From NCBI RefSeq assembly GCF_013408685.1, contig NZ_JACBZY010000001.1, forward strand, positions 3,596,001 to 3,660,000: a stretch of 64,000 bases of DNA. The letters run 5' to 3'. Below the pieces are notes generated by a model that had not been told where the DNA came from, did not search any database, and was given only the letters and a program-made list of their open reading frames with translations. This DNA is from Schumannella luteola (lineage in GTDB: Bacteria > Actinomycetota > Actinomycetes > Actinomycetales > Microbacteriaceae). The position numbers were made by a program, and so were the translations under genes. Of this stretch, positions 1 to 64,000 are shown piece after piece; position 1 is the first letter of the stretch; each line of letters starts with the position of its first letter.

Positions 1-771
1 CAGCAGGTCGTTCCAGACCCAGAGGAACTGGAAGATCGCGAACGAGGCGATCGCCGGCATCGCCAGCGGCAGGATCAGGCGGAAGAAGATCTGCCCGTGA
101 CCCGCGCCATCCACCCGAGCCGCCTCGATGATCTCGCCGGGGATCTCGCTGATGAAGTTGTGCAGCAGGAAGATCGCCAGCGGCATCGCGAAGACGGCGT
201 GCGCGATCCACACGGTCGCGAAGCTGTGGTCGGCGTCGCGCAGGTCGAAGCCGGGGAACACGCTCACGCCGTTGATCGTGAGACCTCGCGAGAACAGGCT
301 GAGCAGCGGCACCAGCGCCATCTGGATCGGCACGATCTGCAGAGCGAACACCGCGACGAAGGCGACGCTGCGGCCCTTGAACGGGATCCACGCGAAGGCG
401 TACGCCGCGAGCGAGGCCACCGCGATCGGGATGAGCGTCGCCGGGATCGCGATCGCCAGCGAGTTGATGAACGACTGCCCGAGGGTCAGCGCGGTGCCGC
501 CCGAGGTCAGCGCCGAGAAGTAGTTGTCGAGCGTGAACGACGGGTTCGTGAAGACCGTCCACCAGCCGGACGACGACGAGTCGGCGCCGGGTCGGAACGA
601 GGTCACGAAGAGGCCGAAGGTCGGGATCGTCCAGATGATCGCGATGATGATCGCCGCGATCGTGGCGCCCTTCGAGGTGAGCTTGTTGCGCGCGGCGCGC
701 TCCTGGCGCTTGACCTCGCGCTCCGAGATCGCCGTCGCCCGACGGATTCCGGGCTCGTCGATGGCGGTCAT
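1..771 (-). CDS. Carbohydrate ABC transporter permease, MalG/AglG type (partial, C-terminus beyond window)
   Basis: Inner-membrane permease of a sugar importer. 257 residues are visible and the frame is open at the left edge. A charged cytoplasmic N-terminus (about 30 residues) is followed by a first membrane helix (TIAAIIIAIIWTIPTFGLFV) and further helices. The cytoplasmic EAA loop that contacts the ATPase is clear (EIIEAARVDGAGHGQIF...LPLA). The ATG start shares one base with the TGA of the preceding permease (TGATG), so the two are translationally coupled and form the usual permease pair. The missing ATPase may be a shared MsiK-type protein encoded elsewhere. The substrate cannot be read from the sequence; similarity in layout to alpha-glucoside importers is an inference. 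Confidence 0.9.
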   Translation of the reverse strand, partial: MTAIDEPGIRRATAISEREVKRQERAARNKLTSKGATIAAIIIAIIWTIPTFGLFVTSFRPGADSSSSGWWTVFTNPSFTLDNYFSALTSGGTALTLGQSFINSLAIAIPATLIPIAVASLAAYAFAWIPFKGRSVAFVAVFALQIVPIQMALVPLLSLFSRGLTINGVSVFPGFDLRDADHSFATVWIAHAVFAMPLAIFLLHNFISEIPGEIIEAARVDGAGHGQIFFRLILPLAMPAIASFAIFQFLWVWNDLL

Positions 772-2075
772 CAGCGCACCTCCTTCTGCTTGCGCATCTG
801 TCGCACGTTGTAGATGATCAGCGGCAGCACGAAGAGGAACAGCACCACGGCCAGCGCCGAGGAGTGCCCGTAGCTCTGGAACCGCTGCTGCTGGTTGACC
901 ATCTCGAAGCCCAGCACGGTCGAGTTGTTCCGACCGCCGGTCATGACCGCGACGATGTCGTAGACCTTGAGCGACGCGATCGTGATCGTCGTCAGCACCA
1001 CGATCACCGACGAGCGGATGCCGGGCACGGTCACGTTGCGGAAGACCTCCCAGGCGTTCGCGCCATCCAGTCGGGCCGCCTCGATCTGCTCCGTCGGCAC
1101 GCCCTTGATGGCCGCCGAGAGGATCACCATGGCGAAGCCGGTCTGCGTCCAGATGAAGACGAGCAGCAGGCAGAAGGTGTTGAGCACCTCGTTCGACAGC
1201 CACGACACCGGCTGGCCGCCGAGCCCGGTGACGATCGCGTTCAGCAGTCCGATCTGCTGGCCCTCGCGGAAGTCGTAGACGAACTTCCAGATGATGCCGG
1301 CGCCGACGAAGGAGATCGCGACCGGCATGAAGACGAGCACCTTGAGGAACTTCTCGCCGCGCGCCTTGTCGATGAAGACCGCGTAGACGAGGCCGATCAG
1401 CGTCGAGATGACCGGCGCGATGAGCGCCCAGATCAGCGTGTTGATGACCGACCAGAAGCCGTCGGGGTTCGTGAAGGTCCAGGCGTAGTTCTCGAGGCCG
1501 ACGAAGGTCTTGCCGGTCTTGTCGAAGAACGACTGCCAGATCGTCGAGAGCGCCGGATACACCAGACCGAGGATCAGCAGCAGCGCCGCCGGGGCCAGGA
1601 AGATCACCAGCTGGAAGACGTAGCCCGATCCCTCGCGAGCCCGATAGTCGGCGAAGAACAGCAGAGCACCGGCGAGCAGCGCGATGCCGACGACGTAGAG
1701 CGTCGCGTTCTGCAGCGGCCGCAGCATCATGAACGCGATCACCGGGATGATGAAGCACGCGGCCAGTCGCAGCACGAAGTAGCCCGGGCCCGGGCGGGGC
1801 GCGAACTCGATGAGCACGAGGATGATCGCCACCACTGCGGCGAAGGCGACCACCATGATCGGGATCTGAACCAGCGGGTGCAGCCCGCCGAGGAAGCGGA
1901 AGAAGCTGTTGAGCGAGAAGCCGAGCGACGTCGGCGCCGCTCCGGAGACGGCGGGTCGAGTGACCAGCACGAGGAAAAGCGCGACGATCCCGACCGCGGC
2001 CACCGCCACGATCGCCCCCGTCACGCTGCGGGGGATGCGACGGCGTCGGGTGACGCCCGGACTGAGGACGGCCAT
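771..2075 (-). CDS. Carbohydrate ABC transporter permease, MalF/AglF type
   Basis: Membrane subunit partner of the permease that follows it, 434 aa. MalF-type permeases in actinobacteria are usually about 300 aa; here an extra N-terminal block of roughly 130 residues carries three or four additional hydrophobic helices (for example IPIMVVAFAAVVAIILVLI) before the canonical six-helix core, as in AglF-like alpha-glucoside permeases. The EAA loop reads EQIEAARLDGANAWEVFRNV and sits in the C-terminal half. The ATG start is preceded by an AGGAAGG ribosome-binding site. It lies 129 nt downstream of the binding-protein gene, across a strong hairpin, and overlaps the next permease by one base. Confidence 0.92.
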   Translation of the reverse strand: MAVLSPGVTRRRRIPRSVTGAIVAVAAVGIVALFLVLVTRPAVSGAAPTSLGFSLNSFFRFLGGLHPLVQIPIMVVAFAAVVAIILVLIEFAPRPGPGYFVLRLAACFIIPVIAFMMLRPLQNATLYVVGIALLAGALLFFADYRAREGSGYVFQLVIFLAPAALLLILGLVYPALSTIWQSFFDKTGKTFVGLENYAWTFTNPDGFWSVINTLIWALIAPVISTLIGLVYAVFIDKARGEKFLKVLVFMPVAISFVGAGIIWKFVYDFREGQQIGLLNAIVTGLGGQPVSWLSNEVLNTFCLLLVFIWTQTGFAMVILSAAIKGVPTEQIEAARLDGANAWEVFRNVTVPGIRSSVIVVLTTITIASLKVYDIVAVMTGGRNNSTVLGFEMVNQQQRFQSYGHSSALAVVLFLFVLPLIIYNVRQMRKQKEVR

Positions 2076-2155
2076 GGGGATCTGCCTTCCTGCGCGGCGC
2101 TGCGCGGGTCAGGAGGTTTCGGGACTTCGGATGTTCAGGTGCGCGGAGATGAAGC

Positions 2156-2193
2156 ACCGGCCGGGGAGGGGCTCTGCACCCTCCCCGGCCGGT
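2156..2193 (-). terminator. Intercistronic hairpin after the binding-protein gene
   Basis: A perfect 15-bp stem (2156-2170 with 2179-2193, 8-nt loop) begins 11 nt after the binding-protein stop codon. Hairpins at this place in sugar importers usually give partial termination or protect the upstream mRNA, so that binding protein is made in excess of permease. No U-tract follows, so partial read-through is likely. Confidence 0.7.
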
Positions 2194-2204
2194 AGCTCAG
2201 CGGA

Positions 2205-3527
2205 TCAGTTGTCGTAACCCGCCTGGATGTCGGCCAGCACCTTGTCGGTCGGGGTGCCGTCGATCCAGTTGACCATCCCCTTCCAGAACGATCCCGAGCC
2301 GACGGTCGCCGGCATCAGGTCGGAGGCGTCGAAGCGCACCGTGGTGTCGTCGCTCTGCAGCGTCTTCATCGTCTCGGTGAGGAACTCGCTCGAGGCCAGG
2401 GTCGGGTCGGCGCCCTTGTTGGCCGAGACCACGCCGCCCAGCTTCACGCGGGCGTTCGCCCACTCCGGGGTCGACATGTACTCGATGACCTTCTGCACGT
2501 TCGCGTCGTCGGAGAATCCGGTGACGAACTCGCCACCGGCCTCGACCGACTTCTGGCCGGCCTCCTCGCCGGGGAGCACGAAGGCGTAGACATCGCCGTC
2601 AGGAGCGACCTTGGTGGTCTCGCCCGCCGCGTTCTTGGTCTCGAGGAAGTTCGACGAGAGGAACGACGCCTGGTGGGTCATCGGGCAGCTGCCGTCGGCG
2701 ACCTTGGCGGCCACGTCAGCGAACGCGGTCGAGTTGATGCTCTTCACGTCGCCGAAGCCCGCGTTGACGTACTGCGGGTCGAGCAGGATCTGACCGACGG
2801 AATCGAAGGCCTTCTTGATCTGCGGGTCGGTGAACTTGACCTTGCCGGACACCCAGTCGTCGTAGGTGTCAGGGCCGGCCTGACGAAGGACGAGGTCCTC
2901 GATCCAGTCCGTGCCGGGCCAGCCGGACGCGGCGTCGGAGGCGAAGCCGGCGCACCACGAGGGACCGCCGCTCTTCTCGGTGATCGTCTTGGTCAGGGAG
3001 ATCAGCTCGTCCCAGGTCTGCGGGACCTCGACGCCCCACTCCTTGAACTTCGCCGGCGAGTACCAGACGTAGCCCTTCAGGTTGGCGAGCATCGGCGCGG
3101 CGTAGAACTTGCCGTCGTCCGTGCCGTAGGCCTTCCAGTCCTCACCCCAGTACTTGTCGACGTTCTTCGAGACGGCGTCGCTCGCCTCCTTGACCTCGCC
3201 GGTGCCGATGAGGCTCTTCAGCAGACCGGGCTGCGGCACGATCGCGATGTCCGGGGCGGATCCGCCCGTCACCTTCGTGACGATGTTGCCCTCGAAGCTC
3301 TTGTCACCGGTGTACTTGACCTTGATGCCGGTGTCCTTGGTGAACTGGTCGAAGGACTTGTTCAGGGCGTCGGCTTCACCGCCCGTGATGCCGCCGGAGA
3401 TCTCGACGGTGGTCTTGCCAGAGCCACCGTCCCCGCTGCTCTCCGCGCATCCCGCCAGAATCAGCGCTGCAGCGCCGGCGAACGCCATCGGCACGAGAAG
3501 CCGGCGTCGTCGAGTCCAGTTGCTCAT
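2205..3527 (-). CDS. Extracellular sugar-binding lipoprotein of ABC importer
   Basis: Solute-binding protein (family 1 type), 440 aa, that captures sugar outside the membrane and delivers it to the two permeases downstream. The N-terminus RRRRLLVPMAFAGAAALILAGC is a lipoprotein signal with the lipid-modified cysteine at residue 27. The mature part has the usual motifs of the family, including APDIAIVPQPG (domain 1) and KGYVWYSPAKFKEWG with PQTWDELI. The pattern resembles AglE-like alpha-glucoside binding proteins, but the ligand is an inference. The ATG is preceded by GAGGAGG at 4 nt spacing. First gene of the transporter operon; a 197-nt upstream gap separates it from the previous gene. Confidence 0.9.
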   Translation of the reverse strand: MSNWTRRRRLLVPMAFAGAAALILAGCAESSGDGGSGKTTVEISGGITGGEADALNKSFDQFTKDTGIKVKYTGDKSFEGNIVTKVTGGSAPDIAIVPQPGLLKSLIGTGEVKEASDAVSKNVDKYWGEDWKAYGTDDGKFYAAPMLANLKGYVWYSPAKFKEWGVEVPQTWDELISLTKTITEKSGGPSWCAGFASDAASGWPGTDWIEDLVLRQAGPDTYDDWVSGKVKFTDPQIKKAFDSVGQILLDPQYVNAGFGDVKSINSTAFADVAAKVADGSCPMTHQASFLSSNFLETKNAAGETTKVAPDGDVYAFVLPGEEAGQKSVEAGGEFVTGFSDDANVQKVIEYMSTPEWANARVKLGGVVSANKGADPTLASSEFLTETMKTLQSDDTTVRFDASDLMPATVGSGSFWKGMVNWIDGTPTDKVLADIQAGYDN

Positions 3528-3724
3528 CTTTCCTCCTCATCGAGTACGCGACCTCCGGGTCGCCGACGGGTGGAGTCGAGCGAACGCGCCGGGGGTACGC
3601 GCTACTTCAACCTTCGTGCAGGTGATGGCGAGCGGTCAACAGTTGAGACGATCACAACTCGATAACCACCCAAATCGTTTGCGGCGAGCACCATCGCGCG
3701 GCGAGCGATTCGAGGGCCGGGGAG
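3528..3724 (-). promoter_or_regulatory. Upstream region of the sugar importer, possible LacI-type operator
   Basis: This 197-nt gap is less G+C rich than its surroundings. On the minus strand CAAACGATTTG (3681-3671) is an inverted repeat with arms CAAA/TTTG around CGA, resembling half of a LacI-family sugar operator. A further GTTG...CAAC repeat lies near 3640-3660. A TTGACC hexamer is present, but no convincing -10 box pairs with it. A sugar-responsive promoter is expected here from gene context; the exact site is uncertain. Confidence 0.3.
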
Positions 3725-5119
3725 TCAGCCGACGACCTTCTTCCACGCCGCTTCGAGGCGACGCTGCAGGTCGGGATGCGGCAGGTCGGTCGCCGCGGTC
3801 AGCCCGTCGGCGTCGACGGTGAAATCGGCCGGCACCGCCTTCGAGCCGAGGCTCGTGTCGTCGAGGTAGATGCGCACCCGGTCGCTCGTGCCCTCGATGC
3901 CGGCCTGCACGGCCTTCAGGATGCGCTCGGCCTCCTCGGTCGAGGTGAGCGGGTCGATCCCGATGTCGAGGTGGCCCTTGCTCAGATCGATCTTGAGCAC
4001 GGCCGTCTCGCCCACGAGGTCGGGGACGACCGCGACGAACGGCACGCCGACGGCGTAGGCGGCGGGGACTGTGGCGACGATCTGCCCGTCGCGGTGCATC
4101 TGGTAAGTCACCTCGTCCCAGCCGGGGTCGGTCGGGAACCGGGCGAGGGCCTGATCCCAGCCTTCGCGCGTCGTCGCGATCACGGTCAGCAGCCGACTCG
4201 GGGTGCGATCGACGGCGGGCTCGACCCAGGCGATGTCGGCCGAACCCGCGAACTCGCTCGCCAGCGCGGTGGATTCGGGCGCGAGCCGCAGCGCGCGGCG
4301 CAGCACGCCGGGGCTGCCGGCGATGCCGCCCCAGCCGAGCTTCGACAGGGATCCCTCCGGCACCGACGTCTCGACCGCCGCCGCGACCTCGTCGAAGGGC
4401 GCGTCCGCCGGAGCGTAGAGGTCGAAGCCGATGTCGGTGAAGCCGCGCGAGCGTCCGATCGCGATCTCGGCGCCGGGCCATCGAACGAGCGCGTCGTCGA
4501 AGATGTCGAGCTTGCCGGAGTCGCCGGCCGTGACGTTGATGTAGTCCCGCCCGTCGGGTGACTGGGCGATCAGCTGATAGCGGCTGTCGAGGCGGGCGTC
4601 GCGCAGCTCGCGGAACCCGCTCTGCACGACCGATCTCGCCGTGCCCTGGGCGACGCCCAGCCGGGTGACGTCGCGGTCGATGCGGGCCCAGCGCAGGCCG
4701 TCGACGGTCGCGGCCCACGCCGCGATGGCGAGCTTCGCGTCGCCGCCCTCGGGCTTCGTCCGGTCGAGCGACGGCAGCAGCACGGTGATCGGCCCGGCAT
4801 CGATGCGCACATCAGAGAAGGCACCGCCCTGATCGGCCGCGTGATCGATGACGTCGCGCCCGATCCCCTCGATCGCCTGGGCGGGATCGCCCTTCGCGGT
4901 GATGCGCAGATCGCCGATCCGCGACTTCCCGGTGCGGCTCAGCTCGACGCTCGCGACGGACGGGCGTCCGCTCATCCACTCGGCGAAATCGTCGGACTCG
5001 CGGTAGGCGGGCAGACAGGCCGACAGCACGGATGCGACGACACCGCCGATCAGCAGCGCCGCCAGCACTCGACGAGCTCGCGCGGTGACGGAACGTGTTC
5101 GACTTCCCCTCGACTTCAC
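3725..5119 (-). CDS. Unrecognised lipoprotein
   Basis: 464 aa. The family was not recognised. A twin-arginine-poor but positively charged N-terminus runs into ARRVLAALLIGGVVASVLSAC, a lipoprotein signal with the cysteine at residue 35, so the protein should be anchored outside the membrane. The remainder is soluble, of mixed alpha/beta character, with repeated stretches that resemble one another loosely (SVELSRTGKSRIGDLRITAKG, ...VRIDAGPITVLLPSL, ...LKIDLSKGHLDIGIDPL), suggesting two or three similar domains. The GTG start is chosen because a TAGGCT -10 box lies exactly 6 nt upstream, giving a leaderless mRNA. It sits between tuf and the sugar importer in the same direction but has its own promoter. 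Confidence 0.8.
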   Translation of the reverse strand: MKSRGSRTRSVTARARRVLAALLIGGVVASVLSACLPAYRESDDFAEWMSGRPSVASVELSRTGKSRIGDLRITAKGDPAQAIEGIGRDVIDHAADQGGAFSDVRIDAGPITVLLPSLDRTKPEGGDAKLAIAAWAATVDGLRWARIDRDVTRLGVAQGTARSVVQSGFRELRDARLDSRYQLIAQSPDGRDYINVTAGDSGKLDIFDDALVRWPGAEIAIGRSRGFTDIGFDLYAPADAPFDEVAAAVETSVPEGSLSKLGWGGIAGSPGVLRRALRLAPESTALASEFAGSADIAWVEPAVDRTPSRLLTVIATTREGWDQALARFPTDPGWDEVTYQMHRDGQIVATVPAAYAVGVPFVAVVPDLVGETAVLKIDLSKGHLDIGIDPLTSTEEAERILKAVQAGIEGTSDRVRIYLDDTSLGSKAVPADFTVDADGLTAATDLPHPDLQRRLEAAWKKVVG

Positions 5120-5131
5120 GCCTCGAGCCTA
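5120..5131 (-). promoter_or_regulatory. Leaderless promoter (-10 TAGGCT) of the lipoprotein gene
   Basis: TAGGCT at 5131-5126 followed by 6 nt and then the GTG at 5119. The transcript would begin at the start codon itself. Confidence 0.6.
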
Positions 5132-5157
5132 GGCGACGACGAGCGCTCGGGAACGAC

Positions 5158-5189
5158 GAAGGGGCCGGGCCATACGGCCCGACCCCTTC
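5158..5189 (-). terminator. Terminator of the str operon
   Basis: A 14-bp stem with a single mismatch (5158-5171 with 5176-5189) and an ATAC loop starts 15 nt beyond the tuf stop codon. It lacks a long U-tract, as is common in high-G+C actinobacteria. Confidence 0.8.
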
Positions 5190-5203
5190 AGAAGAAGATC
5201 GAA

Positions 5204-6397
5204 TTACTTGTTGATCTTGGTGACCTTGCCGGCGCCCACGGTGCGGCCACCCTCACGGATGGCGAAGCCGAGGCCCTCCTCCATGGCGATGGGCTGGATC
5301 AGCTCGACCGTCATGTCGGTGGTGTCGCCGGGCATGACCATCTCGGTGCCCTCGGGCAGCGTGATGACGCCGGTGACGTCGGTGGTGCGGAAGTAGAACT
5401 GCGGGCGGTAGTTCGCGTAGAACGGGTTGTGACGCCCACCCTCATCCTTCGACAGGATGTACGCGGTGCCCTCGAAGTTCGTGTGCGGCGTGACCGAACC
5501 CGGCTTCACGACGACCTGACCGCGCTCGACATCCTCGCGCTTGGTGCCGCGGAGGAGCAGACCACAGTTCTCGCCGGCCCAGGCCTCGTCGAGCTGCTTG
5601 TGGAACATCTCGATACCCGTGACCGTGGTCTTCTGCGTCGGGCGGATGCCGACGATCTCGACCTCGGAGTTGATGGCGAGGGTGCCACGCTCGGCGCGGC
5701 CGGTGACGACCGTTCCACGACCGGTGATGGTGAAGACGTCCTCGATGGGCATGAGGAACGGCTTGTCCTTGTCACGCACCGGGTCGGGGATGTTGTCGTC
5801 GACGGCCTCCATGAGGTCGAGGACCGACTGGGCCCACTTCTCGTCGCCCTCGAGAGCCTTGAGGCCCGAGACGCGGACGACGGGGGCGTTGTCGCCATCG
5901 AAGTCCTGCGAGGAGAGGAGCTCGCGAACCTCGAGCTCGACGAGCTCCAGGATCTCCTCGTCGTCGACCATGTCCGACTTGTTCAGCGCGACGAGCAGGT
6001 ACGGCACACCAACCTGCTTGGCGAGCAGAACGTGCTCGCGGGTCTGAGCCATCGGGCCGTCGGTCGCCGCGACCACGAGGATCGCGCCGTCCATCTGAGC
6101 GGCACCGGTGATCATGTTCTTGATGTAGTCAGCGTGACCCGGGGCGTCGACGTGCGCGTAGTGGCGCTTCGGCGTCTCGTACTCGACGTGCGAGATGTTG
6201 ATCGTGATGCCGCGCTGGCGCTCCTCGGGAGCGGAGTCGATCGAAGCGAAGTCGCGCTTCACGTTGGTGTCCGACGGGTACTTGTCGGCGAGCACCTTCG
6301 AGATGGCAGCGGTGAGCGTGGTCTTGCCGTGGTCGACGTGACCGATCGTTCCGATGTTGACGTGCGGCTTGGTCCGCTCGAACTTGGCCTTAGCCAC
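5204..6397 (-). CDS. tuf: Elongation factor Tu
   Basis: GTPase that carries aminoacyl-tRNA to the ribosomal A site. 397 aa, the normal length. G1 motif GHVDHGKT near residue 19, G3 DAPGHADY, G4 NKSD and the effector sequence RGITIN are all intact. The C-terminal beta-barrels end in [10 protein letters not shown]. The GTG start is set by a strong AGGAGG site 6 nt upstream and by the conserved [15 protein letters not shown]-terminus. Last gene of rpsL-rpsG-fusA-tuf; a hairpin separates it from fusA, so it may also be transcribed from its own promoter in the 120-nt gap. Confidence 0.99.
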
Positions 6398-6477
6398 TTG
6401 GGTCCTCCTAGGACTCGGTTGAGCGCGTCCGGATGGATTCCGAACGCTCCAGGTTGGTGTGTGTAGTTATGTTACTC

Positions 6478-6511
6478 AGCGCCGCGGGCCGCCGGAGCCA
6501 CCCGCGGCGCT
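6478..6511 (-). terminator. Hairpin between fusA and tuf
   Basis: A perfect 11-bp stem (6478-6488 with 6501-6511, 12-nt loop) 8 nt past the fusA stop. Followed on the minus strand by an A+T-richer stretch (GAGTAACATAACTAC) that could hold a tuf promoter. Acts either as partial terminator or mRNA-processing element. Confidence 0.6.
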
Positions 6512-6518
6512 GAAGGAC

Positions 6519-8633
<2,115 letters not shown>

Positions 8634-8665
8634 GGGGTTTCCTTCCGGGAGAAAGTGGATGCGGG

Positions 8666-8694
8666 GAGCGGGGCCGGGTTCGCCGGCCCCGCTC
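8666..8694 (-). terminator. Hairpin between rpsG and fusA
   Basis: A perfect 12-bp G+C stem (8666-8677 with 8683-8694) with loop GTTCG, 11 nt beyond the rpsG stop. Probably adjusts the ratio of ribosomal protein to EF-G mRNA rather than ending transcription. Confidence 0.6.
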
Positions 8695-8705
8695 GACGCG
8701 GGCTG

Positions 8706-9176
8706 TTACCAGCGGTAGTGCGCGAAGGCCTTGTTCGACTCGGCCATCTTGTGGGTGTCCTCGCGACGCTTCACAGCGGCGCCGAGGCCGTTCGAGGCGT
8801 CGAGGATCTCGTTGGTCAGACGCTCGGTCATCGTCTTCTCGCGACGCGACTTGGCGTACGAGGTGAGCCAGCGCAGCGCGAGGGTGTTCGCGCGGTGCGG
8901 CTTGACCTCGACCGGCACCTGGTAGGTCGAGCCGCCGACGCGGCGGCTCTTGACCTCGAGGGTGGGGCGCACGTTGTCGAGCGCCTTCTTGAGAACCTGG
9001 ACGGCATCCTGACCGGACTTCGAGCCGACGCCGGAGAGCGCGTCGTAGACGATGCGCTCGGCGAGGCCCTTCTTGCCATCGACCAGGATCTTGTTGACGA
9101 GCTGGCTCACGATGGGCGCGCCGTACACCGGATCGGCGACGACGGGGCGCTTCGGAGCGGGTCCCTTGCGAGGCAT
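8706..9176 (-). CDS. rpsG: 30S ribosomal protein S7
   Basis: Primary 16S rRNA-binding protein of the small-subunit head, 156 aa, the standard length. Starts [19 protein letters not shown] and ends NKAFAHYRW, both characteristic of actinobacterial S7. The motif [17 protein letters not shown] is intact. The ATG shares one base with the rpsL stop (TAATG), so translation is coupled. A longer upstream reading in this frame exists but does not encode S7-like sequence and is ignored. Confidence 0.99.
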
Positions 9177-9550
9177 TACTTCTTGTCCTTCTTCGCGCCG
9201 TAGCGGCTGCGGGCCTGCTGACGGTTCTTCACGGCCTGGGTGTCGAGCGCGCCGCGCACGATCTTGTAGCGGACGCCGGGGAGGTCCTTCACACGACCAC
9301 CGCGCACGAGCACCATCGAGTGCTCCTGCAGGTTGTGGCCCTCGCCGGGGATGTAGGCGGTGACCTCGGTGCCGTTCGAGAGCTTCACACGGGCGACTTT
9401 GCGGAGCGCGGAGTTCGGCTTCTTCGGGGTGGTGGTGTAGACGCGGGTGCAGACGCCGCGCTGCTGGGGGTTCGCCTTCAGGGCGGGCGCCTTGGTCTTG
9501 ACGACCTTCGGCGTGCGGCCCTTGCGCACCAGCTGCTGAATGGTGGGCAC
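9176..9550 (-). CDS. rpsL: 30S ribosomal protein S12
   Basis: Decoding-centre ribosomal protein, 124 aa. Begins [12 protein letters not shown] and has [13 protein letters not shown] and [13 protein letters not shown]. Residues 43 and 88, the classic streptomycin-resistance positions, are both lysine, and 42 is proline, so the sequence is of the sensitive wild type. The GTG start is supported by AAGGAG 11 nt upstream and by the family's N-terminus. First gene of the str operon. Confidence 0.99.
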
Positions 9551-9756
9551 TACTGATTCTCCTTGTCGCTGCACGGTGACAGCGTTTGATGGGATGTGAT
9601 TTCGGCCATCGAGATCCGCCGCCCGATCGACCTGCGAGCAGGTGCGACAGCGGTGGCTGGCGGATATGCCGTGGGGGTGGGCTATTGGATCTCCCTGACG
9701 GGGGACCCGGTGAGCCGGCTGCCCGTGTGCACGACGAAGCGCACACACGCGGTCAA

Positions 9757-9785
9757 GATTACCCCGCGTGTCGTCTGCGCCGCAA
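9757..9785 (-). promoter_or_regulatory. Promoter of the str operon
   Basis: On the minus strand TTGCGG (9785-9780), 17-nt spacer, TAATCT (9762-9757): a good housekeeping sigma promoter. Transcription would start near 9750 and leave a 5' leader of about 200 nt before rpsL. Confidence 0.55.
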
Positions 9786-9874
9786 GGTGACGCCGAGCTG
9801 GAGACGGGGCTCCCCCATCGGCTCCGGCGAGTGTCCGGAACCTCGGGTGTCTCGAGAACGTCGGGAACGCGTAA

Positions 9875-9901
9875 CGCCCCGCCGGGAAGCCCGGCGGGGC
9901 G
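9875..9901 (-). terminator. Terminator of the pilM-pilN-pilO operon
   Basis: A perfect 12-bp stem (9875-9886 with 9890-9901) with 3-nt loop AAG, about 100 nt beyond the pilO stop. Very stable; no U-tract. Confidence 0.7.
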
Positions 9902-9944
9902 CACGCGTGCAAGGTCAGCGGAGGGATTGCTGCTTGCAGTCTGG

Positions 9945-9978
9945 CCGGCGGCGCAAAAAAGGGGGGATGCGCCGCCGG
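9945..9978 (-). terminator. Second hairpin after pilO, with A6G6 loop
   Basis: A perfect 10-bp stem (9945-9954 with 9969-9978) encloses a 14-nt loop that on the plus strand reads AAAAAAGGGGGGAT. It starts 22 nt beyond the pilO stop, before the 9875-9901 hairpin, so the two act in series. Confidence 0.6.
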
Positions 9979-10000
9979 GGTCTGGGTGGATGGAGTGGCG

Positions 10001-10723
10001 TCAGCCGTTCGCGGGCGTTGCAGCAGGCGCGGTGTTCGCGACCGTGTTGCTCAGCGCGTAGATGCTCCCGTCGAGCGACGCCGTGGTTGTGCCGCTCTCC
10101 TCCTGCGTCAGGGTGACCCCGGTCAGCAAGATCAGCCGGTTCCCGTTCTGCAGCCGCTTGATGAAGTCGAGAACCTGGTCATGGGTCCCAGCCAGAGCGA
10201 TCGTCACCTTGATGACGACGAAGTTCGCCGCAGTGACCGCGCCCTTCGTGAGCGGCACGTCAGCTGCAGCCGCGCTCGGCGCTGCGGCTGTAGCTGAAGC
10301 CGAGGCCGACGGAGATGCGCTCGGGCTCGCCGACGCTGCGGCAGGGTCCGCCGGCGCCGCCGGCGCCGCAGGCGGCGCGTACGCCACGGGCGTCGACACG
10401 TCGAGCGAGCTCACAGAGGCGCCACTCTGCCCGCTGATGTCGGTCAGCTCGGCGATGAAAGCCGCGCCATCGACTCCGGCCGGCAGCTTCTTACGGATCT
10501 CCGCGGCCTGCTCGTCGAGCTCGTTCTTCTTCTTGGAAGCTTCGGTCAAACCGCTGATCTGACTGCGAAGGTCGACGAGTTGAGCGTCGACATTCGCCTT
10601 GTCAGACGAGGCTGTCGCGATGGCTCCGAGCTGAGGTTGCACGCCGAGGAACACGCCACCGGCGATGAGCGCGATGCAGACGACCGCGGTCACGAGGTAC
10701 CAGATCCTGTTGTCGAGCTTCAT
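10001..10723 (-). CDS. pilO: PilO-like type IV pilus assembly protein
   Basis: 240 aa. Bitopic protein of the inner-membrane alignment complex that joins the PilM-PilN pair to the pilus machinery. One membrane helix at residues 6-27 (YLVTAVVCIALIAGGVFLG), then a heptad-rich coiled coil (about 35-75) and a globular C-terminus (VIKVTIALAGTHDQVLDFIKRLQNG). An Ala/Pro/Ser-rich linker of about 40 residues interrupts the periplasmic-type region. The ATG overlaps the pilN stop by 4 nt (ATGA). Identification rests on topology and position after pilM-pilN; sequence identity in this family is low. Confidence 0.8.
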   Translation of the reverse strand: MKLDNRIWYLVTAVVCIALIAGGVFLGVQPQLGAIATASSDKANVDAQLVDLRSQISGLTEASKKKNELDEQAAEIRKKLPAGVDGAAFIAELTDISGQSGASVSSLDVSTPVAYAPPAAPAAPADPAAASASPSASPSASASATAAAPSAAAADVPLTKGAVTAANFVVIKVTIALAGTHDQVLDFIKRLQNGNRLILLTGVTLTQEESGTTTASLDGSIYALSNTVANTAPAATPANG

Positions 10724-11499
10724 TTGTCGGTCCCCTGCTTCGGGGCGTACTTGTACGAGTACGCGTCCTTATTGATGTGCATGACGAGCTCGAGCGTGTA
10801 CACGCCTGTGCTTTCGTCGCGAGAGAAGCTTGTCGGCGTCGCGTCGACAAAGCCGGGCAGCGTGGAGAGGCTGTCGATCCAGTCCGGGATACTCGGCGCG
10901 GTCGGCGATTCTGCGCTGAACGTCAGTGTGCCGATTCGGGAGCCCTCAAGCGGGGTTGAAGGCTGCGTGTACGGCTCCTCGATGCCCTGACTGTCGGCCG
11001 TGATGCTGGTGATCGTGACGCCCGCTGGCAGGTTTGCCTGAAGCTGGGAGATGTAGCCAGCCCAGTCGATATCGCTCGATCCGCCGACCTGCAGCGCCGC
11101 GTCACCGGTGGCGATGAGCGTCTGCGTCTGACGGATGTCGCTGAACTTCGCGAGATCGAGGTTGAGCTGGTCGACCTCGGCGCGGGCGTCCTGCACGGCG
11201 GCCTGGGCCGCGAAGCCCAGATACCAAGAGCCACCTACGGCACCGGCGACGACGATCGCGACGACGAATACGAGCAGGCGCAGGTTGCGGCGGATTCGAC
11301 GCTTGCGTCGATTGTCATAGATCTCCGGCGGCAGCAGATTCGCTCTCGGCGAGAGCGCCAGCGCGGGAGCGGGTCCCGCTTTGGAGGCCTTGACGACGGG
11401 AGCCGGGGCGGCGGGAGCGTCCTGCGCCGGCGCGGCCACCGGCTCGACGGCCTTCGACTTCGACTTCGACTTGCCGATCGGACGCGTCAGGATGCTCAT
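10720..11499 (-). CDS. pilN: PilN-like type IV pilus assembly protein
   Basis: 259 aa. Partner of PilM; its cytoplasmic N-terminus normally carries the short INLLP motif that docks on PilM, and here LSPRANLLPPEIYDNRRKRR at about residues 48-67 is the matching sequence. A single membrane helix follows (LLVFVVAIVVAGAVGGSWYLG), then a coiled coil and a ferredoxin-like fold. The first 45 residues before NLLP are a Lys/Ala/Pro-rich tail not usual in PilN. It overlaps pilM and pilO by 4 nt at both ends. Confidence 0.85.
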   Translation of the reverse strand: MSILTRPIGKSKSKSKAVEPVAAPAQDAPAAPAPVVKASKAGPAPALALSPRANLLPPEIYDNRRKRRIRRNLRLLVFVVAIVVAGAVGGSWYLGFAAQAAVQDARAEVDQLNLDLAKFSDIRQTQTLIATGDAALQVGGSSDIDWAGYISQLQANLPAGVTITSITADSQGIEEPYTQPSTPLEGSRIGTLTFSAESPTAPSIPDWIDSLSTLPGFVDATPTSFSRDESTGVYTLELVMHINKDAYSYKYAPKQGTDK

Positions 11500-12545
11500 G
11501 ACTTGCTCCCGAGGGCGAGACCGGCCGCCACGGGCACACCGGCGAGGTCGGCGCGGAGACGTTCGGCGTCGACCGTCTTGGCGACGCTGAATCGGGCCAG
11601 CGGGTCAGGGAGACCGACGGGGAGGCGGATGGCATCGGCCATCGCCGCGGGCAGGCCGGCAAGCTGCGCACCGCCCCCGGAGAGGTAGGCGCGGTCGAGG
11701 CGGACCCCCTGGTGGGTGTTGACGAAGAAGCTCAGGGTGTTGCGCACGCTGTCGATCAGTTCACCGGCGGCGGTCACGATCGCCTCGACGGCGGGCTTCC
11801 AATCGGGGGCGACGTTCTCGGAGTTCAGCCCGAAGCCGCGCTTGACCTTATCGCTCTGAGCCGCGTCGAGTCCGAGACGGCGAACGAGCGCCTGCGTGAT
11901 GTCCTCGCCGCCACTCTGGATGATGCGCACGAACTGCGGCACGCCGTTGGCGGCGATGACGACACTCGTGGTGGTCGCTCCGATGTGCACGATCGCGACG
12001 AGGTCGCGGGAGTCCGACATCGGAACCAGCGCTCGCGTCAGCGCGAACGGGATGAGATCGACCTCGACCGGGTCGAGCCCGGCAGCCTGAACCGCCTCGA
12101 CGTTCTTCAGGACGGGTTCCTTGACCGCCGCGATCAGCAGTCCGTTGACCACGTCGGAGTTCTCCGAGCGCCCGGCCGACACCGGGTAGAAGTCGAGGAT
12201 CGCATCGGCGACAGGCACCGGCAGCAGCTCCTGCACCTGGAAAGGCAGGCTCTCCTTGATCTGTGCAAGCGGCATCTGGGGCACGGACACGTCGCGCACC
12301 ATCACGCGCTGGTTGCCCATTCCGAGCACGACCTTCTTGCTCTTGAAGCCCGCGGTCGCCCAGAGCTGCTTGAGCGCGGCCGAAACGGTGCCCACCTCGA
12401 GCACCTCACCCTTCTGGATCGCCGTCGGCGGTACCACGATCGAGTGGTAGCGCAGCAGTGTGGGCTTGGCCTTTCCGGGGTCCGCGAGTTCCGCGGCCCG
12501 GATCACCCCGTTCCCGATGTCGAGCCCGACGATTGTCGAAGCCAT
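11496..12545 (-). CDS. pilM: PilM-like actin-fold ATPase of the type IV pilus
   Basis: 349 aa. Cytoplasmic actin-like protein that assembles with PilN-PilO. Begins MASTIVGLDIGNGVIRAAEL, the phosphate-1 loop of the actin/FtsA fold. Other typical segments are VMVRDVSVPQMPLAQIKESL, VEVDLIPFALTRAL and HIGATTTSVVIAANG (phosphate-2). YLSGGGAQLAGLPAAM near the C-terminus is the adenosine motif. The ATG at 12545 is chosen over an upstream open frame because the conserved N-terminus begins there. Overlaps pilN by 4 nt and lies 23 nt after the prepilin peptidase. Confidence 0.92.
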   Translation of the reverse strand: MASTIVGLDIGNGVIRAAELADPGKAKPTLLRYHSIVVPPTAIQKGEVLEVGTVSAALKQLWATAGFKSKKVVLGMGNQRVMVRDVSVPQMPLAQIKESLPFQVQELLPVPVADAILDFYPVSAGRSENSDVVNGLLIAAVKEPVLKNVEAVQAAGLDPVEVDLIPFALTRALVPMSDSRDLVAIVHIGATTTSVVIAANGVPQFVRIIQSGGEDITQALVRRLGLDAAQSDKVKRGFGLNSENVAPDWKPAVEAIVTAAGELIDSVRNTLSFFVNTHQGVRLDRAYLSGGGAQLAGLPAAMADAIRLPVGLPDPLARFSVAKTVDAERLRADLAGVPVAAGLALGSKS

Positions 12546-12568
12546 GTTTCCCCCCTTAAATGTGCGCG

Positions 12569-13393
12569 TCAGCGAATGCCGACGAGCGTCAGATACGCCT
12601 GAGCCAGCGGCTCTCCGGCGAAGATCCCGATCCAGGCGCCGAGCAGCATCCACGGTCCGAACGGGATGCCGGTCTTGCGACCGCCCCGACGGAGCGCGAT
12701 GAGCACGATTCCGAAGACCCCTCCCAGCGCGAACGCCGAAGCGATCCCGACGGCCAGCTGCGGCCATCCGAGGAAGCCCAGCAGCATGCCGATGACGCCG
12801 GCGAGCTTGACGTCGCCGAGACCCATGCCGCCCGGGTAGGCGAAAGCCAGGATGAAGTAGAACAGCAGACTGCCGGCCGCGCCGATCAGCGCGGGGACCA
12901 GTCGGCCCGCGTCTCCTCCGGCGAGGGCGGCGGCCGTGACCAGCACCGCCATGACGGGGTAGGCCGGATACACGATCGCGTTCGGCAGACGGTGCACGTC
13001 GACGTCGATCATCGTGAGGGCGACAGAGATCGCCGCGAAGTAGAGCAGTGCGGCCAGCACGGCGGCCGAGGCGAGCGCCTGCCCGATCGTGGCCGCGGTC
13101 ACGACAGCCGGCGTGAAGACGAGCGCCACGCCGATGAACGCGAGCCCCGTGACGAGCTCGATCGCGGGATAGCGCGCCGAGATGCGCATGCGGCACGAGC
13201 GGCAGCGCCCTCCGAGCAGCAGCCACGACAGCAGCGGCACGTTGTCGCGCCCCTTGATCGGGGTCTCGCATCCCGGGCAGGCCGAGGCGGGGGCGACGAC
13301 CGAGAGGCCGTTGGGCACGCGGTAGATCACCACGTTGAGGAACGAGCCGATCGCGAGACCGAGGGCGCCGAGCACCCCGACGACGGCGATCAT
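12569..13393 (-). CDS. pilD: Prepilin peptidase / N-methyltransferase (A24 aspartyl peptidase)
   Basis: 274 aa integral membrane enzyme that removes the leader of prepilins after glycine and methylates the new N-terminus. The cytoplasmic zinc module has both CxxC pairs (CPGCETPIKG and CRSCRMRIS). The two catalytic aspartates are in MIDVDVHRLPN and in GMGLGDVKL (GxGD type). Eight or so hydrophobic segments fill the rest. The ATG overlaps the stop of the PilX-like gene by 4 nt. It should process the four prepilins encoded nearby. Confidence 0.95.
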   Translation of the reverse strand: MIAVVGVLGALGLAIGSFLNVVIYRVPNGLSVVAPASACPGCETPIKGRDNVPLLSWLLLGGRCRSCRMRISARYPAIELVTGLAFIGVALVFTPAVVTAATIGQALASAAVLAALLYFAAISVALTMIDVDVHRLPNAIVYPAYPVMAVLVTAAALAGGDAGRLVPALIGAAGSLLFYFILAFAYPGGMGLGDVKLAGVIGMLLGFLGWPQLAVGIASAFALGGVFGIVLIALRRGGRKTGIPFGPWMLLGAWIGIFAGEPLAQAYLTLVGIR

Positions 13394-15327
13394 GAGCCGG
13401 CCGCCTTGGCGCCGGCAGAGGTGAAGGCCGCGGGCACGCTCGCGATCTGCGAGACGCCGTAGCTCAAGCTGGCGGGAGCGAGGTACTTGGGCGGCGCGTT
13501 GTACTTCAGCGTCGCGTCGTACTGGTAGTTCTTGCTGTAGCCGGTCGAGATGGTCTGACCACCCGTAGCCACCGTGCCGCGGTACTTCTGCGCGAGGCTG
13601 CCCACGATCTTGAGCTCGCCGCGCGGGCCGAAGGCGTCGTAGTTCTGCACCATGATCGTGCCGTCGACGGCGAGGAGCGCCGCGTTGATCTCGCGGTTCT
13701 GGGCGCCGTAAACGGGCTGGATGTAGTTGCGTCCACCCGACTGGTACACGTTCATCGGGTTCCAGATGATGATCGCCGACTGTCCGACGACACCGAGCAG
13801 GTTGTAGTCGCTGCCGTCGATGAAGCTGTTCGCCGCATACTTGACGTCGCCCGTGATGTAGGCGTAGCGGCTCGCGCCGACCGTGACATGGCCCTTCAGC
13901 GTGCCGGAGATGTAGACGTCTCCCGAGTTGCAGGTGTAGGAGTTCGCGCCGCCCGGCGACGCCGCGTAGTTCTCGCTGTCGGCGGGGTACTGCACGCTCG
14001 TGCCGCCGCGGGTGAGGGACCACCCGTAGAGGTAGCTTCCCCCGTTCCACGACGTGGCGCGCGTGCAGGCGAAGGTGGCGCCGGCGGCCGTGAATGACTT
14101 GCGCTGCGTCGGGTCCGACGAGACGCTCGGGTAGTTGACGTCCTTCTTGTTGGTCGGCACGTCCTGCACCCAGATCACGTTGTCCTTCGGGACCGTCACC
14201 GTGGCGCCGCCGATGCTCTGCAGCGTGTTGTTCTGCACCGTGTTCGTCGTGGTCGACACGGCGCCGCACTCGGCGGGCGCGGTGCCGGTGAGACCGTCGG
14301 TGGAGGGGCGCGTCTTCTGCGTCCAGGGCGAGATCACGGTCATGGTGCCGTCGGCGTTGAAGGTGATCTGCGTCGGACCGGTGTAGGTGCAGCCGGGCGC
14401 GTCACCGGTGTAGCCGTCCGAGGTGCCCTCCACGGCGAGTGCGGACGAGGAGTCGGGCAGCGGGAACGACGAGCCGTTGGCGGGGTTGGACCCGCCGGTC
14501 GAGCTGTTCGTCGCCTTGTCGTAGGTGCTGTCGGAGCAGCCGCTGCTCGCCTTCACGACCGGCGCGTAGCCGGCGGGCGCCGCCGAGGTCACGTTGCCGC
14601 GGAAGCGGGCACCGCAGGAGACGAACTGGTCTTCGGAGAAGACGTCGCCCTGCAGGTCGTCACTCGCGGCGAACTGGACCACGCAGCTGATGTTGGTCGG
14701 GCGCGCCGGGGTGTCCCACGGGTAGCGCGAGCAGCGCGTGTCCGAGCCGGTCACCCGCGAGTCGGTGACTTCGTACTTCGTGTAGTAGACGAAATCGTAG
14801 AAGCCCTTCTTGCGGAGGTCGGCGATGACCGAGCGCACCGAGCTGCCGACCTTGCCGGTCGCGCGCACGTGGATGATGCCACCGCTCGCGTAGTCCTTGG
14901 TGTTGACCTCGTAGCGGAAGGTCGCCTTGTTGGTCGTCCCGGGCACCGAAGCCCAGCGGCCGGAAGCGTCGACGTCGAAGGCCGCGTTGTCCAGGTCTCC
15001 CGTGGGGAGGGACAGGAGCATCGCCCCCGTGCTCGACTTGCTCGTCTTCGAGAACTCGGCGTTGGGGTTGCCGTACTTGACGTAGTTGGGCGCCGAGGTC
15101 AGTCGCGACTTGTAGTCGTTGAGCCCGGCGACGGCGGCGGCGTACGCCGAGGTCCAGTTGTTCTCGGTGTCGGTCTTCTTCATCGAGCTCGACGAGACGT
15201 TGAGCGAGACCGCGACGAGCGCGAGCATCAGCATGCCGATGCCGAGTACGGACACGAGTGCCCAGCCGCTCTCCTCCCCGGAGCGCAGACGGCCCAGGCG
15301 ACCCAGGATGGTCGATCGTGCGGTCAT
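13390..15327 (-). CDS. PilX-like pilus-associated protein with large extracellular domain
   Basis: 645 aa. After a short basic N-terminus comes EESGWALVSVLGIGMLMLALVAVSLNVSSSS, a pilin-like hydrophobic helix lacking the Gly-Phe...Glu5 prepilin signature, followed by TENNWTSAYAAAVAGLNDYKSRL, where A-A-x-A-G-x-x-D of PilX/GspK-like N-terminal regions is recognisable. The remaining 580 residues are Ser/Thr/Asn/Gly-rich with several cysteines and are likely exported. The ATG at 15327 is preferred because AGGGAGC lies just before it and upstream residues are not pilin-like. Two nucleotides after the preceding prepilin and 4 nt overlapping pilD. Probably a minor, tip-associated component; exact role is inference. 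Confidence 0.75.
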   Translation of the reverse strand: MTARSTILGRLGRLRSGEESGWALVSVLGIGMLMLALVAVSLNVSSSSMKKTDTENNWTSAYAAAVAGLNDYKSRLTSAPNYVKYGNPNAEFSKTSKSSTGAMLLSLPTGDLDNAAFDVDASGRWASVPGTTNKATFRYEVNTKDYASGGIIHVRATGKVGSSVRSVIADLRKKGFYDFVYYTKYEVTDSRVTGSDTRCSRYPWDTPARPTNISCVVQFAASDDLQGDVFSEDQFVSCGARFRGNVTSAAPAGYAPVVKASSGCSDSTYDKATNSSTGGSNPANGSSFPLPDSSSALAVEGTSDGYTGDAPGCTYTGPTQITFNADGTMTVISPWTQKTRPSTDGLTGTAPAECGAVSTTTNTVQNNTLQSIGGATVTVPKDNVIWVQDVPTNKKDVNYPSVSSDPTQRKSFTAAGATFACTRATSWNGGSYLYGWSLTRGGTSVQYPADSENYAASPGGANSYTCNSGDVYISGTLKGHVTVGASRYAYITGDVKYAANSFIDGSDYNLLGVVGQSAIIIWNPMNVYQSGGRNYIQPVYGAQNREINAALLAVDGTIMVQNYDAFGPRGELKIVGSLAQKYRGTVATGGQTISTGYSKNYQYDATLKYNAPPKYLAPASLSYGVSQIASVPAAFTSAGAKAAGS

Positions 15328-15329
15328 GG

Positions 15330-16028
15330 TCAGCTCCCTGCGTACTTCTGAGTCGAGCCCGCATTGGGCAGATAGACGGTCGTGGACATCGAGACCGGAA
15401 CCGTCGAGCCGGCTGCCTGGGCTGTCAACGAGATGTTGACGCCGATGATGAGACCGACGTTGGTCGTCGTCACGGTCGATACCGTGCACGGGCTCGACGC
15501 CGGTGCCGGGCAGGTCCCCTGGATGTAGTTCAGGCTGAAAGCAGTGACCCGCGAGCCCAGGTTGCGTTTGTTCGACGGTGCGGTCGAGAGCGGGTACGAC
15601 GCCGAGGATGACGGCACAGTCCAGGCGTTGCGGACGATCGTCCCGTTCTCGAGTGAGTAGGCGACCTGCAGGGGCATGCCGATCGGATTCGGACGGGCGA
15701 CGTCACTGTAGGTGATCAGGCGGATCTTCTCGCCCGTGACCGTCGCTTCGCTTCCGGGCCGCACAGCCCAGGTGATCGGCGAATTGCCCGGGATGTTGAC
15801 GCCGGCACGAATGTCCGTGCTCATCGCATCGAGGACGTTCTGCGCCTCCGCGGTGCTGCGACTGCGGTCGTTCGTCAGCGTCGTCACCTTCCCTACCTGG
15901 ACGAGCATCGTGCCGACCAGCGACAAAACCAGAGCGGTGAGCGCCATTCCGACGATCATCTCGATCAGCGAGATACCTGCTTCGCCGCCGGCGCCGTGCT
16001 GCAGGCGCCGCTTGATCGCGCCGATCAC
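15330..16028 (-). CDS. Minor prepilin, PilW/ComGF-like
   Basis: 232 aa. Leader of 18 residues ending in Gly, then ISLIEMIVGMALTALVLSLVG, with the invariant Glu at mature position 5 required for pilin assembly. The C-terminal part is a beta-rich pseudopilin globule with an isolated cysteine pair (GTCPAPASSPCTV). The GTG start overlaps the stop of the previous prepilin (GTGA), and the encoded start is MIGAIKRRLQ. Sits in a tightly coupled minor-pilin operon, so a role in pilus priming or the tip complex is expected. Confidence 0.85.
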   Translation of the reverse strand: MIGAIKRRLQHGAGGEAGISLIEMIVGMALTALVLSLVGTMLVQVGKVTTLTNDRSRSTAEAQNVLDAMSTDIRAGVNIPGNSPITWAVRPGSEATVTGEKIRLITYSDVARPNPIGMPLQVAYSLENGTIVRNAWTVPSSSASYPLSTAPSNKRNLGSRVTAFSLNYIQGTCPAPASSPCTVSTVTTTNVGLIIGVNISLTAQAAGSTVPVSMSTTVYLPNAGSTQKYAGS

Positions 16029-17410
16029 GATGCGCTCCGCGGGTCGAGGGTCGCCGTGCCAGCCGGGCTGGTCGAGTAGGCGTTCGTGAGCGCCTGAGCC
16101 GAGAGCGGGAAGCTCAGGCCGAGGAGCCCGCCGTAGCTGAGAGACCACGTGCCGTAGGGCAGCGCGAGCTTGGGAGAGTTGTTGTTCTTGACCGTGAAGG
16201 TGTACTTCTGCCCGGTCGCGCAGCCCGGGTCTCCCGGCCCGGCGGCGGCGCTGGTCGCGACGACCGTGTACGTGCCGTTGCTCGGAAGACCGGTCGCCTG
16301 CACGACACCCATCGGAACGCCGTAGCTCGGGGAGGTGTTCGGAAGGGCGGTCACCGGGTCCTGACGCACGCCGTCGAGGAGGTTCTTGCCTCCCGCGGAG
16401 CCGGCGTCCCAGTTGCCCGGGTCGGGCGACAGACAGGTCGTGGCTGCGCCCTGAGCGGGAGCGAACGCGCCCGCGATGGCGGTGTAGCCGACCTTCGCCG
16501 CGGGAAAGAGATCCACGCGCGAAGGCGTGCCGCTGACCGTGTAGTACGGAGGGATGTCGGCCGAGGTGAACCAGGTCGTCACAAGGTCGGTCGGGTAGAT
16601 GACGTTGCTCTGACCCGTCGGGTAGCTCGTGTTGACCGAGGTGTCGACGTCGTAGTCGAACGAGACGGGGACGGCCGAGCCGGCGGTGACGTTGAGGACC
16701 TGCGACACCGAGGTCTTCTGGTGCTTCCGGTCGACGTTGCCCGTGACATCGGCGGTGACCGTGTAGCTGCCCGGGGCGACGCCGGTGATGAAGGCGCAGC
16801 CGTCGGTGTTGGTCTTGGGCACCGTCAGGGCGATGCCCCCGGTGCTCTTCGCCGAGAGCTGGAGGTTCGCGTAGCCGGATCCGTCGGACTTGGTGACCTT
16901 GATGAAGATCGTGCCGTTACCCGGGTCCTTGATCGTGTTGTCGGCGCTGATGAGCGCATCCGAGGTCGCGGCCGGCGTGGTCTGCAGCTGCGTCGACCAG
17001 ATGGTCTCGACGCGCACGCGGAGAAGCTGGAAGCTGCTGTCGACGGCGCCGCAGCTGCGGTCGGCCCCGGAGGTGTCGGTCCACGCGACCGTCTGGAACG
17101 TCGTGTAGGTGATGCCGTCGATCTGCATGGTCGACGACGGCGAGGTCTTCGAGCTGGACTGCACCGAGTAGGGCGACTGAGTGCGGACGTAGTCGAGCTG
17201 CGCCGAGTTCAGGTTGAGCGCGACGGCGCGGCTCTGCGCGTCGCCGGCGATCTTCGAAGAGATCACGAGGCCCTGCGCCACGCCGACGGCGATGAGCGCG
17301 AAGATCACCATCGCGACGACCACCTCGACGATGCCGAGGCCGGTGTCGTCGGCGGCGACGCGGGCCGCGACGCGCTGTGCGCGGAGCCGTGCGTTTCGGA
17401 GCCAGATCAT
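16025..17410 (-). CDS. Minor prepilin, PilV-like, with carboxypeptidase-regulatory-type domain
   Basis: 461 aa, long for a minor pilin. The leader is 24 residues, then after Gly24 comes LGIVEVVVAMVIFALIAVGVA with Glu at mature position 5. The globular part contains a segment (about residues 190-270) with TNTDGCAFITGVAPGSYTVT, the typical pattern of CarboxypepD_reg/CnaB-like beta-sandwich domains of surface adhesins. A C-terminal Gly/Pro/Thr-rich region follows. The ATG at 17410 has a G-rich ribosome-binding stretch (GGGGGGCGGAA) directly upstream; the longer frame does not add pilin sequence. Heads the minor pilin-pilD-pilMNO operon. The added domain suggests a tip adhesin, which is inference. 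Confidence 0.8.
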   Translation of the reverse strand: MIWLRNARLRAQRVAARVAADDTGLGIVEVVVAMVIFALIAVGVAQGLVISSKIAGDAQSRAVALNLNSAQLDYVRTQSPYSVQSSSKTSPSSTMQIDGITYTTFQTVAWTDTSGADRSCGAVDSSFQLLRVRVETIWSTQLQTTPAATSDALISADNTIKDPGNGTIFIKVTKSDGSGYANLQLSAKSTGGIALTVPKTNTDGCAFITGVAPGSYTVTADVTGNVDRKHQKTSVSQVLNVTAGSAVPVSFDYDVDTSVNTSYPTGQSNVIYPTDLVTTWFTSADIPPYYTVSGTPSRVDLFPAAKVGYTAIAGAFAPAQGAATTCLSPDPGNWDAGSAGGKNLLDGVRQDPVTALPNTSPSYGVPMGVVQATGLPSNGTYTVVATSAAAGPGDPGCATGQKYTFTVKNNNSPKLALPYGTWSLSYGGLLGLSFPLSAQALTNAYSTSPAGTATLDPRSAS

Positions 17411-17470
17411 TTCCGCCCCCCGCGGTTCGATCATGGACAGGTGTACTGAAGCCGCGGCTGCGGTCATGCA

Positions 17471-17501
17471 CCGGTGCCGGGGACTAGGTCCCCGGCACCG
17501 G
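17471..17501 (-). terminator. Terminator of pilA
   Basis: A perfect 13-bp stem (17471-17483 with 17489-17501, 5-nt loop), 30 nt beyond the pilA stop. Such a site lets the major pilin be made far above the minor pilins that follow. Confidence 0.75.
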
Positions 17502-17531
17502 CACGTCGCCCTGGCGGGCGCGCGTTGAGTC

Positions 17532-17981
17532 TTAGCTCATGACGCCGGCGTTGCAGGTGCCGGTCGCGATCGCCTTCTTGTCGGAGACGGCGAACCGCGT
17601 GCCCGAAGCGCTGACAGCAGTGATGCAGAAGCCGCCGTTCGAAGCCACGACCGTGATCGCGGGCAGGTCGCCGGCCGTCGCGCTCTTGTAGTTCGACGCG
17701 TCCGACTGGGTGTAGCCCTGGCCCTCGAGTCCGGTGAGCGCGGTCGGGTAGTTGCCGTCCTGGGTGTACTTGGCCACAACAGCGGTCTTGGCGTTGCCGA
17801 GGTCCGACTTGACGGCCGAGTCCTTCGCGTTGTTCTGAACGCCGATGTAGACGGGGATCGCGATCGCGGCGAGGATGCCGATGATGATCACGACGACGAG
17901 CAGCTCGATGAGCGTGAAGCCCTTGTCGCCGTTCTTCACGCGGTCCATACGGGCCGCCAGGATGTCCTGGATGCGGGTCAT
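17532..17981 (-). CDS. pilA: Major type IV pilin
   Basis: 149 aa. A basic 21-residue leader ends in Gly, then FTLIELLVVVIIIGILAAIAIPVYI, the textbook N-methylated pilin helix with Glu5. Mature length 128 aa. The globular domain has LGNAKTAVVAKYTQDGNYPTAL and two C-terminal cysteines (GGFCIT, GTCNAG) expected to form the D-region disulfide. It has its own promoter and terminator between pilC and the minor pilin genes, consistent with high expression. Called the major pilin on that layout; the second pilin at 25.5-25.9 kb is an alternative. Confidence 0.9.
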   Translation of the reverse strand: MTRIQDILAARMDRVKNGDKGFTLIELLVVVIIIGILAAIAIPVYIGVQNNAKDSAVKSDLGNAKTAVVAKYTQDGNYPTALTGLEGQGYTQSDASNYKSATAGDLPAITVVASNGGFCITAVSASGTRFAVSDKKAIATGTCNAGVMS

Positions 17982-18053
17982 TTTCTTATCCGTTTCTTCG
18001 TCTGATTTGGATTTGCGAGCCGTCCCCCCAAACGGGCTGACCCGACATGTATG

Positions 18054-18098
18054 AAGTTATTGGCGTGTCTGCCGGCCCGGAATCCCGCGGATGGGGGT
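18054..18098 (-). promoter_or_regulatory. pilA promoter with C5...G3 box
   Basis: On the minus strand ACCCCCATCCGCGGG (18098-18084) begins 38 nt before a TAACTT -10 box (18059-18054). Spacing matches the promoters of the tandem surface-protein genes. Caution: the box overlaps the hairpin that probably ends pilC transcription. Confidence 0.5.
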
Positions 18099-18115
18099 AA
18101 TCTTCGCCATCCGCG
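18086..18115 (-). terminator. Hairpin after pilC
   Basis: A perfect 9-bp stem (18086-18094 with 18107-18115), 12-nt loop, 28 nt beyond the pilC stop. Likely ends the pilB-pilT-pilC transcript and insulates the pilA promoter. Confidence 0.55.
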
Positions 18116-18142
18116 TCCCCAGTCCGGGGGCAGGCGATCCGG

Positions 18143-19387
18143 CTACTGCTGCACGACCTGGATCATGTTGAAGATCGGCATGTAAAGCGCCACGATCATC
18201 CCTCCGATCACGACGCCGAGGAACGCGATCAGAAGCGGCTCGATAAGGCTCGTCAGGGCCTTCGTGGTCGCCTCGACCTCCATGTCGTAAAAGTCCGCGA
18301 CCTTGCTCAGCATCGTCTCCAAGGCGCCGGAATCCTCGCCGACGGCGACCATCTGCACGACCATCGACGGGAACACCGACTCCTCGGCCAACGGGCCGGC
18401 GATCGACTTGCCCTGGCGGACCGAGTCGGCGACCTTCTTCGCGGCGTTCTCAACCACCCAGTTGCCGGAGGTCTCGCCGACGATAACCAGAGCCTGCAGG
18501 ATCGGCACGCCCGCGCCGATCATGTTCGACAGGTTTCGCGAGAAGCGCGCGATCGCGATCTTGCCGTTCAGCTGACCGAAGACCGGAAGCTTCAGCATGA
18601 TCGGGTCGAAGCGCTGCCTGACTTCCTCGCGATTCTTGTTCGTGCGCCACCAGACCGATCCACCGATCGTCACCACCAGGATCGCGGGAACAATCCACCA
18701 CATGTTCTGCGAGAGACCGACGAGAATCATTGTCGGCGCTGGGAGATCCTTCCCTGCGCTAGAAAACATCTTCTGGAAGATCGGGACGATGAAGATCAGC
18801 ATGACGATCACGGCGAGAACGGCGATGCCGAGCACCATCACGGGATAGGTCATCGCCGACTTGATCGTCGCCTTGAGCTTCGATTCTTTTTCGAAGTTCT
18901 CGGCGATGGTGGCGAGCGCGTCCTCAAGGAATCCGCCGGTCTCACCCGCCCGCACCATGTTGACCATGATCGGCGGGAACTCCACTGAGTGCTTCGCCAG
19001 CGCATCCGAGAGCGAGGCCCCGGACTCGACGTCGCGCGTCACCGCCCCCAGTACGCTCTTGAGCTTCTTGTTCTCGGTCTGCTCGGCGAGGATGTTGAGG
19101 GTCTTGAGCAGGGATAGGCCGGCCGACACCATAGTCGCCATCTGCCGGCTGAAGACGGCGAGTGCCTTGAGGTCGACGCCCTTGGAGAAGCTGCCGAGGG
19201 AGATCTCCCTCGCGAGCCCGGTCCCGCCGGTCGACTCGCGGATCTCGACCGGCGCCAGGCCCATCGAACGGAGCTTGTCGACGACAGCGCCCTCGCTCGA
19301 GGCCTCGAGTCGGCCGCTGACCAGCTTGCCGGTCGAGTTACGGCTCTTGTAGTCGAAGTTGCGAGCGGCGATCGCGGTCGCGGCCAT
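18143..19387 (-). CDS. pilC: Type IV pilus inner-membrane platform protein PilC
   Basis: 414 aa, normal length. Polytopic platform protein that couples the PilB/PilT motors to pilin assembly. Two repeated T2SSF domains are visible, each with a FSRQMATMVSAGLSLLKTL / FSRNLSNMIGAGVPILQAL segment, and ARAGETGGFLEDAL / AVGEDSGALETML pairs. Three membrane helices (about 170-190, 220-240, 375-400). The N-terminal 50 residues (FDYKSRNSTGKLVSGRLEA) match the PilC start. ATG shares one base with the pilT stop. Confidence 0.96.
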   Translation of the reverse strand: MAATAIAARNFDYKSRNSTGKLVSGRLEASSEGAVVDKLRSMGLAPVEIRESTGGTGLAREISLGSFSKGVDLKALAVFSRQMATMVSAGLSLLKTLNILAEQTENKKLKSVLGAVTRDVESGASLSDALAKHSVEFPPIMVNMVRAGETGGFLEDALATIAENFEKESKLKATIKSAMTYPVMVLGIAVLAVIVMLIFIVPIFQKMFSSAGKDLPAPTMILVGLSQNMWWIVPAILVVTIGGSVWWRTNKNREEVRQRFDPIMLKLPVFGQLNGKIAIARFSRNLSNMIGAGVPILQALVIVGETSGNWVVENAAKKVADSVRQGKSIAGPLAEESVFPSMVVQMVAVGEDSGALETMLSKVADFYDMEVEATTKALTSLIEPLLIAFLGVVIGGMIVALYMPIFNMIQVVQQ

Positions 19388-21627
19388 CAGTGGCGTCCCT
19401 TCTGGTCTCCGTAGTCGGTGAAGTCGAGCGACACGAAGCCGCCCTCAGTCCCGACCGCGTTCATGTCGACGCGGGTGATGAGGCGCTCGAGCGTCTCCGG
19501 GTCCTGCGACTTCTCCATCGCGACGGAGCGCGTGATGGTTCCGTCGTTGACCAGCTGCGCGAGCGCCTGGTCCATCGTGTGCATGCCCTGCGAGGCGCCG
19601 GACTGCAGCACCGAGGTGATCTGGTACGTCTTGCCCTCGCGGACGAGGTTCGAGATGGCGGGCGTGGTGAACATGACCTCGGTCGCGACCGCACGGCCCG
19701 ATCCCCCGGCCTTCTTCACCAGCGTCTGGCAGACGACGCCCTGCAGGGTCGCGGCCAGCTGGGTGCGCACCTGGTCCTGCTGGTGCGGCGGGAAGACGTC
19801 GATGACGCGGTCGATCGTGGTCGGCGCGCTCTGCGTGTGCAGGGTCGCGAACACGAGGTGGCCGGTCTCGGCGGCGGTCAGCGCGATCGAGATGGTCTCG
19901 AGGTCGCGCAGCTCGCCGATGAGGATGACGTCGGGGTCCTGGCGCAGCACGTGCTTCAGCGCGTTGCCGAAGCTGTGGGTGTCGCGGCCGACCTCGCGCT
20001 GGTTGATCAGCGACTTCTTGTTCTTGTGCATGAACTCGATCGGGTCCTCGACCGTCACGACGTGATCGCGGCGGGTCTCGTTGACCAGGTCGATCATGGC
20101 GGCGAGCGTCGTCGACTTGCCCGAGCCGGTGGGGCCCGTGACGAGCACCAGACCGCGGGGCAGGGTCGAGAACGAGCCGACCTCCTCGCCGATGCCGAGC
20201 TCGCGCAGGGTCTTGATGTGCGTCGGGATGATGCGGAAGGCCGCGCCCATCGAGCCGCGGTCCTGGTAGAAGTTCACGCGGAAGCGGGCGTTGGCCGACA
20301 GCGTGTAGGCGAAGTCGAGCTCGAGCACCTCCTCGAACTTCTTCTGGTAGTCCTCGCTGAGCAGCGAGTAGAGGCGGTCGCGCACCTCGGCGCGATCCCA
20401 GACGTCGTAGCCGGGGATCGGGCTGAGGCCGCCGTCGACGCGGAGCATCGGCGCGGCGCCCGAGGCGACGTGGAGGTCGGAGGCCCCGCTGAGCAGCACC
20501 TGCTGCAGCGCGGCGATCAGCTGCGCGTCCGGCGTGCCGGCGCCCGGGTTGAGGGCCGCGATCTCGTCGATCTCGGCCGCGCTCGGCGCGACGTCGGCGG
20601 GCGAGTCCGCGACGGCGACCGTGTCGAGCAGCTGCGTCGGCGCGGGCGCCTCGGCGGTGTCGACCGGAGCGGTCGGGAAGTCATAGGCGACCGTGGCCGG
20701 CTCCGCGACGTCGTCGAAGGAGATCGCCGAGAACGCATCCGGAGCGGGCGCGTCGACGACGGCGGTCGGCGTTGGCTCGGCGAAGGCGGGAGCCTCTGCC
20801 GCGGCAGCGGGAGCGAAGGCCGATTCGGCCGGAGCCGGGGCCCTGAGCACCGCATCCAGATCGATCGCCGGCGCCGTGGGAGCGAGCGACTCGGGCGCGC
20901 CGAGGTCGATCGCGCTGTCATCGACAGCCGGGGCGGCCTCGGCGGGCGCATCCAGGTCGAGCACCGATCCGGCCGCCTCGGGCGCGGTCGGAGCAGAAGG
21001 AGCGGAGGCCGACGCGAAGAACGCCGCATCCAGGTCGAGCGGAGCAGCGGCCGGCGCGACGTCATCGACCGAGTGCGACGCGGCAGCGGCCGGAGCCGGA
21101 GCAGCGAAGGACTCGAAGGAGAAGTCGGCGCCGCCGAAGTCGGGAGCATCCAGGTCGAGCACCGGCGCCGAGGAGGGCGCGGGCGCGTCGAAGGGGCTCT
21201 CGGACGCCGGGGCAGCGACGTCCGAGAGGTCGAAGACCGGCGCCGGGGCGTCGGTGGCCGGCACGCTCGGCGCCGGCGCATCCACCAGGTCGAAGACACG
21301 ACCGGCGGGCGGCGGGGCCGCCTCGAAGTCGAAGGCCGCACCGGCGGCGGGCGCCGGGAAGCTGCCCGGCGTCGCGCCCGCGGCGGGCATCGGCGGCGGG
21401 AAAACCGTCTCGGGCGCAGGCGCGGGCGGCGCGGCGCTTCCCGGAGGGGAGGCGAACGCGGCGGAGGGGGTGCCCTGCGCTGCGCCCGAGACGGGGTCTC
21501 CATCGGGGGTCATGGTCGGCGGAGGCGACGTGAACAGGTTCTTGTCCGCCGGCGGCACCGGCGGAGTCGAGAACGGCACGCCGCCGCCCACGTCTGACAA
21601 TGGGATGTCGTAGACAGGCTTTTCCAT
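19387..21627 (-). CDS. pilT: Type IV pilus retraction ATPase PilT with long disordered N-terminal extension
   Basis: 746 aa, about twice the usual PilT length. The C-terminal part from about residue 360 is a normal hexameric twitching motor: PAS-like N-domain (GASDLHVASGAAPMLRVDG), Walker A GPTGSGKST near 498, Asp box and VTVEDPIEF, His box HSFGNALKHVLRQDPD, Walker B ILIGELRD, and the PilT hallmark AIRNLIRE-like AISNLVREGK. Residues 1-360 are Ala/Pro/Ser/Asp-rich and predicted disordered, with about eight copies of a short VLDLDAPA-like motif. The ATG at 21627 follows a GGGGGGA site; 23 nt downstream of pilB. The extension's role is unknown. Confidence 0.93.
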   Translation of the reverse strand: MEKPVYDIPLSDVGGGVPFSTPPVPPADKNLFTSPPPTMTPDGDPVSGAAQGTPSAAFASPPGSAAPPAPAPETVFPPPMPAAGATPGSFPAPAAGAAFDFEAAPPPAGRVFDLVDAPAPSVPATDAPAPVFDLSDVAAPASESPFDAPAPSSAPVLDLDAPDFGGADFSFESFAAPAPAAAASHSVDDVAPAAAPLDLDAAFFASASAPSAPTAPEAAGSVLDLDAPAEAAPAVDDSAIDLGAPESLAPTAPAIDLDAVLRAPAPAESAFAPAAAAEAPAFAEPTPTAVVDAPAPDAFSAISFDDVAEPATVAYDFPTAPVDTAEAPAPTQLLDTVAVADSPADVAPSAAEIDEIAALNPGAGTPDAQLIAALQQVLLSGASDLHVASGAAPMLRVDGGLSPIPGYDVWDRAEVRDRLYSLLSEDYQKKFEEVLELDFAYTLSANARFRVNFYQDRGSMGAAFRIIPTHIKTLRELGIGEEVGSFSTLPRGLVLVTGPTGSGKSTTLAAMIDLVNETRRDHVVTVEDPIEFMHKNKKSLINQREVGRDTHSFGNALKHVLRQDPDVILIGELRDLETISIALTAAETGHLVFATLHTQSAPTTIDRVIDVFPPHQQDQVRTQLAATLQGVVCQTLVKKAGGSGRAVATEVMFTTPAISNLVREGKTYQITSVLQSGASQGMHTMDQALAQLVNDGTITRSVAMEKSQDPETLERLITRVDMNAVGTEGGFVSLDFTDYGDQKGRH

Positions 21628-21650
21628 GATTTCCCCCCAGATCCGAATCG

Positions 21651-23315
21651 TCAGGCGACGACGCGGAGAATCTCTTCGATCGACGTCAGGCCCGCCTGGG
21701 CCTTCTGCCATCCGTCCATGCGCAGGGTGCTCATACCCTGGCTGATCGCGATCTTGCTGATCTCGGCGCTCGAGGCGCGGGACACGGCCATGCGCTCGAT
21801 GTCCTCGCTGACCGACATGATCTCGTGCAGCGCCAGACGGCCCCGATAGCCGGTGTTGCTGCAGGTCGAGCAGCCGACCGGCATCCACAGCTCCGGCGCG
21901 GGCTGCGTCGGGTCGGTGGTGAAGCCCAGTCGGTGCAGGTCTTCCGGATCGTGCGCGTACGGCTGGCGACAGCGCTCGCAGAGCCGGCGCGCCAGACGCT
22001 GAGCGACGACCGAGTCGAGCGCCGATCCGACGAGGAAGGGCTCGATGCCCATCTCGGTCAGACGGGTGATCGCGCTCGGCGCGTCGTTCGTGTGCAGCGT
22101 CGACAGCACGAGGTGACCCGTGAGCGACGCCTCGATCGCGATCTGCGCCGTCTCGTGGTCGCGGATCTCACCGATCAGCACCACATCGGGGTCGGATCGC
22201 AGGATCGACCGCAGCGCGCTCGCGAAGGTGAGGCCCGCCTTGACGTTGACCTGCACCTGGTTGATGCCCGGCATGCGGTACTCGACCGGGTCCTCGACCG
22301 TGATCACGTTGATCTCGGGACGCACGACCGCGTTGAGCGTCGTGTAGAGCGTCGTCGACTTGCCCGAGCCGGTCGGGCCGGTGACGAGGATCATGCCGTA
22401 GGGCTTGGTGTAGCTGTTGCGGTAGATCTCCGCGTTGCGCGGGGTCAGCTGCAGCTGGTCCATCGACACGCTCGTGTTCGAGTTGTCGAGGATTCGCATG
22501 ACGACCTTCTCGCCCCACACCGTAGGCAGGGTCGCGACGCGCAGGTCGATCTGACGACCGCCGTGACGCACCGACAGGCGGCCGTCCTGCGGCTTGCGCC
22601 GCTCGGCGATGTCGATGTCGCTCATGATCTTGAGGCGCGAGATCACGCCGTTCTGGATGTTCTTGGGCGCCTTCTGCATGATGTGGAGCACGCCGTCGAT
22701 GCGGTAGCGCACCGTCAGCTCCATCTCACCGGGCTCGATGTGGATGTCGGAGGCGTGGTCCTGGATGCCCTGGCTGATCAGCAGGTTCACGAAGCGCACG
22801 ATCGGCGCGTCGTCTTCGAAGGCGTCGGCGACGGCGACATCCGTCGACGCGTCGCTCTCCTCCTGGATGAGGCCCTGCAGCTCGCTCAGCTCGCCGTCGG
22901 CGCGGTGGAACTTGTCGATCGCCGTCATCAGGTCGCCGCGCTCGGCGACGACGGCCTTGACGCGCAGACGAGCGGCGGCGCGCACGTCGTCGAGCGCGAG
23001 CACGTTGCCCGGGTCGGCCATGGCGAGCGTCAGCTGGTCGCCCTGCACCGAGAGCGGCAGCACCTCGTAGCGGCGGCAGACGGCGGCCGGCACGAGTGCG
23101 ACGGCGGCCTGCTCGACCGGGTAGTCGAGAAGCTCGACGAAGGCGAGGCCCATCTGGGCTGCGCGCGCCGAGGCGAGGGAGGCGGGCGTGAGAACGCCCT
23201 CCTCGAGAAGACGATTGACGACGGCGGCCTCGTCGTAGTCCGGCTGATACACCGCATCGATGCTGGTGATCGGCATGAGGCCGCGGATGATGAGAATCTC
23301 GGCAAGGGAGGTCAT
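21651..23315 (-). CDS. pilB: Type IV pilus extension ATPase PilB
   Basis: 554 aa, normal length. Hexameric ATPase that powers pilus extension. N1D/MshEN-type domain at the start (MTSLAEILIIRGLM...LLEEGVLTPASLASARAAQMG), Walker A GPTGSGKST near residue 313, VITVEDPVEYRM, Walker B VVLIGEIRDHETA, and the zinc-binding tetracysteine CERCRQPY...CSTCSNTGYRG characteristic of PilB/GspE. First gene of pilB-pilT-pilC, with its own promoter upstream. The MshEN-like N-terminus may bind cyclic di-GMP in this family; that is not established here. Confidence 0.96.
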   Translation of the reverse strand: MTSLAEILIIRGLMPITSIDAVYQPDYDEAAVVNRLLEEGVLTPASLASARAAQMGLAFVELLDYPVEQAAVALVPAAVCRRYEVLPLSVQGDQLTLAMADPGNVLALDDVRAAARLRVKAVVAERGDLMTAIDKFHRADGELSELQGLIQEESDASTDVAVADAFEDDAPIVRFVNLLISQGIQDHASDIHIEPGEMELTVRYRIDGVLHIMQKAPKNIQNGVISRLKIMSDIDIAERRKPQDGRLSVRHGGRQIDLRVATLPTVWGEKVVMRILDNSNTSVSMDQLQLTPRNAEIYRNSYTKPYGMILVTGPTGSGKSTTLYTTLNAVVRPEINVITVEDPVEYRMPGINQVQVNVKAGLTFASALRSILRSDPDVVLIGEIRDHETAQIAIEASLTGHLVLSTLHTNDAPSAITRLTEMGIEPFLVGSALDSVVAQRLARRLCERCRQPYAHDPEDLHRLGFTTDPTQPAPELWMPVGCSTCSNTGYRGRLALHEIMSVSEDIERMAVSRASSAEISKIAISQGMSTLRMDGWQKAQAGLTSIEEILRVVA

Positions 23316-23411
23316 GTCACCCCCTCAGATGACGGAACCTGCCGAATGCCGACCCCCCGCCGGCATCCGGTAACCCAGGCGCGACCTCGGGGAGTCCCGC
23401 CTGCTGACACG

Positions 23412-23458
23412 ACAGTAGGGCCGCGTGTCGTGACAGCCCATACCCGCCTTGTGGGGGT
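23412..23458 (-). promoter_or_regulatory. pilB promoter with C5...G3 box
   Basis: On the minus strand ACCCCCACAAGGCGGG (23458-23443) begins 40 nt before a TACTGT -10 box (23417-23412), about 90 nt before pilB. It shares the sequence ATTACCCCCA with the pilA box and the TACTGT with the surface-protein gene at 51420. Confidence 0.5.
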
Positions 23459-23499
23459 AATAGGGGCACGCCCCTCGGGTGGGTGTCAGCGGTCTGGTG

Positions 23500-23982
23500 T
23501 CAGCGCGGGCGGCGGTAGGCGCGGATGCCGAACCAGGTCGCCAGCACGGTGACCGCCGCGAGCGCGCTGGCGACGAGCACGAACGGGCTCTGCGCCTGCA
23601 CGAACAGCAGCCGCAGACTGGCGAGCCCGCCCGCGACGACGAAGACCAGATAGACGACCGCGGCGGCGACGAGCGCCGATCCCCAGGGACTCCGCGCGAT
23701 CGCGGAGCGCGCCGTCACGAACCAGAGCGCGACGCCGGCGAGCAGCGTGGCGATCGGCACCGCGAACAGGCTCACCCCGGCCGGCACCGGGTCGCGGTCG
23801 GCGATGAGGGCGATCATCCCACCCACCGCGAACTGCGCCGCGGCCCACAGCACCGTGGTGAACAGCGCGACGAGGTACTCGGGTCGCGGGGCGGGCGACC
23901 CCGCTCCCCCGGTCCCGGATGGACGCCCGCCGGAGTCGCGGTCGGACGGCGCCGGATCAGACGGCGACGTATCCCCGCTCAC
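23500..23982 (-). CDS. Unrecognised small membrane protein
   Basis: 160 aa. Family not recognised. A disordered Ser/Pro/Gly-rich N-terminus of about 33 residues precedes four hydrophobic helices (for example YLVALFTTVLWAAAQFAVGGM and ALVAAAVVYLVFVVAGGLA) and a short basic C-terminus RAYRRPR. The GTG start lies inside the end of the preceding gene, overlapping it by 26 nt in another frame, so both are one operon. Located directly upstream of pilB in the same direction; a link with pilus function is only positional. Confidence 0.75.
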   Translation of the reverse strand: MSGDTSPSDPAPSDRDSGGRPSGTGGAGSPAPRPEYLVALFTTVLWAAAQFAVGGMIALIADRDPVPAGVSLFAVPIATLLAGVALWFVTARSAIARSPWGSALVAAAVVYLVFVVAGGLASLRLLFVQAQSPFVLVASALAAVTVLATWFGIRAYRRPR

Positions 23983-25363
23983 GCTGCGCCTTCTTCTCGG
24001 CCTGGTCGCGATCGAATCGCTCGCGCGCCTCGCGGTTGCGCGCCACGACCTTGCGCCCGCGCGCGGCCGCGATGAAGCCGAACCACATCGCCGTCTCGCG
24101 CGCCGCGAGTCCGGCGACGATGAACCAGGGGTTCTCGATCTGCTCGACCAGCAGGTTGCGCGACGCCGCCGAGTCGAGGCTCGTGACGCCGGCGAGCAGC
24201 AGCGTCGTCACGATCGCCGCGGCGTAGACCAGCGCGCCGAGCACGAGACTCGTCACGACGTGAGCGAACCAGTGCGCCCGGTTGAGCAGCAACGCGAAGA
24301 TCAGCGCGAGCACGGCGTAGGCGACGACCGGGATCACGAAGGTCTGGCCGGTGACGAAGTCGAGGAAGGTGGGCAGCCAGTCGGCGGCGCGCTCGCGCAG
24401 CACGAGGATGCCCGCCACGATGCCGCCGTACAGGGCGCCGAAGACGATCGACGACAGCAGCGCGAATCCGGCGCCGAAGAGCCGGTTGTGCTGCGCCTTC
24501 GGCGGCTCGACGTCGTCGGTCGCGAGGAACGACGAGAAGGCCTCGTGATCGACCGCCGGCAGCGGCTGCGCGCCGGTCGGATAGGTCGTGGAACCGGTGG
24601 TCGGCTCGAGCGGCTCGTCGAACGCGCGCGAGCGCTCGGCGACCGGCACGGGGATGATCGGCTCGGCGGGCGCGGTCGACGCGGCGACCGGGGCGGCGAC
24701 CGTCTCCGCGGCGGGCTGCCGCGTCGCGGCGGATCGCGCCGTCGCGGTGCTCTCGGCATCACGCGAGTCGGCGAGCAGCTCGGCGACGGGGATGGCGGTG
24801 GTCGCGGGCGGCTCCTCCGGCTCGATCAGCTGCGGCGCCGCGGGGTGCGGGGGCTCGGGCGCGTCGGCGGCCGGCGGGGTCGCCGCGAGCGGCGTCGCGG
24901 CAGCGGCGGGCACGGGCGCCGCTTCGGGCGACGGCGCATCGTCGCGCACGGCAGCCTGCTGCAGGCGCGGCGCCTCGGTGGTCTCCTGCGCGGCGACCGG
25001 CTCAGCGGAGGCCGCGGCGGTCGGCGGGGCGACCTCGGCCTCGGCCGGCTCGGCGACGATGCGCGGCGCCTCCTGAGTCCACTGCGGCGCGGCCCGATGG
25101 GCGGCATCCGCCTCGGCGTCATCGCTCGATGCGGAGGCGGTGTCGGCGTCGGCGTCGACGGTCGGCTGCGCGTCGACATCGCCCAGCGAGGTGGTGGCGG
25201 GCTCGGTGATCGACGGCGCGTCGTGCTCCGCGGCGGCGGTCTCGTCGGCGGGCTGATCCGGGGTCTCGTCGGCGATCGGAGCGGAGCTCTCGTCGACGAT
25301 CGGCTCCGACGACTCGTCGTCGGGCCGGCGGGCGCCGTTCTGCGGGGACGCTGCGTCGCTCAT
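23957..25363 (-). CDS. Unrecognised membrane protein with long acidic disordered N-terminus
   Basis: 468 aa. Family not recognised. Residues 1-270 are Glu/Asp/Ala/Pro/Thr-rich and without hydrophobic runs. The rest holds four membrane helices (near FALLSSIVFGALYGGIVAGIL, FVIPVVAYAVLALIFALLL, VVTSLVLGALVYAAAIVTTLLL and PWFIVAGLAARETAMWFGFI) and a basic C-terminus. The ATG has a strong AAGGAGG site. Operon with the small membrane protein that overlaps its end. Both lie between the second pilin and pilB, hence may be accessory to the pilus or the envelope; this is inference. Confidence 0.8.
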   Translation of the reverse strand: MSDAASPQNGARRPDDESSEPIVDESSAPIADETPDQPADETAAAEHDAPSITEPATTSLGDVDAQPTVDADADTASASSDDAEADAAHRAAPQWTQEAPRIVAEPAEAEVAPPTAAASAEPVAAQETTEAPRLQQAAVRDDAPSPEAAPVPAAAATPLAATPPAADAPEPPHPAAPQLIEPEEPPATTAIPVAELLADSRDAESTATARSAATRQPAAETVAAPVAASTAPAEPIIPVPVAERSRAFDEPLEPTTGSTTYPTGAQPLPAVDHEAFSSFLATDDVEPPKAQHNRLFGAGFALLSSIVFGALYGGIVAGILVLRERAADWLPTFLDFVTGQTFVIPVVAYAVLALIFALLLNRAHWFAHVVTSLVLGALVYAAAIVTTLLLAGVTSLDSAASRNLLVEQIENPWFIVAGLAARETAMWFGFIAAARGRKVVARNREARERFDRDQAEKKAQRERGYVAV

Positions 25364-25400
25364 GACGCCTCCTTCACGGGGGATACCTCATGCTAGCGAC

Positions 25401-25429
25401 GGCCCTCCCCCGCTCCGGGGAGGCGGGCC
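25401..25429 (-). terminator. Hairpin after the second pilin gene
   Basis: Stem CTCCCC/GGGGAG (25405-25410 with 25417-25422) with outer GGCC/GGCC pairing, 49 nt past the pilin stop and 38 nt before the next gene. Modest terminator candidate. Confidence 0.45.
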
Positions 25430-25477
25430 GAGCGCGCGAGGATGCGTCGCGACGCGAGGCGATCGCCCGTGTTCGCC

Positions 25478-25933
25478 TCAGCTGCAGGCGCCGGAGGCCA
25501 CGCCGCCCTTCTCGGTCACCGAGAAGGTCGTGCCGGTGGGGCTCGTCGCCCAGATGCAGAAGTTCGCGGCGTTGCTGGCGGGCTTGGTCGACCCGGCCCA
25601 CTGCGGCGCCTTGCCGGAGGGGTACTCGACACTCACGCCGCTGTAGCCGAAGGTGCGCAGCGTGCTCGTGTCGAGCGTCGACGGGAACTGCCCCTGCGTC
25701 GTGATCGAGTAGGCGATCGCCGCCGACTTCGCGGCCGTGAGGTCGGTCTTGACCCCGCCGTCCTTCGCGCTGTTCTGGGCGCCGATGTAGACCGGGATCG
25801 CGATCGCGGCGAGAACGCCGATGATCACGACGACGATGAGCAGCTCGATGAGCGTGAAGCCGGCGTCATCCCGCGTGGTCGCGCCGACGGTGCGGTCGCG
25901 CAGCCCGAGCCGCGCACGGTGCACTGCACCCAT
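25478..25933 (-). CDS. Second type IV pilin
   Basis: 151 aa. Leader of 25 residues ending in Gly, then FTLIELLIVVVIIGVLAAIAIPVYI with Glu5; mature protein 126 aa. Helix continues as GAQNSAKDGGVKTDLTAAKSAAIAY, closely parallel to PilA (GVQNNAKDSAVKSDLGNAKTAVVAK), so the two are paralogues. Two cysteines (NFCIWATS and GACS at the very end) occupy the same places as in PilA. The ATG at 25933 follows AGGGGGAA; the longer frame upstream is not leader-like. Has its own promoter region and stands 2.2 kb upstream of pilB. Either an alternative major pilin or an abundant minor pilin. Confidence 0.9.
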   Translation of the reverse strand: MGAVHRARLGLRDRTVGATTRDDAGFTLIELLIVVVIIGVLAAIAIPVYIGAQNSAKDGGVKTDLTAAKSAAIAYSITTQGQFPSTLDTSTLRTFGYSGVSVEYPSGKAPQWAGSTKPASNAANFCIWATSPTGTTFSVTEKGGVASGACS

Positions 25934-26019
25934 GTGTTCCCCCTGAAACGGAACGCGGATCCCCATCCGCGCTCCTGTCGAACCGGATCGCGGGAGTCCC
26001 GTCTCGCGACCGTCCTCGC

Positions 26020-26079
26020 AGAGTAGGCGAGCAGTGCTCGACCACGGCAGTCCCCGTGCGGGTCTCCCCCGAGCGGGGT
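26020..26079 (-). promoter_or_regulatory. Promoter region of the second pilin gene
   Basis: A TACTCT -10 box (26025-26020) is preceded on the minus strand by ACCCGCACGGGG, whose first C is 37 nt upstream, and by a fuller palindrome ACCCCGCTCGGGGG whose first C is 53 nt upstream. Similar boxes precede pilA, pilB and four surface-protein genes at 38-40 nt. Confidence 0.4.
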
Positions 26080-26124
26080 GCACCGGATCGTCGACGGATG
26101 TCGCGCAACGGACCCCGGATACGA

Positions 26125-26160
26125 CGGAAGCCCCCGCATCCGAGGATGCGAGGGCTTCCG
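26125..26160 (-). terminator. Terminator of rpoB-rpoC
   Basis: A 16-bp stem with one mismatch (26125-26140 with 26145-26160) and loop CGAG, 35 nt past the rpoC stop, followed by a TCGT-rich stretch on the minus strand. Confidence 0.8.
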
Positions 26161-26194
26161 TTCGTTCAGCTACGAGATCAGCTGGCTGATCCGA

Positions 26195-30079
<3,885 letters not shown>

Positions 30080-30126
30080 TTACTTCTTCCTTCTTCTGAC
30101 TTCTGTGAATCCTGATGAGGCCCGGA

Positions 30127-33621
<3,495 letters not shown>

Positions 33622-33773
33622 GGAAACAACCTCCGTGAGATCCGTCGATCTCAGTTGTCTGTCGGTTCGTGTGAGAGAAAGCTCGCCGAAACAGGTCCGG
33701 CCCCGCCGCTATCTTCGGGGCGCACCAGCCGACCGAAATATGACGGCATGGGAGAGTGGGAGCGCAAGGGACA

Positions 33774-33802
33774 AGCATAGCCCTGGAATGCGCGACACGT
33801 CT
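33774..33802 (-). promoter_or_regulatory. Possible rpoB promoter
   Basis: On the minus strand TAGACG, about 17-18 nt, TATGCT (33779-33774). Would give a 5' leader near 145 nt. A second -10-like TATACG lies about 55 nt further upstream, so more than one promoter is possible. Confidence 0.35.
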
Positions 33803-33850
33803 ACCTTTTCCTTGACTCGTTTCGAGGATCGGCGTATAAGGGCCAGCCGG

Positions 33851-33866
33851 CCCCGGAATTCCGGGG
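33851..33866. repeat. 16-bp perfect palindrome CCCCGGAATTCCGGGG
   Basis: Perfectly self-complementary with an A+T centre, lying about 75 nt upstream of the possible rpoB -10 box. Too short-looped for a terminator; a dimeric protein-binding site is the simpler reading. Confidence 0.6.
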
Positions 33867-33953
33867 CTTCGGCAGACCTGTCGCGGGGTCTGATGAGCGC
33901 AACCGGGCGGGGCGCATCCGCATTCCCGACGCCCGCTCCGCGGTGGACGCCAC

Positions 33954-34008
33954 GGGTGGCCACGAATGCACGCCCCGGGCGGCGTGTCGCGTGCATCTGT
34001 GGCCACCC
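33954..34008 (-). terminator. Inverted repeat, probable terminator of the two-component operon
   Basis: Arms 33954-33972 and 33990-34008 match at 17 of 19 positions, with a 17-nt G+C-rich loop. It begins 31 nt beyond the response-regulator stop and lies toward rpoB. Confidence 0.6.
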
Positions 34009-34038
34009 TCGAGGACGGGCGGGCGAGGCGGAGGCGGG

Positions 34039-34848
34039 TCAGGGGCGCAGGCGGGCGATCGCCTGGGCGCGAGTCGCGACGAGCAGCTTGCCGAAGATCG
34101 CGTTGACGTGGGTCTTGACCGTCGCGGTCGAGACGAAGAGCCGGCCGGCGATCTCGGGGTTGGCGAGCCCCTCGGCCATGAGCAGCGCGACCTCGGCCTC
34201 GCGGGCGGTCAGCTCGGGCTCGCGGCGCCGCAGCTCGGCGAGCGGATCGACGGATGCCGAGGCCTGCTCCGCCGCGTCACCGGAAGCCGCGGCCGCGGCG
34301 GCGCCTGCTGCCGGGGTCGCGCTCGCCGCGGCCAGTCCGCCGATCAGGCGCGCGCCGACCTCGGCGGCGAGCGTCGTCTGCCCGCTGCGCACCGCGCGCA
34401 CGGCGGCGGCGATCTCGGCGCGGCCGGCATCCTTCGTCAGGTAGCCGCGGGCGCCGGCGCGCAGCGCGCCCATGATCGAGGCGTCGTCGGCGTAGGTCGT
34501 GAGCACGAGCACGGCGGTCTGCGGAGCCGCCTCGCGCAGGCGCTCCGTCGCGGCGGCGCCGTCGAGCACGGGCATGCGAAGATCCATGAGCACGACGTCG
34601 GGCGCGAGAGCGGTCGCCAGCTCGACCGCCTGCGCGCCGTCGACGGCCTCGCCGACGATCTCGATGTCGGGCTCGAGGCCGAGCACCGTCACGATGCCGT
34701 CGCGCACGATCGCCTGGTCGTCGGCGACGATCACGCGGATGCGCGGCGTGCCGCCGGCGGGCGCATCGGCGCCGTGCGCCGCCTCGGCCGAGGTCGGGCC
34801 TGCGGTCGCGGTCGGGCCTGCGGTCGCGCCCGCGCCCTGGCCGCTCAC
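34039..34848 (-). CDS. Two-component response regulator, NarL/LuxR type
   Basis: 269 aa. Receiver domain at about residues 36-155 with the acidic pair ADD (42-44), phospho-acceptor Asp89 in VVLMDLRMP, the conserved Thr in LVLTTYAD and Lys in GYLTKDAG. After an Ala-rich linker of about 45 residues comes a LuxR-type helix-turn-helix (LTAREAEVALLMAEGLANPEIAG...STATVKTHVNAIFGKL) at the C-terminus. A 33-residue Gly/Ala/Thr-rich tail precedes the receiver domain. The GTG start overlaps the kinase stop by 4 nt (GTGA), which fixes it. Targets are unknown. Confidence 0.93.
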   Translation of the reverse strand: MSGQGAGATAGPTATAGPTSAEAAHGADAPAGGTPRIRVIVADDQAIVRDGIVTVLGLEPDIEIVGEAVDGAQAVELATALAPDVVLMDLRMPVLDGAAATERLREAAPQTAVLVLTTYADDASIMGALRAGARGYLTKDAGRAEIAAAVRAVRSGQTTLAAEVGARLIGGLAAASATPAAGAAAAAASGDAAEQASASVDPLAELRRREPELTAREAEVALLMAEGLANPEIAGRLFVSTATVKTHVNAIFGKLLVATRAQAIARLRP

Positions 34849-36077
34849 TCCGGCACCTCCGCCCGCACGACGAAGCGCGTGCCGGCACCCTCGACGCCGG
34901 TGCGCAGCTCGGCGCCCTCGATCTCGCTCACGCGCTCCTCCATCCCGGCGAGGCCGTGGCCGCCGCCCGTCGTCGCCGCGGCGCCGGCGGCGCCGAGCGG
35001 ATTCGTCACCTCGAGCACGAGCCGGCCGTGGTCGGCGGCGGCGACCGGCGCCGCCGCCATGCTCGGCCGCGCGCCCGGAACCCGCCGCAGCTCGACCGTC
35101 ACCGGCTGCCCGGCGGCGTGCTTGCGTGCGTTGCTCAGCGCCTCCTGCAGGATGCGGCGCAGCGCCGTCGCGGTCAGCGCCGGCAGCGCGCGCGGCGGGG
35201 CGGCGAGTCGCGCATCCACCTCGCCGCCGAGCGCGCGGTGCGCCTCGATCAGCTCGGCGAGCGCCGCGGTCGCGTCGCCGGCCGGAACCGGAGCCGCGTC
35301 CGTCTCGTCGGAGCGCAGCGCATCCACGGCCCGACGCGCGTCGCGGAGCCCGTCGACCGCGAGGGTGCGGGACGACCGCACGCGCGCGGCCGCCTCGTCG
35401 ACGCGACCGGATTCGAGCAGAGCATCGACCGCATCCAGCTGCACGACCAGCGCGCCGAGCCCGTGCGCGAGCACATCGTGCAGATCGCGGGCGACGCGGG
35501 CGTGATCGTCGAGCCGCTCGGCGCGGCGCCGCTGCTCAGCGAGCTCGCGCAGCCGCAGCTCGGCCGCGTTGACCTGCCGCCGGCTGACGCCGACGAGCGC
35601 GGAGATGACCAGCATCGCCAGCGAGCCGACGATGACGCCGCCGAGGTCGCGGCTCTCGGACGAGGTGAGCAGCAGTCCGGCGCCGAGCGCGGCGACCGCC
35701 ACCACGAACGCGACGACGCCGACGCGCACCGGGCGCTCGAGCCGGCCGATCACGAGCACCAGCCCGACCGCGAGCGGCACTCCCCCGAGCACGTTCGCCT
35801 CGAAGGCGACCAGGCCGCCGACGACGATCATCCCGAGCTCGAACCCGAACTGACGCCGCGGCATCGTGTCGGGCAGCAGGGTGCGCACGATCCACCCGAT
35901 GATGCCCAGCGCGCAGGCGAGCCAGACCCACGGCGCCCGGTGGGTGGTGGCGAACATCGAGGCGAGTCCGAAGGCGAACACCCCGCCCCAGATCACGCTG
36001 AACAGCCAGCTGCGCCCGCCGCCGCGCGGCGCACCGGCGCGCGCGATCGCGTCGGCGGCGCGCGAGCTGAAGGTCAC
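34845..36077 (-). CDS. Two-component sensor histidine kinase, NarL-partner (HisKA_3) type
   Basis: 410 aa. Five or six N-terminal membrane helices with very short loops (no extracellular sensor domain), then the dimerisation/phospho-acceptor segment VARDLHDVLAHGLGALVVQLDAV with the His of the HisKA_3 family, and an ATP-binding domain with LSNARKHAAG (N box) and GGGHGLAGMEERV (G box). A small sensing module inside the membrane suggests envelope stress or membrane-state sensing, as in LiaS/DesK relatives; this is inference. GTG at 36077 is chosen because the frame upstream is not kinase-like; CAGGAT lies 6 nt before it, so it may be leaderless. Confidence 0.92.
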   Translation of the reverse strand: MTFSSRAADAIARAGAPRGGGRSWLFSVIWGGVFAFGLASMFATTHRAPWVWLACALGIIGWIVRTLLPDTMPRRQFGFELGMIVVGGLVAFEANVLGGVPLAVGLVLVIGRLERPVRVGVVAFVVAVAALGAGLLLTSSESRDLGGVIVGSLAMLVISALVGVSRRQVNAAELRLRELAEQRRRAERLDDHARVARDLHDVLAHGLGALVVQLDAVDALLESGRVDEAAARVRSSRTLAVDGLRDARRAVDALRSDETDAAPVPAGDATAALAELIEAHRALGGEVDARLAAPPRALPALTATALRRILQEALSNARKHAAGQPVTVELRRVPGARPSMAAAPVAAADHGRLVLEVTNPLGAAGAAATTGGGHGLAGMEERVSEIEGAELRTGVEGAGTRFVVRAEVPE

Positions 36078-36183
36078 GGCTCCATCCTGCCGCCGACCCC
36101 GCACGGGCGGGCCGCACACGCGGCGGTGCCGCATCCCCGTGAGGATGCGGCACCCGACCGGAGCGCAGCGGCGAGATCGGCGC

Positions 36184-36711
36184 TCACGCGGCGCCCACGC
36201 CGGTCAGCTCCTGGTGGCGAGCCAGACGCATCTGGATGACGCCGGCCCGCACGAGGCGGTTCGCGCCGATGACGAGCAGGATCGCGCCGGTCGAGGCGAC
36301 GAGCGCGCCGAACCCCATCGACCCGGCCCAGACGTCGATGCCGATGCGCACGGCGATGAGCGCGAAGAACAGGGCGGCACCGACCCAGCCGGTGCGGGTC
36401 TGCCACTCGATCACCTGACCGCGGCGGTCGACGACGTGGCCGTCGACGCTGCGGAAGCGGGTGATGACGCCCATGACGACGCCGATCGCGAGGCTGAGCG
36501 CCAGCTCGAGCAGCAGCAGCCCGAGGCCCTGCGCGGTGAACGCCGCGGCCGGCGTCGACTTCACGAGCAGGCCGAGGCCCACGACACCGAGGATCGCCGG
36601 CATGAGCCAGTTCGAGCGGGCGGTGAGGTTCTGCCAGGTCGACTGGCGGTAGCCGATGTACACGACCAGCGCGAGGCCGAGGGCGATCGAGATGAGGTTC
36701 TGAGCGGTCAT
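36184..36711 (-). CDS. Unrecognised membrane protein (possible DUF1453/CcdC-like)
   Basis: 175 aa with five hydrophobic helices: SIALGLALVVYIGYRQ, LMPAILGVVGLGLLV, LGLLLLELALSLAIGVVMGVI, VGAALFFALIAVRIGI and GFGALVASTGAILLVIGANRL. The layout, with a basic VITRFRSVDGHVVDRRGQVIEW loop, resembles the DUF1453/CcdC-like group, but this is a weak call. ATG at 36711 (MTAQNLISIALG) is preferred; the open frame further upstream is not membrane-like. Stands alone after the two-component genes. Confidence 0.75.
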   Translation of the reverse strand: MTAQNLISIALGLALVVYIGYRQSTWQNLTARSNWLMPAILGVVGLGLLVKSTPAAAFTAQGLGLLLLELALSLAIGVVMGVITRFRSVDGHVVDRRGQVIEWQTRTGWVGAALFFALIAVRIGIDVWAGSMGFGALVASTGAILLVIGANRLVRAGVIQMRLARHQELTGVGAA

Positions 36712-36782
36712 GAGTCCACTGTCGCGAGCGACGGCGCGCGGCGAATCGGCCCGGGGGTGGGGCCGCGGGTGGAGATGAGAAG

Positions 36783-36820
36783 GATGCGGGTGGAGAGCCT
36801 GCACGCCCTCCACCCGCATC
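36783..36820 (-). terminator. Terminator of the glucoamylase-like gene
   Basis: A perfect 13-bp stem (36783-36795 with 36808-36820), 12-nt loop, 115 nt past the stop of the gene at 36935. The rest of this 223-nt gap shows no gene. Confidence 0.55.
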
Positions 36821-36934
36821 GGGGGCACCCGTGTCGGGTGGGATGCGACGCGGGGCACCACCACGAGCCCGCGCCGCATCGGGTCGGCCGGCGGGCGGTG
36901 CGCCCGGCTCGGCCTGGTCTGTCAGCTCATCCGC

Positions 36935-38554
36935 TCAGCCGAGCTTCGAGCCGAACACCTGAGCCGCCACCACCGGACGCACCGCCTTCTCGAAGGCGCG
37001 GTCGGCGAAGTACGACTTGAGCTTGTCGTGACCGAGCTCGTTGAAGATCGCGGCCATGATCATCGACTGGTCGAGCGACAGGTAGCGCTCGGCGACGCGA
37101 TCGGACTTCACCGCGACGGCGTCGTAGAAGCCGCCGGGGCCGTAGGCGCCCAGCGTGTTCTTGATGCCGTCGAGGTTCGTCAGCGCGGCCTTCTTGTCGT
37201 AGGGCAGAGCGAGGAACGCGGCGTGCGGGGTGACGACGCCGTCGCCGAAGGCCGGCGTCGGGTTCGTCGCGTCGCGGCAGCCCTCATAGCCGAGGTCGAC
37301 GTCGGTGCGCTCCTCGTCGGAGGTGTAGCCGTCGCTCTGCATGCCGATCGCGTCGACGCCGTACTCGCGGTAGCCGCCAGCCGGGTCGCTGGCGGGCGAG
37401 AAGCCCCAGTAGCCGTAGCCGGCCTCATCCAGCCCGTGATGGATCTGCGCCTTCACGGTCGCCGGGTGGTTGACGCCCCAGCTGCGCGGGCCCCACTGCG
37501 CCTCGGGCACGAACAGGTCGGGCATGAGCGCCTCGAACATGCTGCCGCCCCAGGCGGGAACGAGCTGCATGCCGTCGTAGGAGTAGGTGCCCTCGTAGAC
37601 CTTCGTGCCGTTGTAGTCGCGGGTCACGCCGGTCGGCTTCTGCTCCTGCCAGCCGAAGTCGCAGCCCTGGTCGGGCATGGTGCGGTAGGTGCCGTAGTAG
37701 TCCTTCGCGGGGATCTGCCCGTTCGCGATGCCGACGTAGGTCGCGATGCGCGCCTCGCTGACGGTCGTGTCGTACCAGTGGCAGGTGTAGTAGACGGTCG
37801 TGCCGCTGCCGGTGTAGTCGCCGGGCACGGTGCAGCCGTCGCCGGGAGGCGCATCCCAGAAGCCGCCGCGGTTGAGGCCGAGCGCCGGGTCGATGCCGGG
37901 CTTGGATGCGGCCGCGGCCTTGTCGTGGAACCACGAGAAGTCCATCGACGAGTACAGGGCGCCGGCCTGCTTCTTCAGCGAGGGATCGGCGTTGCCGACC
38001 ACGCGGAGCGCCGCGGCGAGCCAGCCGTTGTCGACGGTGGAGAGGAAGGGGTGGACGGTCGAGCCGTCTTCGGGCCAGCTCGTGAGCTTGGCGCCGGTGG
38101 ACGGCGAGTACCAGTTGTAGAACATGCCGCTGCCCTGGTGGCGCTCGAGGGTGCCGAGGGTCTTCAGGGTGGCGGCGAGGCGCGCGCGGGCGTCGTCGCG
38201 GTCGATGATGCCGAGGTCGCGGGCGGCGACGGTCGACCAGAGGTAGCCGCCGATGTTGGTCGGGCTGGTCTCGGCGCTGGCTTTCGTCAGGTCGCCGGTG
38301 ATGTTGTCGGCGGGGAGGCCGGTGGCCTTGACGGTCATGGCGTCCATCGAGCGCCAGGTGTCTTTCGCGTACTGCAGGAGGGTCTGATCGTCGGCGGAGC
38401 CGTGGCCTCCGCCCGGGCCGCCGTGGCCGGGGCCGCCGGACCCGCCCGGTCCTCCGCCGTAGCCGCCGGCGTTCGCCGCGGCGGGGACGGCGATCGCGAT
38501 GCCGAGGGCGGCGATCGCGGCGAGCGGGGTGAGCAGTCGGGTCGAGCGTCTCAT
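36935..38554 (-). CDS. Secreted glucoamylase-like (PF10091-type) glycoside hydrolase
   Basis: 539 aa. Signal peptide at residues 1-29 (LLTPLAAIAALGIAIAVPAAANA), then a Gly/Pro/His-rich linker and an (alpha/alpha)6-barrel. Family segments are STVDNGWLAAALR, LGLNRGGFWDAPP, SEARIATYVGIANGQIP, and GGSMFEALMPDLFVPE with WGPRSWGVNHP. These match the glycoamylase-like group, which includes beta-1,2-glucan-active enzymes (GH144 and relatives); the true substrate is unknown. The ATG at 38554 follows GGGAG and begins the signal peptide. Divergent from the spermidine-synthase-like gene. Confidence 0.85.
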   Translation of the reverse strand: MRRSTRLLTPLAAIAALGIAIAVPAAANAGGYGGGPGGSGGPGHGGPGGGHGSADDQTLLQYAKDTWRSMDAMTVKATGLPADNITGDLTKASAETSPTNIGGYLWSTVAARDLGIIDRDDARARLAATLKTLGTLERHQGSGMFYNWYSPSTGAKLTSWPEDGSTVHPFLSTVDNGWLAAALRVVGNADPSLKKQAGALYSSMDFSWFHDKAAAASKPGIDPALGLNRGGFWDAPPGDGCTVPGDYTGSGTTVYYTCHWYDTTVSEARIATYVGIANGQIPAKDYYGTYRTMPDQGCDFGWQEQKPTGVTRDYNGTKVYEGTYSYDGMQLVPAWGGSMFEALMPDLFVPEAQWGPRSWGVNHPATVKAQIHHGLDEAGYGYWGFSPASDPAGGYREYGVDAIGMQSDGYTSDEERTDVDLGYEGCRDATNPTPAFGDGVVTPHAAFLALPYDKKAALTNLDGIKNTLGAYGPGGFYDAVAVKSDRVAERYLSLDQSMIMAAIFNELGHDKLKSYFADRAFEKAVRPVVAAQVFGSKLG

Positions 38555-38657
38555 CGGGAACTCCCTTGTTCTCGGATCTCGTGCATCCATTCCACCGCGA
38601 AAACCTGACGAGCGCAAGGTTTTCGTTGTCGGCGGCGTCGGATCGCACGACGCGACC

Positions 38658-38669
38658 TAGGCTGTGCGG
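38658..38669 (+). promoter_or_regulatory. Leaderless promoter (-10 TAGGCT)
   Basis: TAGGCT at 38658-38663, then 6 nt and GTG at 38670. This decides the start of the spermidine-synthase-like gene. Confidence 0.6.
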
Positions 38670-39533
38670 GTGGCGAGACAGATCGAGGAACCGCCGCTGC
38701 CGGGCATCGTGCTCGACAGCGGACTCTGGGCCGAGGTGCGCCCCGACCGCTGGAACGACGGGGCCTACGAGCTCGTCGTCGACGGCACCCCGCAGTCGCA
38801 CGTGCACCTCGAACAGCCCGAGGAGCTGTTCTTCGAATACGTGCGCCGCATGGGCCACGTGATCGACCAGCTGCCCGCCGGGCCGGTCACCGCCGTGCAC
38901 CTCGGCGCCGGCGCGCTCACCCTGCCGCGCTACGTCGCCGCCACCCGGCCGGGATCGCGTCAGCAGGTGCTCGAGCTCGAGCGCCCCCTCGTCGACCTCG
39001 TGCGTCGCGAGCTGCCGCTGCCGAAGGATGCCGCCATCCGGGTGCGCTACGGCGACGCCCGGGAGACGCTCGCCAAGCTGCCGCCCGCACTGAACGGCAC
39101 CGTCGACCTGCTCGTCGTCGACGTCTTCGGCGGCTCGCGCATCCCCGCCCACGTCACGAGCGCCGAGTTCTACGGCGAGTGCGCCGCCCTGCTCGCCCCC
39201 GGCGGGGTGCTGCTGGCCAACATCGCCGACGGCGCCGGGCTCGCCTTCGCCCGCGGTCAGGCCGCCACCCTCTCCTCGGTGTTCACCGACGTCGCCGCGC
39301 TCGCCGACACCCAGATGCTCAAGGGGCGCCGCTTCGGCAACGTCGTGCTGGCCGCCTCCCCCAGCGAGATCCCGCTCGAATGGCTGCCGCGCCTGCTCGC
39401 CGGCGGACCGCATCCGGCCAAGGTCGTGCACGGGCGCGAGCTGAAGGACTGGATCGCCGGCGCCGCCGTCGTGAGCGACGCCACCGCCATCCCCTCGCCG
39501 CCGCCCGCGCGCAGCATCTTCGAGGTCAAGTGA
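38670..39533 (+). CDS. Spermidine-synthase-like methyltransferase-fold protein
   Basis: 287 aa from the leaderless GTG (an earlier in-frame GTG at 38664 would add two residues). Rossmann fold of the polyamine aminopropyltransferase type: VTAVHLGAGALTLPRYVA (nucleoside-binding loop), QQVLELERPLVDLVRREL (acidic residue binding ribose), RVRYGDARETL, and DLLVVDVFGGSRIPAHVTSAEFY. The gate-keeping aspartates expected for polyamine substrate are not obvious, and actinobacterial members of this group are mostly of unknown function, so aminopropyl transfer is not asserted. Confidence 0.85.
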   Translation: MARQIEEPPLPGIVLDSGLWAEVRPDRWNDGAYELVVDGTPQSHVHLEQPEELFFEYVRRMGHVIDQLPAGPVTAVHLGAGALTLPRYVAATRPGSRQQVLELERPLVDLVRRELPLPKDAAIRVRYGDARETLAKLPPALNGTVDLLVVDVFGGSRIPAHVTSAEFYGECAALLAPGGVLLANIADGAGLAFARGQAATLSSVFTDVAALADTQMLKGRRFGNVVLAASPSEIPLEWLPRLLAGGPHPAKVVHGRELKDWIAGAAVVSDATAIPSPPPARSIFEVK

Positions 39534-39598
39534 CCCCGCGCCCATACAGCGGCGGGTCCGCGCCGGGCATGACGACACCTCGGTTCAGCGACGGGCGC

Positions 39599-39610
39599 TA
39601 CCGTCGGAGC
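39599..39610 (+). promoter_or_regulatory. Leaderless promoter (-10 TACCGT)
   Basis: TACCGT at 39599-39604, then 6 nt and ATG at 39611, the start of the sugar-dehydrogenase lipoprotein. Confidence 0.5.
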
Positions 39611-40753
39611 ATGGCTCGACGCATCCAGGCCGCGCTCGCCGCGGCCGCCCTCGCCGGCCTCGCCCTCAGCGGCTGCGGCCCCACCACGACCGCCCCCGCC
39701 ACGCCGACCCCGACTCCCCCGAGCACCGCCGCCCCCGCCGGCTACACCGCCCCGACCGGCGAGCCGACCGTGCTCGCGACCGGCCTCGAGAGCCCCTGGT
39801 CGATCGTGCGACTCAGCACGGGCGAGACCCTCATCAGCGAGCGGGACAGCGGACGGATCGTGCAGGTCGGGCAGGACGGCGACCTCGACAGCATCGGCAC
39901 CGTTCCCGGCGTCGTGCACCAGGGCGAAGGCGGGCTGCTCGGCCTCGCCGAGCACTCCGACGGTTCGATGCGCTGGCTGTACGCCTACCTCACGACCCAG
40001 AACGACAACCGCATCGTGCGCATGCCGCTCGGCGACGAGCTCGGCCTCGGCACCCCGCAGATCGTGCTGAAGGGCCTCGCGAAGGCCGCCAACCACGACG
40101 GCGGCCGCATCGCCTTCGGCCCCGACGGCATGCTCTACGCGACGGTCGGCGACGCCGGAGAGCCCGCCCGCGCGCAGGACCGCAGCTCGCTCAACGGCAA
40201 GATCCTGCGCATGACGCCGACCGGCGGCGTACCCGAAGACAACCCCTTCGACGGCTCTCTCGTCTACTCGCTGGGGCACCGCAACCCGCAGGGACTCGCC
40301 TGGGATGCGAGCGGTCAGCTCTACGCCGCCGAGTTCGGGCAGGACACCTGGGACGAGTTCAACCGCATCCAGCCCGGCAAGAACTACGGCTGGCCGATCG
40401 TCGAGGGCCAGGGCGACAAGAAGGGCTACGTCGACCCGCTGCTGCAGTGGAAGACCGACGACGCCAGCCCGAGCGGCCTCGCCTACGTCGGCGGCACCTT
40501 CTACCTGGCCGCGCTCAAGGGCCAGCGGCTCTGGTCGATCCTGCCCGGCGACCTCGGTCGCGGCTGGACGCAGGCGACCTCGGCCGAGGGCACGCCCTGG
40601 TTCGAGGGCGCCTACGGACGCATCCGGGATGCGGTGCCCGGCCCCGACGGCACGCTCTGGATCATCACGAACAACACCGACGGTCGCGGCTCGGCGAAGT
40701 CGGGCGACGACAAGCTGCTGCAGGTGAGCCTGACGGCGCAGGGCGCGGGCTGA
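39611..40753 (+). CDS. PQQ-type glucose/sorbosone dehydrogenase-like lipoprotein
   Basis: 380 aa. Lipoprotein signal with cysteine at residue 22 (LAGLALSGC), a Thr/Pro/Ala-rich linker, then a six-bladed beta-propeller. Family motifs include LESPWSIVRLSTGETLISERDSGRI, GEGGLLGLAEH, NHDGGRIAFGPDGMLYATVGDAG, and YSLGHRNPQGLAWD, with AEFGQDTWDEFNRIQPGKNYGWP near the active site. Soluble aldose dehydrogenases of this fold oxidise sugars using PQQ; cofactor and substrate are unverified. The stop overlaps the next start (TGATG), making an operon with the SprT-like gene. Confidence 0.88.
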   Translation: MARRIQAALAAAALAGLALSGCGPTTTAPATPTPTPPSTAAPAGYTAPTGEPTVLATGLESPWSIVRLSTGETLISERDSGRIVQVGQDGDLDSIGTVPGVVHQGEGGLLGLAEHSDGSMRWLYAYLTTQNDNRIVRMPLGDELGLGTPQIVLKGLAKAANHDGGRIAFGPDGMLYATVGDAGEPARAQDRSSLNGKILRMTPTGGVPEDNPFDGSLVYSLGHRNPQGLAWDASGQLYAAEFGQDTWDEFNRIQPGKNYGWPIVEGQGDKKGYVDPLLQWKTDDASPSGLAYVGGTFYLAALKGQRLWSILPGDLGRGWTQATSAEGTPWFEGAYGRIRDAVPGPDGTLWIITNNTDGRGSAKSGDDKLLQVSLTAQGAG

Positions 40754-41259
40754 TGGCCGATCTCGACCGCGTGCGACGCTGGGCCGACGCGCTGATCGCG
40801 CTGCACCTCGACCCCGCCGTGTGGACCTTCGCCTTCGACTCGGCGAAGACCCGCGCCGGGCTCTGCGACTACACCCACCGGCGCATCAGCGTCTCGCGGC
40901 ACCTCGCCGGGCGGTTCGACGACGACGAGATCCATCAGGTGCTGCTGCACGAGGTCGCGCACGCGCTCGCCGGGCCGCGCGCCGGGCACGGCCCGAAGTG
41001 GAAGGCGACCGCCGCCGAGCTCGGCTACGTCGGCTCGCGGCTGCACAGCGGCGGTGTCGCCGAGGAGCTCGCACCGTGGATCGGCACCTGCCCGGCCGGC
41101 CACAGCCACTACCGCTACCGCAAGCCTACCCGCGAGCTGTCGTGCGCGAAGTGCTCCCGCCGCTACGACCCGCGCGCCGCGATCGTCTGGGTGCGCCGGG
41201 AGGAACTGGATGCGCGTCAGGCGGCCGCCGCGTCCGTCTCCGGAGCGGCGACCGCCTGA
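40753..41259 (+). CDS. SprT-like zinc metallopeptidase-domain protein
   Basis: 168 aa. The zinc-peptidase motif HEVAHALAGPRAGHGPKW (His66, Glu67, His70 and His79) is intact, followed by a small zinc ribbon (GTCPAGH ... SCAKCSRRYDP). This is the SprT-like/DUF45-type domain, related to the DNA-protein crosslink protease SPRTN; function in actinobacteria is unproven. Its ATG is one base into the stop of the preceding gene, so translation is coupled to the dehydrogenase lipoprotein although no functional link is evident. Confidence 0.9.
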   Translation: MADLDRVRRWADALIALHLDPAVWTFAFDSAKTRAGLCDYTHRRISVSRHLAGRFDDDEIHQVLLHEVAHALAGPRAGHGPKWKATAAELGYVGSRLHSGGVAEELAPWIGTCPAGHSHYRYRKPTRELSCAKCSRRYDPRAAIVWVRREELDARQAAAASVSGAATA

Positions 41260-41291
41260 GCGCCACGGCACTCGGCCGCGGCAGGGGGTCT

Positions 41292-41307
41292 CAGGTCAGC
41301 TGACCTG
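41292..41307. repeat. 16-bp palindrome CAGGTCAGCTGACCTG between convergent genes
   Basis: Perfect palindrome overlapping the stop codon of the DUF427 gene, in the 36-nt gap to the SprT-like gene. Could serve as a short bidirectional terminator, but the loop would be minimal. Confidence 0.4.
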
Positions 41308-41598
41308 GACCTCCTTCCAGAACGCGACGTAGCCGGCGATGTCCTTGCCGACGCGCTGCTCGGCCGTCGGGAACGGGTGCGGGTAGGTCCAGGCGCGGTC
41401 CTGCAGCCACTCGTCGCCGCTCTTCACGAAGAAGTACTGGCACTCGCCCTTCCACGGGCAGGTGTACGGCGTGGGACTGTCCTTCAGCAGGTCGCGGTTG
41501 ATGCTGGCCGGCGGGAAGTAGACGTTGCCCTCGATGTGCAGGACGTCGGCCTCGTCGGCCTCGGCGACGACGACGCCGTTGATCGTGGCGGTGGGCAT
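41296..41598 (-). CDS. DUF427 family protein
   Basis: 100 aa, normal length. Typical segments: VVVAEADEADVLHIEGNVYFP, TPYTCPWKGECQYFFVKSG and DRAWTYPHPFPTAEQRVGKDIAGYVAFW. The two cysteines flanking the PWKG loop are family hallmarks. The fold is a small beta-barrel of unknown function. The ATG has GAGGAGC 5 nt upstream. Its 5' side carries the 81-bp palindromic element. Confidence 0.93.
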   Translation of the reverse strand: MPTATINGVVVAEADEADVLHIEGNVYFPPASINRDLLKDSPTPYTCPWKGECQYFFVKSGDEWLQDRAWTYPHPFPTAEQRVGKDIAGYVAFWKEVQVS

Positions 41599-41703
41599 GG
41601 GCGCTCCTCAGGTCGTGGGGCGGAGGGCGGACGCGCCTCCGCTGATCGGAACGCTACGCGCGCCGTGCGCCATTCCGCCGGGTACCCGGCCCGGCAGTGA
41701 CCG

Positions 41704-41784
41704 ACCATCTCAAGGAGTTGCTGTAACCCGTGGGGCAGGTGAGCAACATCCGCCTCACCAGTGACACCAACTCCTTGAGATGGT
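41704..41784. repeat. 81-bp palindromic dispersed repeat, copy 1
   Basis: Ends ACCATCTCAAGGAGTTG (41704-41720) and its exact reverse complement (41768-41784); pairing continues for about 7 more positions with two mismatches. The 33-nt core holds GAGCAACATC and GCCTCAC. A second copy at 58580-58660 is the same length and matches in reverse orientation at roughly 80% of positions. No protein is encoded. It looks like a REP/MITE-type non-autonomous element. Confidence 0.8.
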
Positions 41785-41842
41785 TCGGGCTAAATGGGAG
41801 AACAGCTCCCGGGCGGGATGCGGGCTCGGTGCGGGCGCGCGG

Positions 41843-42301
41843 TCAGGCGCGGGCGAGGCGGGCCGTGACCGAGGCGCTGATCAGGTGGCGGGTGGCGTTG
41901 CGCAGGCCGCCGTAACCGGCGCCGGCGACGGCCGCCTCGGGCGAGCAGTGATCGATGCCGAGGTCGGCGAGACGGTCGATGATCGCTCCGGCGGCCAGCA
42001 GGTCCTCGACGGTGAAGCGCAGCGCCCCGGCCTCGGCCGGCTCGCCAGCGGCGACGACGGCGATCGAGACACGGTCGCCGCGCTCCTCCTGCTTGCGCAA
42101 CACGAGATCGCCGATGCGCTCCGCATCCTCGACCCGGGCGGTCTCGAGGCCCGGATGCGCGGGGGTCTCCTGCTCGCCGAGCTGATCGACCCAGACGAGC
42201 ACGTCCGCGTCGGCGAGCGCCGCGGCACCGGCCCGGCCCCAGTCGAAGCGCACCTGGTAGGTGGCCTGGGCGGAGGGATGCGAGGTGACGGGCGCGCTCA
42301 T
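41843..42301 (-). CDS. ComB-like 2-phosphosulfolactate phosphatase family protein, short
   Basis: 152 aa, against about 230-240 for ComB. Begins with the family pattern VRFDWGRAGAAALADADVLVWVDQLGEQ and ends with LRFTVEDLLAAGAIIDRLADLG then HCSPEAAVAGAGYGGLRN. The central part containing several ComB active-site segments is missing, so catalysis is doubtful; actinobacterial members are often short. No coenzyme M pathway is visible. ATG at 42301 lies 7 nt after TAGCCT (42314-42309), giving a leaderless mRNA. Confidence 0.75.
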   Translation of the reverse strand: MSAPVTSHPSAQATYQVRFDWGRAGAAALADADVLVWVDQLGEQETPAHPGLETARVEDAERIGDLVLRKQEERGDRVSIAVVAAGEPAEAGALRFTVEDLLAAGAIIDRLADLGIDHCSPEAAVAGAGYGGLRNATRHLISASVTARLARA

Positions 42302-42356
42302 GATGCCGAGGCTACCGACCTCACGGCGACGCCCCACGCGCCGACGACGCGGGAGG

Positions 42357-42794
42357 TCACCCCGCTGACGGCGCCTCCGCCGGCGCGAGCTCGGCCGCGC
42401 CCATCGCCGCGGCGACGAGGGCGAAGTCGTGCGCGGTCAGCTCGAGGAGCCCGCGCCGCAGGGCGTAGCCCCAGTTCGGCGTGCTCGTGAGCTCGAGCTC
42501 GCCCGACAGCTCGGCGATCGGCACCGAGCGCACGCCCTCGACGTACTCGACCCGACGCCGCCACATCGCCTCCGGCGACTGCCAGGGCGCCCCGTCGGAG
42601 ATCACGCCGATCGCCGTGAACTCCTTCAGCGCATCCCCCTCGGGGTAGGCCGTCTTCGGCGAGTAGTAGACGAGCCGATCGCCCGGCTCCATGCGGCGCA
42701 GCCCCGCGGCGGCGCCGTGATTCGTCTGCGCGATGCCCATCGCCAGCCCGCGGTGCACGTGCTCGCGCTGCACCACGCCCATCCAGAACCTCAT
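42357..42794 (-). CDS. EVE/PUA-like domain protein (UPF0310 type)
   Basis: 145 aa. MRFWMGVVQREHVHRGLAMGIAQTNHG and GDRLVYYSPKTAYPEGDALKEFTAIGVI are characteristic of the EVE domain, a PUA-related fold that in several proteins recognises modified nucleotides. Full-length for the stand-alone family. The ATG at 42794 follows GGAGGAG; the longer frame adds residues with no family match. Divergent from the SRPBCC gene, with only 59 nt between the starts. Confidence 0.88.
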   Translation of the reverse strand: MRFWMGVVQREHVHRGLAMGIAQTNHGAAAGLRRMEPGDRLVYYSPKTAYPEGDALKEFTAIGVISDGAPWQSPEAMWRRRVEYVEGVRSVPIAELSGELELTSTPNWGYALRRGLLELTAHDFALVAAAMGAAELAPAEAPSAG

Positions 42795-42853
42795 CGGCCG
42801 ACTCCTCCGCTCGTCTGTCGCGAGTGTGGCGCGCACCGCCGACATCCGGTGGA

Positions 42854-43345
42854 ATGGATCGGGTGAAGGTGCGTCTGAAGTTCGAGCTGCCGTGCACGCC
42901 CGACGAGGCGTGGGATCTGGTGCGCTCCCCCGGCGCCCTCACCGCCGTGTCGCGCCCGTGGCTCGCCTTCGACCCGGTCGAGTCGGCCAGTCTGCCCTCC
43001 ACGTGGGAGCAGCGCGCCTACCCGGTCGAGGTGCACGCGCTCTTCGGGCTCGTGCGCGTCGGCGAGCAGACGATCGACGTGAGCTTCCGCGAGAGGGATG
43101 CTCTGCGGGTCTTCGTCGACGACGGCGGCCCGACCGCGGGGGCGCTGAAGCTCGTGACGCGGTGGCGGCACCAGATGGCGATCGCCCCCGGCCGCGACGG
43201 CGCGACGCTCTTCCGCGACCAGCTGAGCTTCTCCGCCGGCGCGGCGACGCTGCTCGTCTGGCCCGCGCTGTGGGCGTTCTGGCAGTGGCGCGGACGCGGC
43301 ATCCGCCGGCTCGCGGCCCGCATCGCGCGCGACGGCGCGGAATGA
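42854..43345 (+). CDS. SRPBCC (START-like) ligand-binding fold protein
   Basis: 163 aa. Starts MDRVKVRLKFELPCTPDEAWDLVRSPGALTAVSRPWLAF, the first strand and helices of the Bet v1/START-like fold, and ends with a long amphipathic helix (FWQWRGRGIRRLAARIA). Such proteins bind hydrophobic small molecules or act as cyclases; no ligand can be named. ATG at 42854 is chosen as the fold begins there. Followed by the helicase leader. Confidence 0.75.
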   Translation: MDRVKVRLKFELPCTPDEAWDLVRSPGALTAVSRPWLAFDPVESASLPSTWEQRAYPVEVHALFGLVRVGEQTIDVSFRERDALRVFVDDGGPTAGALKLVTRWRHQMAIAPGRDGATLFRDQLSFSAGAATLLVWPALWAFWQWRGRGIRRLAARIARDGAE

Positions 43346-43379
43346 CCCGAACGCGACCGCGCTGCCGACCACCGCATTC

Positions 43380-43591
43380 GCCTGCTAAGCTCTACAGGTT
43401 TGCCGCAACTGAAGCGGCACTCGCGTCGTAGAACGCATCCCTCTCCGGACAGGAACACCGTCCGGGATCACCGACCAGGTCGGCCCCGATCCCGCACGTC
43501 CGGATGACATCGCAGAACGGCGCAACGCCCGGCCCGGCCTCCGTCGGATCATTCAGGGCGTCCGTTCACCATCGAAAGCAGCACTACCTCT
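43380..43591 (+). promoter_or_regulatory. Promoter and structured leader of the DEAD-box helicase gene
   Basis: A TAAGCT -10 box lies at about 43385. The following leader of about 200 nt has a CCGGAC/GTCCGG stem (43445-43450 with 43460-43465) and a nested hairpin with outer GGGATC/GATCCC (43464-43469 with 43488-43493) and inner CCGACC/GGTCGG (43471-43476 with 43478-43483). The two stems share two bases, so they may be alternatives. Long structured leaders on RNA-helicase genes often respond to cold or autoregulation; here this is inference. Confidence 0.5.
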
Positions 43592-45238
43592 ATGTCCACG
43601 GACTTCAGCACGCTCGGCGTGCCCTACCCGCTGATCGAGGCCCTCGCCAAGCAGGGCAAGACCAGCGCCTTCCCCATCCAGGCCGACACCCTGCCCGACA
43701 CGCTCGCCGGGCGCGATGTGCTCGGCCGCGGCCGCACCGGCTCGGGCAAGACCCTGGCCTTCTCGATCCCCATGGTCGCGCGCCTCGGCACGCGTCTCGC
43801 CGGCGGCGCCCGCCGCCCCGGTCGTCCGCTCGGCCTCGTGCTCGCGCCGACCCGCGAGCTCGCGACGCAGATCGACGCGACCCTCAAGCCGCTCGCCGAG
43901 GCCTACGGCCTCACCACGACCACGATCTTCGGCGGCATCAACCAGAAGCGCCAGGTCGAGGCTCTGCGTGCCGGCGTCGACATCGTCGTCGCCTGCCCCG
44001 GTCGCCTCGAAGACCTCATGAAGCAGGGCTTCGTGCACCTCGACGCCGTCGAGGTCACCGTGATCGACGAGGCCGACCACATGGCCGACCTGGGCTTCCT
44101 GCCCGGTGTGACCCGCATCCTGTCGGCGACCGGCAGCGAGGGGCAGCGGATGCTGTTCAGCGCCACGCTCGACAACGGCGTCGACAAGCTCGTGCGCCGC
44201 TTCCTGCAGAACGAGGTGCTGCACTCGGTCGACGAGGCCACCTCGCCGGTCGCGGCGATGAGCCACACCGTGTTCCGCGTCGAGAGCGCCGAGGGCAAGA
44301 CCGAGCTCGTGCAGAAGCTCGCCTCGGGCACCGGCAAGCGCATCCTCTTCCTGCGCACCAAGCACGCCGCCAAGAAGCTGGCGCAGAAGCTGACCGCCGC
44401 CGGCATCCCGGCCGTCGACCTGCACGGCAACCTGAGCCAGCCGCAGCGCGACCGCAACCTGGCGGCCTTCGGCGGCGGAGATGTGCGCGTGCTCGTCGCG
44501 ACCGACGTCGCCGCGCGCGGTGTGCACGTCGACAACGTCGAGCTGGTCGTTCACGTCGACCCGCCCATGGAGCACAAGGCCTACCTGCACCGCTCGGGCC
44601 GCACCGCCCGTGCCGGCGCCGAGGGCGCGGTCGTCACGATCGCGATGCCCAGCCAGATGGACGACCTGAAGAAGCTGCTGCGCAAGGCCGCGATCCAGGT
44701 CGAGCCGCAGACCGTGACCGCCGCCTCGCCCGAGGTGGATGCGCTGGTCGGCGCCGTCGCGGACTACGTCAAGCCCGCCCCGAAGCCGGAGCGTCAGCAG
44801 CAGGGCGGCGGCGGTCTCTCGACCGGCGCGAACGCCCAGCGCAAGCGCGCGCTGCGCGAGGAGCGCGATGGTCAGGGCGGCGGTCGTGGTGGACGTGGCG
44901 GCTCCGGTCGTGACGGCGCGGGCCGCAGCGGCGACGTCGCCGGTTCGGGCCAGGGACGCGGGCGCGGCCGTGGCGCCGGCGTCGGAACGGGCGCCAAGGC
45001 GACCGCGGGCGAGCAGCGCCGCGACCGCTCGGGCCGCCCCGAGGGCGTCCGTTCGGGCGAGAGCGCGCCCACCAAGACCCAGCACGCGCGTCACGAGGAG
45101 GCCGGCCGCGTCGGCGTCTCGAAGCGCCGCACCGGCCGTCGCGCCGGCGCCGCCGCAGGCTCGGCCGGGGGCTCGTCGAAGCTCATGGTCGGATCGGTCG
45201 TGCGTCAGAACGGCGGAGGCCGCCGCTCGGGCTACTGA
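43592..45238 (+). CDS. DEAD-box RNA helicase
   Basis: 548 aa. Complete two-domain core: Q motif region (FPIQADTLPDTLAGRDVLG), Walker A GRTGSGKT, PTRELATQ, DEAD box VIDEADHMADLGFLP, SAT motif MLFSATLDNGVDKL, then VLVATDVAARGVHVDNVELVVHVD and HRSGRTARAG. From about residue 400 a basic tail rich in Gly-Arg repeats (RGGRGGSGRDG and similar) supplies non-specific RNA binding, as in cold-shock helicases such as RhlE/DeaD. ATG begins MSTDFSTLGVPYPLIEALAKQG. A strong terminator follows the stop. Confidence 0.95.
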   Translation: MSTDFSTLGVPYPLIEALAKQGKTSAFPIQADTLPDTLAGRDVLGRGRTGSGKTLAFSIPMVARLGTRLAGGARRPGRPLGLVLAPTRELATQIDATLKPLAEAYGLTTTTIFGGINQKRQVEALRAGVDIVVACPGRLEDLMKQGFVHLDAVEVTVIDEADHMADLGFLPGVTRILSATGSEGQRMLFSATLDNGVDKLVRRFLQNEVLHSVDEATSPVAAMSHTVFRVESAEGKTELVQKLASGTGKRILFLRTKHAAKKLAQKLTAAGIPAVDLHGNLSQPQRDRNLAAFGGGDVRVLVATDVAARGVHVDNVELVVHVDPPMEHKAYLHRSGRTARAGAEGAVVTIAMPSQMDDLKKLLRKAAIQVEPQTVTAASPEVDALVGAVADYVKPAPKPERQQQGGGGLSTGANAQRKRALREERDGQGGGRGGRGGSGRDGAGRSGDVAGSGQGRGRGRGAGVGTGAKATAGEQRRDRSGRPEGVRSGESAPTKTQHARHEEAGRVGVSKRRTGRRAGAAAGSAGGSSKLMVGSVVRQNGGGRRSGY

Positions 45239-45250
45239 GCCGTCAGCTCA

Positions 45251-45289
45251 GCAGGAGGCCCCCGATCCCTGGGATCGGGGGCCTCCTGC
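45251..45289. terminator. Bidirectional terminator between the helicase and lipoprotein genes
   Basis: Near-perfect inverted repeat of 17 or more bp (45251-45269 with 45271-45289), 12 nt past the helicase stop and 36 nt past the stop of the converging lipoprotein gene. Suits both strands. Confidence 0.85.
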
Positions 45290-45325
45290 GTGTCCGGAGC
45301 GGGCGAGCAGCCCATCGGCGCCAGG

Positions 45326-45847
45326 TCAGATCTTGGCGTCCTTGACGCTCTGGTCGAGGCCGTCGTAGTAGTAGTCGTTCGCCGTGCAGATCGCGACGTG
45401 ATCGCCGGCGTCCCATCCGTCCTCGTCGGGCGTCCAGGCCCAGCTGTCGAGCGACGAGTCGGCGTAGGGGATGCCGACGTAGTCGGTGAGCGCCTGCGAG
45501 CAGAGCGCGCGTGAGACCTTGTCGACCTTGATGTCGCCCGGGTAATCGGTGCCGTCGAGCGTCGGCAGCGCGGTGACCTCGTAGTCGTGCAGCTCAGTGC
45601 AGTCGACGATCTCGGTCTCGTAGTCCTCGTCGGGCTCGAGGAAGCAGTCGCCCACCTTCAGCTCGGTCAGGGCCGTGTCGTAGTCGGGATCGACGTAGCC
45701 GCCCGAGCCCGAGTAGCCACCGCCCCCGCCGCCGCCACCGAGCGCGCGGCCGAGGTCGCGTGCGGTGTCGAACACCGCGCATCCGCTCAGGGTCGTCACG
45801 AGAGTCACAGCCGCCAGCGCGGCGACGAGGATGCGGGCGGGGCGCAC
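45326..45847 (-). CDS. Septum-formation-family (PF13845-like) lipoprotein, copy 2
   Basis: 173 aa. Lipoprotein signal MRPARILVAALAAVTLVTTLSGC, cysteine at residue 23, a Gly/Tyr-rich linker, then ELKVGDCFLEPDEDYETEIVDCTELHDYEVTAL and RALCSQALTDYVG, with cysteine spacing and the C-terminal VAICTAND as in the septum-formation domain family. The family name comes from a weak link with cell division; biochemical role unknown. The GTG start is preceded by the same sequence (GACCGAACGGATCCGCC) as its paralogue, 35 nt after that gene's stop, so this is a tandem duplication in one operon. Confidence 0.85.
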   Translation of the reverse strand: MRPARILVAALAAVTLVTTLSGCAVFDTARDLGRALGGGGGGGGYSGSGGYVDPDYDTALTELKVGDCFLEPDEDYETEIVDCTELHDYEVTALPTLDGTDYPGDIKVDKVSRALCSQALTDYVGIPYADSSLDSWAWTPDEDGWDAGDHVAICTANDYYYDGLDQSVKDAKI

Positions 45848-45882
45848 GGCGGATCCGTTCGGTCGGGCGGGGCGTCAGGCGC

Positions 45883-46422
45883 TCAGATGCGGGCGCCCTT
45901 GAAGCTGGCGTCGAGGGGAGCGTAGTCGACGTCGTAGCCGAAGCAGATCGTCGTGTGATCGCCGGTGCGCCAGATCGTGCGCGTCGGCGTGAAGTAGCTG
46001 TAGTCGAGCGACGAGCTGTCGTAGTCGAGCCCGTCGTAGTCGACGAGCGCCTGCAGGCAGGCGTCATCCGAGCGGGTGGCGATCTCGTCGTCGCCCGGGT
46101 AGGCGTCCTCGTCTCCGACTGTGACGAGCGCGGTGACCTCGTTGTCATGGCTGGTGTCGCAGTCGACGATCGAGGTGAACAGATCGTCATCGGGGTCCTG
46201 GAAGCAGTCGCCCACCTCGAGGTCGTCGACCGAGTCCTCGTAGTCGCTCACGACGTTGTCGCCCGGAGCGGAACCGGAGCTCGATCCTCCGCTCGACGCC
46301 GAGCCGCCGCCGCCGAGTGCGCGGCCGATGTCGCGCGCGGTGTCGAAGGCGGCGCATCCGCCGAGCGTGACGACGAGGGTCGCGGCCGCGAGGGCGGCGA
46401 CGAGGATGCGGGCGGGGCGCAC
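45883..46422 (-). CDS. Septum-formation-family (PF13845-like) lipoprotein, copy 1
   Basis: 179 aa. Nearly identical signal peptide to the following gene (MRPARILVAALAAATLVVTLGGC, cysteine 23), a Ser/Gly-rich linker, and the same domain (DLEVGDCFQDPDDDLFTSIVDCDTSHDNEVTAL ... ACLQALVDYDG ... TTICFGYD). The mature domains have diverged much more than the signal and upstream DNA, suggesting gene conversion or recent selection on the domain. The GTG start at 46422 is fixed by comparison with the paralogue; a long open frame upstream is not coding for this protein. Confidence 0.85.
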   Translation of the reverse strand: MRPARILVAALAAATLVVTLGGCAAFDTARDIGRALGGGGSASSGGSSSGSAPGDNVVSDYEDSVDDLEVGDCFQDPDDDLFTSIVDCDTSHDNEVTALVTVGDEDAYPGDDEIATRSDDACLQALVDYDGLDYDSSSLDYSYFTPTRTIWRTGDHTTICFGYDVDYAPLDASFKGARI

Positions 46423-46504
46423 GGCGGATCCGTTCGGTCGAGGTGAGCCGACGGGGTGAGACGTCAGCGCTGCCGCCGGTCGGTGTTCCGGCGATGGTGA
46501 GGGA

Positions 46505-46559
46505 ACAGTACGTGAGCATCGCCCGTGACGGGAAACTCGAGCACGGCCCCAGTCCGGGG
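46505..46559 (-). promoter_or_regulatory. Possible promoter of the septum-formation lipoprotein pair
   Basis: On the minus strand a TACTGT -10 box (46510-46505) about 80 nt before the GTG. A CCCCGGACTGGGG palindrome (46559-46547) lies 49 nt upstream of it, with a smaller CCCGTCACGGG in between. It resembles, at a different spacing, the boxes before the surface-protein genes. Confidence 0.35.
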
Positions 46560-46625
46560 CGCGCCCGGCCGGACCCGGGAAGGGCACCGACGCGGCGCCG
46601 GGCGTGGCGCCGACTCGCGCCAGGA

Positions 46626-48641
46626 TCAGACCCGCAGGTCGAGCCACCCCACCTCGGCCGGGCTCAGCTCGATCGCGAGGGCGGCGAGCGACGACCGCGT
46701 CTCGTCGAGCGTGCGCGGACCGATCAGCGGGAAGGTCGGGAAGGGCTGCGCGAGCACGTAGGCGAGCGCGATCGCCGTCGGGGCGACGCCGCGCTGCTCG
46801 GCCAACTCGCGGGCGCGGCGCAGCCGCTCGAAGTTGCCGTCGCTGTAGTAGCAGCGCACCAGCTCGGGGTCGCTGACGTCGGCCGGATCGGCGCGCGCGA
46901 AGAAGCCGCGCGCCTGCGACGACCACGGGAACAGCGGCGTCTGTGTGCGCTCGAGCCACTCCTTGGATGCGGCATCGGTCGCGCGCTCGCAGCCCTCCCA
47001 CGGCACGTCGAGCGCCTCGGCGAGACCGAAGTGATTGCTCAGCACCGTGAATCCGCGCCGGCCGTTCGCCTCGGCGTAGGCGCGGGCCGCATCCATCCGC
47101 GCCGGTGTCCAGTTCGAGCCGCCGAAGGCGCCGATGCGGCCCGCGCGCCAGTGCTCGTCGAGTACGTCGACGAACTCGCCGACGGGCACCTCGGGGTTGT
47201 CGCGGTGCAGGAAGTAGAGGTCGGCGCGGTCGGTCTGCAGCCGGTCGAGGCTCTCGTGCAGCTGGCGGGTGACCGACTCGGGATCGCAGTGCGGCGTGTG
47301 GGCGCCCTTGACGATCAGGGCCAGCTCGTCGCGGATGCCGCGCTGGCGCATCCACTCGCCCACCAGCCGCTCCTGGCGGCCCTGCGCGTAGACCCAGGCG
47401 GTGTCGATCACGGTGCCGCCGTGCTCGACGAAGTCGTCGAACATGACGGCGGCCTGCCGCAGGGTGGTCTGGTTGTCGGCGCCCATGACGAGGCGCGACA
47501 GCGGCACCCGCACGCCCTCGACGGCGCCCATCGGCATCGTGCCGCGGCTCGCACGGCGCAGCGGCTCGCCCGAGACGGGCGAAACCGGGGCGTCGGCACG
47601 CTCGCTCGCGTAGACGGCGCCGATGCCGTGCCGCCAGCGGCGCTCGAGCTCGGCCATCGCGGTGCTGTGCGACCAGGGCACGAGCGACGACTCGAGGTCG
47701 CCGGCGGCGGCCGCGGCGGCGAGCGCGTCGGCCTCGCCCGCGTACTGCGCGAAGGGCGGGAAGACGAGCTTCTGATCGGGGGCGCCCGGGCGCTGCAGCA
47801 GTGCGTGCACGGGGCGCTCGGGGTGGGGCGTCCACGGATCGGCGAGAGTGAGGATGCCGCCCTCGCCGACCACGCGCACCTGCGACTCGAGCTGGATCGA
47901 CACCGCGCATTCGAGCTGGGCGGTGAGCGCCGGCGCTCCGTCGTCCGCCGCCGGCAGCACGACCGTCATCGCCGCCCAGCGGTCGACGCCGTTCTCGTCG
48001 GCGCGACCTGCCGTGTCGACGCGCGCCGCGGCGAGCGCCGCCGGGTCGACGCGGTGACCCGCCGCATCCGCCACCAGGGTGAGCGCCGACAGGGTGTAGC
48101 AGCCGACGTCGAGCACACCGCCGCCGGCGAGCTCGGGCAGCGTGATGCGCGAGGGCTCGTCGCCGCCCGCGAAGCCGAAGCGGGCGGAGACCGACAGGAT
48201 GCGGCCCAGCTCGCCGTCGCGCAGCATCCGCTCGAGCGCACGCCACTGCGGATGGGCACGGTGCATGAACGCCTCGAGCAGCACGACGCCGTTCTCGCGG
48301 GCGGCCTGCTGCACGGCCATCGTGTGCGCCGGATCGGCGGTGAGCGGCTTCTCGACCAGCACGTGCTTGCCCGCGCGCGCCGCCCGGATCGCCCACTCCG
48401 CGTGCTGCGGATGCGGCGTCGCGACGTAGACGGCATCCACCGCCGGGTCGGCGAGCAGGTCGGCGTAGGAGCCGTGCGGAACCGGCACGTCGTCGAACTC
48501 GGCCGCGAACTCCCGCGCCCGGGCCAGATCGCGGCTCGCGATCGCGACGAACCGCCCCGTCGCGCTCAGCGGCAGCTGCCGTGCGAAGGCGCGGGCGATT
48601 CCGCCGGCGCCGATGATGCCCCACCCCGTCGTGTCGGTCAT
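46626..48641 (-). CDS. Fused Gfo/Idh/MocA oxidoreductase and aldo/keto reductase
   Basis: 671 aa, two enzymes in one chain. Residues 1-about 345: Gfo/Idh/MocA fold with nucleotide loop WGIIGAGGIARAF, VYVATPHPQHAEWAIRAARAGKHVLVEKPLT (EKP motif), and GGGVLDVGCYTLSAL. Residues about 370-671: aldo/keto reductase barrel with the catalytic set in VIDTAWVYAQG (Asp, Tyr), IVKGAHT (Lys) and YFLHRDN (His), and C-terminal cofactor segment PLIGPRTLDETRSSL. Both parts use NAD(P)(H) and probably act on one sugar or polyol by successive steps; this is inference. The ATG is 7 nt after TAGGCT, leaderless, and that promoter-start unit is repeated four more times upstream. Confidence 0.9.
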   Translation of the reverse strand: MTDTTGWGIIGAGGIARAFARQLPLSATGRFVAIASRDLARAREFAAEFDDVPVPHGSYADLLADPAVDAVYVATPHPQHAEWAIRAARAGKHVLVEKPLTADPAHTMAVQQAARENGVVLLEAFMHRAHPQWRALERMLRDGELGRILSVSARFGFAGGDEPSRITLPELAGGGVLDVGCYTLSALTLVADAAGHRVDPAALAAARVDTAGRADENGVDRWAAMTVVLPAADDGAPALTAQLECAVSIQLESQVRVVGEGGILTLADPWTPHPERPVHALLQRPGAPDQKLVFPPFAQYAGEADALAAAAAAGDLESSLVPWSHSTAMAELERRWRHGIGAVYASERADAPVSPVSGEPLRRASRGTMPMGAVEGVRVPLSRLVMGADNQTTLRQAAVMFDDFVEHGGTVIDTAWVYAQGRQERLVGEWMRQRGIRDELALIVKGAHTPHCDPESVTRQLHESLDRLQTDRADLYFLHRDNPEVPVGEFVDVLDEHWRAGRIGAFGGSNWTPARMDAARAYAEANGRRGFTVLSNHFGLAEALDVPWEGCERATDAASKEWLERTQTPLFPWSSQARGFFARADPADVSDPELVRCYYSDGNFERLRRARELAEQRGVAPTAIALAYVLAQPFPTFPLIGPRTLDETRSSLAALAIELSPAEVGWLDLRV

Positions 48642-48975
48642 GCACGTCAGCCTAGGGACCGCATCCGCCTCAGCATCGGCACGGATGCCACCGACTCACC
48701 TCGCGACCGTGTCGGTCATGCACGTCAGCCTAGGGACCGCATCCGCCTCAGCATCGGCACGGATGCCACCGACTCACCTCGCGACCGTGTCGGTCATGCA
48801 CGTCAGCCTAGGGACCGCATCCGCCTCAGCATCGGCACGGATGCCACCGACTCACCTCGCGACCGTGTCGGTCATGCACGTCAGCCTAGGGACCGCATCC
48901 GCCTCAGCATCGGCACGGATGCCACCGACTCACCTCGCGACCGTGTCGGTCATGCACGTCAGCCTAGGGACCGCA
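48631..48975. repeat. 78-bp tandem repeat array, 4 full units and one partial
   Basis: Units begin at 48631, 48709, 48787 and 48865, essentially identical, with a partial fifth at 48943-48975. On the minus strand each unit contains TAGGCT, 7 nt, ATG and then ACCGACAC, the true start of the oxidoreductase gene in the unit at 48631. In the other units the ATG opens a seven-codon frame (MTDTVAR) ending at TGA. The period is a multiple of three, so long artificial frames cross the array. No spacers, hence not CRISPR. Confidence 0.95.
48649..48654 (-). promoter_or_regulatory. Leaderless promoter (-10 TAGGCT) of the fused oxidoreductase
   Basis: TAGGCT at 48654-48649, 7 nt, then ATG at 48641. Further copies of the same hexamer lie at 78-nt intervals upstream in the array, so up to five start points are possible. 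Confidence 0.6.
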
Positions 48976-49207
48976 CGCGACTCCGCGTCGGAGCCGAGCG
49001 GCTCGGCGAGCGGCTCGGCGAGCGGCTCGGCGATCGGTCGCGCCGGTCGCACCATCGCGCGCGTTCCTCAGGGCTGGCACGGATCCCGCCGCGCCGACGG
49101 CAGGGGGATAGTCGGCACACCTGAGGATTCGAAGTCTCTTCTGTGCACGCCGTGCCGGCGCTCTCCCCTCCCCCCGGGGTCCGGCTGACTCTCCCCCACT
49201 CGTCGAT

Positions 49208-49231
49208 GGCGGACGCACCGCCAGAACGGCA
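49208..49231 (+). promoter_or_regulatory. Pre-start hairpin and AGAACGGCA element, surface gene 1
   Basis: GGCGG/CCGCC stem (49208-49212 with 49218-49222) followed by AGAACGGCA (49223-49231), 5 nt before the ATG. The same arrangement precedes the next three surface genes. AGAACGGCA resembles the extended Shine-Dalgarno sequence AGAAAGGAG with changes. Confidence 0.55.
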
Positions 49232-49236
49232 CAGAC

Positions 49237-51192
49237 ATGACCACGATGAAGAACGCCCTGACCGCGCTCGGAGTCGCCTCGCTGCTCGCGCTCACGTCCC
49301 TCGGGGCGGCACCGGCGCTGGCCGACGAGGTCGACCCCGGCGGCGCGGCCGCCACGCAGCAGCAGGCCGAGGCGGCGACGGCGCCGCCCGCCTACTCCCC
49401 CGCACCGATCGAGGCCCCCGCGGGCGATGCCGCCCCGGAGTCCGGCCGGGCGGCTGCGGCCGCACCCGATCCGGCGCCGTCTCCCGACCCGCAGCCCGAA
49501 CCGGACGCGAAGGCGGCACCCGACCCGGCGTCGAAGCCGGCACCCGACGCACCGCGCGACGGCCCATCCGCCTCCCCGTCGTCCAGCCCCTCGGCGACAC
49601 CCTCGGGTTCGCCGTCCGAACCGCCGCGCGAGGGCCGGCCGCCGACCGCGCCCCGGGGTCTCTCCGGCGCCTACAGCGTCGACGAGGCCGGCCAGGCGCA
49701 CGTCACCGTCACGTGGAAGGCCCCGGCCGATCTCGGCGTCACCGGCTCGAACGGGGACCCCGAGGGAGGTCAGGGCCGATCGAGCTTCCTGTTCCAGGTC
49801 TCGTTGACCAGCGGACCGGGCTCGCCGCAGACCGTCACCCTCGAGGCCGACGAGGCCTGGAACGACAGCCCGGAGGAGCCGCTCAGCTGGACGCGCGTGT
49901 TCGACGTCCCGGCGACGGCCGGGGCGAGCTGGACGGTCGCGGTCGACGCGAGCAACGACGGCGGCCAGACGACAGGACCGGCTGCGACGACGACGGTGAG
50001 CAGCGCCCCCGCACCGCGGGCGCCGAGCGCGCCGACCGCGGTGGTCGGCGTCTACGGACTCGACGAGGACGGCGACGCGCACGTGGGCGTGACGTGGCGG
50101 GCGCCCGCCGACCTGGGCGTCACCGCCGCGAGCGACGATCCCGAGGGCGGTCAGGGTCGATCGTCGTTCCTGTTCCGGGTGACACTCGTCAGCGGCCCCG
50201 GTGCGCCGCAGACCATGACCTTCGACGCCGACGAGGTCTGGGGCGACTCGCCGAGCGGTCCGCTCAGCTGGTCGCGCGGCTTCGACGTGCCCGTCAGCCC
50301 CGGCGAGACCTGGAGCGTCGCCGTGGAGGCGAGCAACGACTCCGGCCAGAGCTGGGGCCCGGCTGCGTCGACGACGGTCGTCTCGCCGCTCGTGGGCGAG
50401 AGCGAGGTGGATGTCGCGATCACCTCGGCGACCGCATCCGGCCACCACTCGCCGACGGTCTCGGTGAGCTGGAGCGCCAGCGGCACGGAGCGCGTGGGGT
50501 CGTGGATCGTGGTCGTCGCGAACGTCGACGCCACCACCCTCGGCGAGGTCGTCGTCGCGGCCACCCGCGTGCCGGCCGCGGCCCGCACGGTGACGCTGCA
50601 CGGCGGGGAATCACTGACGGAGCTCGGTCTGACGGTCGGCGGCAAGCCGCTGCCGAACGACGCCCGGCTCGTCGTGGTCGTCGTCGCGGAGGGTCCCGAT
50701 CTCGAGGCGCTCGGCGCATCCGCTCCCGTGCTGGTGACGACGCCGTCGTCGACGCCGCCGCCGCCTGCCGCGCCCAGCGGCTCGAGCACGGGCGGCGTGA
50801 CCGCCACCGTGTCGGGCTCGACGATCACGGCCCGCGTGCCCTCAGCGAAGCCGGGCGAGTGGGTCTACGGCTACGCCTTCTCGAGTCCGATCGGACTCGG
50901 CTGGGCGCAGGTGACGAACGCCGGCACCGCATCCTGGAGCCTGGCCGGCGCCGGCCTCGCGAACGGCGCGCACCAGCTCGCGGTGCTCGCCGACGACGGA
51001 TCGGTGCTCGGCTCGTCCGCGTTCTCGGTCGGCGTCGCCCCGGCGGCCGCGAACGACGCGGCGACGCGTGCCCAGCTGGCCAGCACCGGCGCCGACCCGA
51101 CGGCCCCGCTCGGCGCGGCCGCGCTGCTGGTGCTCGGCGGATGCGCGCTCGTCGCGCTGCGCCGGGCGAGGTCGGCCCGCAAGCAGACCTGA
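49237..51192 (+). CDS. Wall-anchored surface protein 1 (LASTG sorting signal)
   Basis: 651 aa. Signal peptide at residues 1-30 (NALTALGVASLLALTSLGAAPALA), a Pro/Ala/Ser/Asp-rich stalk to about 130, two similar fibronectin-type repeats (each with WKAPADLGVT or WRAPADLGVT, DPEGGQGRSSFLF and SNDGGQ/SNDSGQ), a third domain, then the shared C-terminal domain (GGVTATVSGSTITARVPSAKPG ... GYAFSSPIGLGWAQV). Ends in LASTGADP, a hydrophobic helix and RRARSARKQT, a class E-type sortase signal. An alternative ATG lies three codons in. Unlike its four followers it lacks the CCCC/GGGG box upstream. Confidence 0.88.
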   Translation: MTTMKNALTALGVASLLALTSLGAAPALADEVDPGGAAATQQQAEAATAPPAYSPAPIEAPAGDAAPESGRAAAAAPDPAPSPDPQPEPDAKAAPDPASKPAPDAPRDGPSASPSSSPSATPSGSPSEPPREGRPPTAPRGLSGAYSVDEAGQAHVTVTWKAPADLGVTGSNGDPEGGQGRSSFLFQVSLTSGPGSPQTVTLEADEAWNDSPEEPLSWTRVFDVPATAGASWTVAVDASNDGGQTTGPAATTTVSSAPAPRAPSAPTAVVGVYGLDEDGDAHVGVTWRAPADLGVTAASDDPEGGQGRSSFLFRVTLVSGPGAPQTMTFDADEVWGDSPSGPLSWSRGFDVPVSPGETWSVAVEASNDSGQSWGPAASTTVVSPLVGESEVDVAITSATASGHHSPTVSVSWSASGTERVGSWIVVVANVDATTLGEVVVAATRVPAAARTVTLHGGESLTELGLTVGGKPLPNDARLVVVVVAEGPDLEALGASAPVLVTTPSSTPPPPAAPSGSSTGGVTATVSGSTITARVPSAKPGEWVYGYAFSSPIGLGWAQVTNAGTASWSLAGAGLANGAHQLAVLADDGSVLGSSAFSVGVAPAAANDAATRAQLASTGADPTAPLGAAALLVLGGCALVALRRARSARKQT

Positions 51193-51205
51193 GTCGTCGA
51201 CTCGG

Positions 51206-51239
51206 GAACGGGGTCGATCCTCCGGGGTCGGCCCCGTTC
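51206..51239 (+). terminator. Terminator of surface gene 1
   Basis: 12-bp stem with one G-T pair (51206-51217 with 51228-51239), 10-nt loop, 13 nt past the stop. Confidence 0.75.
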
Positions 51240-51279
51240 GTCGCGCGTCGCACCCGTCGCCGATGACGACGGATATTCA

Positions 51280-51324
51280 CCCCAGTACGGGGCGTACCGA
51301 CTTGTGCACCGCCCTGCCTACTGT
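51280..51324 (+). promoter_or_regulatory. Promoter of surface gene 2 with palindromic box
   Basis: CCCCAGTACGGGG (51280-51292) begins 39 nt before the -10 box TACTGT (51319-51324), followed by CTGAGAAA at the presumed start of transcription. Confidence 0.6.
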
Positions 51325-51390
51325 CTGAGAAAGCGCTGTGTCCGGGTCGCCGTCGGCGATCGGACACGCGCGGACTCCCTTTCGCATCAT

Positions 51391-51414
51391 GGCGGCTGCA
51401 CCGCCGGAACGGCA
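51391..51414 (+). promoter_or_regulatory. Pre-start hairpin and GGAACGGCA element, surface gene 2
   Basis: GGCGG/CCGCC stem (51391-51395 with 51401-51405) then GGAACGGCA (51406-51414), 5 nt before the GTG start. Confidence 0.55.
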
Positions 51415-51419
51415 CTCAC

Positions 51420-53285
51420 GTGAAGAAGACGACCACCGGCCTCCTCGGCCTGGGCGTCGCCACCGTCCTCGCGCTCTCGCCCCTCGGGGCGACGATCGCG
51501 CTGGCCGACGGCGACACTCCCGCGGACACGACGACGAACACGACGTCGAACAGCTCCGCCTCGACCACCACGACCGACTCGAGCGACACGACGACGACGC
51601 CGACGCCCGACACCTCGAGCGGCCAGTCCGGCTCGACTCCCCCGGCATCGAACTCGGGCGACGAGGCGCCGCCGGCCGGCGGGGTCACCGACCCGAACGC
51701 GGGCGGGAGCACCGGCGCCGGGAACACCGACCCCGGCGACGCCGGCACCGGCACCCAGCCTCCGACCTCGAACGAGCAGGACCCCGTCGTGAACGCGCCC
51801 GAGAAGGCGCCCTCGCGACCCGGCTACGTCTACGGCTACTGGTCGGCCGACGGCCCCACCCTCTGGGCGCAGTGGCTGACGCCCGCCGAATCGGGCAGCT
51901 CGCCGCTGGCCGAGTACCACGTGACGATCACCGATCGGGCCGACGCGAGCGACGCGCAGACCGTGACCGTGCCCGCTGACGCACCGGCCGGCAGCCTGTG
52001 GTGGAACGGCGCGCCCTTCACGGTCGCCGCCGGCTACGACAAGGTCTGGGACATCTCCGTCACGGCCGAGAACGAACAGGGCCTCGTCAGCGAGGTCGCC
52101 ACCGGCACCGGCTTCTCGCCGGAGTCGCCGCGTCCACCGAGCGCGCCGCTCGGCGTCGAGGGCGCGTACAGCGTCGACGACGAGGGAAGCGCATCGGTCA
52201 CCGTGAACTGGAGCCAGCCCGACGACTGGGGCGTGACTGACGGGGACATCCACCCGACCTTCACGTCGATCGACATGTCGCGCGACCTCTACCGCGTGAC
52301 GCTCGACAGCGGCGACGGCCTGCCGCAGGTCGCCATCGTGCCGGCTCGCCAGCTCATCCCCGTCGCGCGGGGCGCCATCTTCGGCAGCAGCTACACCTTC
52401 TCCGTCGCCCGCGGCTACGACCAGACCTGGGATGTCTCGGTCGAGGCCAGCAACGACGGCGGCGCGACCTGGGGCGACGCCGGAACCGGCACCGTGTCGT
52501 CGCCCGACGGCGTGACCGTGTCGATCACCTCCGCGACGACCTCCGGCTACCGCGTGCCGACCGTCTCGGTGAGCTGGGATGCGACCGCCGACGAGCGAGT
52601 GAGCTCGTGGCTCGTCGCGGTCATCAACCCGGCCGCGCAGAACAGCGGCGACGCCTTCTACTCGGTCGTGCGCGTGCCGGCCGGCGCGACGTCGGCGACC
52701 CTGCGCGGCGGCGAGAGCGTCGACGTCTTCGACGAGACGCTCGGCGGCCGCAGCCTGCCGAACTCGACCGAGCTGTACGTGCTCGTGCTCGCCGAGGACG
52801 AGAACTCCGACGTGCTCGGCAGCTCCGATGTGGCGACCGTGACCACGCTGAGCTACGCCCCGCCGGCTCCCGTCGAGCCGACCGCCGCCAGCACCGGCGG
52901 CGTGACCGCCTCGGTGACCGGCACGACCATCACCGCCGTCATCCCGGGCGCGAAGCCCGGCCAGTGGGTGTACGGATGGGCGTTCTCGAGCCCGGTCGGC
53001 CTCGGCTGGACCCAGGTGTCCGACGCCGGAACCGCGTCGTGGAGCATCGCCGCCGCCGGACTGGCGAACGGCACGCACCACCTCGCGGTGCTGGATGAGT
53101 CGGGCGCGCTCGTCGGCTCGGCCGCGTTCACGGTCGGCGTCGCGCCGGCCGCCGTCACCACCGCGCAGCTCGCGAGCACCGGTGCGGACGCCTCGGCTCC
53201 GCTCGGCGCCGCCGCGCTGCTCGTGCTCGCCGGCGTCACGCTGGTCGCGCTGCGTCGCGTGCGCACGGTGCGCTCGCACGGCTGA
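51420..53285 (+). CDS. Wall-anchored surface protein 2 (LASTG sorting signal)
   Basis: 621 aa. Signal peptide MKKTTTGLLGLGVATVLALSPLGATIALA, a Thr/Ser/Asp-rich stalk to about residue 135, two fibronectin-type domains (APEKAPSRPGYVYGYWSADG ... and APLGVEGAYSVDDEGSASVTVNWSQPDDWGVT), a third domain (VSITSATTSGYRVPTVSVSW) that also occurs in protein 1, and the shared C-terminal domain (WVYGWAFSSPVGLGWTQV). Ends in LASTGADASAPLGAAALLVL and a basic tail RRVRTVRSHG. GTG start. Paralogous to protein 1 across the last 300 residues; role at the cell surface unknown. Confidence 0.88.
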   Translation: MKKTTTGLLGLGVATVLALSPLGATIALADGDTPADTTTNTTSNSSASTTTTDSSDTTTTPTPDTSSGQSGSTPPASNSGDEAPPAGGVTDPNAGGSTGAGNTDPGDAGTGTQPPTSNEQDPVVNAPEKAPSRPGYVYGYWSADGPTLWAQWLTPAESGSSPLAEYHVTITDRADASDAQTVTVPADAPAGSLWWNGAPFTVAAGYDKVWDISVTAENEQGLVSEVATGTGFSPESPRPPSAPLGVEGAYSVDDEGSASVTVNWSQPDDWGVTDGDIHPTFTSIDMSRDLYRVTLDSGDGLPQVAIVPARQLIPVARGAIFGSSYTFSVARGYDQTWDVSVEASNDGGATWGDAGTGTVSSPDGVTVSITSATTSGYRVPTVSVSWDATADERVSSWLVAVINPAAQNSGDAFYSVVRVPAGATSATLRGGESVDVFDETLGGRSLPNSTELYVLVLAEDENSDVLGSSDVATVTTLSYAPPAPVEPTAASTGGVTASVTGTTITAVIPGAKPGQWVYGWAFSSPVGLGWTQVSDAGTASWSIAAAGLANGTHHLAVLDESGALVGSAAFTVGVAPAAVTTAQLASTGADASAPLGAAALLVLAGVTLVALRRVRTVRSHG

Positions 53286-53301
53286 GCTTCAGCACAGCGA
53301 G

Positions 53302-53331
53302 ACGGGGTCGGTCCCTCGGGGCCGGCCCCGT
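53302..53331 (+). terminator. Terminator of surface gene 2
   Basis: Stem of about 11 bp (53302-53312 with 53321-53331), 17 nt past the stop, close in sequence to the terminator of surface gene 1. Confidence 0.75.
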
Positions 53332-53354
53332 TCGGCGTCTCCGGCGACGATCCG

Positions 53355-53398
53355 CCCCCGTTCGGGGGATGCCCGCGCGTGGCGAGCATCCCTAATGT
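53355..53398 (+). promoter_or_regulatory. Promoter of surface gene 3 with palindromic box
   Basis: CCCCCGTTCGGGGG (53355-53368) begins 38 nt before TAATGT (53393-53398), followed by CTGAGAAAA. Confidence 0.6.
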
Positions 53399-53464
53399 CT
53401 GAGAAAAGGCTGTGACCGACTCCGCCCGAATCGGCGTCGCCGGCCTTCCTCACCCGAAACCCGG

Positions 53465-53488
53465 CGGCAGCATGCCGTCAGAACGGCA
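53465..53488 (+). promoter_or_regulatory. Pre-start hairpin and AGAACGGCA element, surface gene 3
   Basis: CGGC/GCCG stem (53465-53468 with 53474-53477), then AGAACGGCA (53480-53488), 6 nt before the GTG. Confidence 0.5.
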
Positions 53489-53494
53489 CCCGAC

Positions 53495-54688
53495 GTGAAC
53501 AAGAAGACGAACGGCATCCTCGGACTCGGCCTCGCCGCCGCGCTCGTGCTCTCGCCGATCGGCGCGAGCATGGCGCTCGCGGTCGACGAGACCCCGACCG
53601 AGCAGCCGAGCACCAGCGCGAACCCCGACCTCGTCGTCGACGAGACGAACGACTCGAACGACGCGAACGAGGCGGTCGACACCCCCGGCTCCTCGGCCAG
53701 CCCCTCGGCCGCCCCGAGCCCCTCGACGAGCCCCAGCCCCTCCGCCGAGCCGAGCGACGACTCGGTCGACGAGGACGCCGGCGACGACGAGGACTCGGAT
53801 GACGAGAACTCCGACGGCGAGGACGCGAACGGCGTCACCTCGGTCACCGGCTACGGCTACCGCAACCCCGGCCTGCGAGTGACGTGGAACATCGTCACGA
53901 CGCCCTTCGACGACAACAGCGACATCGCCATCGACGGCTGGGCCGTCATCGTGGTGCGCGCCGCACCGTCGGTCGACGCGGCCGCCGATGACGAGGGCGA
54001 CGACGACTCCGACGACTCGAGCGAGGAGAGCCCGTTCGTCGGCGCCGCGTTCTTCCCGCGCTCCGCGACGAGCGGCGTCGTGCGCGGCGGCGGATCCGCC
54101 GAGGTGCTGACCGGCATCGACCCCGACGCGGGACAGGCGCTGCCGATCTCGCAGGCGCCCCTGGCCAACGACGCCGAGTACACCGTGATCGTCACGCCGG
54201 CGTACCACGGCCGAGTCGTCCCCGTGGGCCTGGCCTACGGCACCGGCACGACCCTCGACGCCACCCCGCCGGCCCCGGTCGAGCCGACGGCCGCGAGCAC
54301 CAACGGCGTCACCGCGACCATCAAGGACGGCGTCGTCACGGCGAGTCTGAACGGCGTCGCCGCGGGCACCGAGGTCTACGGCTACGCGTTCTCGACCCCG
54401 ACCGCGCTCGGCTGGGCGACCGTGTCGCCCACCGGCACCGCGAGCTTCAGCCTCGCGACCGCCGGACTGGCCGACGGCATCCACCACCTCGCCGTGCTCG
54501 ACGGCGACGGCAACGTGATCGGCACCGCCGCCTTCACCGTCGGAGCAACCAGCCCGACCGCGGTGCGCGCCCTCGCCGCGACCGGATCGGACGCGGCGCT
54601 GCCGCTCGGCGCCGCCGGGGCGCTGCTGCTCGCCGGCCTCACGCTGCTCGTCGTGCGCCGGGCGCGCGCGGCCCGCGCGCAGGGCTGA
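53495..54688 (+). CDS. Wall-anchored surface protein 3 (LAATG sorting signal)
   Basis: 397 aa. Signal peptide (ILGLGLAAALVLSPIGASMALA), a strongly acidic Asp/Glu/Ser/Asn stalk (about residues 30-115), one beta-rich domain of about 140 residues that includes a further acidic insert (AADDEGDDDSDDSSEESP), and the shared C-terminal domain (EVYGYAFSTPTALGWATVSPTGTASF). Sorting signal LAATGSDAALPL, hydrophobic helix, tail RRARAARAQG. Shares the VVRGGGSAEVLTG and PAYHGRVVPVG segments with protein 5, its nearest relative in the cluster. GTG start. Confidence 0.88.
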   Translation: MNKKTNGILGLGLAAALVLSPIGASMALAVDETPTEQPSTSANPDLVVDETNDSNDANEAVDTPGSSASPSAAPSPSTSPSPSAEPSDDSVDEDAGDDEDSDDENSDGEDANGVTSVTGYGYRNPGLRVTWNIVTTPFDDNSDIAIDGWAVIVVRAAPSVDAAADDEGDDDSDDSSEESPFVGAAFFPRSATSGVVRGGGSAEVLTGIDPDAGQALPISQAPLANDAEYTVIVTPAYHGRVVPVGLAYGTGTTLDATPPAPVEPTAASTNGVTATIKDGVVTASLNGVAAGTEVYGYAFSTPTALGWATVSPTGTASFSLATAGLADGIHHLAVLDGDGNVIGTAAFTVGATSPTAVRALAATGSDAALPLGAAGALLLAGLTLLVVRRARAARAQG

Positions 54689-54710
54689 GGCGAGCCGAGC
54701 CACCCGGCTG

Positions 54711-54765
54711 GCGACACGAAGGGGCCGGTCATCCGATGCGGATGGCCGGCCCCTTCGCGTGTCGC
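54711..54765 (+). terminator. Terminator of surface gene 3
   Basis: Long hairpin of about 25 bp with a few mismatches and a 5-nt loop, 22 nt past the stop. Its central part, GGCCGGTCATCC/GGATGGCCGGCC, is the same as in the terminator of surface gene 5. Confidence 0.85.
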
Positions 54766-54772
54766 CGGACCA

Positions 54773-54818
54773 CCCCCGAACGGGGGCATCCTCGCTCGTC
54801 TGCAGCGGGTGATTGAAT
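54773..54818 (+). promoter_or_regulatory. Promoter of surface gene 4 with palindromic box
   Basis: CCCCCGAACGGGGG (54773-54786) begins 40 nt before TTGAAT (54813-54818), followed by GAGCGAAA. The -10 is weaker than in the sister genes. Confidence 0.5.
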
Positions 54819-54892
54819 GAGCGAAACGGGAGGATCCTCACCTTCCGTATCAGCACTGAGACCGCATTCCGACACCGGAATATCTCGGCGAC

Positions 54893-54915
54893 GGCGAGCT
54901 CTCGCCAGAACGGCA
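54893..54915 (+). promoter_or_regulatory. Pre-start hairpin and AGAACGGCA element, surface gene 4
   Basis: GGCGAG/CTCGCC stem (54893-54898 with 54901-54906), then AGAACGGCA (54907-54915), 4 nt before the GTG. Confidence 0.5.
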
Positions 54916-54919
54916 TCCC

Positions 54920-56290
54920 GTGAACAGATCTCTCCGCGCCCTCCTGGGCGTCAGCCTCACCGCAGCCCTCGTCACCTCGCCGCTGGTCGCCACCGGCGCC
55001 CTCGCCGAGACGGCGGAGGGCAGTGGCAGCGCCGCGCAGACCCCCGCCGAGAGCGAATCGAACGTCGACGTCACCGCCGATCCCGCCGCGAAGTCGGAGA
55101 GCAGCGCCGGCGGCGCGAGCGGAGCCGGCAGCCCGAGCGGCGCCGGCGGCGCAGCCGTCGCCGCCGATCCTGCAGAGAAGCCCGAGGCGCCCCAGCAGGT
55201 CTACGCCGGCTTCGGCAGCGACCGCCCCTCGACGGCGCTCGCGGTCGGATGGGAGCTCGCGGCGGCCCCGGCGAGTTTCCGGGTCACCGTCACCCGGGCC
55301 GGCTCCCCTGCCGTGCTCGCAACCCAGGACTTCTCCGAGCCGGCACAGAGCGACGACGGCTTCTTCGCCGAGGAGACAGTCGAACTGCCCGCCGCCTGGG
55401 CCTACGGCGACGAGTTCAGCGTGACCGTGAACACGATCGGCTCCGATGGCGAGACCCTGAGCGACCCGAGCACCGTGACCGCCTACGCTCCGATCACCGC
55501 CTCGCCCGTCATCGTCTCCACGTCGTCGACGAACTTCCACGACCCGACCGTGGTGGTGAAGTGGAGCTACAGCACCCCGCGGCCGGAGACTCACGCCGGC
55601 TGGTACGTCAGCCTCACCCAGCAGGATCCCGGCGCCGACAGCGAGTCCGTCTACGCGGTCGACTACCAGATCGGTGCGGCGTCGCGATTCTTCTCGTTCT
55701 CGGAGATCAACCGGTATCACGCCGACGGCCGCGTCGAGCGCGGGCTGTCCATCCCGAACGGGATGACCTTCGACGTGCGCGTGTACCCCTACAGCAATGG
55801 CCCGGCGCCGATCGGCGAGACCGCCGAGGGTCAGATCACGACCTCCGCGATCCAGACCCCGCCCGCACCCGCCCAGCCGACCGGCGACACCTACGGAGTC
55901 ACCGCGAAGGTCAGCGGAAGCACGCTCACCGCCTACGTCCCGGCGGCGTCGCCCGGATCGTGGGTGTTCGGCTACGCGTTCTCGACACCGACCGGACTCG
56001 GCTGGGCCCAGGTCTCCGCCGACCGCACGGCGACCTTCAGCCTCGCCGGAGCGGGCCTCGCACCCGGCGTGCACCACCTCGCCGTGCTCGACAACACCGG
56101 CTGGGGCATCGGCTCGGTGGCATTCAGCGTCGGCACCGCCGGCGGCTCGACCGGGCCGACGCGCCTGGCCGAGACCGGCACCGAGGCGGATCTGCCGCTC
56201 AGCACTGCGATCGCGCTGCTGATCGCCGGCGCCGCGCTGATCACGGTTCGCCGTCTGCGTGACGCGCGCTCGGCACGCACGGAGGCCTGA
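54920..56290 (+). CDS. Wall-anchored surface protein 4 (LAETG sorting signal)
   Basis: 456 aa. Signal peptide (LLGVSLTAALVTSPLVATGALA), an Ala/Gly/Ser-rich stalk to about residue 90, a first domain (VYAGFGSDRPSTALAVGWEL ...), a second (SPVIVSTSSTNFHDPTVVVKWSY ...) and the shared C-terminal domain (WVFGYAFSTPTGLGWAQVSADRTATFSLAGAGL). Sorting signal LAETGTEADLPL, hydrophobic helix, tail RRLRDARSARTEA. Codon use and G+C at third positions are a little less extreme than in its neighbours. GTG start at 54920 begins MNRSLRALLG. Confidence 0.87.
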   Translation: MNRSLRALLGVSLTAALVTSPLVATGALAETAEGSGSAAQTPAESESNVDVTADPAAKSESSAGGASGAGSPSGAGGAAVAADPAEKPEAPQQVYAGFGSDRPSTALAVGWELAAAPASFRVTVTRAGSPAVLATQDFSEPAQSDDGFFAEETVELPAAWAYGDEFSVTVNTIGSDGETLSDPSTVTAYAPITASPVIVSTSSTNFHDPTVVVKWSYSTPRPETHAGWYVSLTQQDPGADSESVYAVDYQIGAASRFFSFSEINRYHADGRVERGLSIPNGMTFDVRVYPYSNGPAPIGETAEGQITTSAIQTPPAPAQPTGDTYGVTAKVSGSTLTAYVPAASPGSWVFGYAFSTPTGLGWAQVSADRTATFSLAGAGLAPGVHHLAVLDNTGWGIGSVAFSVGTAGGSTGPTRLAETGTEADLPLSTAIALLIAGAALITVRRLRDARSARTEA

Positions 56291-56318
56291 ACCACGGTCC
56301 GCACGTCACCGCGCGGAG

Positions 56319-56353
56319 GGACGGGTCGGACGCTCTCGAGCTCCGGCCCGTCC
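56319..56353 (+). terminator. Terminator of surface gene 4
   Basis: 12-bp stem with one G-T pair (56319-56330 with 56342-56353), 11-nt loop, followed by TTTC. Confidence 0.75.
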
Positions 56354-56364
56354 TTTCATGCTCA

Positions 56365-56409
56365 CCCCCGTTCGCGGGCGTGGACCGTCCGGTCCAGCTG
56401 GCGTAACCT
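56365..56409 (+). promoter_or_regulatory. Promoter of surface gene 5 with palindromic box
   Basis: CCCCCGTTCGCGGG (56365-56378) begins 39 nt before TAACCT (56404-56409), which runs into TGAGAAA. Confidence 0.6.
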
Positions 56410-56476
56410 GAGAAACCGCTGAGTTAGCGAGGAATCCCCCGGACTCGGCACCCCTGCATCACAGAGAAAGCACCCC

Positions 56477-57706
56477 ATGACGAAGATCAGCACCAGCCTG
56501 CTCGGGCTCGGCGTCGCCGCCGCGCTCGCGCTCTCGCCGCTCGGCGCCACCATGGCCTCGGCCGCGACGACCGCCGGCGACACGACCGGCGCGACCGGCG
56601 CCGAGTCCGGCGCGACCGGCACCGGAACCGGCACCCCCGACAGCACCGACAGCGGCAGCGACGCCGGCGGTCAGAGCGCTGCGGGCGCCGACGCCCCGAG
56701 CAACGACGCCGGCTCCGCCGAGTCGAGCGCGGGCTCCGGGACCAGCACGGCGGACACGACCGGGACGCCGACGGGCGCCGACTCGAACGCCGGGGACTCG
56801 CCCGACGCGAACGACCCGATCCCTGCCGATGAGGGCGACGGGGAGTTCGGCGACGGAGACCCCGACACGTCGGACTTCCCCGTGAAGATCACCTCGATCA
56901 CGCCGGTCGGCTACCACGACCCCGGCTTCACCGTCACCTGGACCGTCGACCCGGAGGCCCTCGATGAGTGGGCCGGCTACGTCGAGGGCTTCGCGGTGCT
57001 CGCCTACCAGCCGAGCGGTCTGGTCGACGGTCAGCAGACCTTCGCCGGGGTCGCCCAGGTCGGATTCGCCGCGGGCGGCGCCACCGTGCGCGGCGGCGGA
57101 TCGGCCAGTTACGTCTACGGCGGCGACGACGGCCCCACCCCGGCCACCATCACCCAGGCCCCGCTGCAGAACGGCATGCCGTACCAGGTGCTCGTGCTGC
57201 CGACCTACCACGGCTACCTGCTGCCCGCCGTCGTCGGCGCGGCCGAGGGCCGGACCAACAGCGGTGCTCCGTCCGCTCCCGCCGAGCCGACGAGTGCCAG
57301 CACGGGCGGCGTGACCGCCCAAGTCGTCAACGGGGCGCTCGTCGCGAAGGTTCCGGGCGCCGCCGCCGGCCAGTGGGTCTACGGCTACGCCTTCTCGAGC
57401 CCGGTCGGCCTCGGCTGGGCCCAGGTCTCCCCGACCGGCACCGCCACCTGGTCGCTCGAGAACGCCGGCCTCGCCGACGGGCTGCACCACCTCGCGGTGA
57501 TCGACGACTCCGGCGCGCAGATCGGCAGCTCCGAGTTCCGCGTCGGGGCCAGCCTGGCCGCCGCGGTCTCGCCGCGCACGCTCGCCTCGACCGGATCGGA
57601 CGCGGACCTGCCGCTCGGCATCGCCGCGGCCTTGCTGCTGGCGGGCGCCGCGCTGATCACGGTGCGCCGCGTGCGCGCGGTGCGCGCCATCCGCACGGAG
57701 GCGTGA
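56477..57706 (+). CDS. Wall-anchored surface protein 5 (LASTG sorting signal)
   Basis: 409 aa. Signal peptide MTKISTSLLGLGVAAALALSPLGATMASA, a long Thr/Gly/Ser/Asp stalk to about residue 130, one beta-rich domain (VKITSITPVGYHDPGFTVTW ... TVRGGGSASYVYGG ... LPTYHGYLLPAVVG) and the shared C-terminal domain (WVYGYAFSSPVGLGWAQVSPTGTATWSL). Sorting signal LASTGSDADLPL, hydrophobic helix and tail RRVRAVRAIRTEA. Uses ATG; upstream AGAAAG is closer to a standard Shine-Dalgarno than in the four sister genes, and the pre-start hairpin is absent. Confidence 0.88.
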   Translation: MTKISTSLLGLGVAAALALSPLGATMASAATTAGDTTGATGAESGATGTGTGTPDSTDSGSDAGGQSAAGADAPSNDAGSAESSAGSGTSTADTTGTPTGADSNAGDSPDANDPIPADEGDGEFGDGDPDTSDFPVKITSITPVGYHDPGFTVTWTVDPEALDEWAGYVEGFAVLAYQPSGLVDGQQTFAGVAQVGFAAGGATVRGGGSASYVYGGDDGPTPATITQAPLQNGMPYQVLVLPTYHGYLLPAVVGAAEGRTNSGAPSAPAEPTSASTGGVTAQVVNGALVAKVPGAAAGQWVYGYAFSSPVGLGWAQVSPTGTATWSLENAGLADGLHHLAVIDDSGAQIGSSEFRVGASLAAAVSPRTLASTGSDADLPLGIAAALLLAGAALITVRRVRAVRAIRTEA

Positions 57707-57736
57707 GCCGCCGACAGCGGGTCAGCTGACAGAGCA

Positions 57737-57772
57737 CGAGGGCCGGTCATCCATTCGGATGGCCGGCCCTCG
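57737..57772. terminator. Terminator of surface gene 5
   Basis: 16-bp stem with one G-T pair (57737-57752 with 57757-57772), loop ATTC, 30 nt past the stop and in the gap to the converging NUDIX gene; may serve both strands. Confidence 0.85.
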
Positions 57773-57820
57773 TCGTGTGTCCACCCGCGCTGGTCACGAC
57801 GCGGGTGCCGCTGCTGCCGC

Positions 57821-58426
57821 TCAGCCGAGCACGCCCACCGAGGCGAGGGCCGCGCGCAGCAGCGTGCCGCGTCCGCCCTCCATCTCGGCGTGCACCTCGG
57901 GCGACGAGGCTTCGGCCGGCGTCATCCAGGTCAGCTCGAGCGCGTCCTGCCGCGGCTCGCAGGTGCCCGTGACCGGCACGACGTAGGCGAGCGAGACGGC
58001 GTGCTGGCGCTCATCCACGAAGGCCGAGAGACCCGGGATGGGGAAGTACTCGGCGACCTGGAACGGCACCGGGCTCGGCGGCAGCTGCGGGAACGCCATC
58101 GGGCCGAGGTCCTTCTCGAGGTGGCGGAAGAGGGCGTCGCGCAGGGTCTCGCCGTACATGACGCGGCCACTGACGAGGGTGCGGGTGATCTGCCCGACGT
58201 CGTTCGCGCGCAGCAGCACGCCGACGCTCGTCACGACGCCGAGGCCGTCGACCCGCACCGGAACCGCCTCGACGTAGAGCAGCGGCAGCCGGCGGCGGAT
58301 GTCGGCGAGCTCGAGATCGCTCAGCCAGGCCGAGTTCGGCTCCGGCTCGCCCGCGCCGTCACCCAGGCCGTCGCCCAGGCCGTCATCGGGGTTGCCGGGT
58401 CGGTCGGGGGTGCCCACGTTCGCCAT
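57821..58426 (-). CDS. NUDIX-hydrolase-family protein (DUF4916 type)
   Basis: 201 aa. Matches the actinobacterial DUF4916 NUDIX group: SAWLSDLELADIRRRLPLLYVEAVPVRVDGLG, LVSGRVMYGETLRDALFRHLEKDLGP, PVPFQVAEYFPIPG and LTWMTPAEASSPEVHAEMEGG. The canonical NUDIX box (GX5EX7REUXEEXGU) is degenerate here (GRVMYGETLRDALFRHLEKDLG), so hydrolase activity is uncertain. The ATG at 58426 is 6 nt after TACGAT, a leaderless start, and begins MANVGTPDRPGNPDDGLGDG. Confidence 0.85.
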   Translation of the reverse strand: MANVGTPDRPGNPDDGLGDGLGDGAGEPEPNSAWLSDLELADIRRRLPLLYVEAVPVRVDGLGVVTSVGVLLRANDVGQITRTLVSGRVMYGETLRDALFRHLEKDLGPMAFPQLPPSPVPFQVAEYFPIPGLSAFVDERQHAVSLAYVVPVTGTCEPRQDALELTWMTPAEASSPEVHAEMEGGRGTLLRAALASVGVLG

Positions 58427-58432
58427 ACACAG

Positions 58433-58438
58433 ATCGTA
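58433..58438 (-). promoter_or_regulatory. Leaderless promoter (-10 TACGAT) of the NUDIX gene
   Basis: TACGAT at 58438-58433, 6 nt, then ATG at 58426. Confidence 0.5.
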
Positions 58439-58579
58439 CGGATGCGGAGGCGCAGCCGTGCGGACGGCTGGCCGCTGGACCCGCGCGGGTCGGGGCGCGA
58501 TGTGGTGCGCGAGGAGGTGTGGGTCGCGGCGGGCGCGTGCTGCGCGGGACGTGCGGCGCATCCGTCCGCCCCGACCAGG

Positions 58580-58660
58580 ACCATCTCAAGGAGTCGCTGT
58601 AACCCGTGAGGCTGATGTTGCTCGCCAGCCCCGCCAGTCACAGCAACTCCGTGAGATGGT
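58580..58660. repeat. 81-bp palindromic dispersed repeat, copy 2 (inverted relative to copy 1)
   Basis: Ends ACCATCTCAAGGAGTCG (58580-58596) and CAACTCCGTGAGATGGT (58644-58660). Read in reverse complement it aligns with the copy at 41704 without gaps, including GAGCAACATC and GCCTCAC of the core. Confidence 0.8.
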
Positions 58661-58742
58661 CTGGCCGCGGGGGTTGGGACCGCCGGGACGGCTACACGAC
58701 GCGGCCGGCACCGGGGCCCGGCGCGACGTCGCATGCACGACC

Positions 58743-58755
58743 TAGGGTCGACAGC
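58743..58755 (+). promoter_or_regulatory. Leaderless promoter (-10 TAGGGT) of the esterase gene
   Basis: TAGGGT at 58743-58748, 7 nt, then GTG at 58756. Confidence 0.5.
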
Positions 58756-59397
58756 GTGACGAAGCTGACGATCGACCGCGACGCCGTGCTCTGGAGCACC
58801 CCCGGGGCCGAGCGCGCCGGCCGCCCGCTGCTCGTGCTGCTGCACGGCATGGGCTCGCACGAGGGCGATCTGTTCGGCCTCTCACCGCACCTGCCGTTGA
58901 ACGTGACCGTGGCGTCCGTGCGCGCGCCGATCGCCGACGGCCCCGGATTCTCGTGGTTCCCGCGCGGCGGATACACGCCCGGCGACGTCTCCCGTGAGGT
59001 CGCCGACGCCGCCGCGGACGCGGTGCTCGCCTGGCTCGACGCCGAGACCGACACGGGCGCCGGCGTCGGCCTGCTCGGCTTCAGCCAGGGGGCGATGGTC
59101 GCGACGCAGATGCTGCGCCAGGAGCCGCGCCGCTTCGACTACGCGGTCGCGCTGAGCGGCTACGTGCCCCGCGAGGAGCACGACGGGGATGCGCGGCTGC
59201 GCGAGCTGCCGCCGCCGGTGTTCTGGGGTCGCGGCGGCGCCGATGCGGTGATCCCGTCGACGTCGGTGGAGTGGAGCATCCCCTGGCTCGCGACCCACAC
59301 GACGCTCACCGAGCGCGTCTACCCGGGGCTCGGGCACGGCGTGGCGCCGCAGGAGCTCGCCGACATCTCGGCCTTCATCGCGGCACGGCTCGGCTGA
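58756..59397 (+). CDS. Carboxylesterase / phospholipase family alpha/beta-hydrolase
   Basis: 213 aa from the leaderless GTG; the frame is open further upstream but that part overlaps the 81-bp repeat and is not conserved-looking. Abhydrolase_2 type: oxyanion segment LLHGMGSHEGDLFGL, nucleophile Ser110 in LLGFSQGAM, Asp163 in GRGGADAVIP and His194 in YPGLGHGVAPQEL. No signal peptide, so cytoplasmic. Substrate unknown; such enzymes hydrolyse short acyl esters or lysophospholipids. Confidence 0.9.
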   Translation: MTKLTIDRDAVLWSTPGAERAGRPLLVLLHGMGSHEGDLFGLSPHLPLNVTVASVRAPIADGPGFSWFPRGGYTPGDVSREVADAAADAVLAWLDAETDTGAGVGLLGFSQGAMVATQMLRQEPRRFDYAVALSGYVPREEHDGDARLRELPPPVFWGRGGADAVIPSTSVEWSIPWLATHTTLTERVYPGLGHGVAPQELADISAFIAARLG

Positions 59398-59480
59398 GCG
59401 GGCTCTCGCACCGGGCTCGGCGCCTGGATGCCCGGTGAGCAGCGTCGGCGCGTGTCGGCGGCAGTTGCCAGGATGTGAGC

Positions 59481-62400
59481 ATGTCCGAGAAGCGCGAGCC
59501 CGTCGACGCTGACCGCGCGGCAGTGCTCGACCGCTTCTCCCCGGCGACGCGCACCTGGTTCGCGGGCGCGTTCCGCTCGCCGACGGCCGCGCAGGCCGGC
59601 GCCTGGACGGCGATCTCCTCGGGCTCGAACGCGCTCGTCGTCGCGCCGACCGGCTCGGGCAAGACGCTCTCGGCGTTCCTCTGGTCGCTCGACCGCCTCG
59701 CCTCCAGCCCGCCGCCGGAGGATCGTCGGCACCGCACCCGCGTGCTCTACATCTCGCCGCTCAAGGCGCTCGGCGTCGACGTCGAGCGCAACCTGCGCGC
59801 CCCGCTCGTCGGCATCACCCAGACCGCCAAGCGGCTCGGCGAGACGCCGCCGACGATCACGGTCGGCGTGCGCAGCGGCGACACGACCTCCGCCGACCGG
59901 CGGCTGCTGCAGCGCGAGCCCCCGGACATCCTCATCACGACGCCCGAGTCGCTCTTCCTCATGCTCACGAGCGCGGCGCGCGAGACGCTGACGCAGGTCG
60001 ACACGATCATCCTCGACGAGGTGCACGCCGTCGCGGCGACCAAGCGCGGCGCCCACCTCGCCGTCTCGCTCGAACGGCTCGACGCCCTGCTCGAGAAGCC
60101 GGCGCAGCGCATCGGCCTCTCGGCGACCGTGCGCCCGCGCGAGGAGGTCGCGCGCTTCCTCGGCGGCACGGCCCCGGTCGAGATCGTCGCCCCGCCGATC
60201 GAGAAGACCTTCGACCTCAGCGTCGTCGTTCCGGTCGAGGATATGACCGAGCTCGGCGTGCGCAGCGCCGATCCGGTGGATGCGGGGCCCGGCGAGGCGG
60301 ACGAGACCGGTCTGCAGAGCGCGGGCTCGATCTGGCCGCACGTGGATGCGCGCATCGTCGACGAGGTGCTCGCGCACCGCTCGACGATCGTGTTCGCCAA
60401 CTCGAGGCGACTGGCCGAGCGACTGACGGCGCGGCTCAACGAGGTCTACGAGGAGCGGTTGGCCGAGGCGGCGGGTTCGGCCGAGTGGGAGGCGGGCGCG
60501 GATGCGGGCGCCGGCGCCGATCCCGTGCCGGCCGGCGTCGCGGTCGCCGAAGCGGCCGGCGCGGTCGAGGCCCGCTCGCGCGCCGCCGCCGAGGTGCGTG
60601 CTCGCGCCGCATCCGTCTCGACCTCGCGCCGCTTCCCCGCGGAGGCGATCGGCGGATCGGGGGTGACCGGCGCATCCACCCAGCTCGCGCCGGATCAGTC
60701 GGTCGGCGAGCTGGGCGACGACGGCCCGGTTCTCGCTCGCGCACACCACGGCTCGGTGAGCAAAGAGCAGCGCGCCGTCATCGAAGACGACCTCAAGTCG
60801 GGCCGGCTGCGCTGCGTCGTCGCGACGAGCTCGCTCGAGCTCGGCATCGACATGGGCGCCGTCGACCTGGTGATCCAGGTCGAGTCGCCGCCGAGCGTCG
60901 CGAGCGGGCTGCAGCGCATCGGCCGCGCCGGGCACCAGGTCGGCGAGATCTCGACCGGGGTGATGTTCCCCAAGCACCGCGCCGACCTGCTGCACACGAC
61001 GGTGGCGGCCGAGCGGATGCGCACCGGGCTCATCGAGGCGCTGCAGGTGCCGCAGAATCCGCTCGACATCCTCGCCCAGCAGACCGTCGCCGCGGTCGCG
61101 CTCGACGAGCTCGACGTCGAGGAGTGGTTCGAGACCGTGCGACGCAGCGCGCCGTTCGCGACGCTGCCGCGCAGCGCCTACGAGGCGACGCTCGACCTGC
61201 TGAGCGGACGGTACCCGAGCGACGAGTTCGCGGAGCTGCGCCCGCGCATCGTGTGGGATCGCGTGGCCGGCACGATCACCGGACGCCCGGGAGCGCAGCG
61301 CCTCGCCGTGACGAGCGGCGGCACGATCCCCGACCGCGGGCTCTTCGGCGTCTTCATCGTCGGCACCGAGGACGGGGCGCGCCGCGTCGGCGAGCTCGAC
61401 GAGGAGATGGTCTACGAGTCGCGCGTCGGCGACGTCTTCGCGCTCGGTGCGACGAGCTGGCGCATCGAGGAGATCACCTCCGACCGAGTGCTCGTCTCCC
61501 CCGCCTTCGGCCAGCCGGGTCGCGTGCCGTTCTGGAAGGGCGACGGACTCGGCCGCCCCGCCGAGCTGGGCCGCGCGATCGGCGCCTTCACGGCCGAGCT
61601 CGCCGCCGAGAGCGGCGGCGGACTGGGCGAGCGCCTCGACGAGGCCGGGCTCGACGACTGGGCGGTCGGCAATCTGCGCGCCTTCGTCGCCGAGCAGAAG
61701 CAGCACACCGGCACGGTGCCGACCGACAAGACCTTGCTGGTCGAGCGCTTCCGCGACGAGCTCGGCGACTGGCGGCTCGTGCTGCATTCCCCCTACGGCA
61801 TGCCCGTGCACGCACCGTGGGCTCTCGCGGTGACCGCGCGCATCCGCGAGCGACTCGGCGTCGACGGCTCGGCGATGGCCGGCGACGACGGCATCGTCGT
61901 GCGTCTGCCCGACACGGATGCCGACCCGCCCGGCGCCGAGCTCTTCGTCTTCGAGCACGACGAGCTCGAGCAGCTGGTGACCGACGAGGTCGGCGGATCG
62001 GCGCTCTTCGCCGCGCGCTTCCGCGAGTGCGCCGCCCGCGCCCTGCTCCTGCCGCGCTACAACCCGGGCCGCCGCTCGCCGCTCTGGCAGCAGCGCCAGC
62101 GCAGCGCCCAGCTGCTCGAGGTGGCCCGCAAGTATCCGAGCTTCCCGATCATCCTCGAGACCGTGCGCGAGGTATTGCAAGACGTCTACGACCTGCCGTC
62201 GCTCGCGACCCTGACGAACGACATCGCGCAGCGCCGGGTGCGGCTGGTCGAGGTGCAGACCGAGAGCCCGTCGCCCTTCGCCCGCACGCTGCTGTTCGGC
62301 TACGTCGCCGCGTTCATGTACGAGGGCGACAGCCCGCTCGCCGAGCGCCGCGCCGCCGCACTGAGCCTCGACCCCTCGCTGCTGGCCGAGCTGCTCGGCC

Positions 62401-64000
62401 GCGCAGAGCTGCGCGAACTGCTCGACGACACGGTCATCGCGCAGACCGAGGCCGAGCTGCAGCGTCTCGCCGACGACCGCAAGGCGAAGGATGCCGAGGG
62501 GCTCGTCGACCTGCTGCGGCTGCTCGGGCCGCTGACGACCGACGAGCTGGCGGCGCGCACGCGGACACCGGACGGCTCGGGCGACGGTTCGGGCTCGGGA
62601 CTGGATGCGGCGGGCATCGAGGCCGCGATGGTCGCCTTCGCCCGGGCGAACCGGGTGATCCGCGCCGGCATCGCGGGCGAGGAGCGCTGGGCCGGCGTCG
62701 AGGATGCGGCGCGGCTGCGCGACGCGATCGGCGTGCCGCTGCCGATCGGGGTGCCGAGCGCCTTCCTCGACCCGGTGCCCGATCCCGTCGGCGACCTGGT
62801 CAGCCGCTACGCGCGCACCCACGGGCCGTTCACGGTCGCGGAAGCCGCGGGCCGGCTGGGGCTCGGCGTCGCGGTCGTGCAGGACGCGCTGCGCCGCCTC
62901 GGCGCCGACCGCCGCGTGGCAGAAGGCGAGTTCCGCCCGGGCGCGAGCGGAACCGAGTGGGTCGACGCCGAGGTGCTGCGCCGCCTGCGCAGCCGCTCGC
63001 TCGCCGCGCTGCGGCAGGAGGTCGAGCCGGTCGCGCAGGACGCCCTCGCGCGCTTCCTGCCCGAGTGGCAGCACATCGGCCGCCGCGGATCCGGAGCCTC
63101 CGCCGGGCTGCGCGGCATCGACGGACTCGTGCAGGCGATCGACCAGCTCGCGGGTGTCGCCCTGCCCGCCTCCGCGTGGGAGAGCCTCGTGCTGCCGGCT
63201 CGGGTGCGCGACTACACGCCCGCCTGGCTGGATGAGCTGACGACGACCGGCGAGGTCGTCTGGTCGGGCAAGGGCGAGCTCTCGGGCGGTGACGGCTGGG
63301 TCGCGTTCCACCTCGCCGACACGGCGCCGCTCACGCTCGCCGAACCCGGCGAGTTCGACCGCACGCCGCTGCACGACCGACTGCAGGAGATCCTCGTGAT
63401 GGGCGGGGCGTACTTCTTCCGCCAGCTCGCGACCGCGGTCGGACCGATCGACGGGCAGCCCGTCGACGACAAAGACCTGGCGACGGCGCTCTGGGATCTC
63501 GTCTGGGCCGGCATCGTCGGCAACGACACCGTCGCCCCGCTGCGCGCGCGGCTCGGGGCGAGCCCCGTGCGCTCGCGTGCGGCGCCCCGGGCCCGCGGCT
63601 ACCGCGGACGCTCGAAGTACGGCGCTGCCCGGGCTGCGGCCGCCGCGATCGCGATGACGGCGCCGCCGACGCTGAGCGGGCGCTGGAGCCTGCTGCCCGC
63701 CGCCGAGTCCGACAGCACGATCCGGGCGACCGCGATCGCCGAGCAGCTGCTCGAGCGGCACGGCGTCGTGACGCGCGGAGCGGTCGCCGCCGAGGGCGTG
63801 CGCGGCGGCTTCAGCACCGCCTACCGCGTGCTCTCGAGCCTCGAGGAGACCGGACGCGTGCGCCGCGGCTACTTCGTCGAGCAGCTCGGCGCGGCCCAGT
63901 TCGCCACCCCCGCGACGGTCGACCGACTGCGCAGCTTCAGCCGCGACCCCGACGACGAGACGCCGCCGAGCGCGGTCGTGCTCGCCGCGACCGACCCCGC
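59481..64000 (+). CDS. lhr: ATP-dependent helicase Lhr (partial, C-terminus beyond window)
   Basis: 1506 residues visible; the frame is open at the right edge. Superfamily 2 DNA helicase linked to DNA repair in actinobacteria. Motif I APTGSGKTLSAF near residue 55, DEVHAVAATKRG, GLSATVRPREEV, then VVATSSLELGIDMGAVDLVIQ and QRIGRAGHQVGE. The winged-helix and large Lhr-core region follows (GTIPDRGLFGVFI, LHSPYGMPVHAPWALAV, RYNPGRRSPLWQQRQR), then the long C-terminal part typical of 1500-1600 aa Lhr. An Ala/Glu-rich insert of about 70 residues lies inside RecA domain 2 before the motif HHGSVSKEQR. The ATG follows CAGGAT by 6 nt, probably leaderless. Confidence 0.95.
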   Translation, partial: MSEKREPVDADRAAVLDRFSPATRTWFAGAFRSPTAAQAGAWTAISSGSNALVVAPTGSGKTLSAFLWSLDRLASSPPPEDRRHRTRVLYISPLKALGVDVERNLRAPLVGITQTAKRLGETPPTITVGVRSGDTTSADRRLLQREPPDILITTPESLFLMLTSAARETLTQVDTIILDEVHAVAATKRGAHLAVSLERLDALLEKPAQRIGLSATVRPREEVARFLGGTAPVEIVAPPIEKTFDLSVVVPVEDMTELGVRSADPVDAGPGEADETGLQSAGSIWPHVDARIVDEVLAHRSTIVFANSRRLAERLTARLNEVYEERLAEAAGSAEWEAGADAGAGADPVPAGVAVAEAAGAVEARSRAAAEVRARAASVSTSRRFPAEAIGGSGVTGASTQLAPDQSVGELGDDGPVLARAHHGSVSKEQRAVIEDDLKSGRLRCVVATSSLELGIDMGAVDLVIQVESPPSVASGLQRIGRAGHQVGEISTGVMFPKHRADLLHTTVAAERMRTGLIEALQVPQNPLDILAQQTVAAVALDELDVEEWFETVRRSAPFATLPRSAYEATLDLLSGRYPSDEFAELRPRIVWDRVAGTITGRPGAQRLAVTSGGTIPDRGLFGVFIVGTEDGARRVGELDEEMVYESRVGDVFALGATSWRIEEITSDRVLVSPAFGQPGRVPFWKGDGLGRPAELGRAIGAFTAELAAESGGGLGERLDEAGLDDWAVGNLRAFVAEQKQHTGTVPTDKTLLVERFRDELGDWRLVLHSPYGMPVHAPWALAVTARIRERLGVDGSAMAGDDGIVVRLPDTDADPPGAELFVFEHDELEQLVTDEVGGSALFAARFRECAARALLLPRYNPGRRSPLWQQRQRSAQLLEVARKYPSFPIILETVREVLQDVYDLPSLATLTNDIAQRRVRLVEVQTESPSPFARTLLFGYVAAFMYEGDSPLAERRAAALSLDPSLLAELLGRAELRELLDDTVIAQTEAELQRLADDRKAKDAEGLVDLLRLLGPLTTDELAARTRTPDGSGDGSGSGLDAAGIEAAMVAFARANRVIRAGIAGEERWAGVEDAARLRDAIGVPLPIGVPSAFLDPVPDPVGDLVSRYARTHGPFTVAEAAGRLGLGVAVVQDALRRLGADRRVAEGEFRPGASGTEWVDAEVLRRLRSRSLAALRQEVEPVAQDALARFLPEWQHIGRRGSGASAGLRGIDGLVQAIDQLAGVALPASAWESLVLPARVRDYTPAWLDELTTTGEVVWSGKGELSGGDGWVAFHLADTAPLTLAEPGEFDRTPLHDRLQEILVMGGAYFFRQLATAVGPIDGQPVDDKDLATALWDLVWAGIVGNDTVAPLRARLGASPVRSRAAPRARGYRGRSKYGAARAAAAAIAMTAPPTLSGRWSLLPAAESDSTIRATAIAEQLLERHGVVTRGAVAAEGVRGGFSTAYRVLSSLEETGRVRRGYFVEQLGAAQFATPATVDRLRSFSRDPDDETPPSAVVLAATDP

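Follow-up and report, generated by a model that had tools for sequence, protein, structure and literature searches.

A fixed-position palindrome before LAxTG surface-protein genes of Schumannella luteola points to a probable regulon of wider surface functions

Our analysis revealed that the palindromic box preceding four consecutive LAxTG-type surface-protein genes of Schumannella luteola occupies a fixed position relative to the -10 element, and that the box recurs with this spacing upstream of type IV pilus genes, another surface-protein gene and several DUF2510 genes. The window analyzed, i.e., the whole stretch of DNA under study, comprises 64,000 nucleotides, and the features concerned are collected in Table 1. 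Box, spacing and conservation were observed directly, as was a similar box in the promoter of an operon that encodes a NarL/LuxR-type response regulator near metX. We consider it rather probable, judging from sequence comparison, that the box is the activator operator of a Microbacteriaceae surface regulon and that this metX-linked regulator is the most likely activator.

Table 1. Genes, boxes and -10 elements discussed in the text (window coordinates, except for the candidate regulator)
Feature	Position	Strand	Remark
LAxTG-type gene opening the cluster, 651 aa	49237..51192	+	Box at shared spacing absent
LAxTG-type surface protein, 621 aa	51420..53285	+	NCBIfam Microco_LAVTG below cut-off
LAxTG-type surface protein, 397 aa	53495..54688	+	Microco_LAVTG below cut-off
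LAxTG-type surface protein, 456 aa	54920..56290	+	Microco_LAVTG below cut-off
LAxTG-type surface protein, 409 aa	56477..57706	+	Microco_LAVTG below cut-off
Box CCCCAGTACGGGG before gene 51420	51280..51292	+	39 nt before TACTGT; absent from PWM scan list
-10-like TACTGT	51319..51324	+	Read from window
Box CCCCCGTTCGGGGG before gene 53495	53355..53368	+	38 nt before -10; PWM 9.7
-10-like TAATGT	53393..53398	+	Read from window
Box CCCCCGAACGGGGG before gene 54920	54773..54786	+	40 nt before -10; kept in Schumannella soli (L025); missed by TANNNT-based scans
-10-like TTGAAT, non-TANNNT	54813..54818	+	Conserved in S. soli
Box CCCCCGTTCGCGGG before gene 56477	56365..56378	+	39 nt before -10; PWM 13.4
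-10-like TAACCT	56404..56409	+	Read from window
Box CCCCCATCCGCGGG before pilin gene	18084..18097	-	38 nt before TAACTT (18059-18054); PWM 11.2
Second box CCCCCGGACTGGGG	18117..18130	-	33 nt upstream of CCCCCATCCGCGGG box; spacing retained in relatives
Type IV pilin	17532..17981	-	Prepilin N-terminal domain above cut-off
Box CCCCCACAAGGCGGG before pilB	23443..23457	-	40 nt before TACTGT (23417-23412); PWM 11.3
PilB-type pilus ATPase	21651..23315	-	NCBIfam type_IV_pilB best, 636 bits, just below cut-off 675.65; Pfam T2SSE + MshEN
Weaker box ACCCGCACGGGG before second pilin gene	26052..26063	-	38 nt before TACTCT (26025-26020); absent from PWM scan list
Second type IV pilin	25478..25924	-	Prepilin N-terminal domain above cut-off
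Candidate NarL/LuxR-type response regulator	G000:C1:2500213-2500884		Follows two kinase-like genes near metX

The cluster consists of five LAxTG-type genes that are tandem paralogs. In all five proteins, as judged by eye, a LASTG, LAATG or LAETG motif precedes a hydrophobic stretch and a tail with RR, and all five match NCBIfam Microco_LAVTG, each below the cut-off. Re-reading the window gave the originally reported distances of 39, 38, 40 and 39 nt between palindrome and -10 for the last four genes, and TGAGAAA was seen again after the -10 at three of them, with TGAGCGAAA at the fourth. The motif TGAGAAANNGCTG has three exact copies in the whole window, all at this cluster, while with up to two mismatches it occurs seven times, which is chance level. 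The stretch separating box from -10 is indeed unconserved: the S. soli counterpart retains CCCCGAACnGGGG, TTGAAT and GCGAAAC and has diverged in between. Upstream of gene 49237 no box was found 38-40 nt before a -10; a one-mismatch box is located at 49167, 70 nt before the start, and no TGAG-type element follows it.

The pilus genes provide the evidence from the wider family. In 16 of the 19 Microbacteriaceae genomes carrying pilB (S. luteola included) this gene has the box upstream at that spacing, the center of the box lying 31-34 nt before the -10 in these 16 promoters by a count made independently of the position weight matrix (PWM), while none of 11 genomes of other families has it; the first-pilin count was 9/13. 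A motif sampler run with no prior returned the box as the top motif of 17 pilB upstream regions, with a score of 199.3 against 150.3-160.6 in eight shuffled sets. The PWM was trained solely on pilus boxes of relatives (19 sites); a PWM re-count of the pilB boxes is circular for 13 of the 16 sites, because those 13 belong to the training set, G000, G003 and G004 being outside it. All counts across relatives treat genomes that are non-independent samples.

When 466 upstream regions of the S. luteola genome were scanned with this matrix, 10 box/-10 pairs (nine genes) were found at 38-42 nt, compared with 0.2 per 5 nt elsewhere. The cluster boxes at 53355 and 56365 were among the 10 pairs, and those at 51280 and 54773 as well as that of the second pilin gene were not picked. 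This spacing test is a better test of chance than the estimate of about 4e-11 for independent occurrence of the box at the four genes, a figure that overstates the case, given the tandem paralogy of these genes and -10 elements picked by eye. Genes encoding DUF2510 proteins carried the box at 39-40 nt in 6 of 13 cases versus 7 of the 464 remaining regions (p 1.7e-7), and considering the new cases only in 3 of 10 (p 7.5e-4); the home-made gene caller missed four of the 13, and these were read by hand. In addition, the same box precedes another surface-protein gene (L010:6527), and the widest box, CACCCCCGTTCTGGGGGTG of 19 bp, also stems from L010.

It had been proposed that a dedicated regulator controls the LAxTG cluster. 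The presence of the box at pilB, two pilin genes, L010:6527 and several DUF2510 genes lends this view no support and suggests that the cluster belongs to a broader surface regulon. With such a distribution, a single regulator, perhaps a two-component system, may co-switch several parts of the cell surface. Class II-type activators have their operator just upstream of the -35, and the box lies at a fixed distance adjacent to the -35 position (38-42 nt before the -10 in the S. luteola genome). The prediction of a class II-type activator site is upheld with respect to position, with the constant spacing, the independent occurrence at pilus genes and the family conservation all supporting a fixed-position, activator-type box at these promoters; we infer the identity of the binding protein, the direction of its effect and its signal. 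A scan for sigma-70-type promoters gave no match in 51150-56480, which weighs little because only 0.1 match is expected by chance.

According to the mechanism that we favor, the activator, a probable dimer, would bind the palindrome at about -51 to -38, adjoining RNA polymerase, at target promoters that keep a -10 and appear to have no recognizable -35, as in class II-type activation. One operator would serve the type IV pilus operons across Microbacteriaceae, DUF2510 proteins in the S. luteola genome and LAxTG surface proteins in the genus, and the most likely activator would be the metX-linked response regulator. In this regulator's own operon a related box sits on the -35 region (by eye), which suggests that its autoregulation may be self-limiting. 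More tentatively, and with somewhat less than even confidence, two kinase-like proteins and the NarL-type regulator may constitute an undescribed conserved Microbacteriaceae two-component system acting as a cell-surface master switch, which would activate pili, DUF2510 and LAxTG proteins through a single C4-5/G3-5 operator, cooperatively at the tandem pilin sites 33 nt apart, and limit its own expression.

The regulator screen covered the LuxR class, and the GerE search gave 18 loci. The candidate contains Response_reg (2.6e-11) and GerE (3.2e-9) domains, and its nearest solved relatives include DesR, ChrA, NarL and DevR. In one kinase-like gene upstream of it, LLHDTVLATLTL resembles an H-box and a further motif an N-box when inspected by eye, and neither kinase-like protein matched Pfam or NCBIfam. 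The operon and its location near metX are conserved in most of the family stretches retrieved, and the regulator is present in 18 of the 19 family genomes with pilB, the exception (G031) also being devoid of the pilB box; G033 and G008 have the regulator and no pilB box. However, a control LuxR-type regulator, L116, showed nearly the same distribution (17/19 and 5/17), and co-occurrence was for this reason rejected as proof.

With respect to the operon promoter, inspection by eye of 23 of the 24 regulator-bearing genomes (G006 left out) revealed an ACCCCC-type box in 13 and none, a weak or a reversed one in 10. A PWM score of at least 6 was reached in 8 of 18 genomes versus 11% of ordinary regions (p 3.7e-4, with non-independent relatives), and two of these eight, G008 and G022, owe their score to stretches other than ACCCCC-type boxes. 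This count covers 18 of the 24 genomes, having been made without the near duplicates of G000 (G003, G004), those with very short gaps (G012, G032) and those with an uncalled operon start (G006, G021). The right half of the operon box mostly reads GGTG instead of CGGGACTGT, and its PWM scores are low; in S. luteola it scores 13.7, the highest among the LuxR-type operon promoters examined there. Within the ±1.5 kb loci no LuxR-type gene has a target-type box at its own promoter, the candidate's box being visible only in longer stretches.

These comparisons bear on a competing explanation, which we regard as less probable, namely that the operator belongs to another regulator (LuxR-type, RamA-like or non-LuxR) and that the kinase-regulator operon is just one target among others or carries an unrelated palindrome. 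The equal co-occurrence of L116 and the deviating right half of the operon box would fit it, while none of the other LuxR-type operon promoters examined in S. luteola has a comparable box score, the next values being 9.8 (L209, 93 nt upstream of the first gene) and 7.6 (L217, 92 nt upstream of L116). This competing explanation also draws on RamA of Corynebacterium glutamicum, a LuxR-type protein for which C4/G4 tracts serve as recognition units, the motifs being described as A/T/C-GGGG-N and A/T/C-CCCC-N (PMC4847777). Such tracts are common to both systems; however, the motifs cited there are single tracts, and RamA is described for carbon metabolism (PMC4847777).

The metX-linked candidate can also be compared with the NarL/FixJ (LuxR-type) class II-type activators, with which it shares a receiver plus GerE-type HTH, a putative palindromic operator just upstream of the -35 and kinase-like genes within the same operon, whereas the operator here is C-rich and then G-rich around its center and the operon contains a pair of kinase-like genes. 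Two known operators were considered and rejected by eye. The BldM group I operator of Streptomyces, TCACcCgnncGgGTGA, is a response-regulator target whose palindrome has a CCCG..CGGG-like core resembling that of the box (PMC4125116), but its width (16 bp versus 19 bp for CACCCCCGTTCTGGGGGTG) and its outer half-sites differ, the outer CAC/GTG of CACCCCCGTTCTGGGGGTG standing further apart. The OsdR/DevR operator is likewise a G/C-rich palindrome, of 16 bp, with a consensus also derived from sequences upstream of the regulator itself (PMC5069765), but in AGGGCCGATCGGCCCT the G residues flank the C residues, a polarity opposite to that of the box described here.

It is very unlikely that the box is a repressor operator upstream of the promoter: its location on the -35 region of the regulator operon is repressor-like, yet the target promoters have it at a fixed distance ahead of the -35 position, as is usual for activator sites. 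Chance or inherited similarity, i.e., C/G palindromes arising at 70% G+C and propagated by tandem gene duplication, draws on base composition, paralogy and box frequency (exact CCCC-N4/5-GGGG starts at 0.0005 per upstream nt, one-mismatch boxes at 0.0035 of upstream positions) but is extremely improbable given the diverged spacer between retained box and -10 in S. soli, the same spacing at unrelated genes and the PWM spacing test.

Viewed as an activator operator, the box would define a testable regulon linking pili, anchored surface proteins and DUF2510 proteins, with one candidate regulator named, and the regulator question bears on much of the family Microbacteriaceae. Among the matches listed in the open-licence PMC literature, to which the search was confined, there was no paper on a type IV pilus regulator in Microbacteriaceae. 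Finally, a cluster-specific 5'-leader with AGAACGGC or GGAACGGCA was found in 4 of 758 genes and rejected as such; six of seven leaders folded no better than shuffled sequences, and the leader was thus taken to reflect common descent or an atypical ribosome site.

Our analysis revealed a box that is shared well beyond the surface-protein cluster. The genome holding the window (G000:C1:3596001-3660000) consists of one contig of 3.75 Mb, and the closest named relative found is Schumannella soli; Microbacteriaceae, the family referred to below, is a name taken from the named relatives. The products of the tandem genes at 49237, 51420, 53495, 54920 and 56477 have in common a C-terminal domain with a LAxTG-type end; a Pfam search with the five proteins gave no match, and all five match NCBIfam Microco_LAVTG below its cut-off. 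Re-reading of the window agreed with the original observation of four C/G palindromes and of their distances to the -10. The intervening DNA had been described as non-conserved, and the S. soli counterpart of the third boxed promoter (gene 54920) indeed differs in that stretch, with the box, the -10 TTGAAT and GCGAAAC all kept. No box at the 38-40 nt spacing precedes 49237, the first gene. In S. soli the box, read by eye, is present at one of two cluster genes; our TANNNT-form scan listed none there because its -10 is not of that form.

In 253 upstream regions (a 400 kb sample plus the window), distances from a C4-N5-G4 box (at most one mismatch) to TANNNT peaked at 37-41 nt, with 20 pairs, overlapping registers included, vs 2.5 per 5 nt elsewhere. 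Within the window this peak takes in pilB (23315, minus strand) and the pilin at 17981, and the second pilin (25924) joins once other box lengths are allowed. A matrix was trained on 19 boxes from pilus genes of relatives, leaving out this genome and the LAxTG cluster, and was scanned at score 9 over 466 upstream regions in 854 kb of the genome. It gave 10 pairs 38-42 nt before TANNNT vs 0.2 per 5 nt elsewhere. The nine genes concerned are 56477, 53495, pilB, the 17981 pilin, L010:6527, two DUF2510 genes in L019, L007:8539 and L005:8374 (L numbers denote fetched loci); at this score the scan did not pick the second pilin's box or those at 51280 and 54773. L010:6527 encodes a surface-type protein with LASTG close to its end (by eye) and no NCBIfam match.

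As two DUF2510 genes were among those picked, all DUF2510 matches of the genome (n=13) were examined, and six (L196, L197, L199, L200, L201 and L202) carry a box of score at least 6 with TANNNT at 39-40 nt. The boxes of L196, L197 and L202 were known before this survey; the new cases alone amount to 3/10 vs 7/464 background regions (p 7.5e-4). A 64-aa DUF2510 gene of L215 (6458-6652, minus strand) has three box-like palindromes upstream at 6748-6860, one of them 40 nt before TATATT. Two similar proteins starting with WQ(L/F)GAHPDD (L117:175-717, minus strand; L121:6341-6880, plus strand) also have a box-like palindrome at about equal distance before a -10.

The box and its spacing are conserved before pilus genes within the family. 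pilB and the pilins belong to a type IV pilus cluster encoding PilB-, PilT- and PilC-type proteins, PilM, PilO, a prepilin peptidase and pilins. Matches to pilB were sought in 59 genomes, this one included, and 30 loci were examined, 19 of them from this family if the genome's own is counted. With at most one mismatch allowed, a box centred 31-34 nt before TANNNT is present at 16 of these 19 (missing in G033, G008 and G031) and, at this spacing, at none of the 11 loci of other families, where the highest matrix score anywhere upstream is 9.7 (G056). A Gibbs sampler run on 17 pilB upstreams alone returned the box as top motif, ACCCCC-N4-nCGGGACTGT (score 199.3 vs 150.3-160.6 for eight dinucleotide-shuffled sets). 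Before the first pilin, the box (at most one mismatch) stands at the spacing in nine of the 13 family genomes that have a match (G000, G001, G002, G003, G004, G006, G008, G020 and, less clearly, G012); it has two mismatches in G005 and is absent at the spacing from G010, G011 and G013, the last with a box of score 14.5 without TANNNT. Seven of the 12 pilin promoters scanned (G000, G002, G003, G004, G008, G012, G020) have a second box 33 nt further upstream (33-34 in G020), about three helical turns, which suggests cooperative binding.

Coordinates of the paired pilin boxes and of the 5'-leader of the LAxTG cluster
Feature	Position	Strand	Remark
Paired boxes before the 17981 pilin	window 18117-18130 and 18084-18097	minus	exactly 33 nt apart
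Shared 5'-leader	window 49205-49239, 51390-51422, 53465-53497, 54890-54922; S. soli (L025) upstream of 7443 and 9141		

With the box also before pilB, the pilins, L010:6527 and DUF2510 genes, the proposal of a regulator dedicated to the LAxTG cluster gives way to that of a wider one; judged from sequence, the box is real and a putative operator of a wider surface regulon. The analysis establishes the box, its spacing and its conservation. Regarding the binding protein, the direction of regulation and the signal, which we infer, most likely a phosphorylated dimer would bind at about -51 to -38 and recruit polymerase to promoters without a -35. This kind of mechanism is already known, while the surface regulon and its candidate regulator appear new within the open-licence PMC literature searched. 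The 16-bp BldM operator, TCACcCgnncGgGTGA (PMC4125116), and the single C4/G4 tracts of RamA (PMC4847777) are similar in style to the surface-gene box, yet not the same, and the OsdR/DevR operator, AGGGCCGATCGGCCCT (PMC5069765), is related in style but of opposite polarity. In Micrococcus luteus competence a response-regulator mutation was reported to lower transformability; the text of that paper contains neither "LuxR" nor "palindrom".

Among 18 GerE matches in the genome, the candidate is L113, a response regulator of 223 aa downstream of two kinase-like genes, with a metX gene (above the NCBIfam cut-off) upstream. H- and N-box-like motifs were recognised by eye in the first of the two kinase-like proteins, and neither protein has a Pfam or NCBIfam match. 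The arrangement was found again in most family stretches fetched, the regulator not being called in L179 and L181; L182, of another family, differs. Of 36 family genomes, 24 have an ortholog of L113 (at least 77% identity), namely 18/19 with pilB vs 6/17 without (p 2.3e-4), and G031, the sole pilB-bearing genome without one, also misses the pilB box. The HTH stretch ETAKSYLKRIREKY is constant in 22 aligned family sequences, of which up to three are possibly gapped there. However, a control LuxR-type regulator, L116, is similarly distributed (17/19 and 5/17, p 4.2e-4), which counts against the assignment.

The L113 operon promoter itself contains GGCACCCCCATAAACGGGGACAGT (matrix score 13.7), and an ACCCCC-type palindrome was seen by eye in this promoter in 13 of 23 genomes (G000, G001, G002, G003, G004, G010, G015, G025, G026, G027, G030, G033, G035), with a weaker one in G020. 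Scores of at least 6 were obtained for 8/18 operon promoters, two of them (G008, G022) via other stretches, vs 11% of ordinary regions, and CCCCC-N3-6-GG for 12/18 vs 10%. Matches were weaker in the promoters of the other LuxR-type operons examined here in the same genome as the window, the best being 9.8 (L209) and 7.6 (L217). With its start roughly 23-27 nt ahead of a -10-like hexamer, the latter picked by eye, the operon box covers the -35 position and would fit autorepression; its differing right half counts against the assignment to L113. For a neighbouring paralogous regulator in G025, a box stands 41 nt before TACACT.

Finally, a 5'-leader, GGCGG-N5-CCGCC or a variant followed by AGAACGGCA or a close variant, directly precedes the start codon in four of the 758 genes sampled; each of the four belongs to the LAxTG cluster, and boxless 49237 is among them. 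It is not present before 56477, and its folding is not better than that of shuffles in six of seven leaders. The upstream side of the cluster adjoins a perfect 78-bp tandem repeat (window 48630-48975, 4.4 copies, 100% matches); a 12-bp repeat comes next, at 48995-49037.
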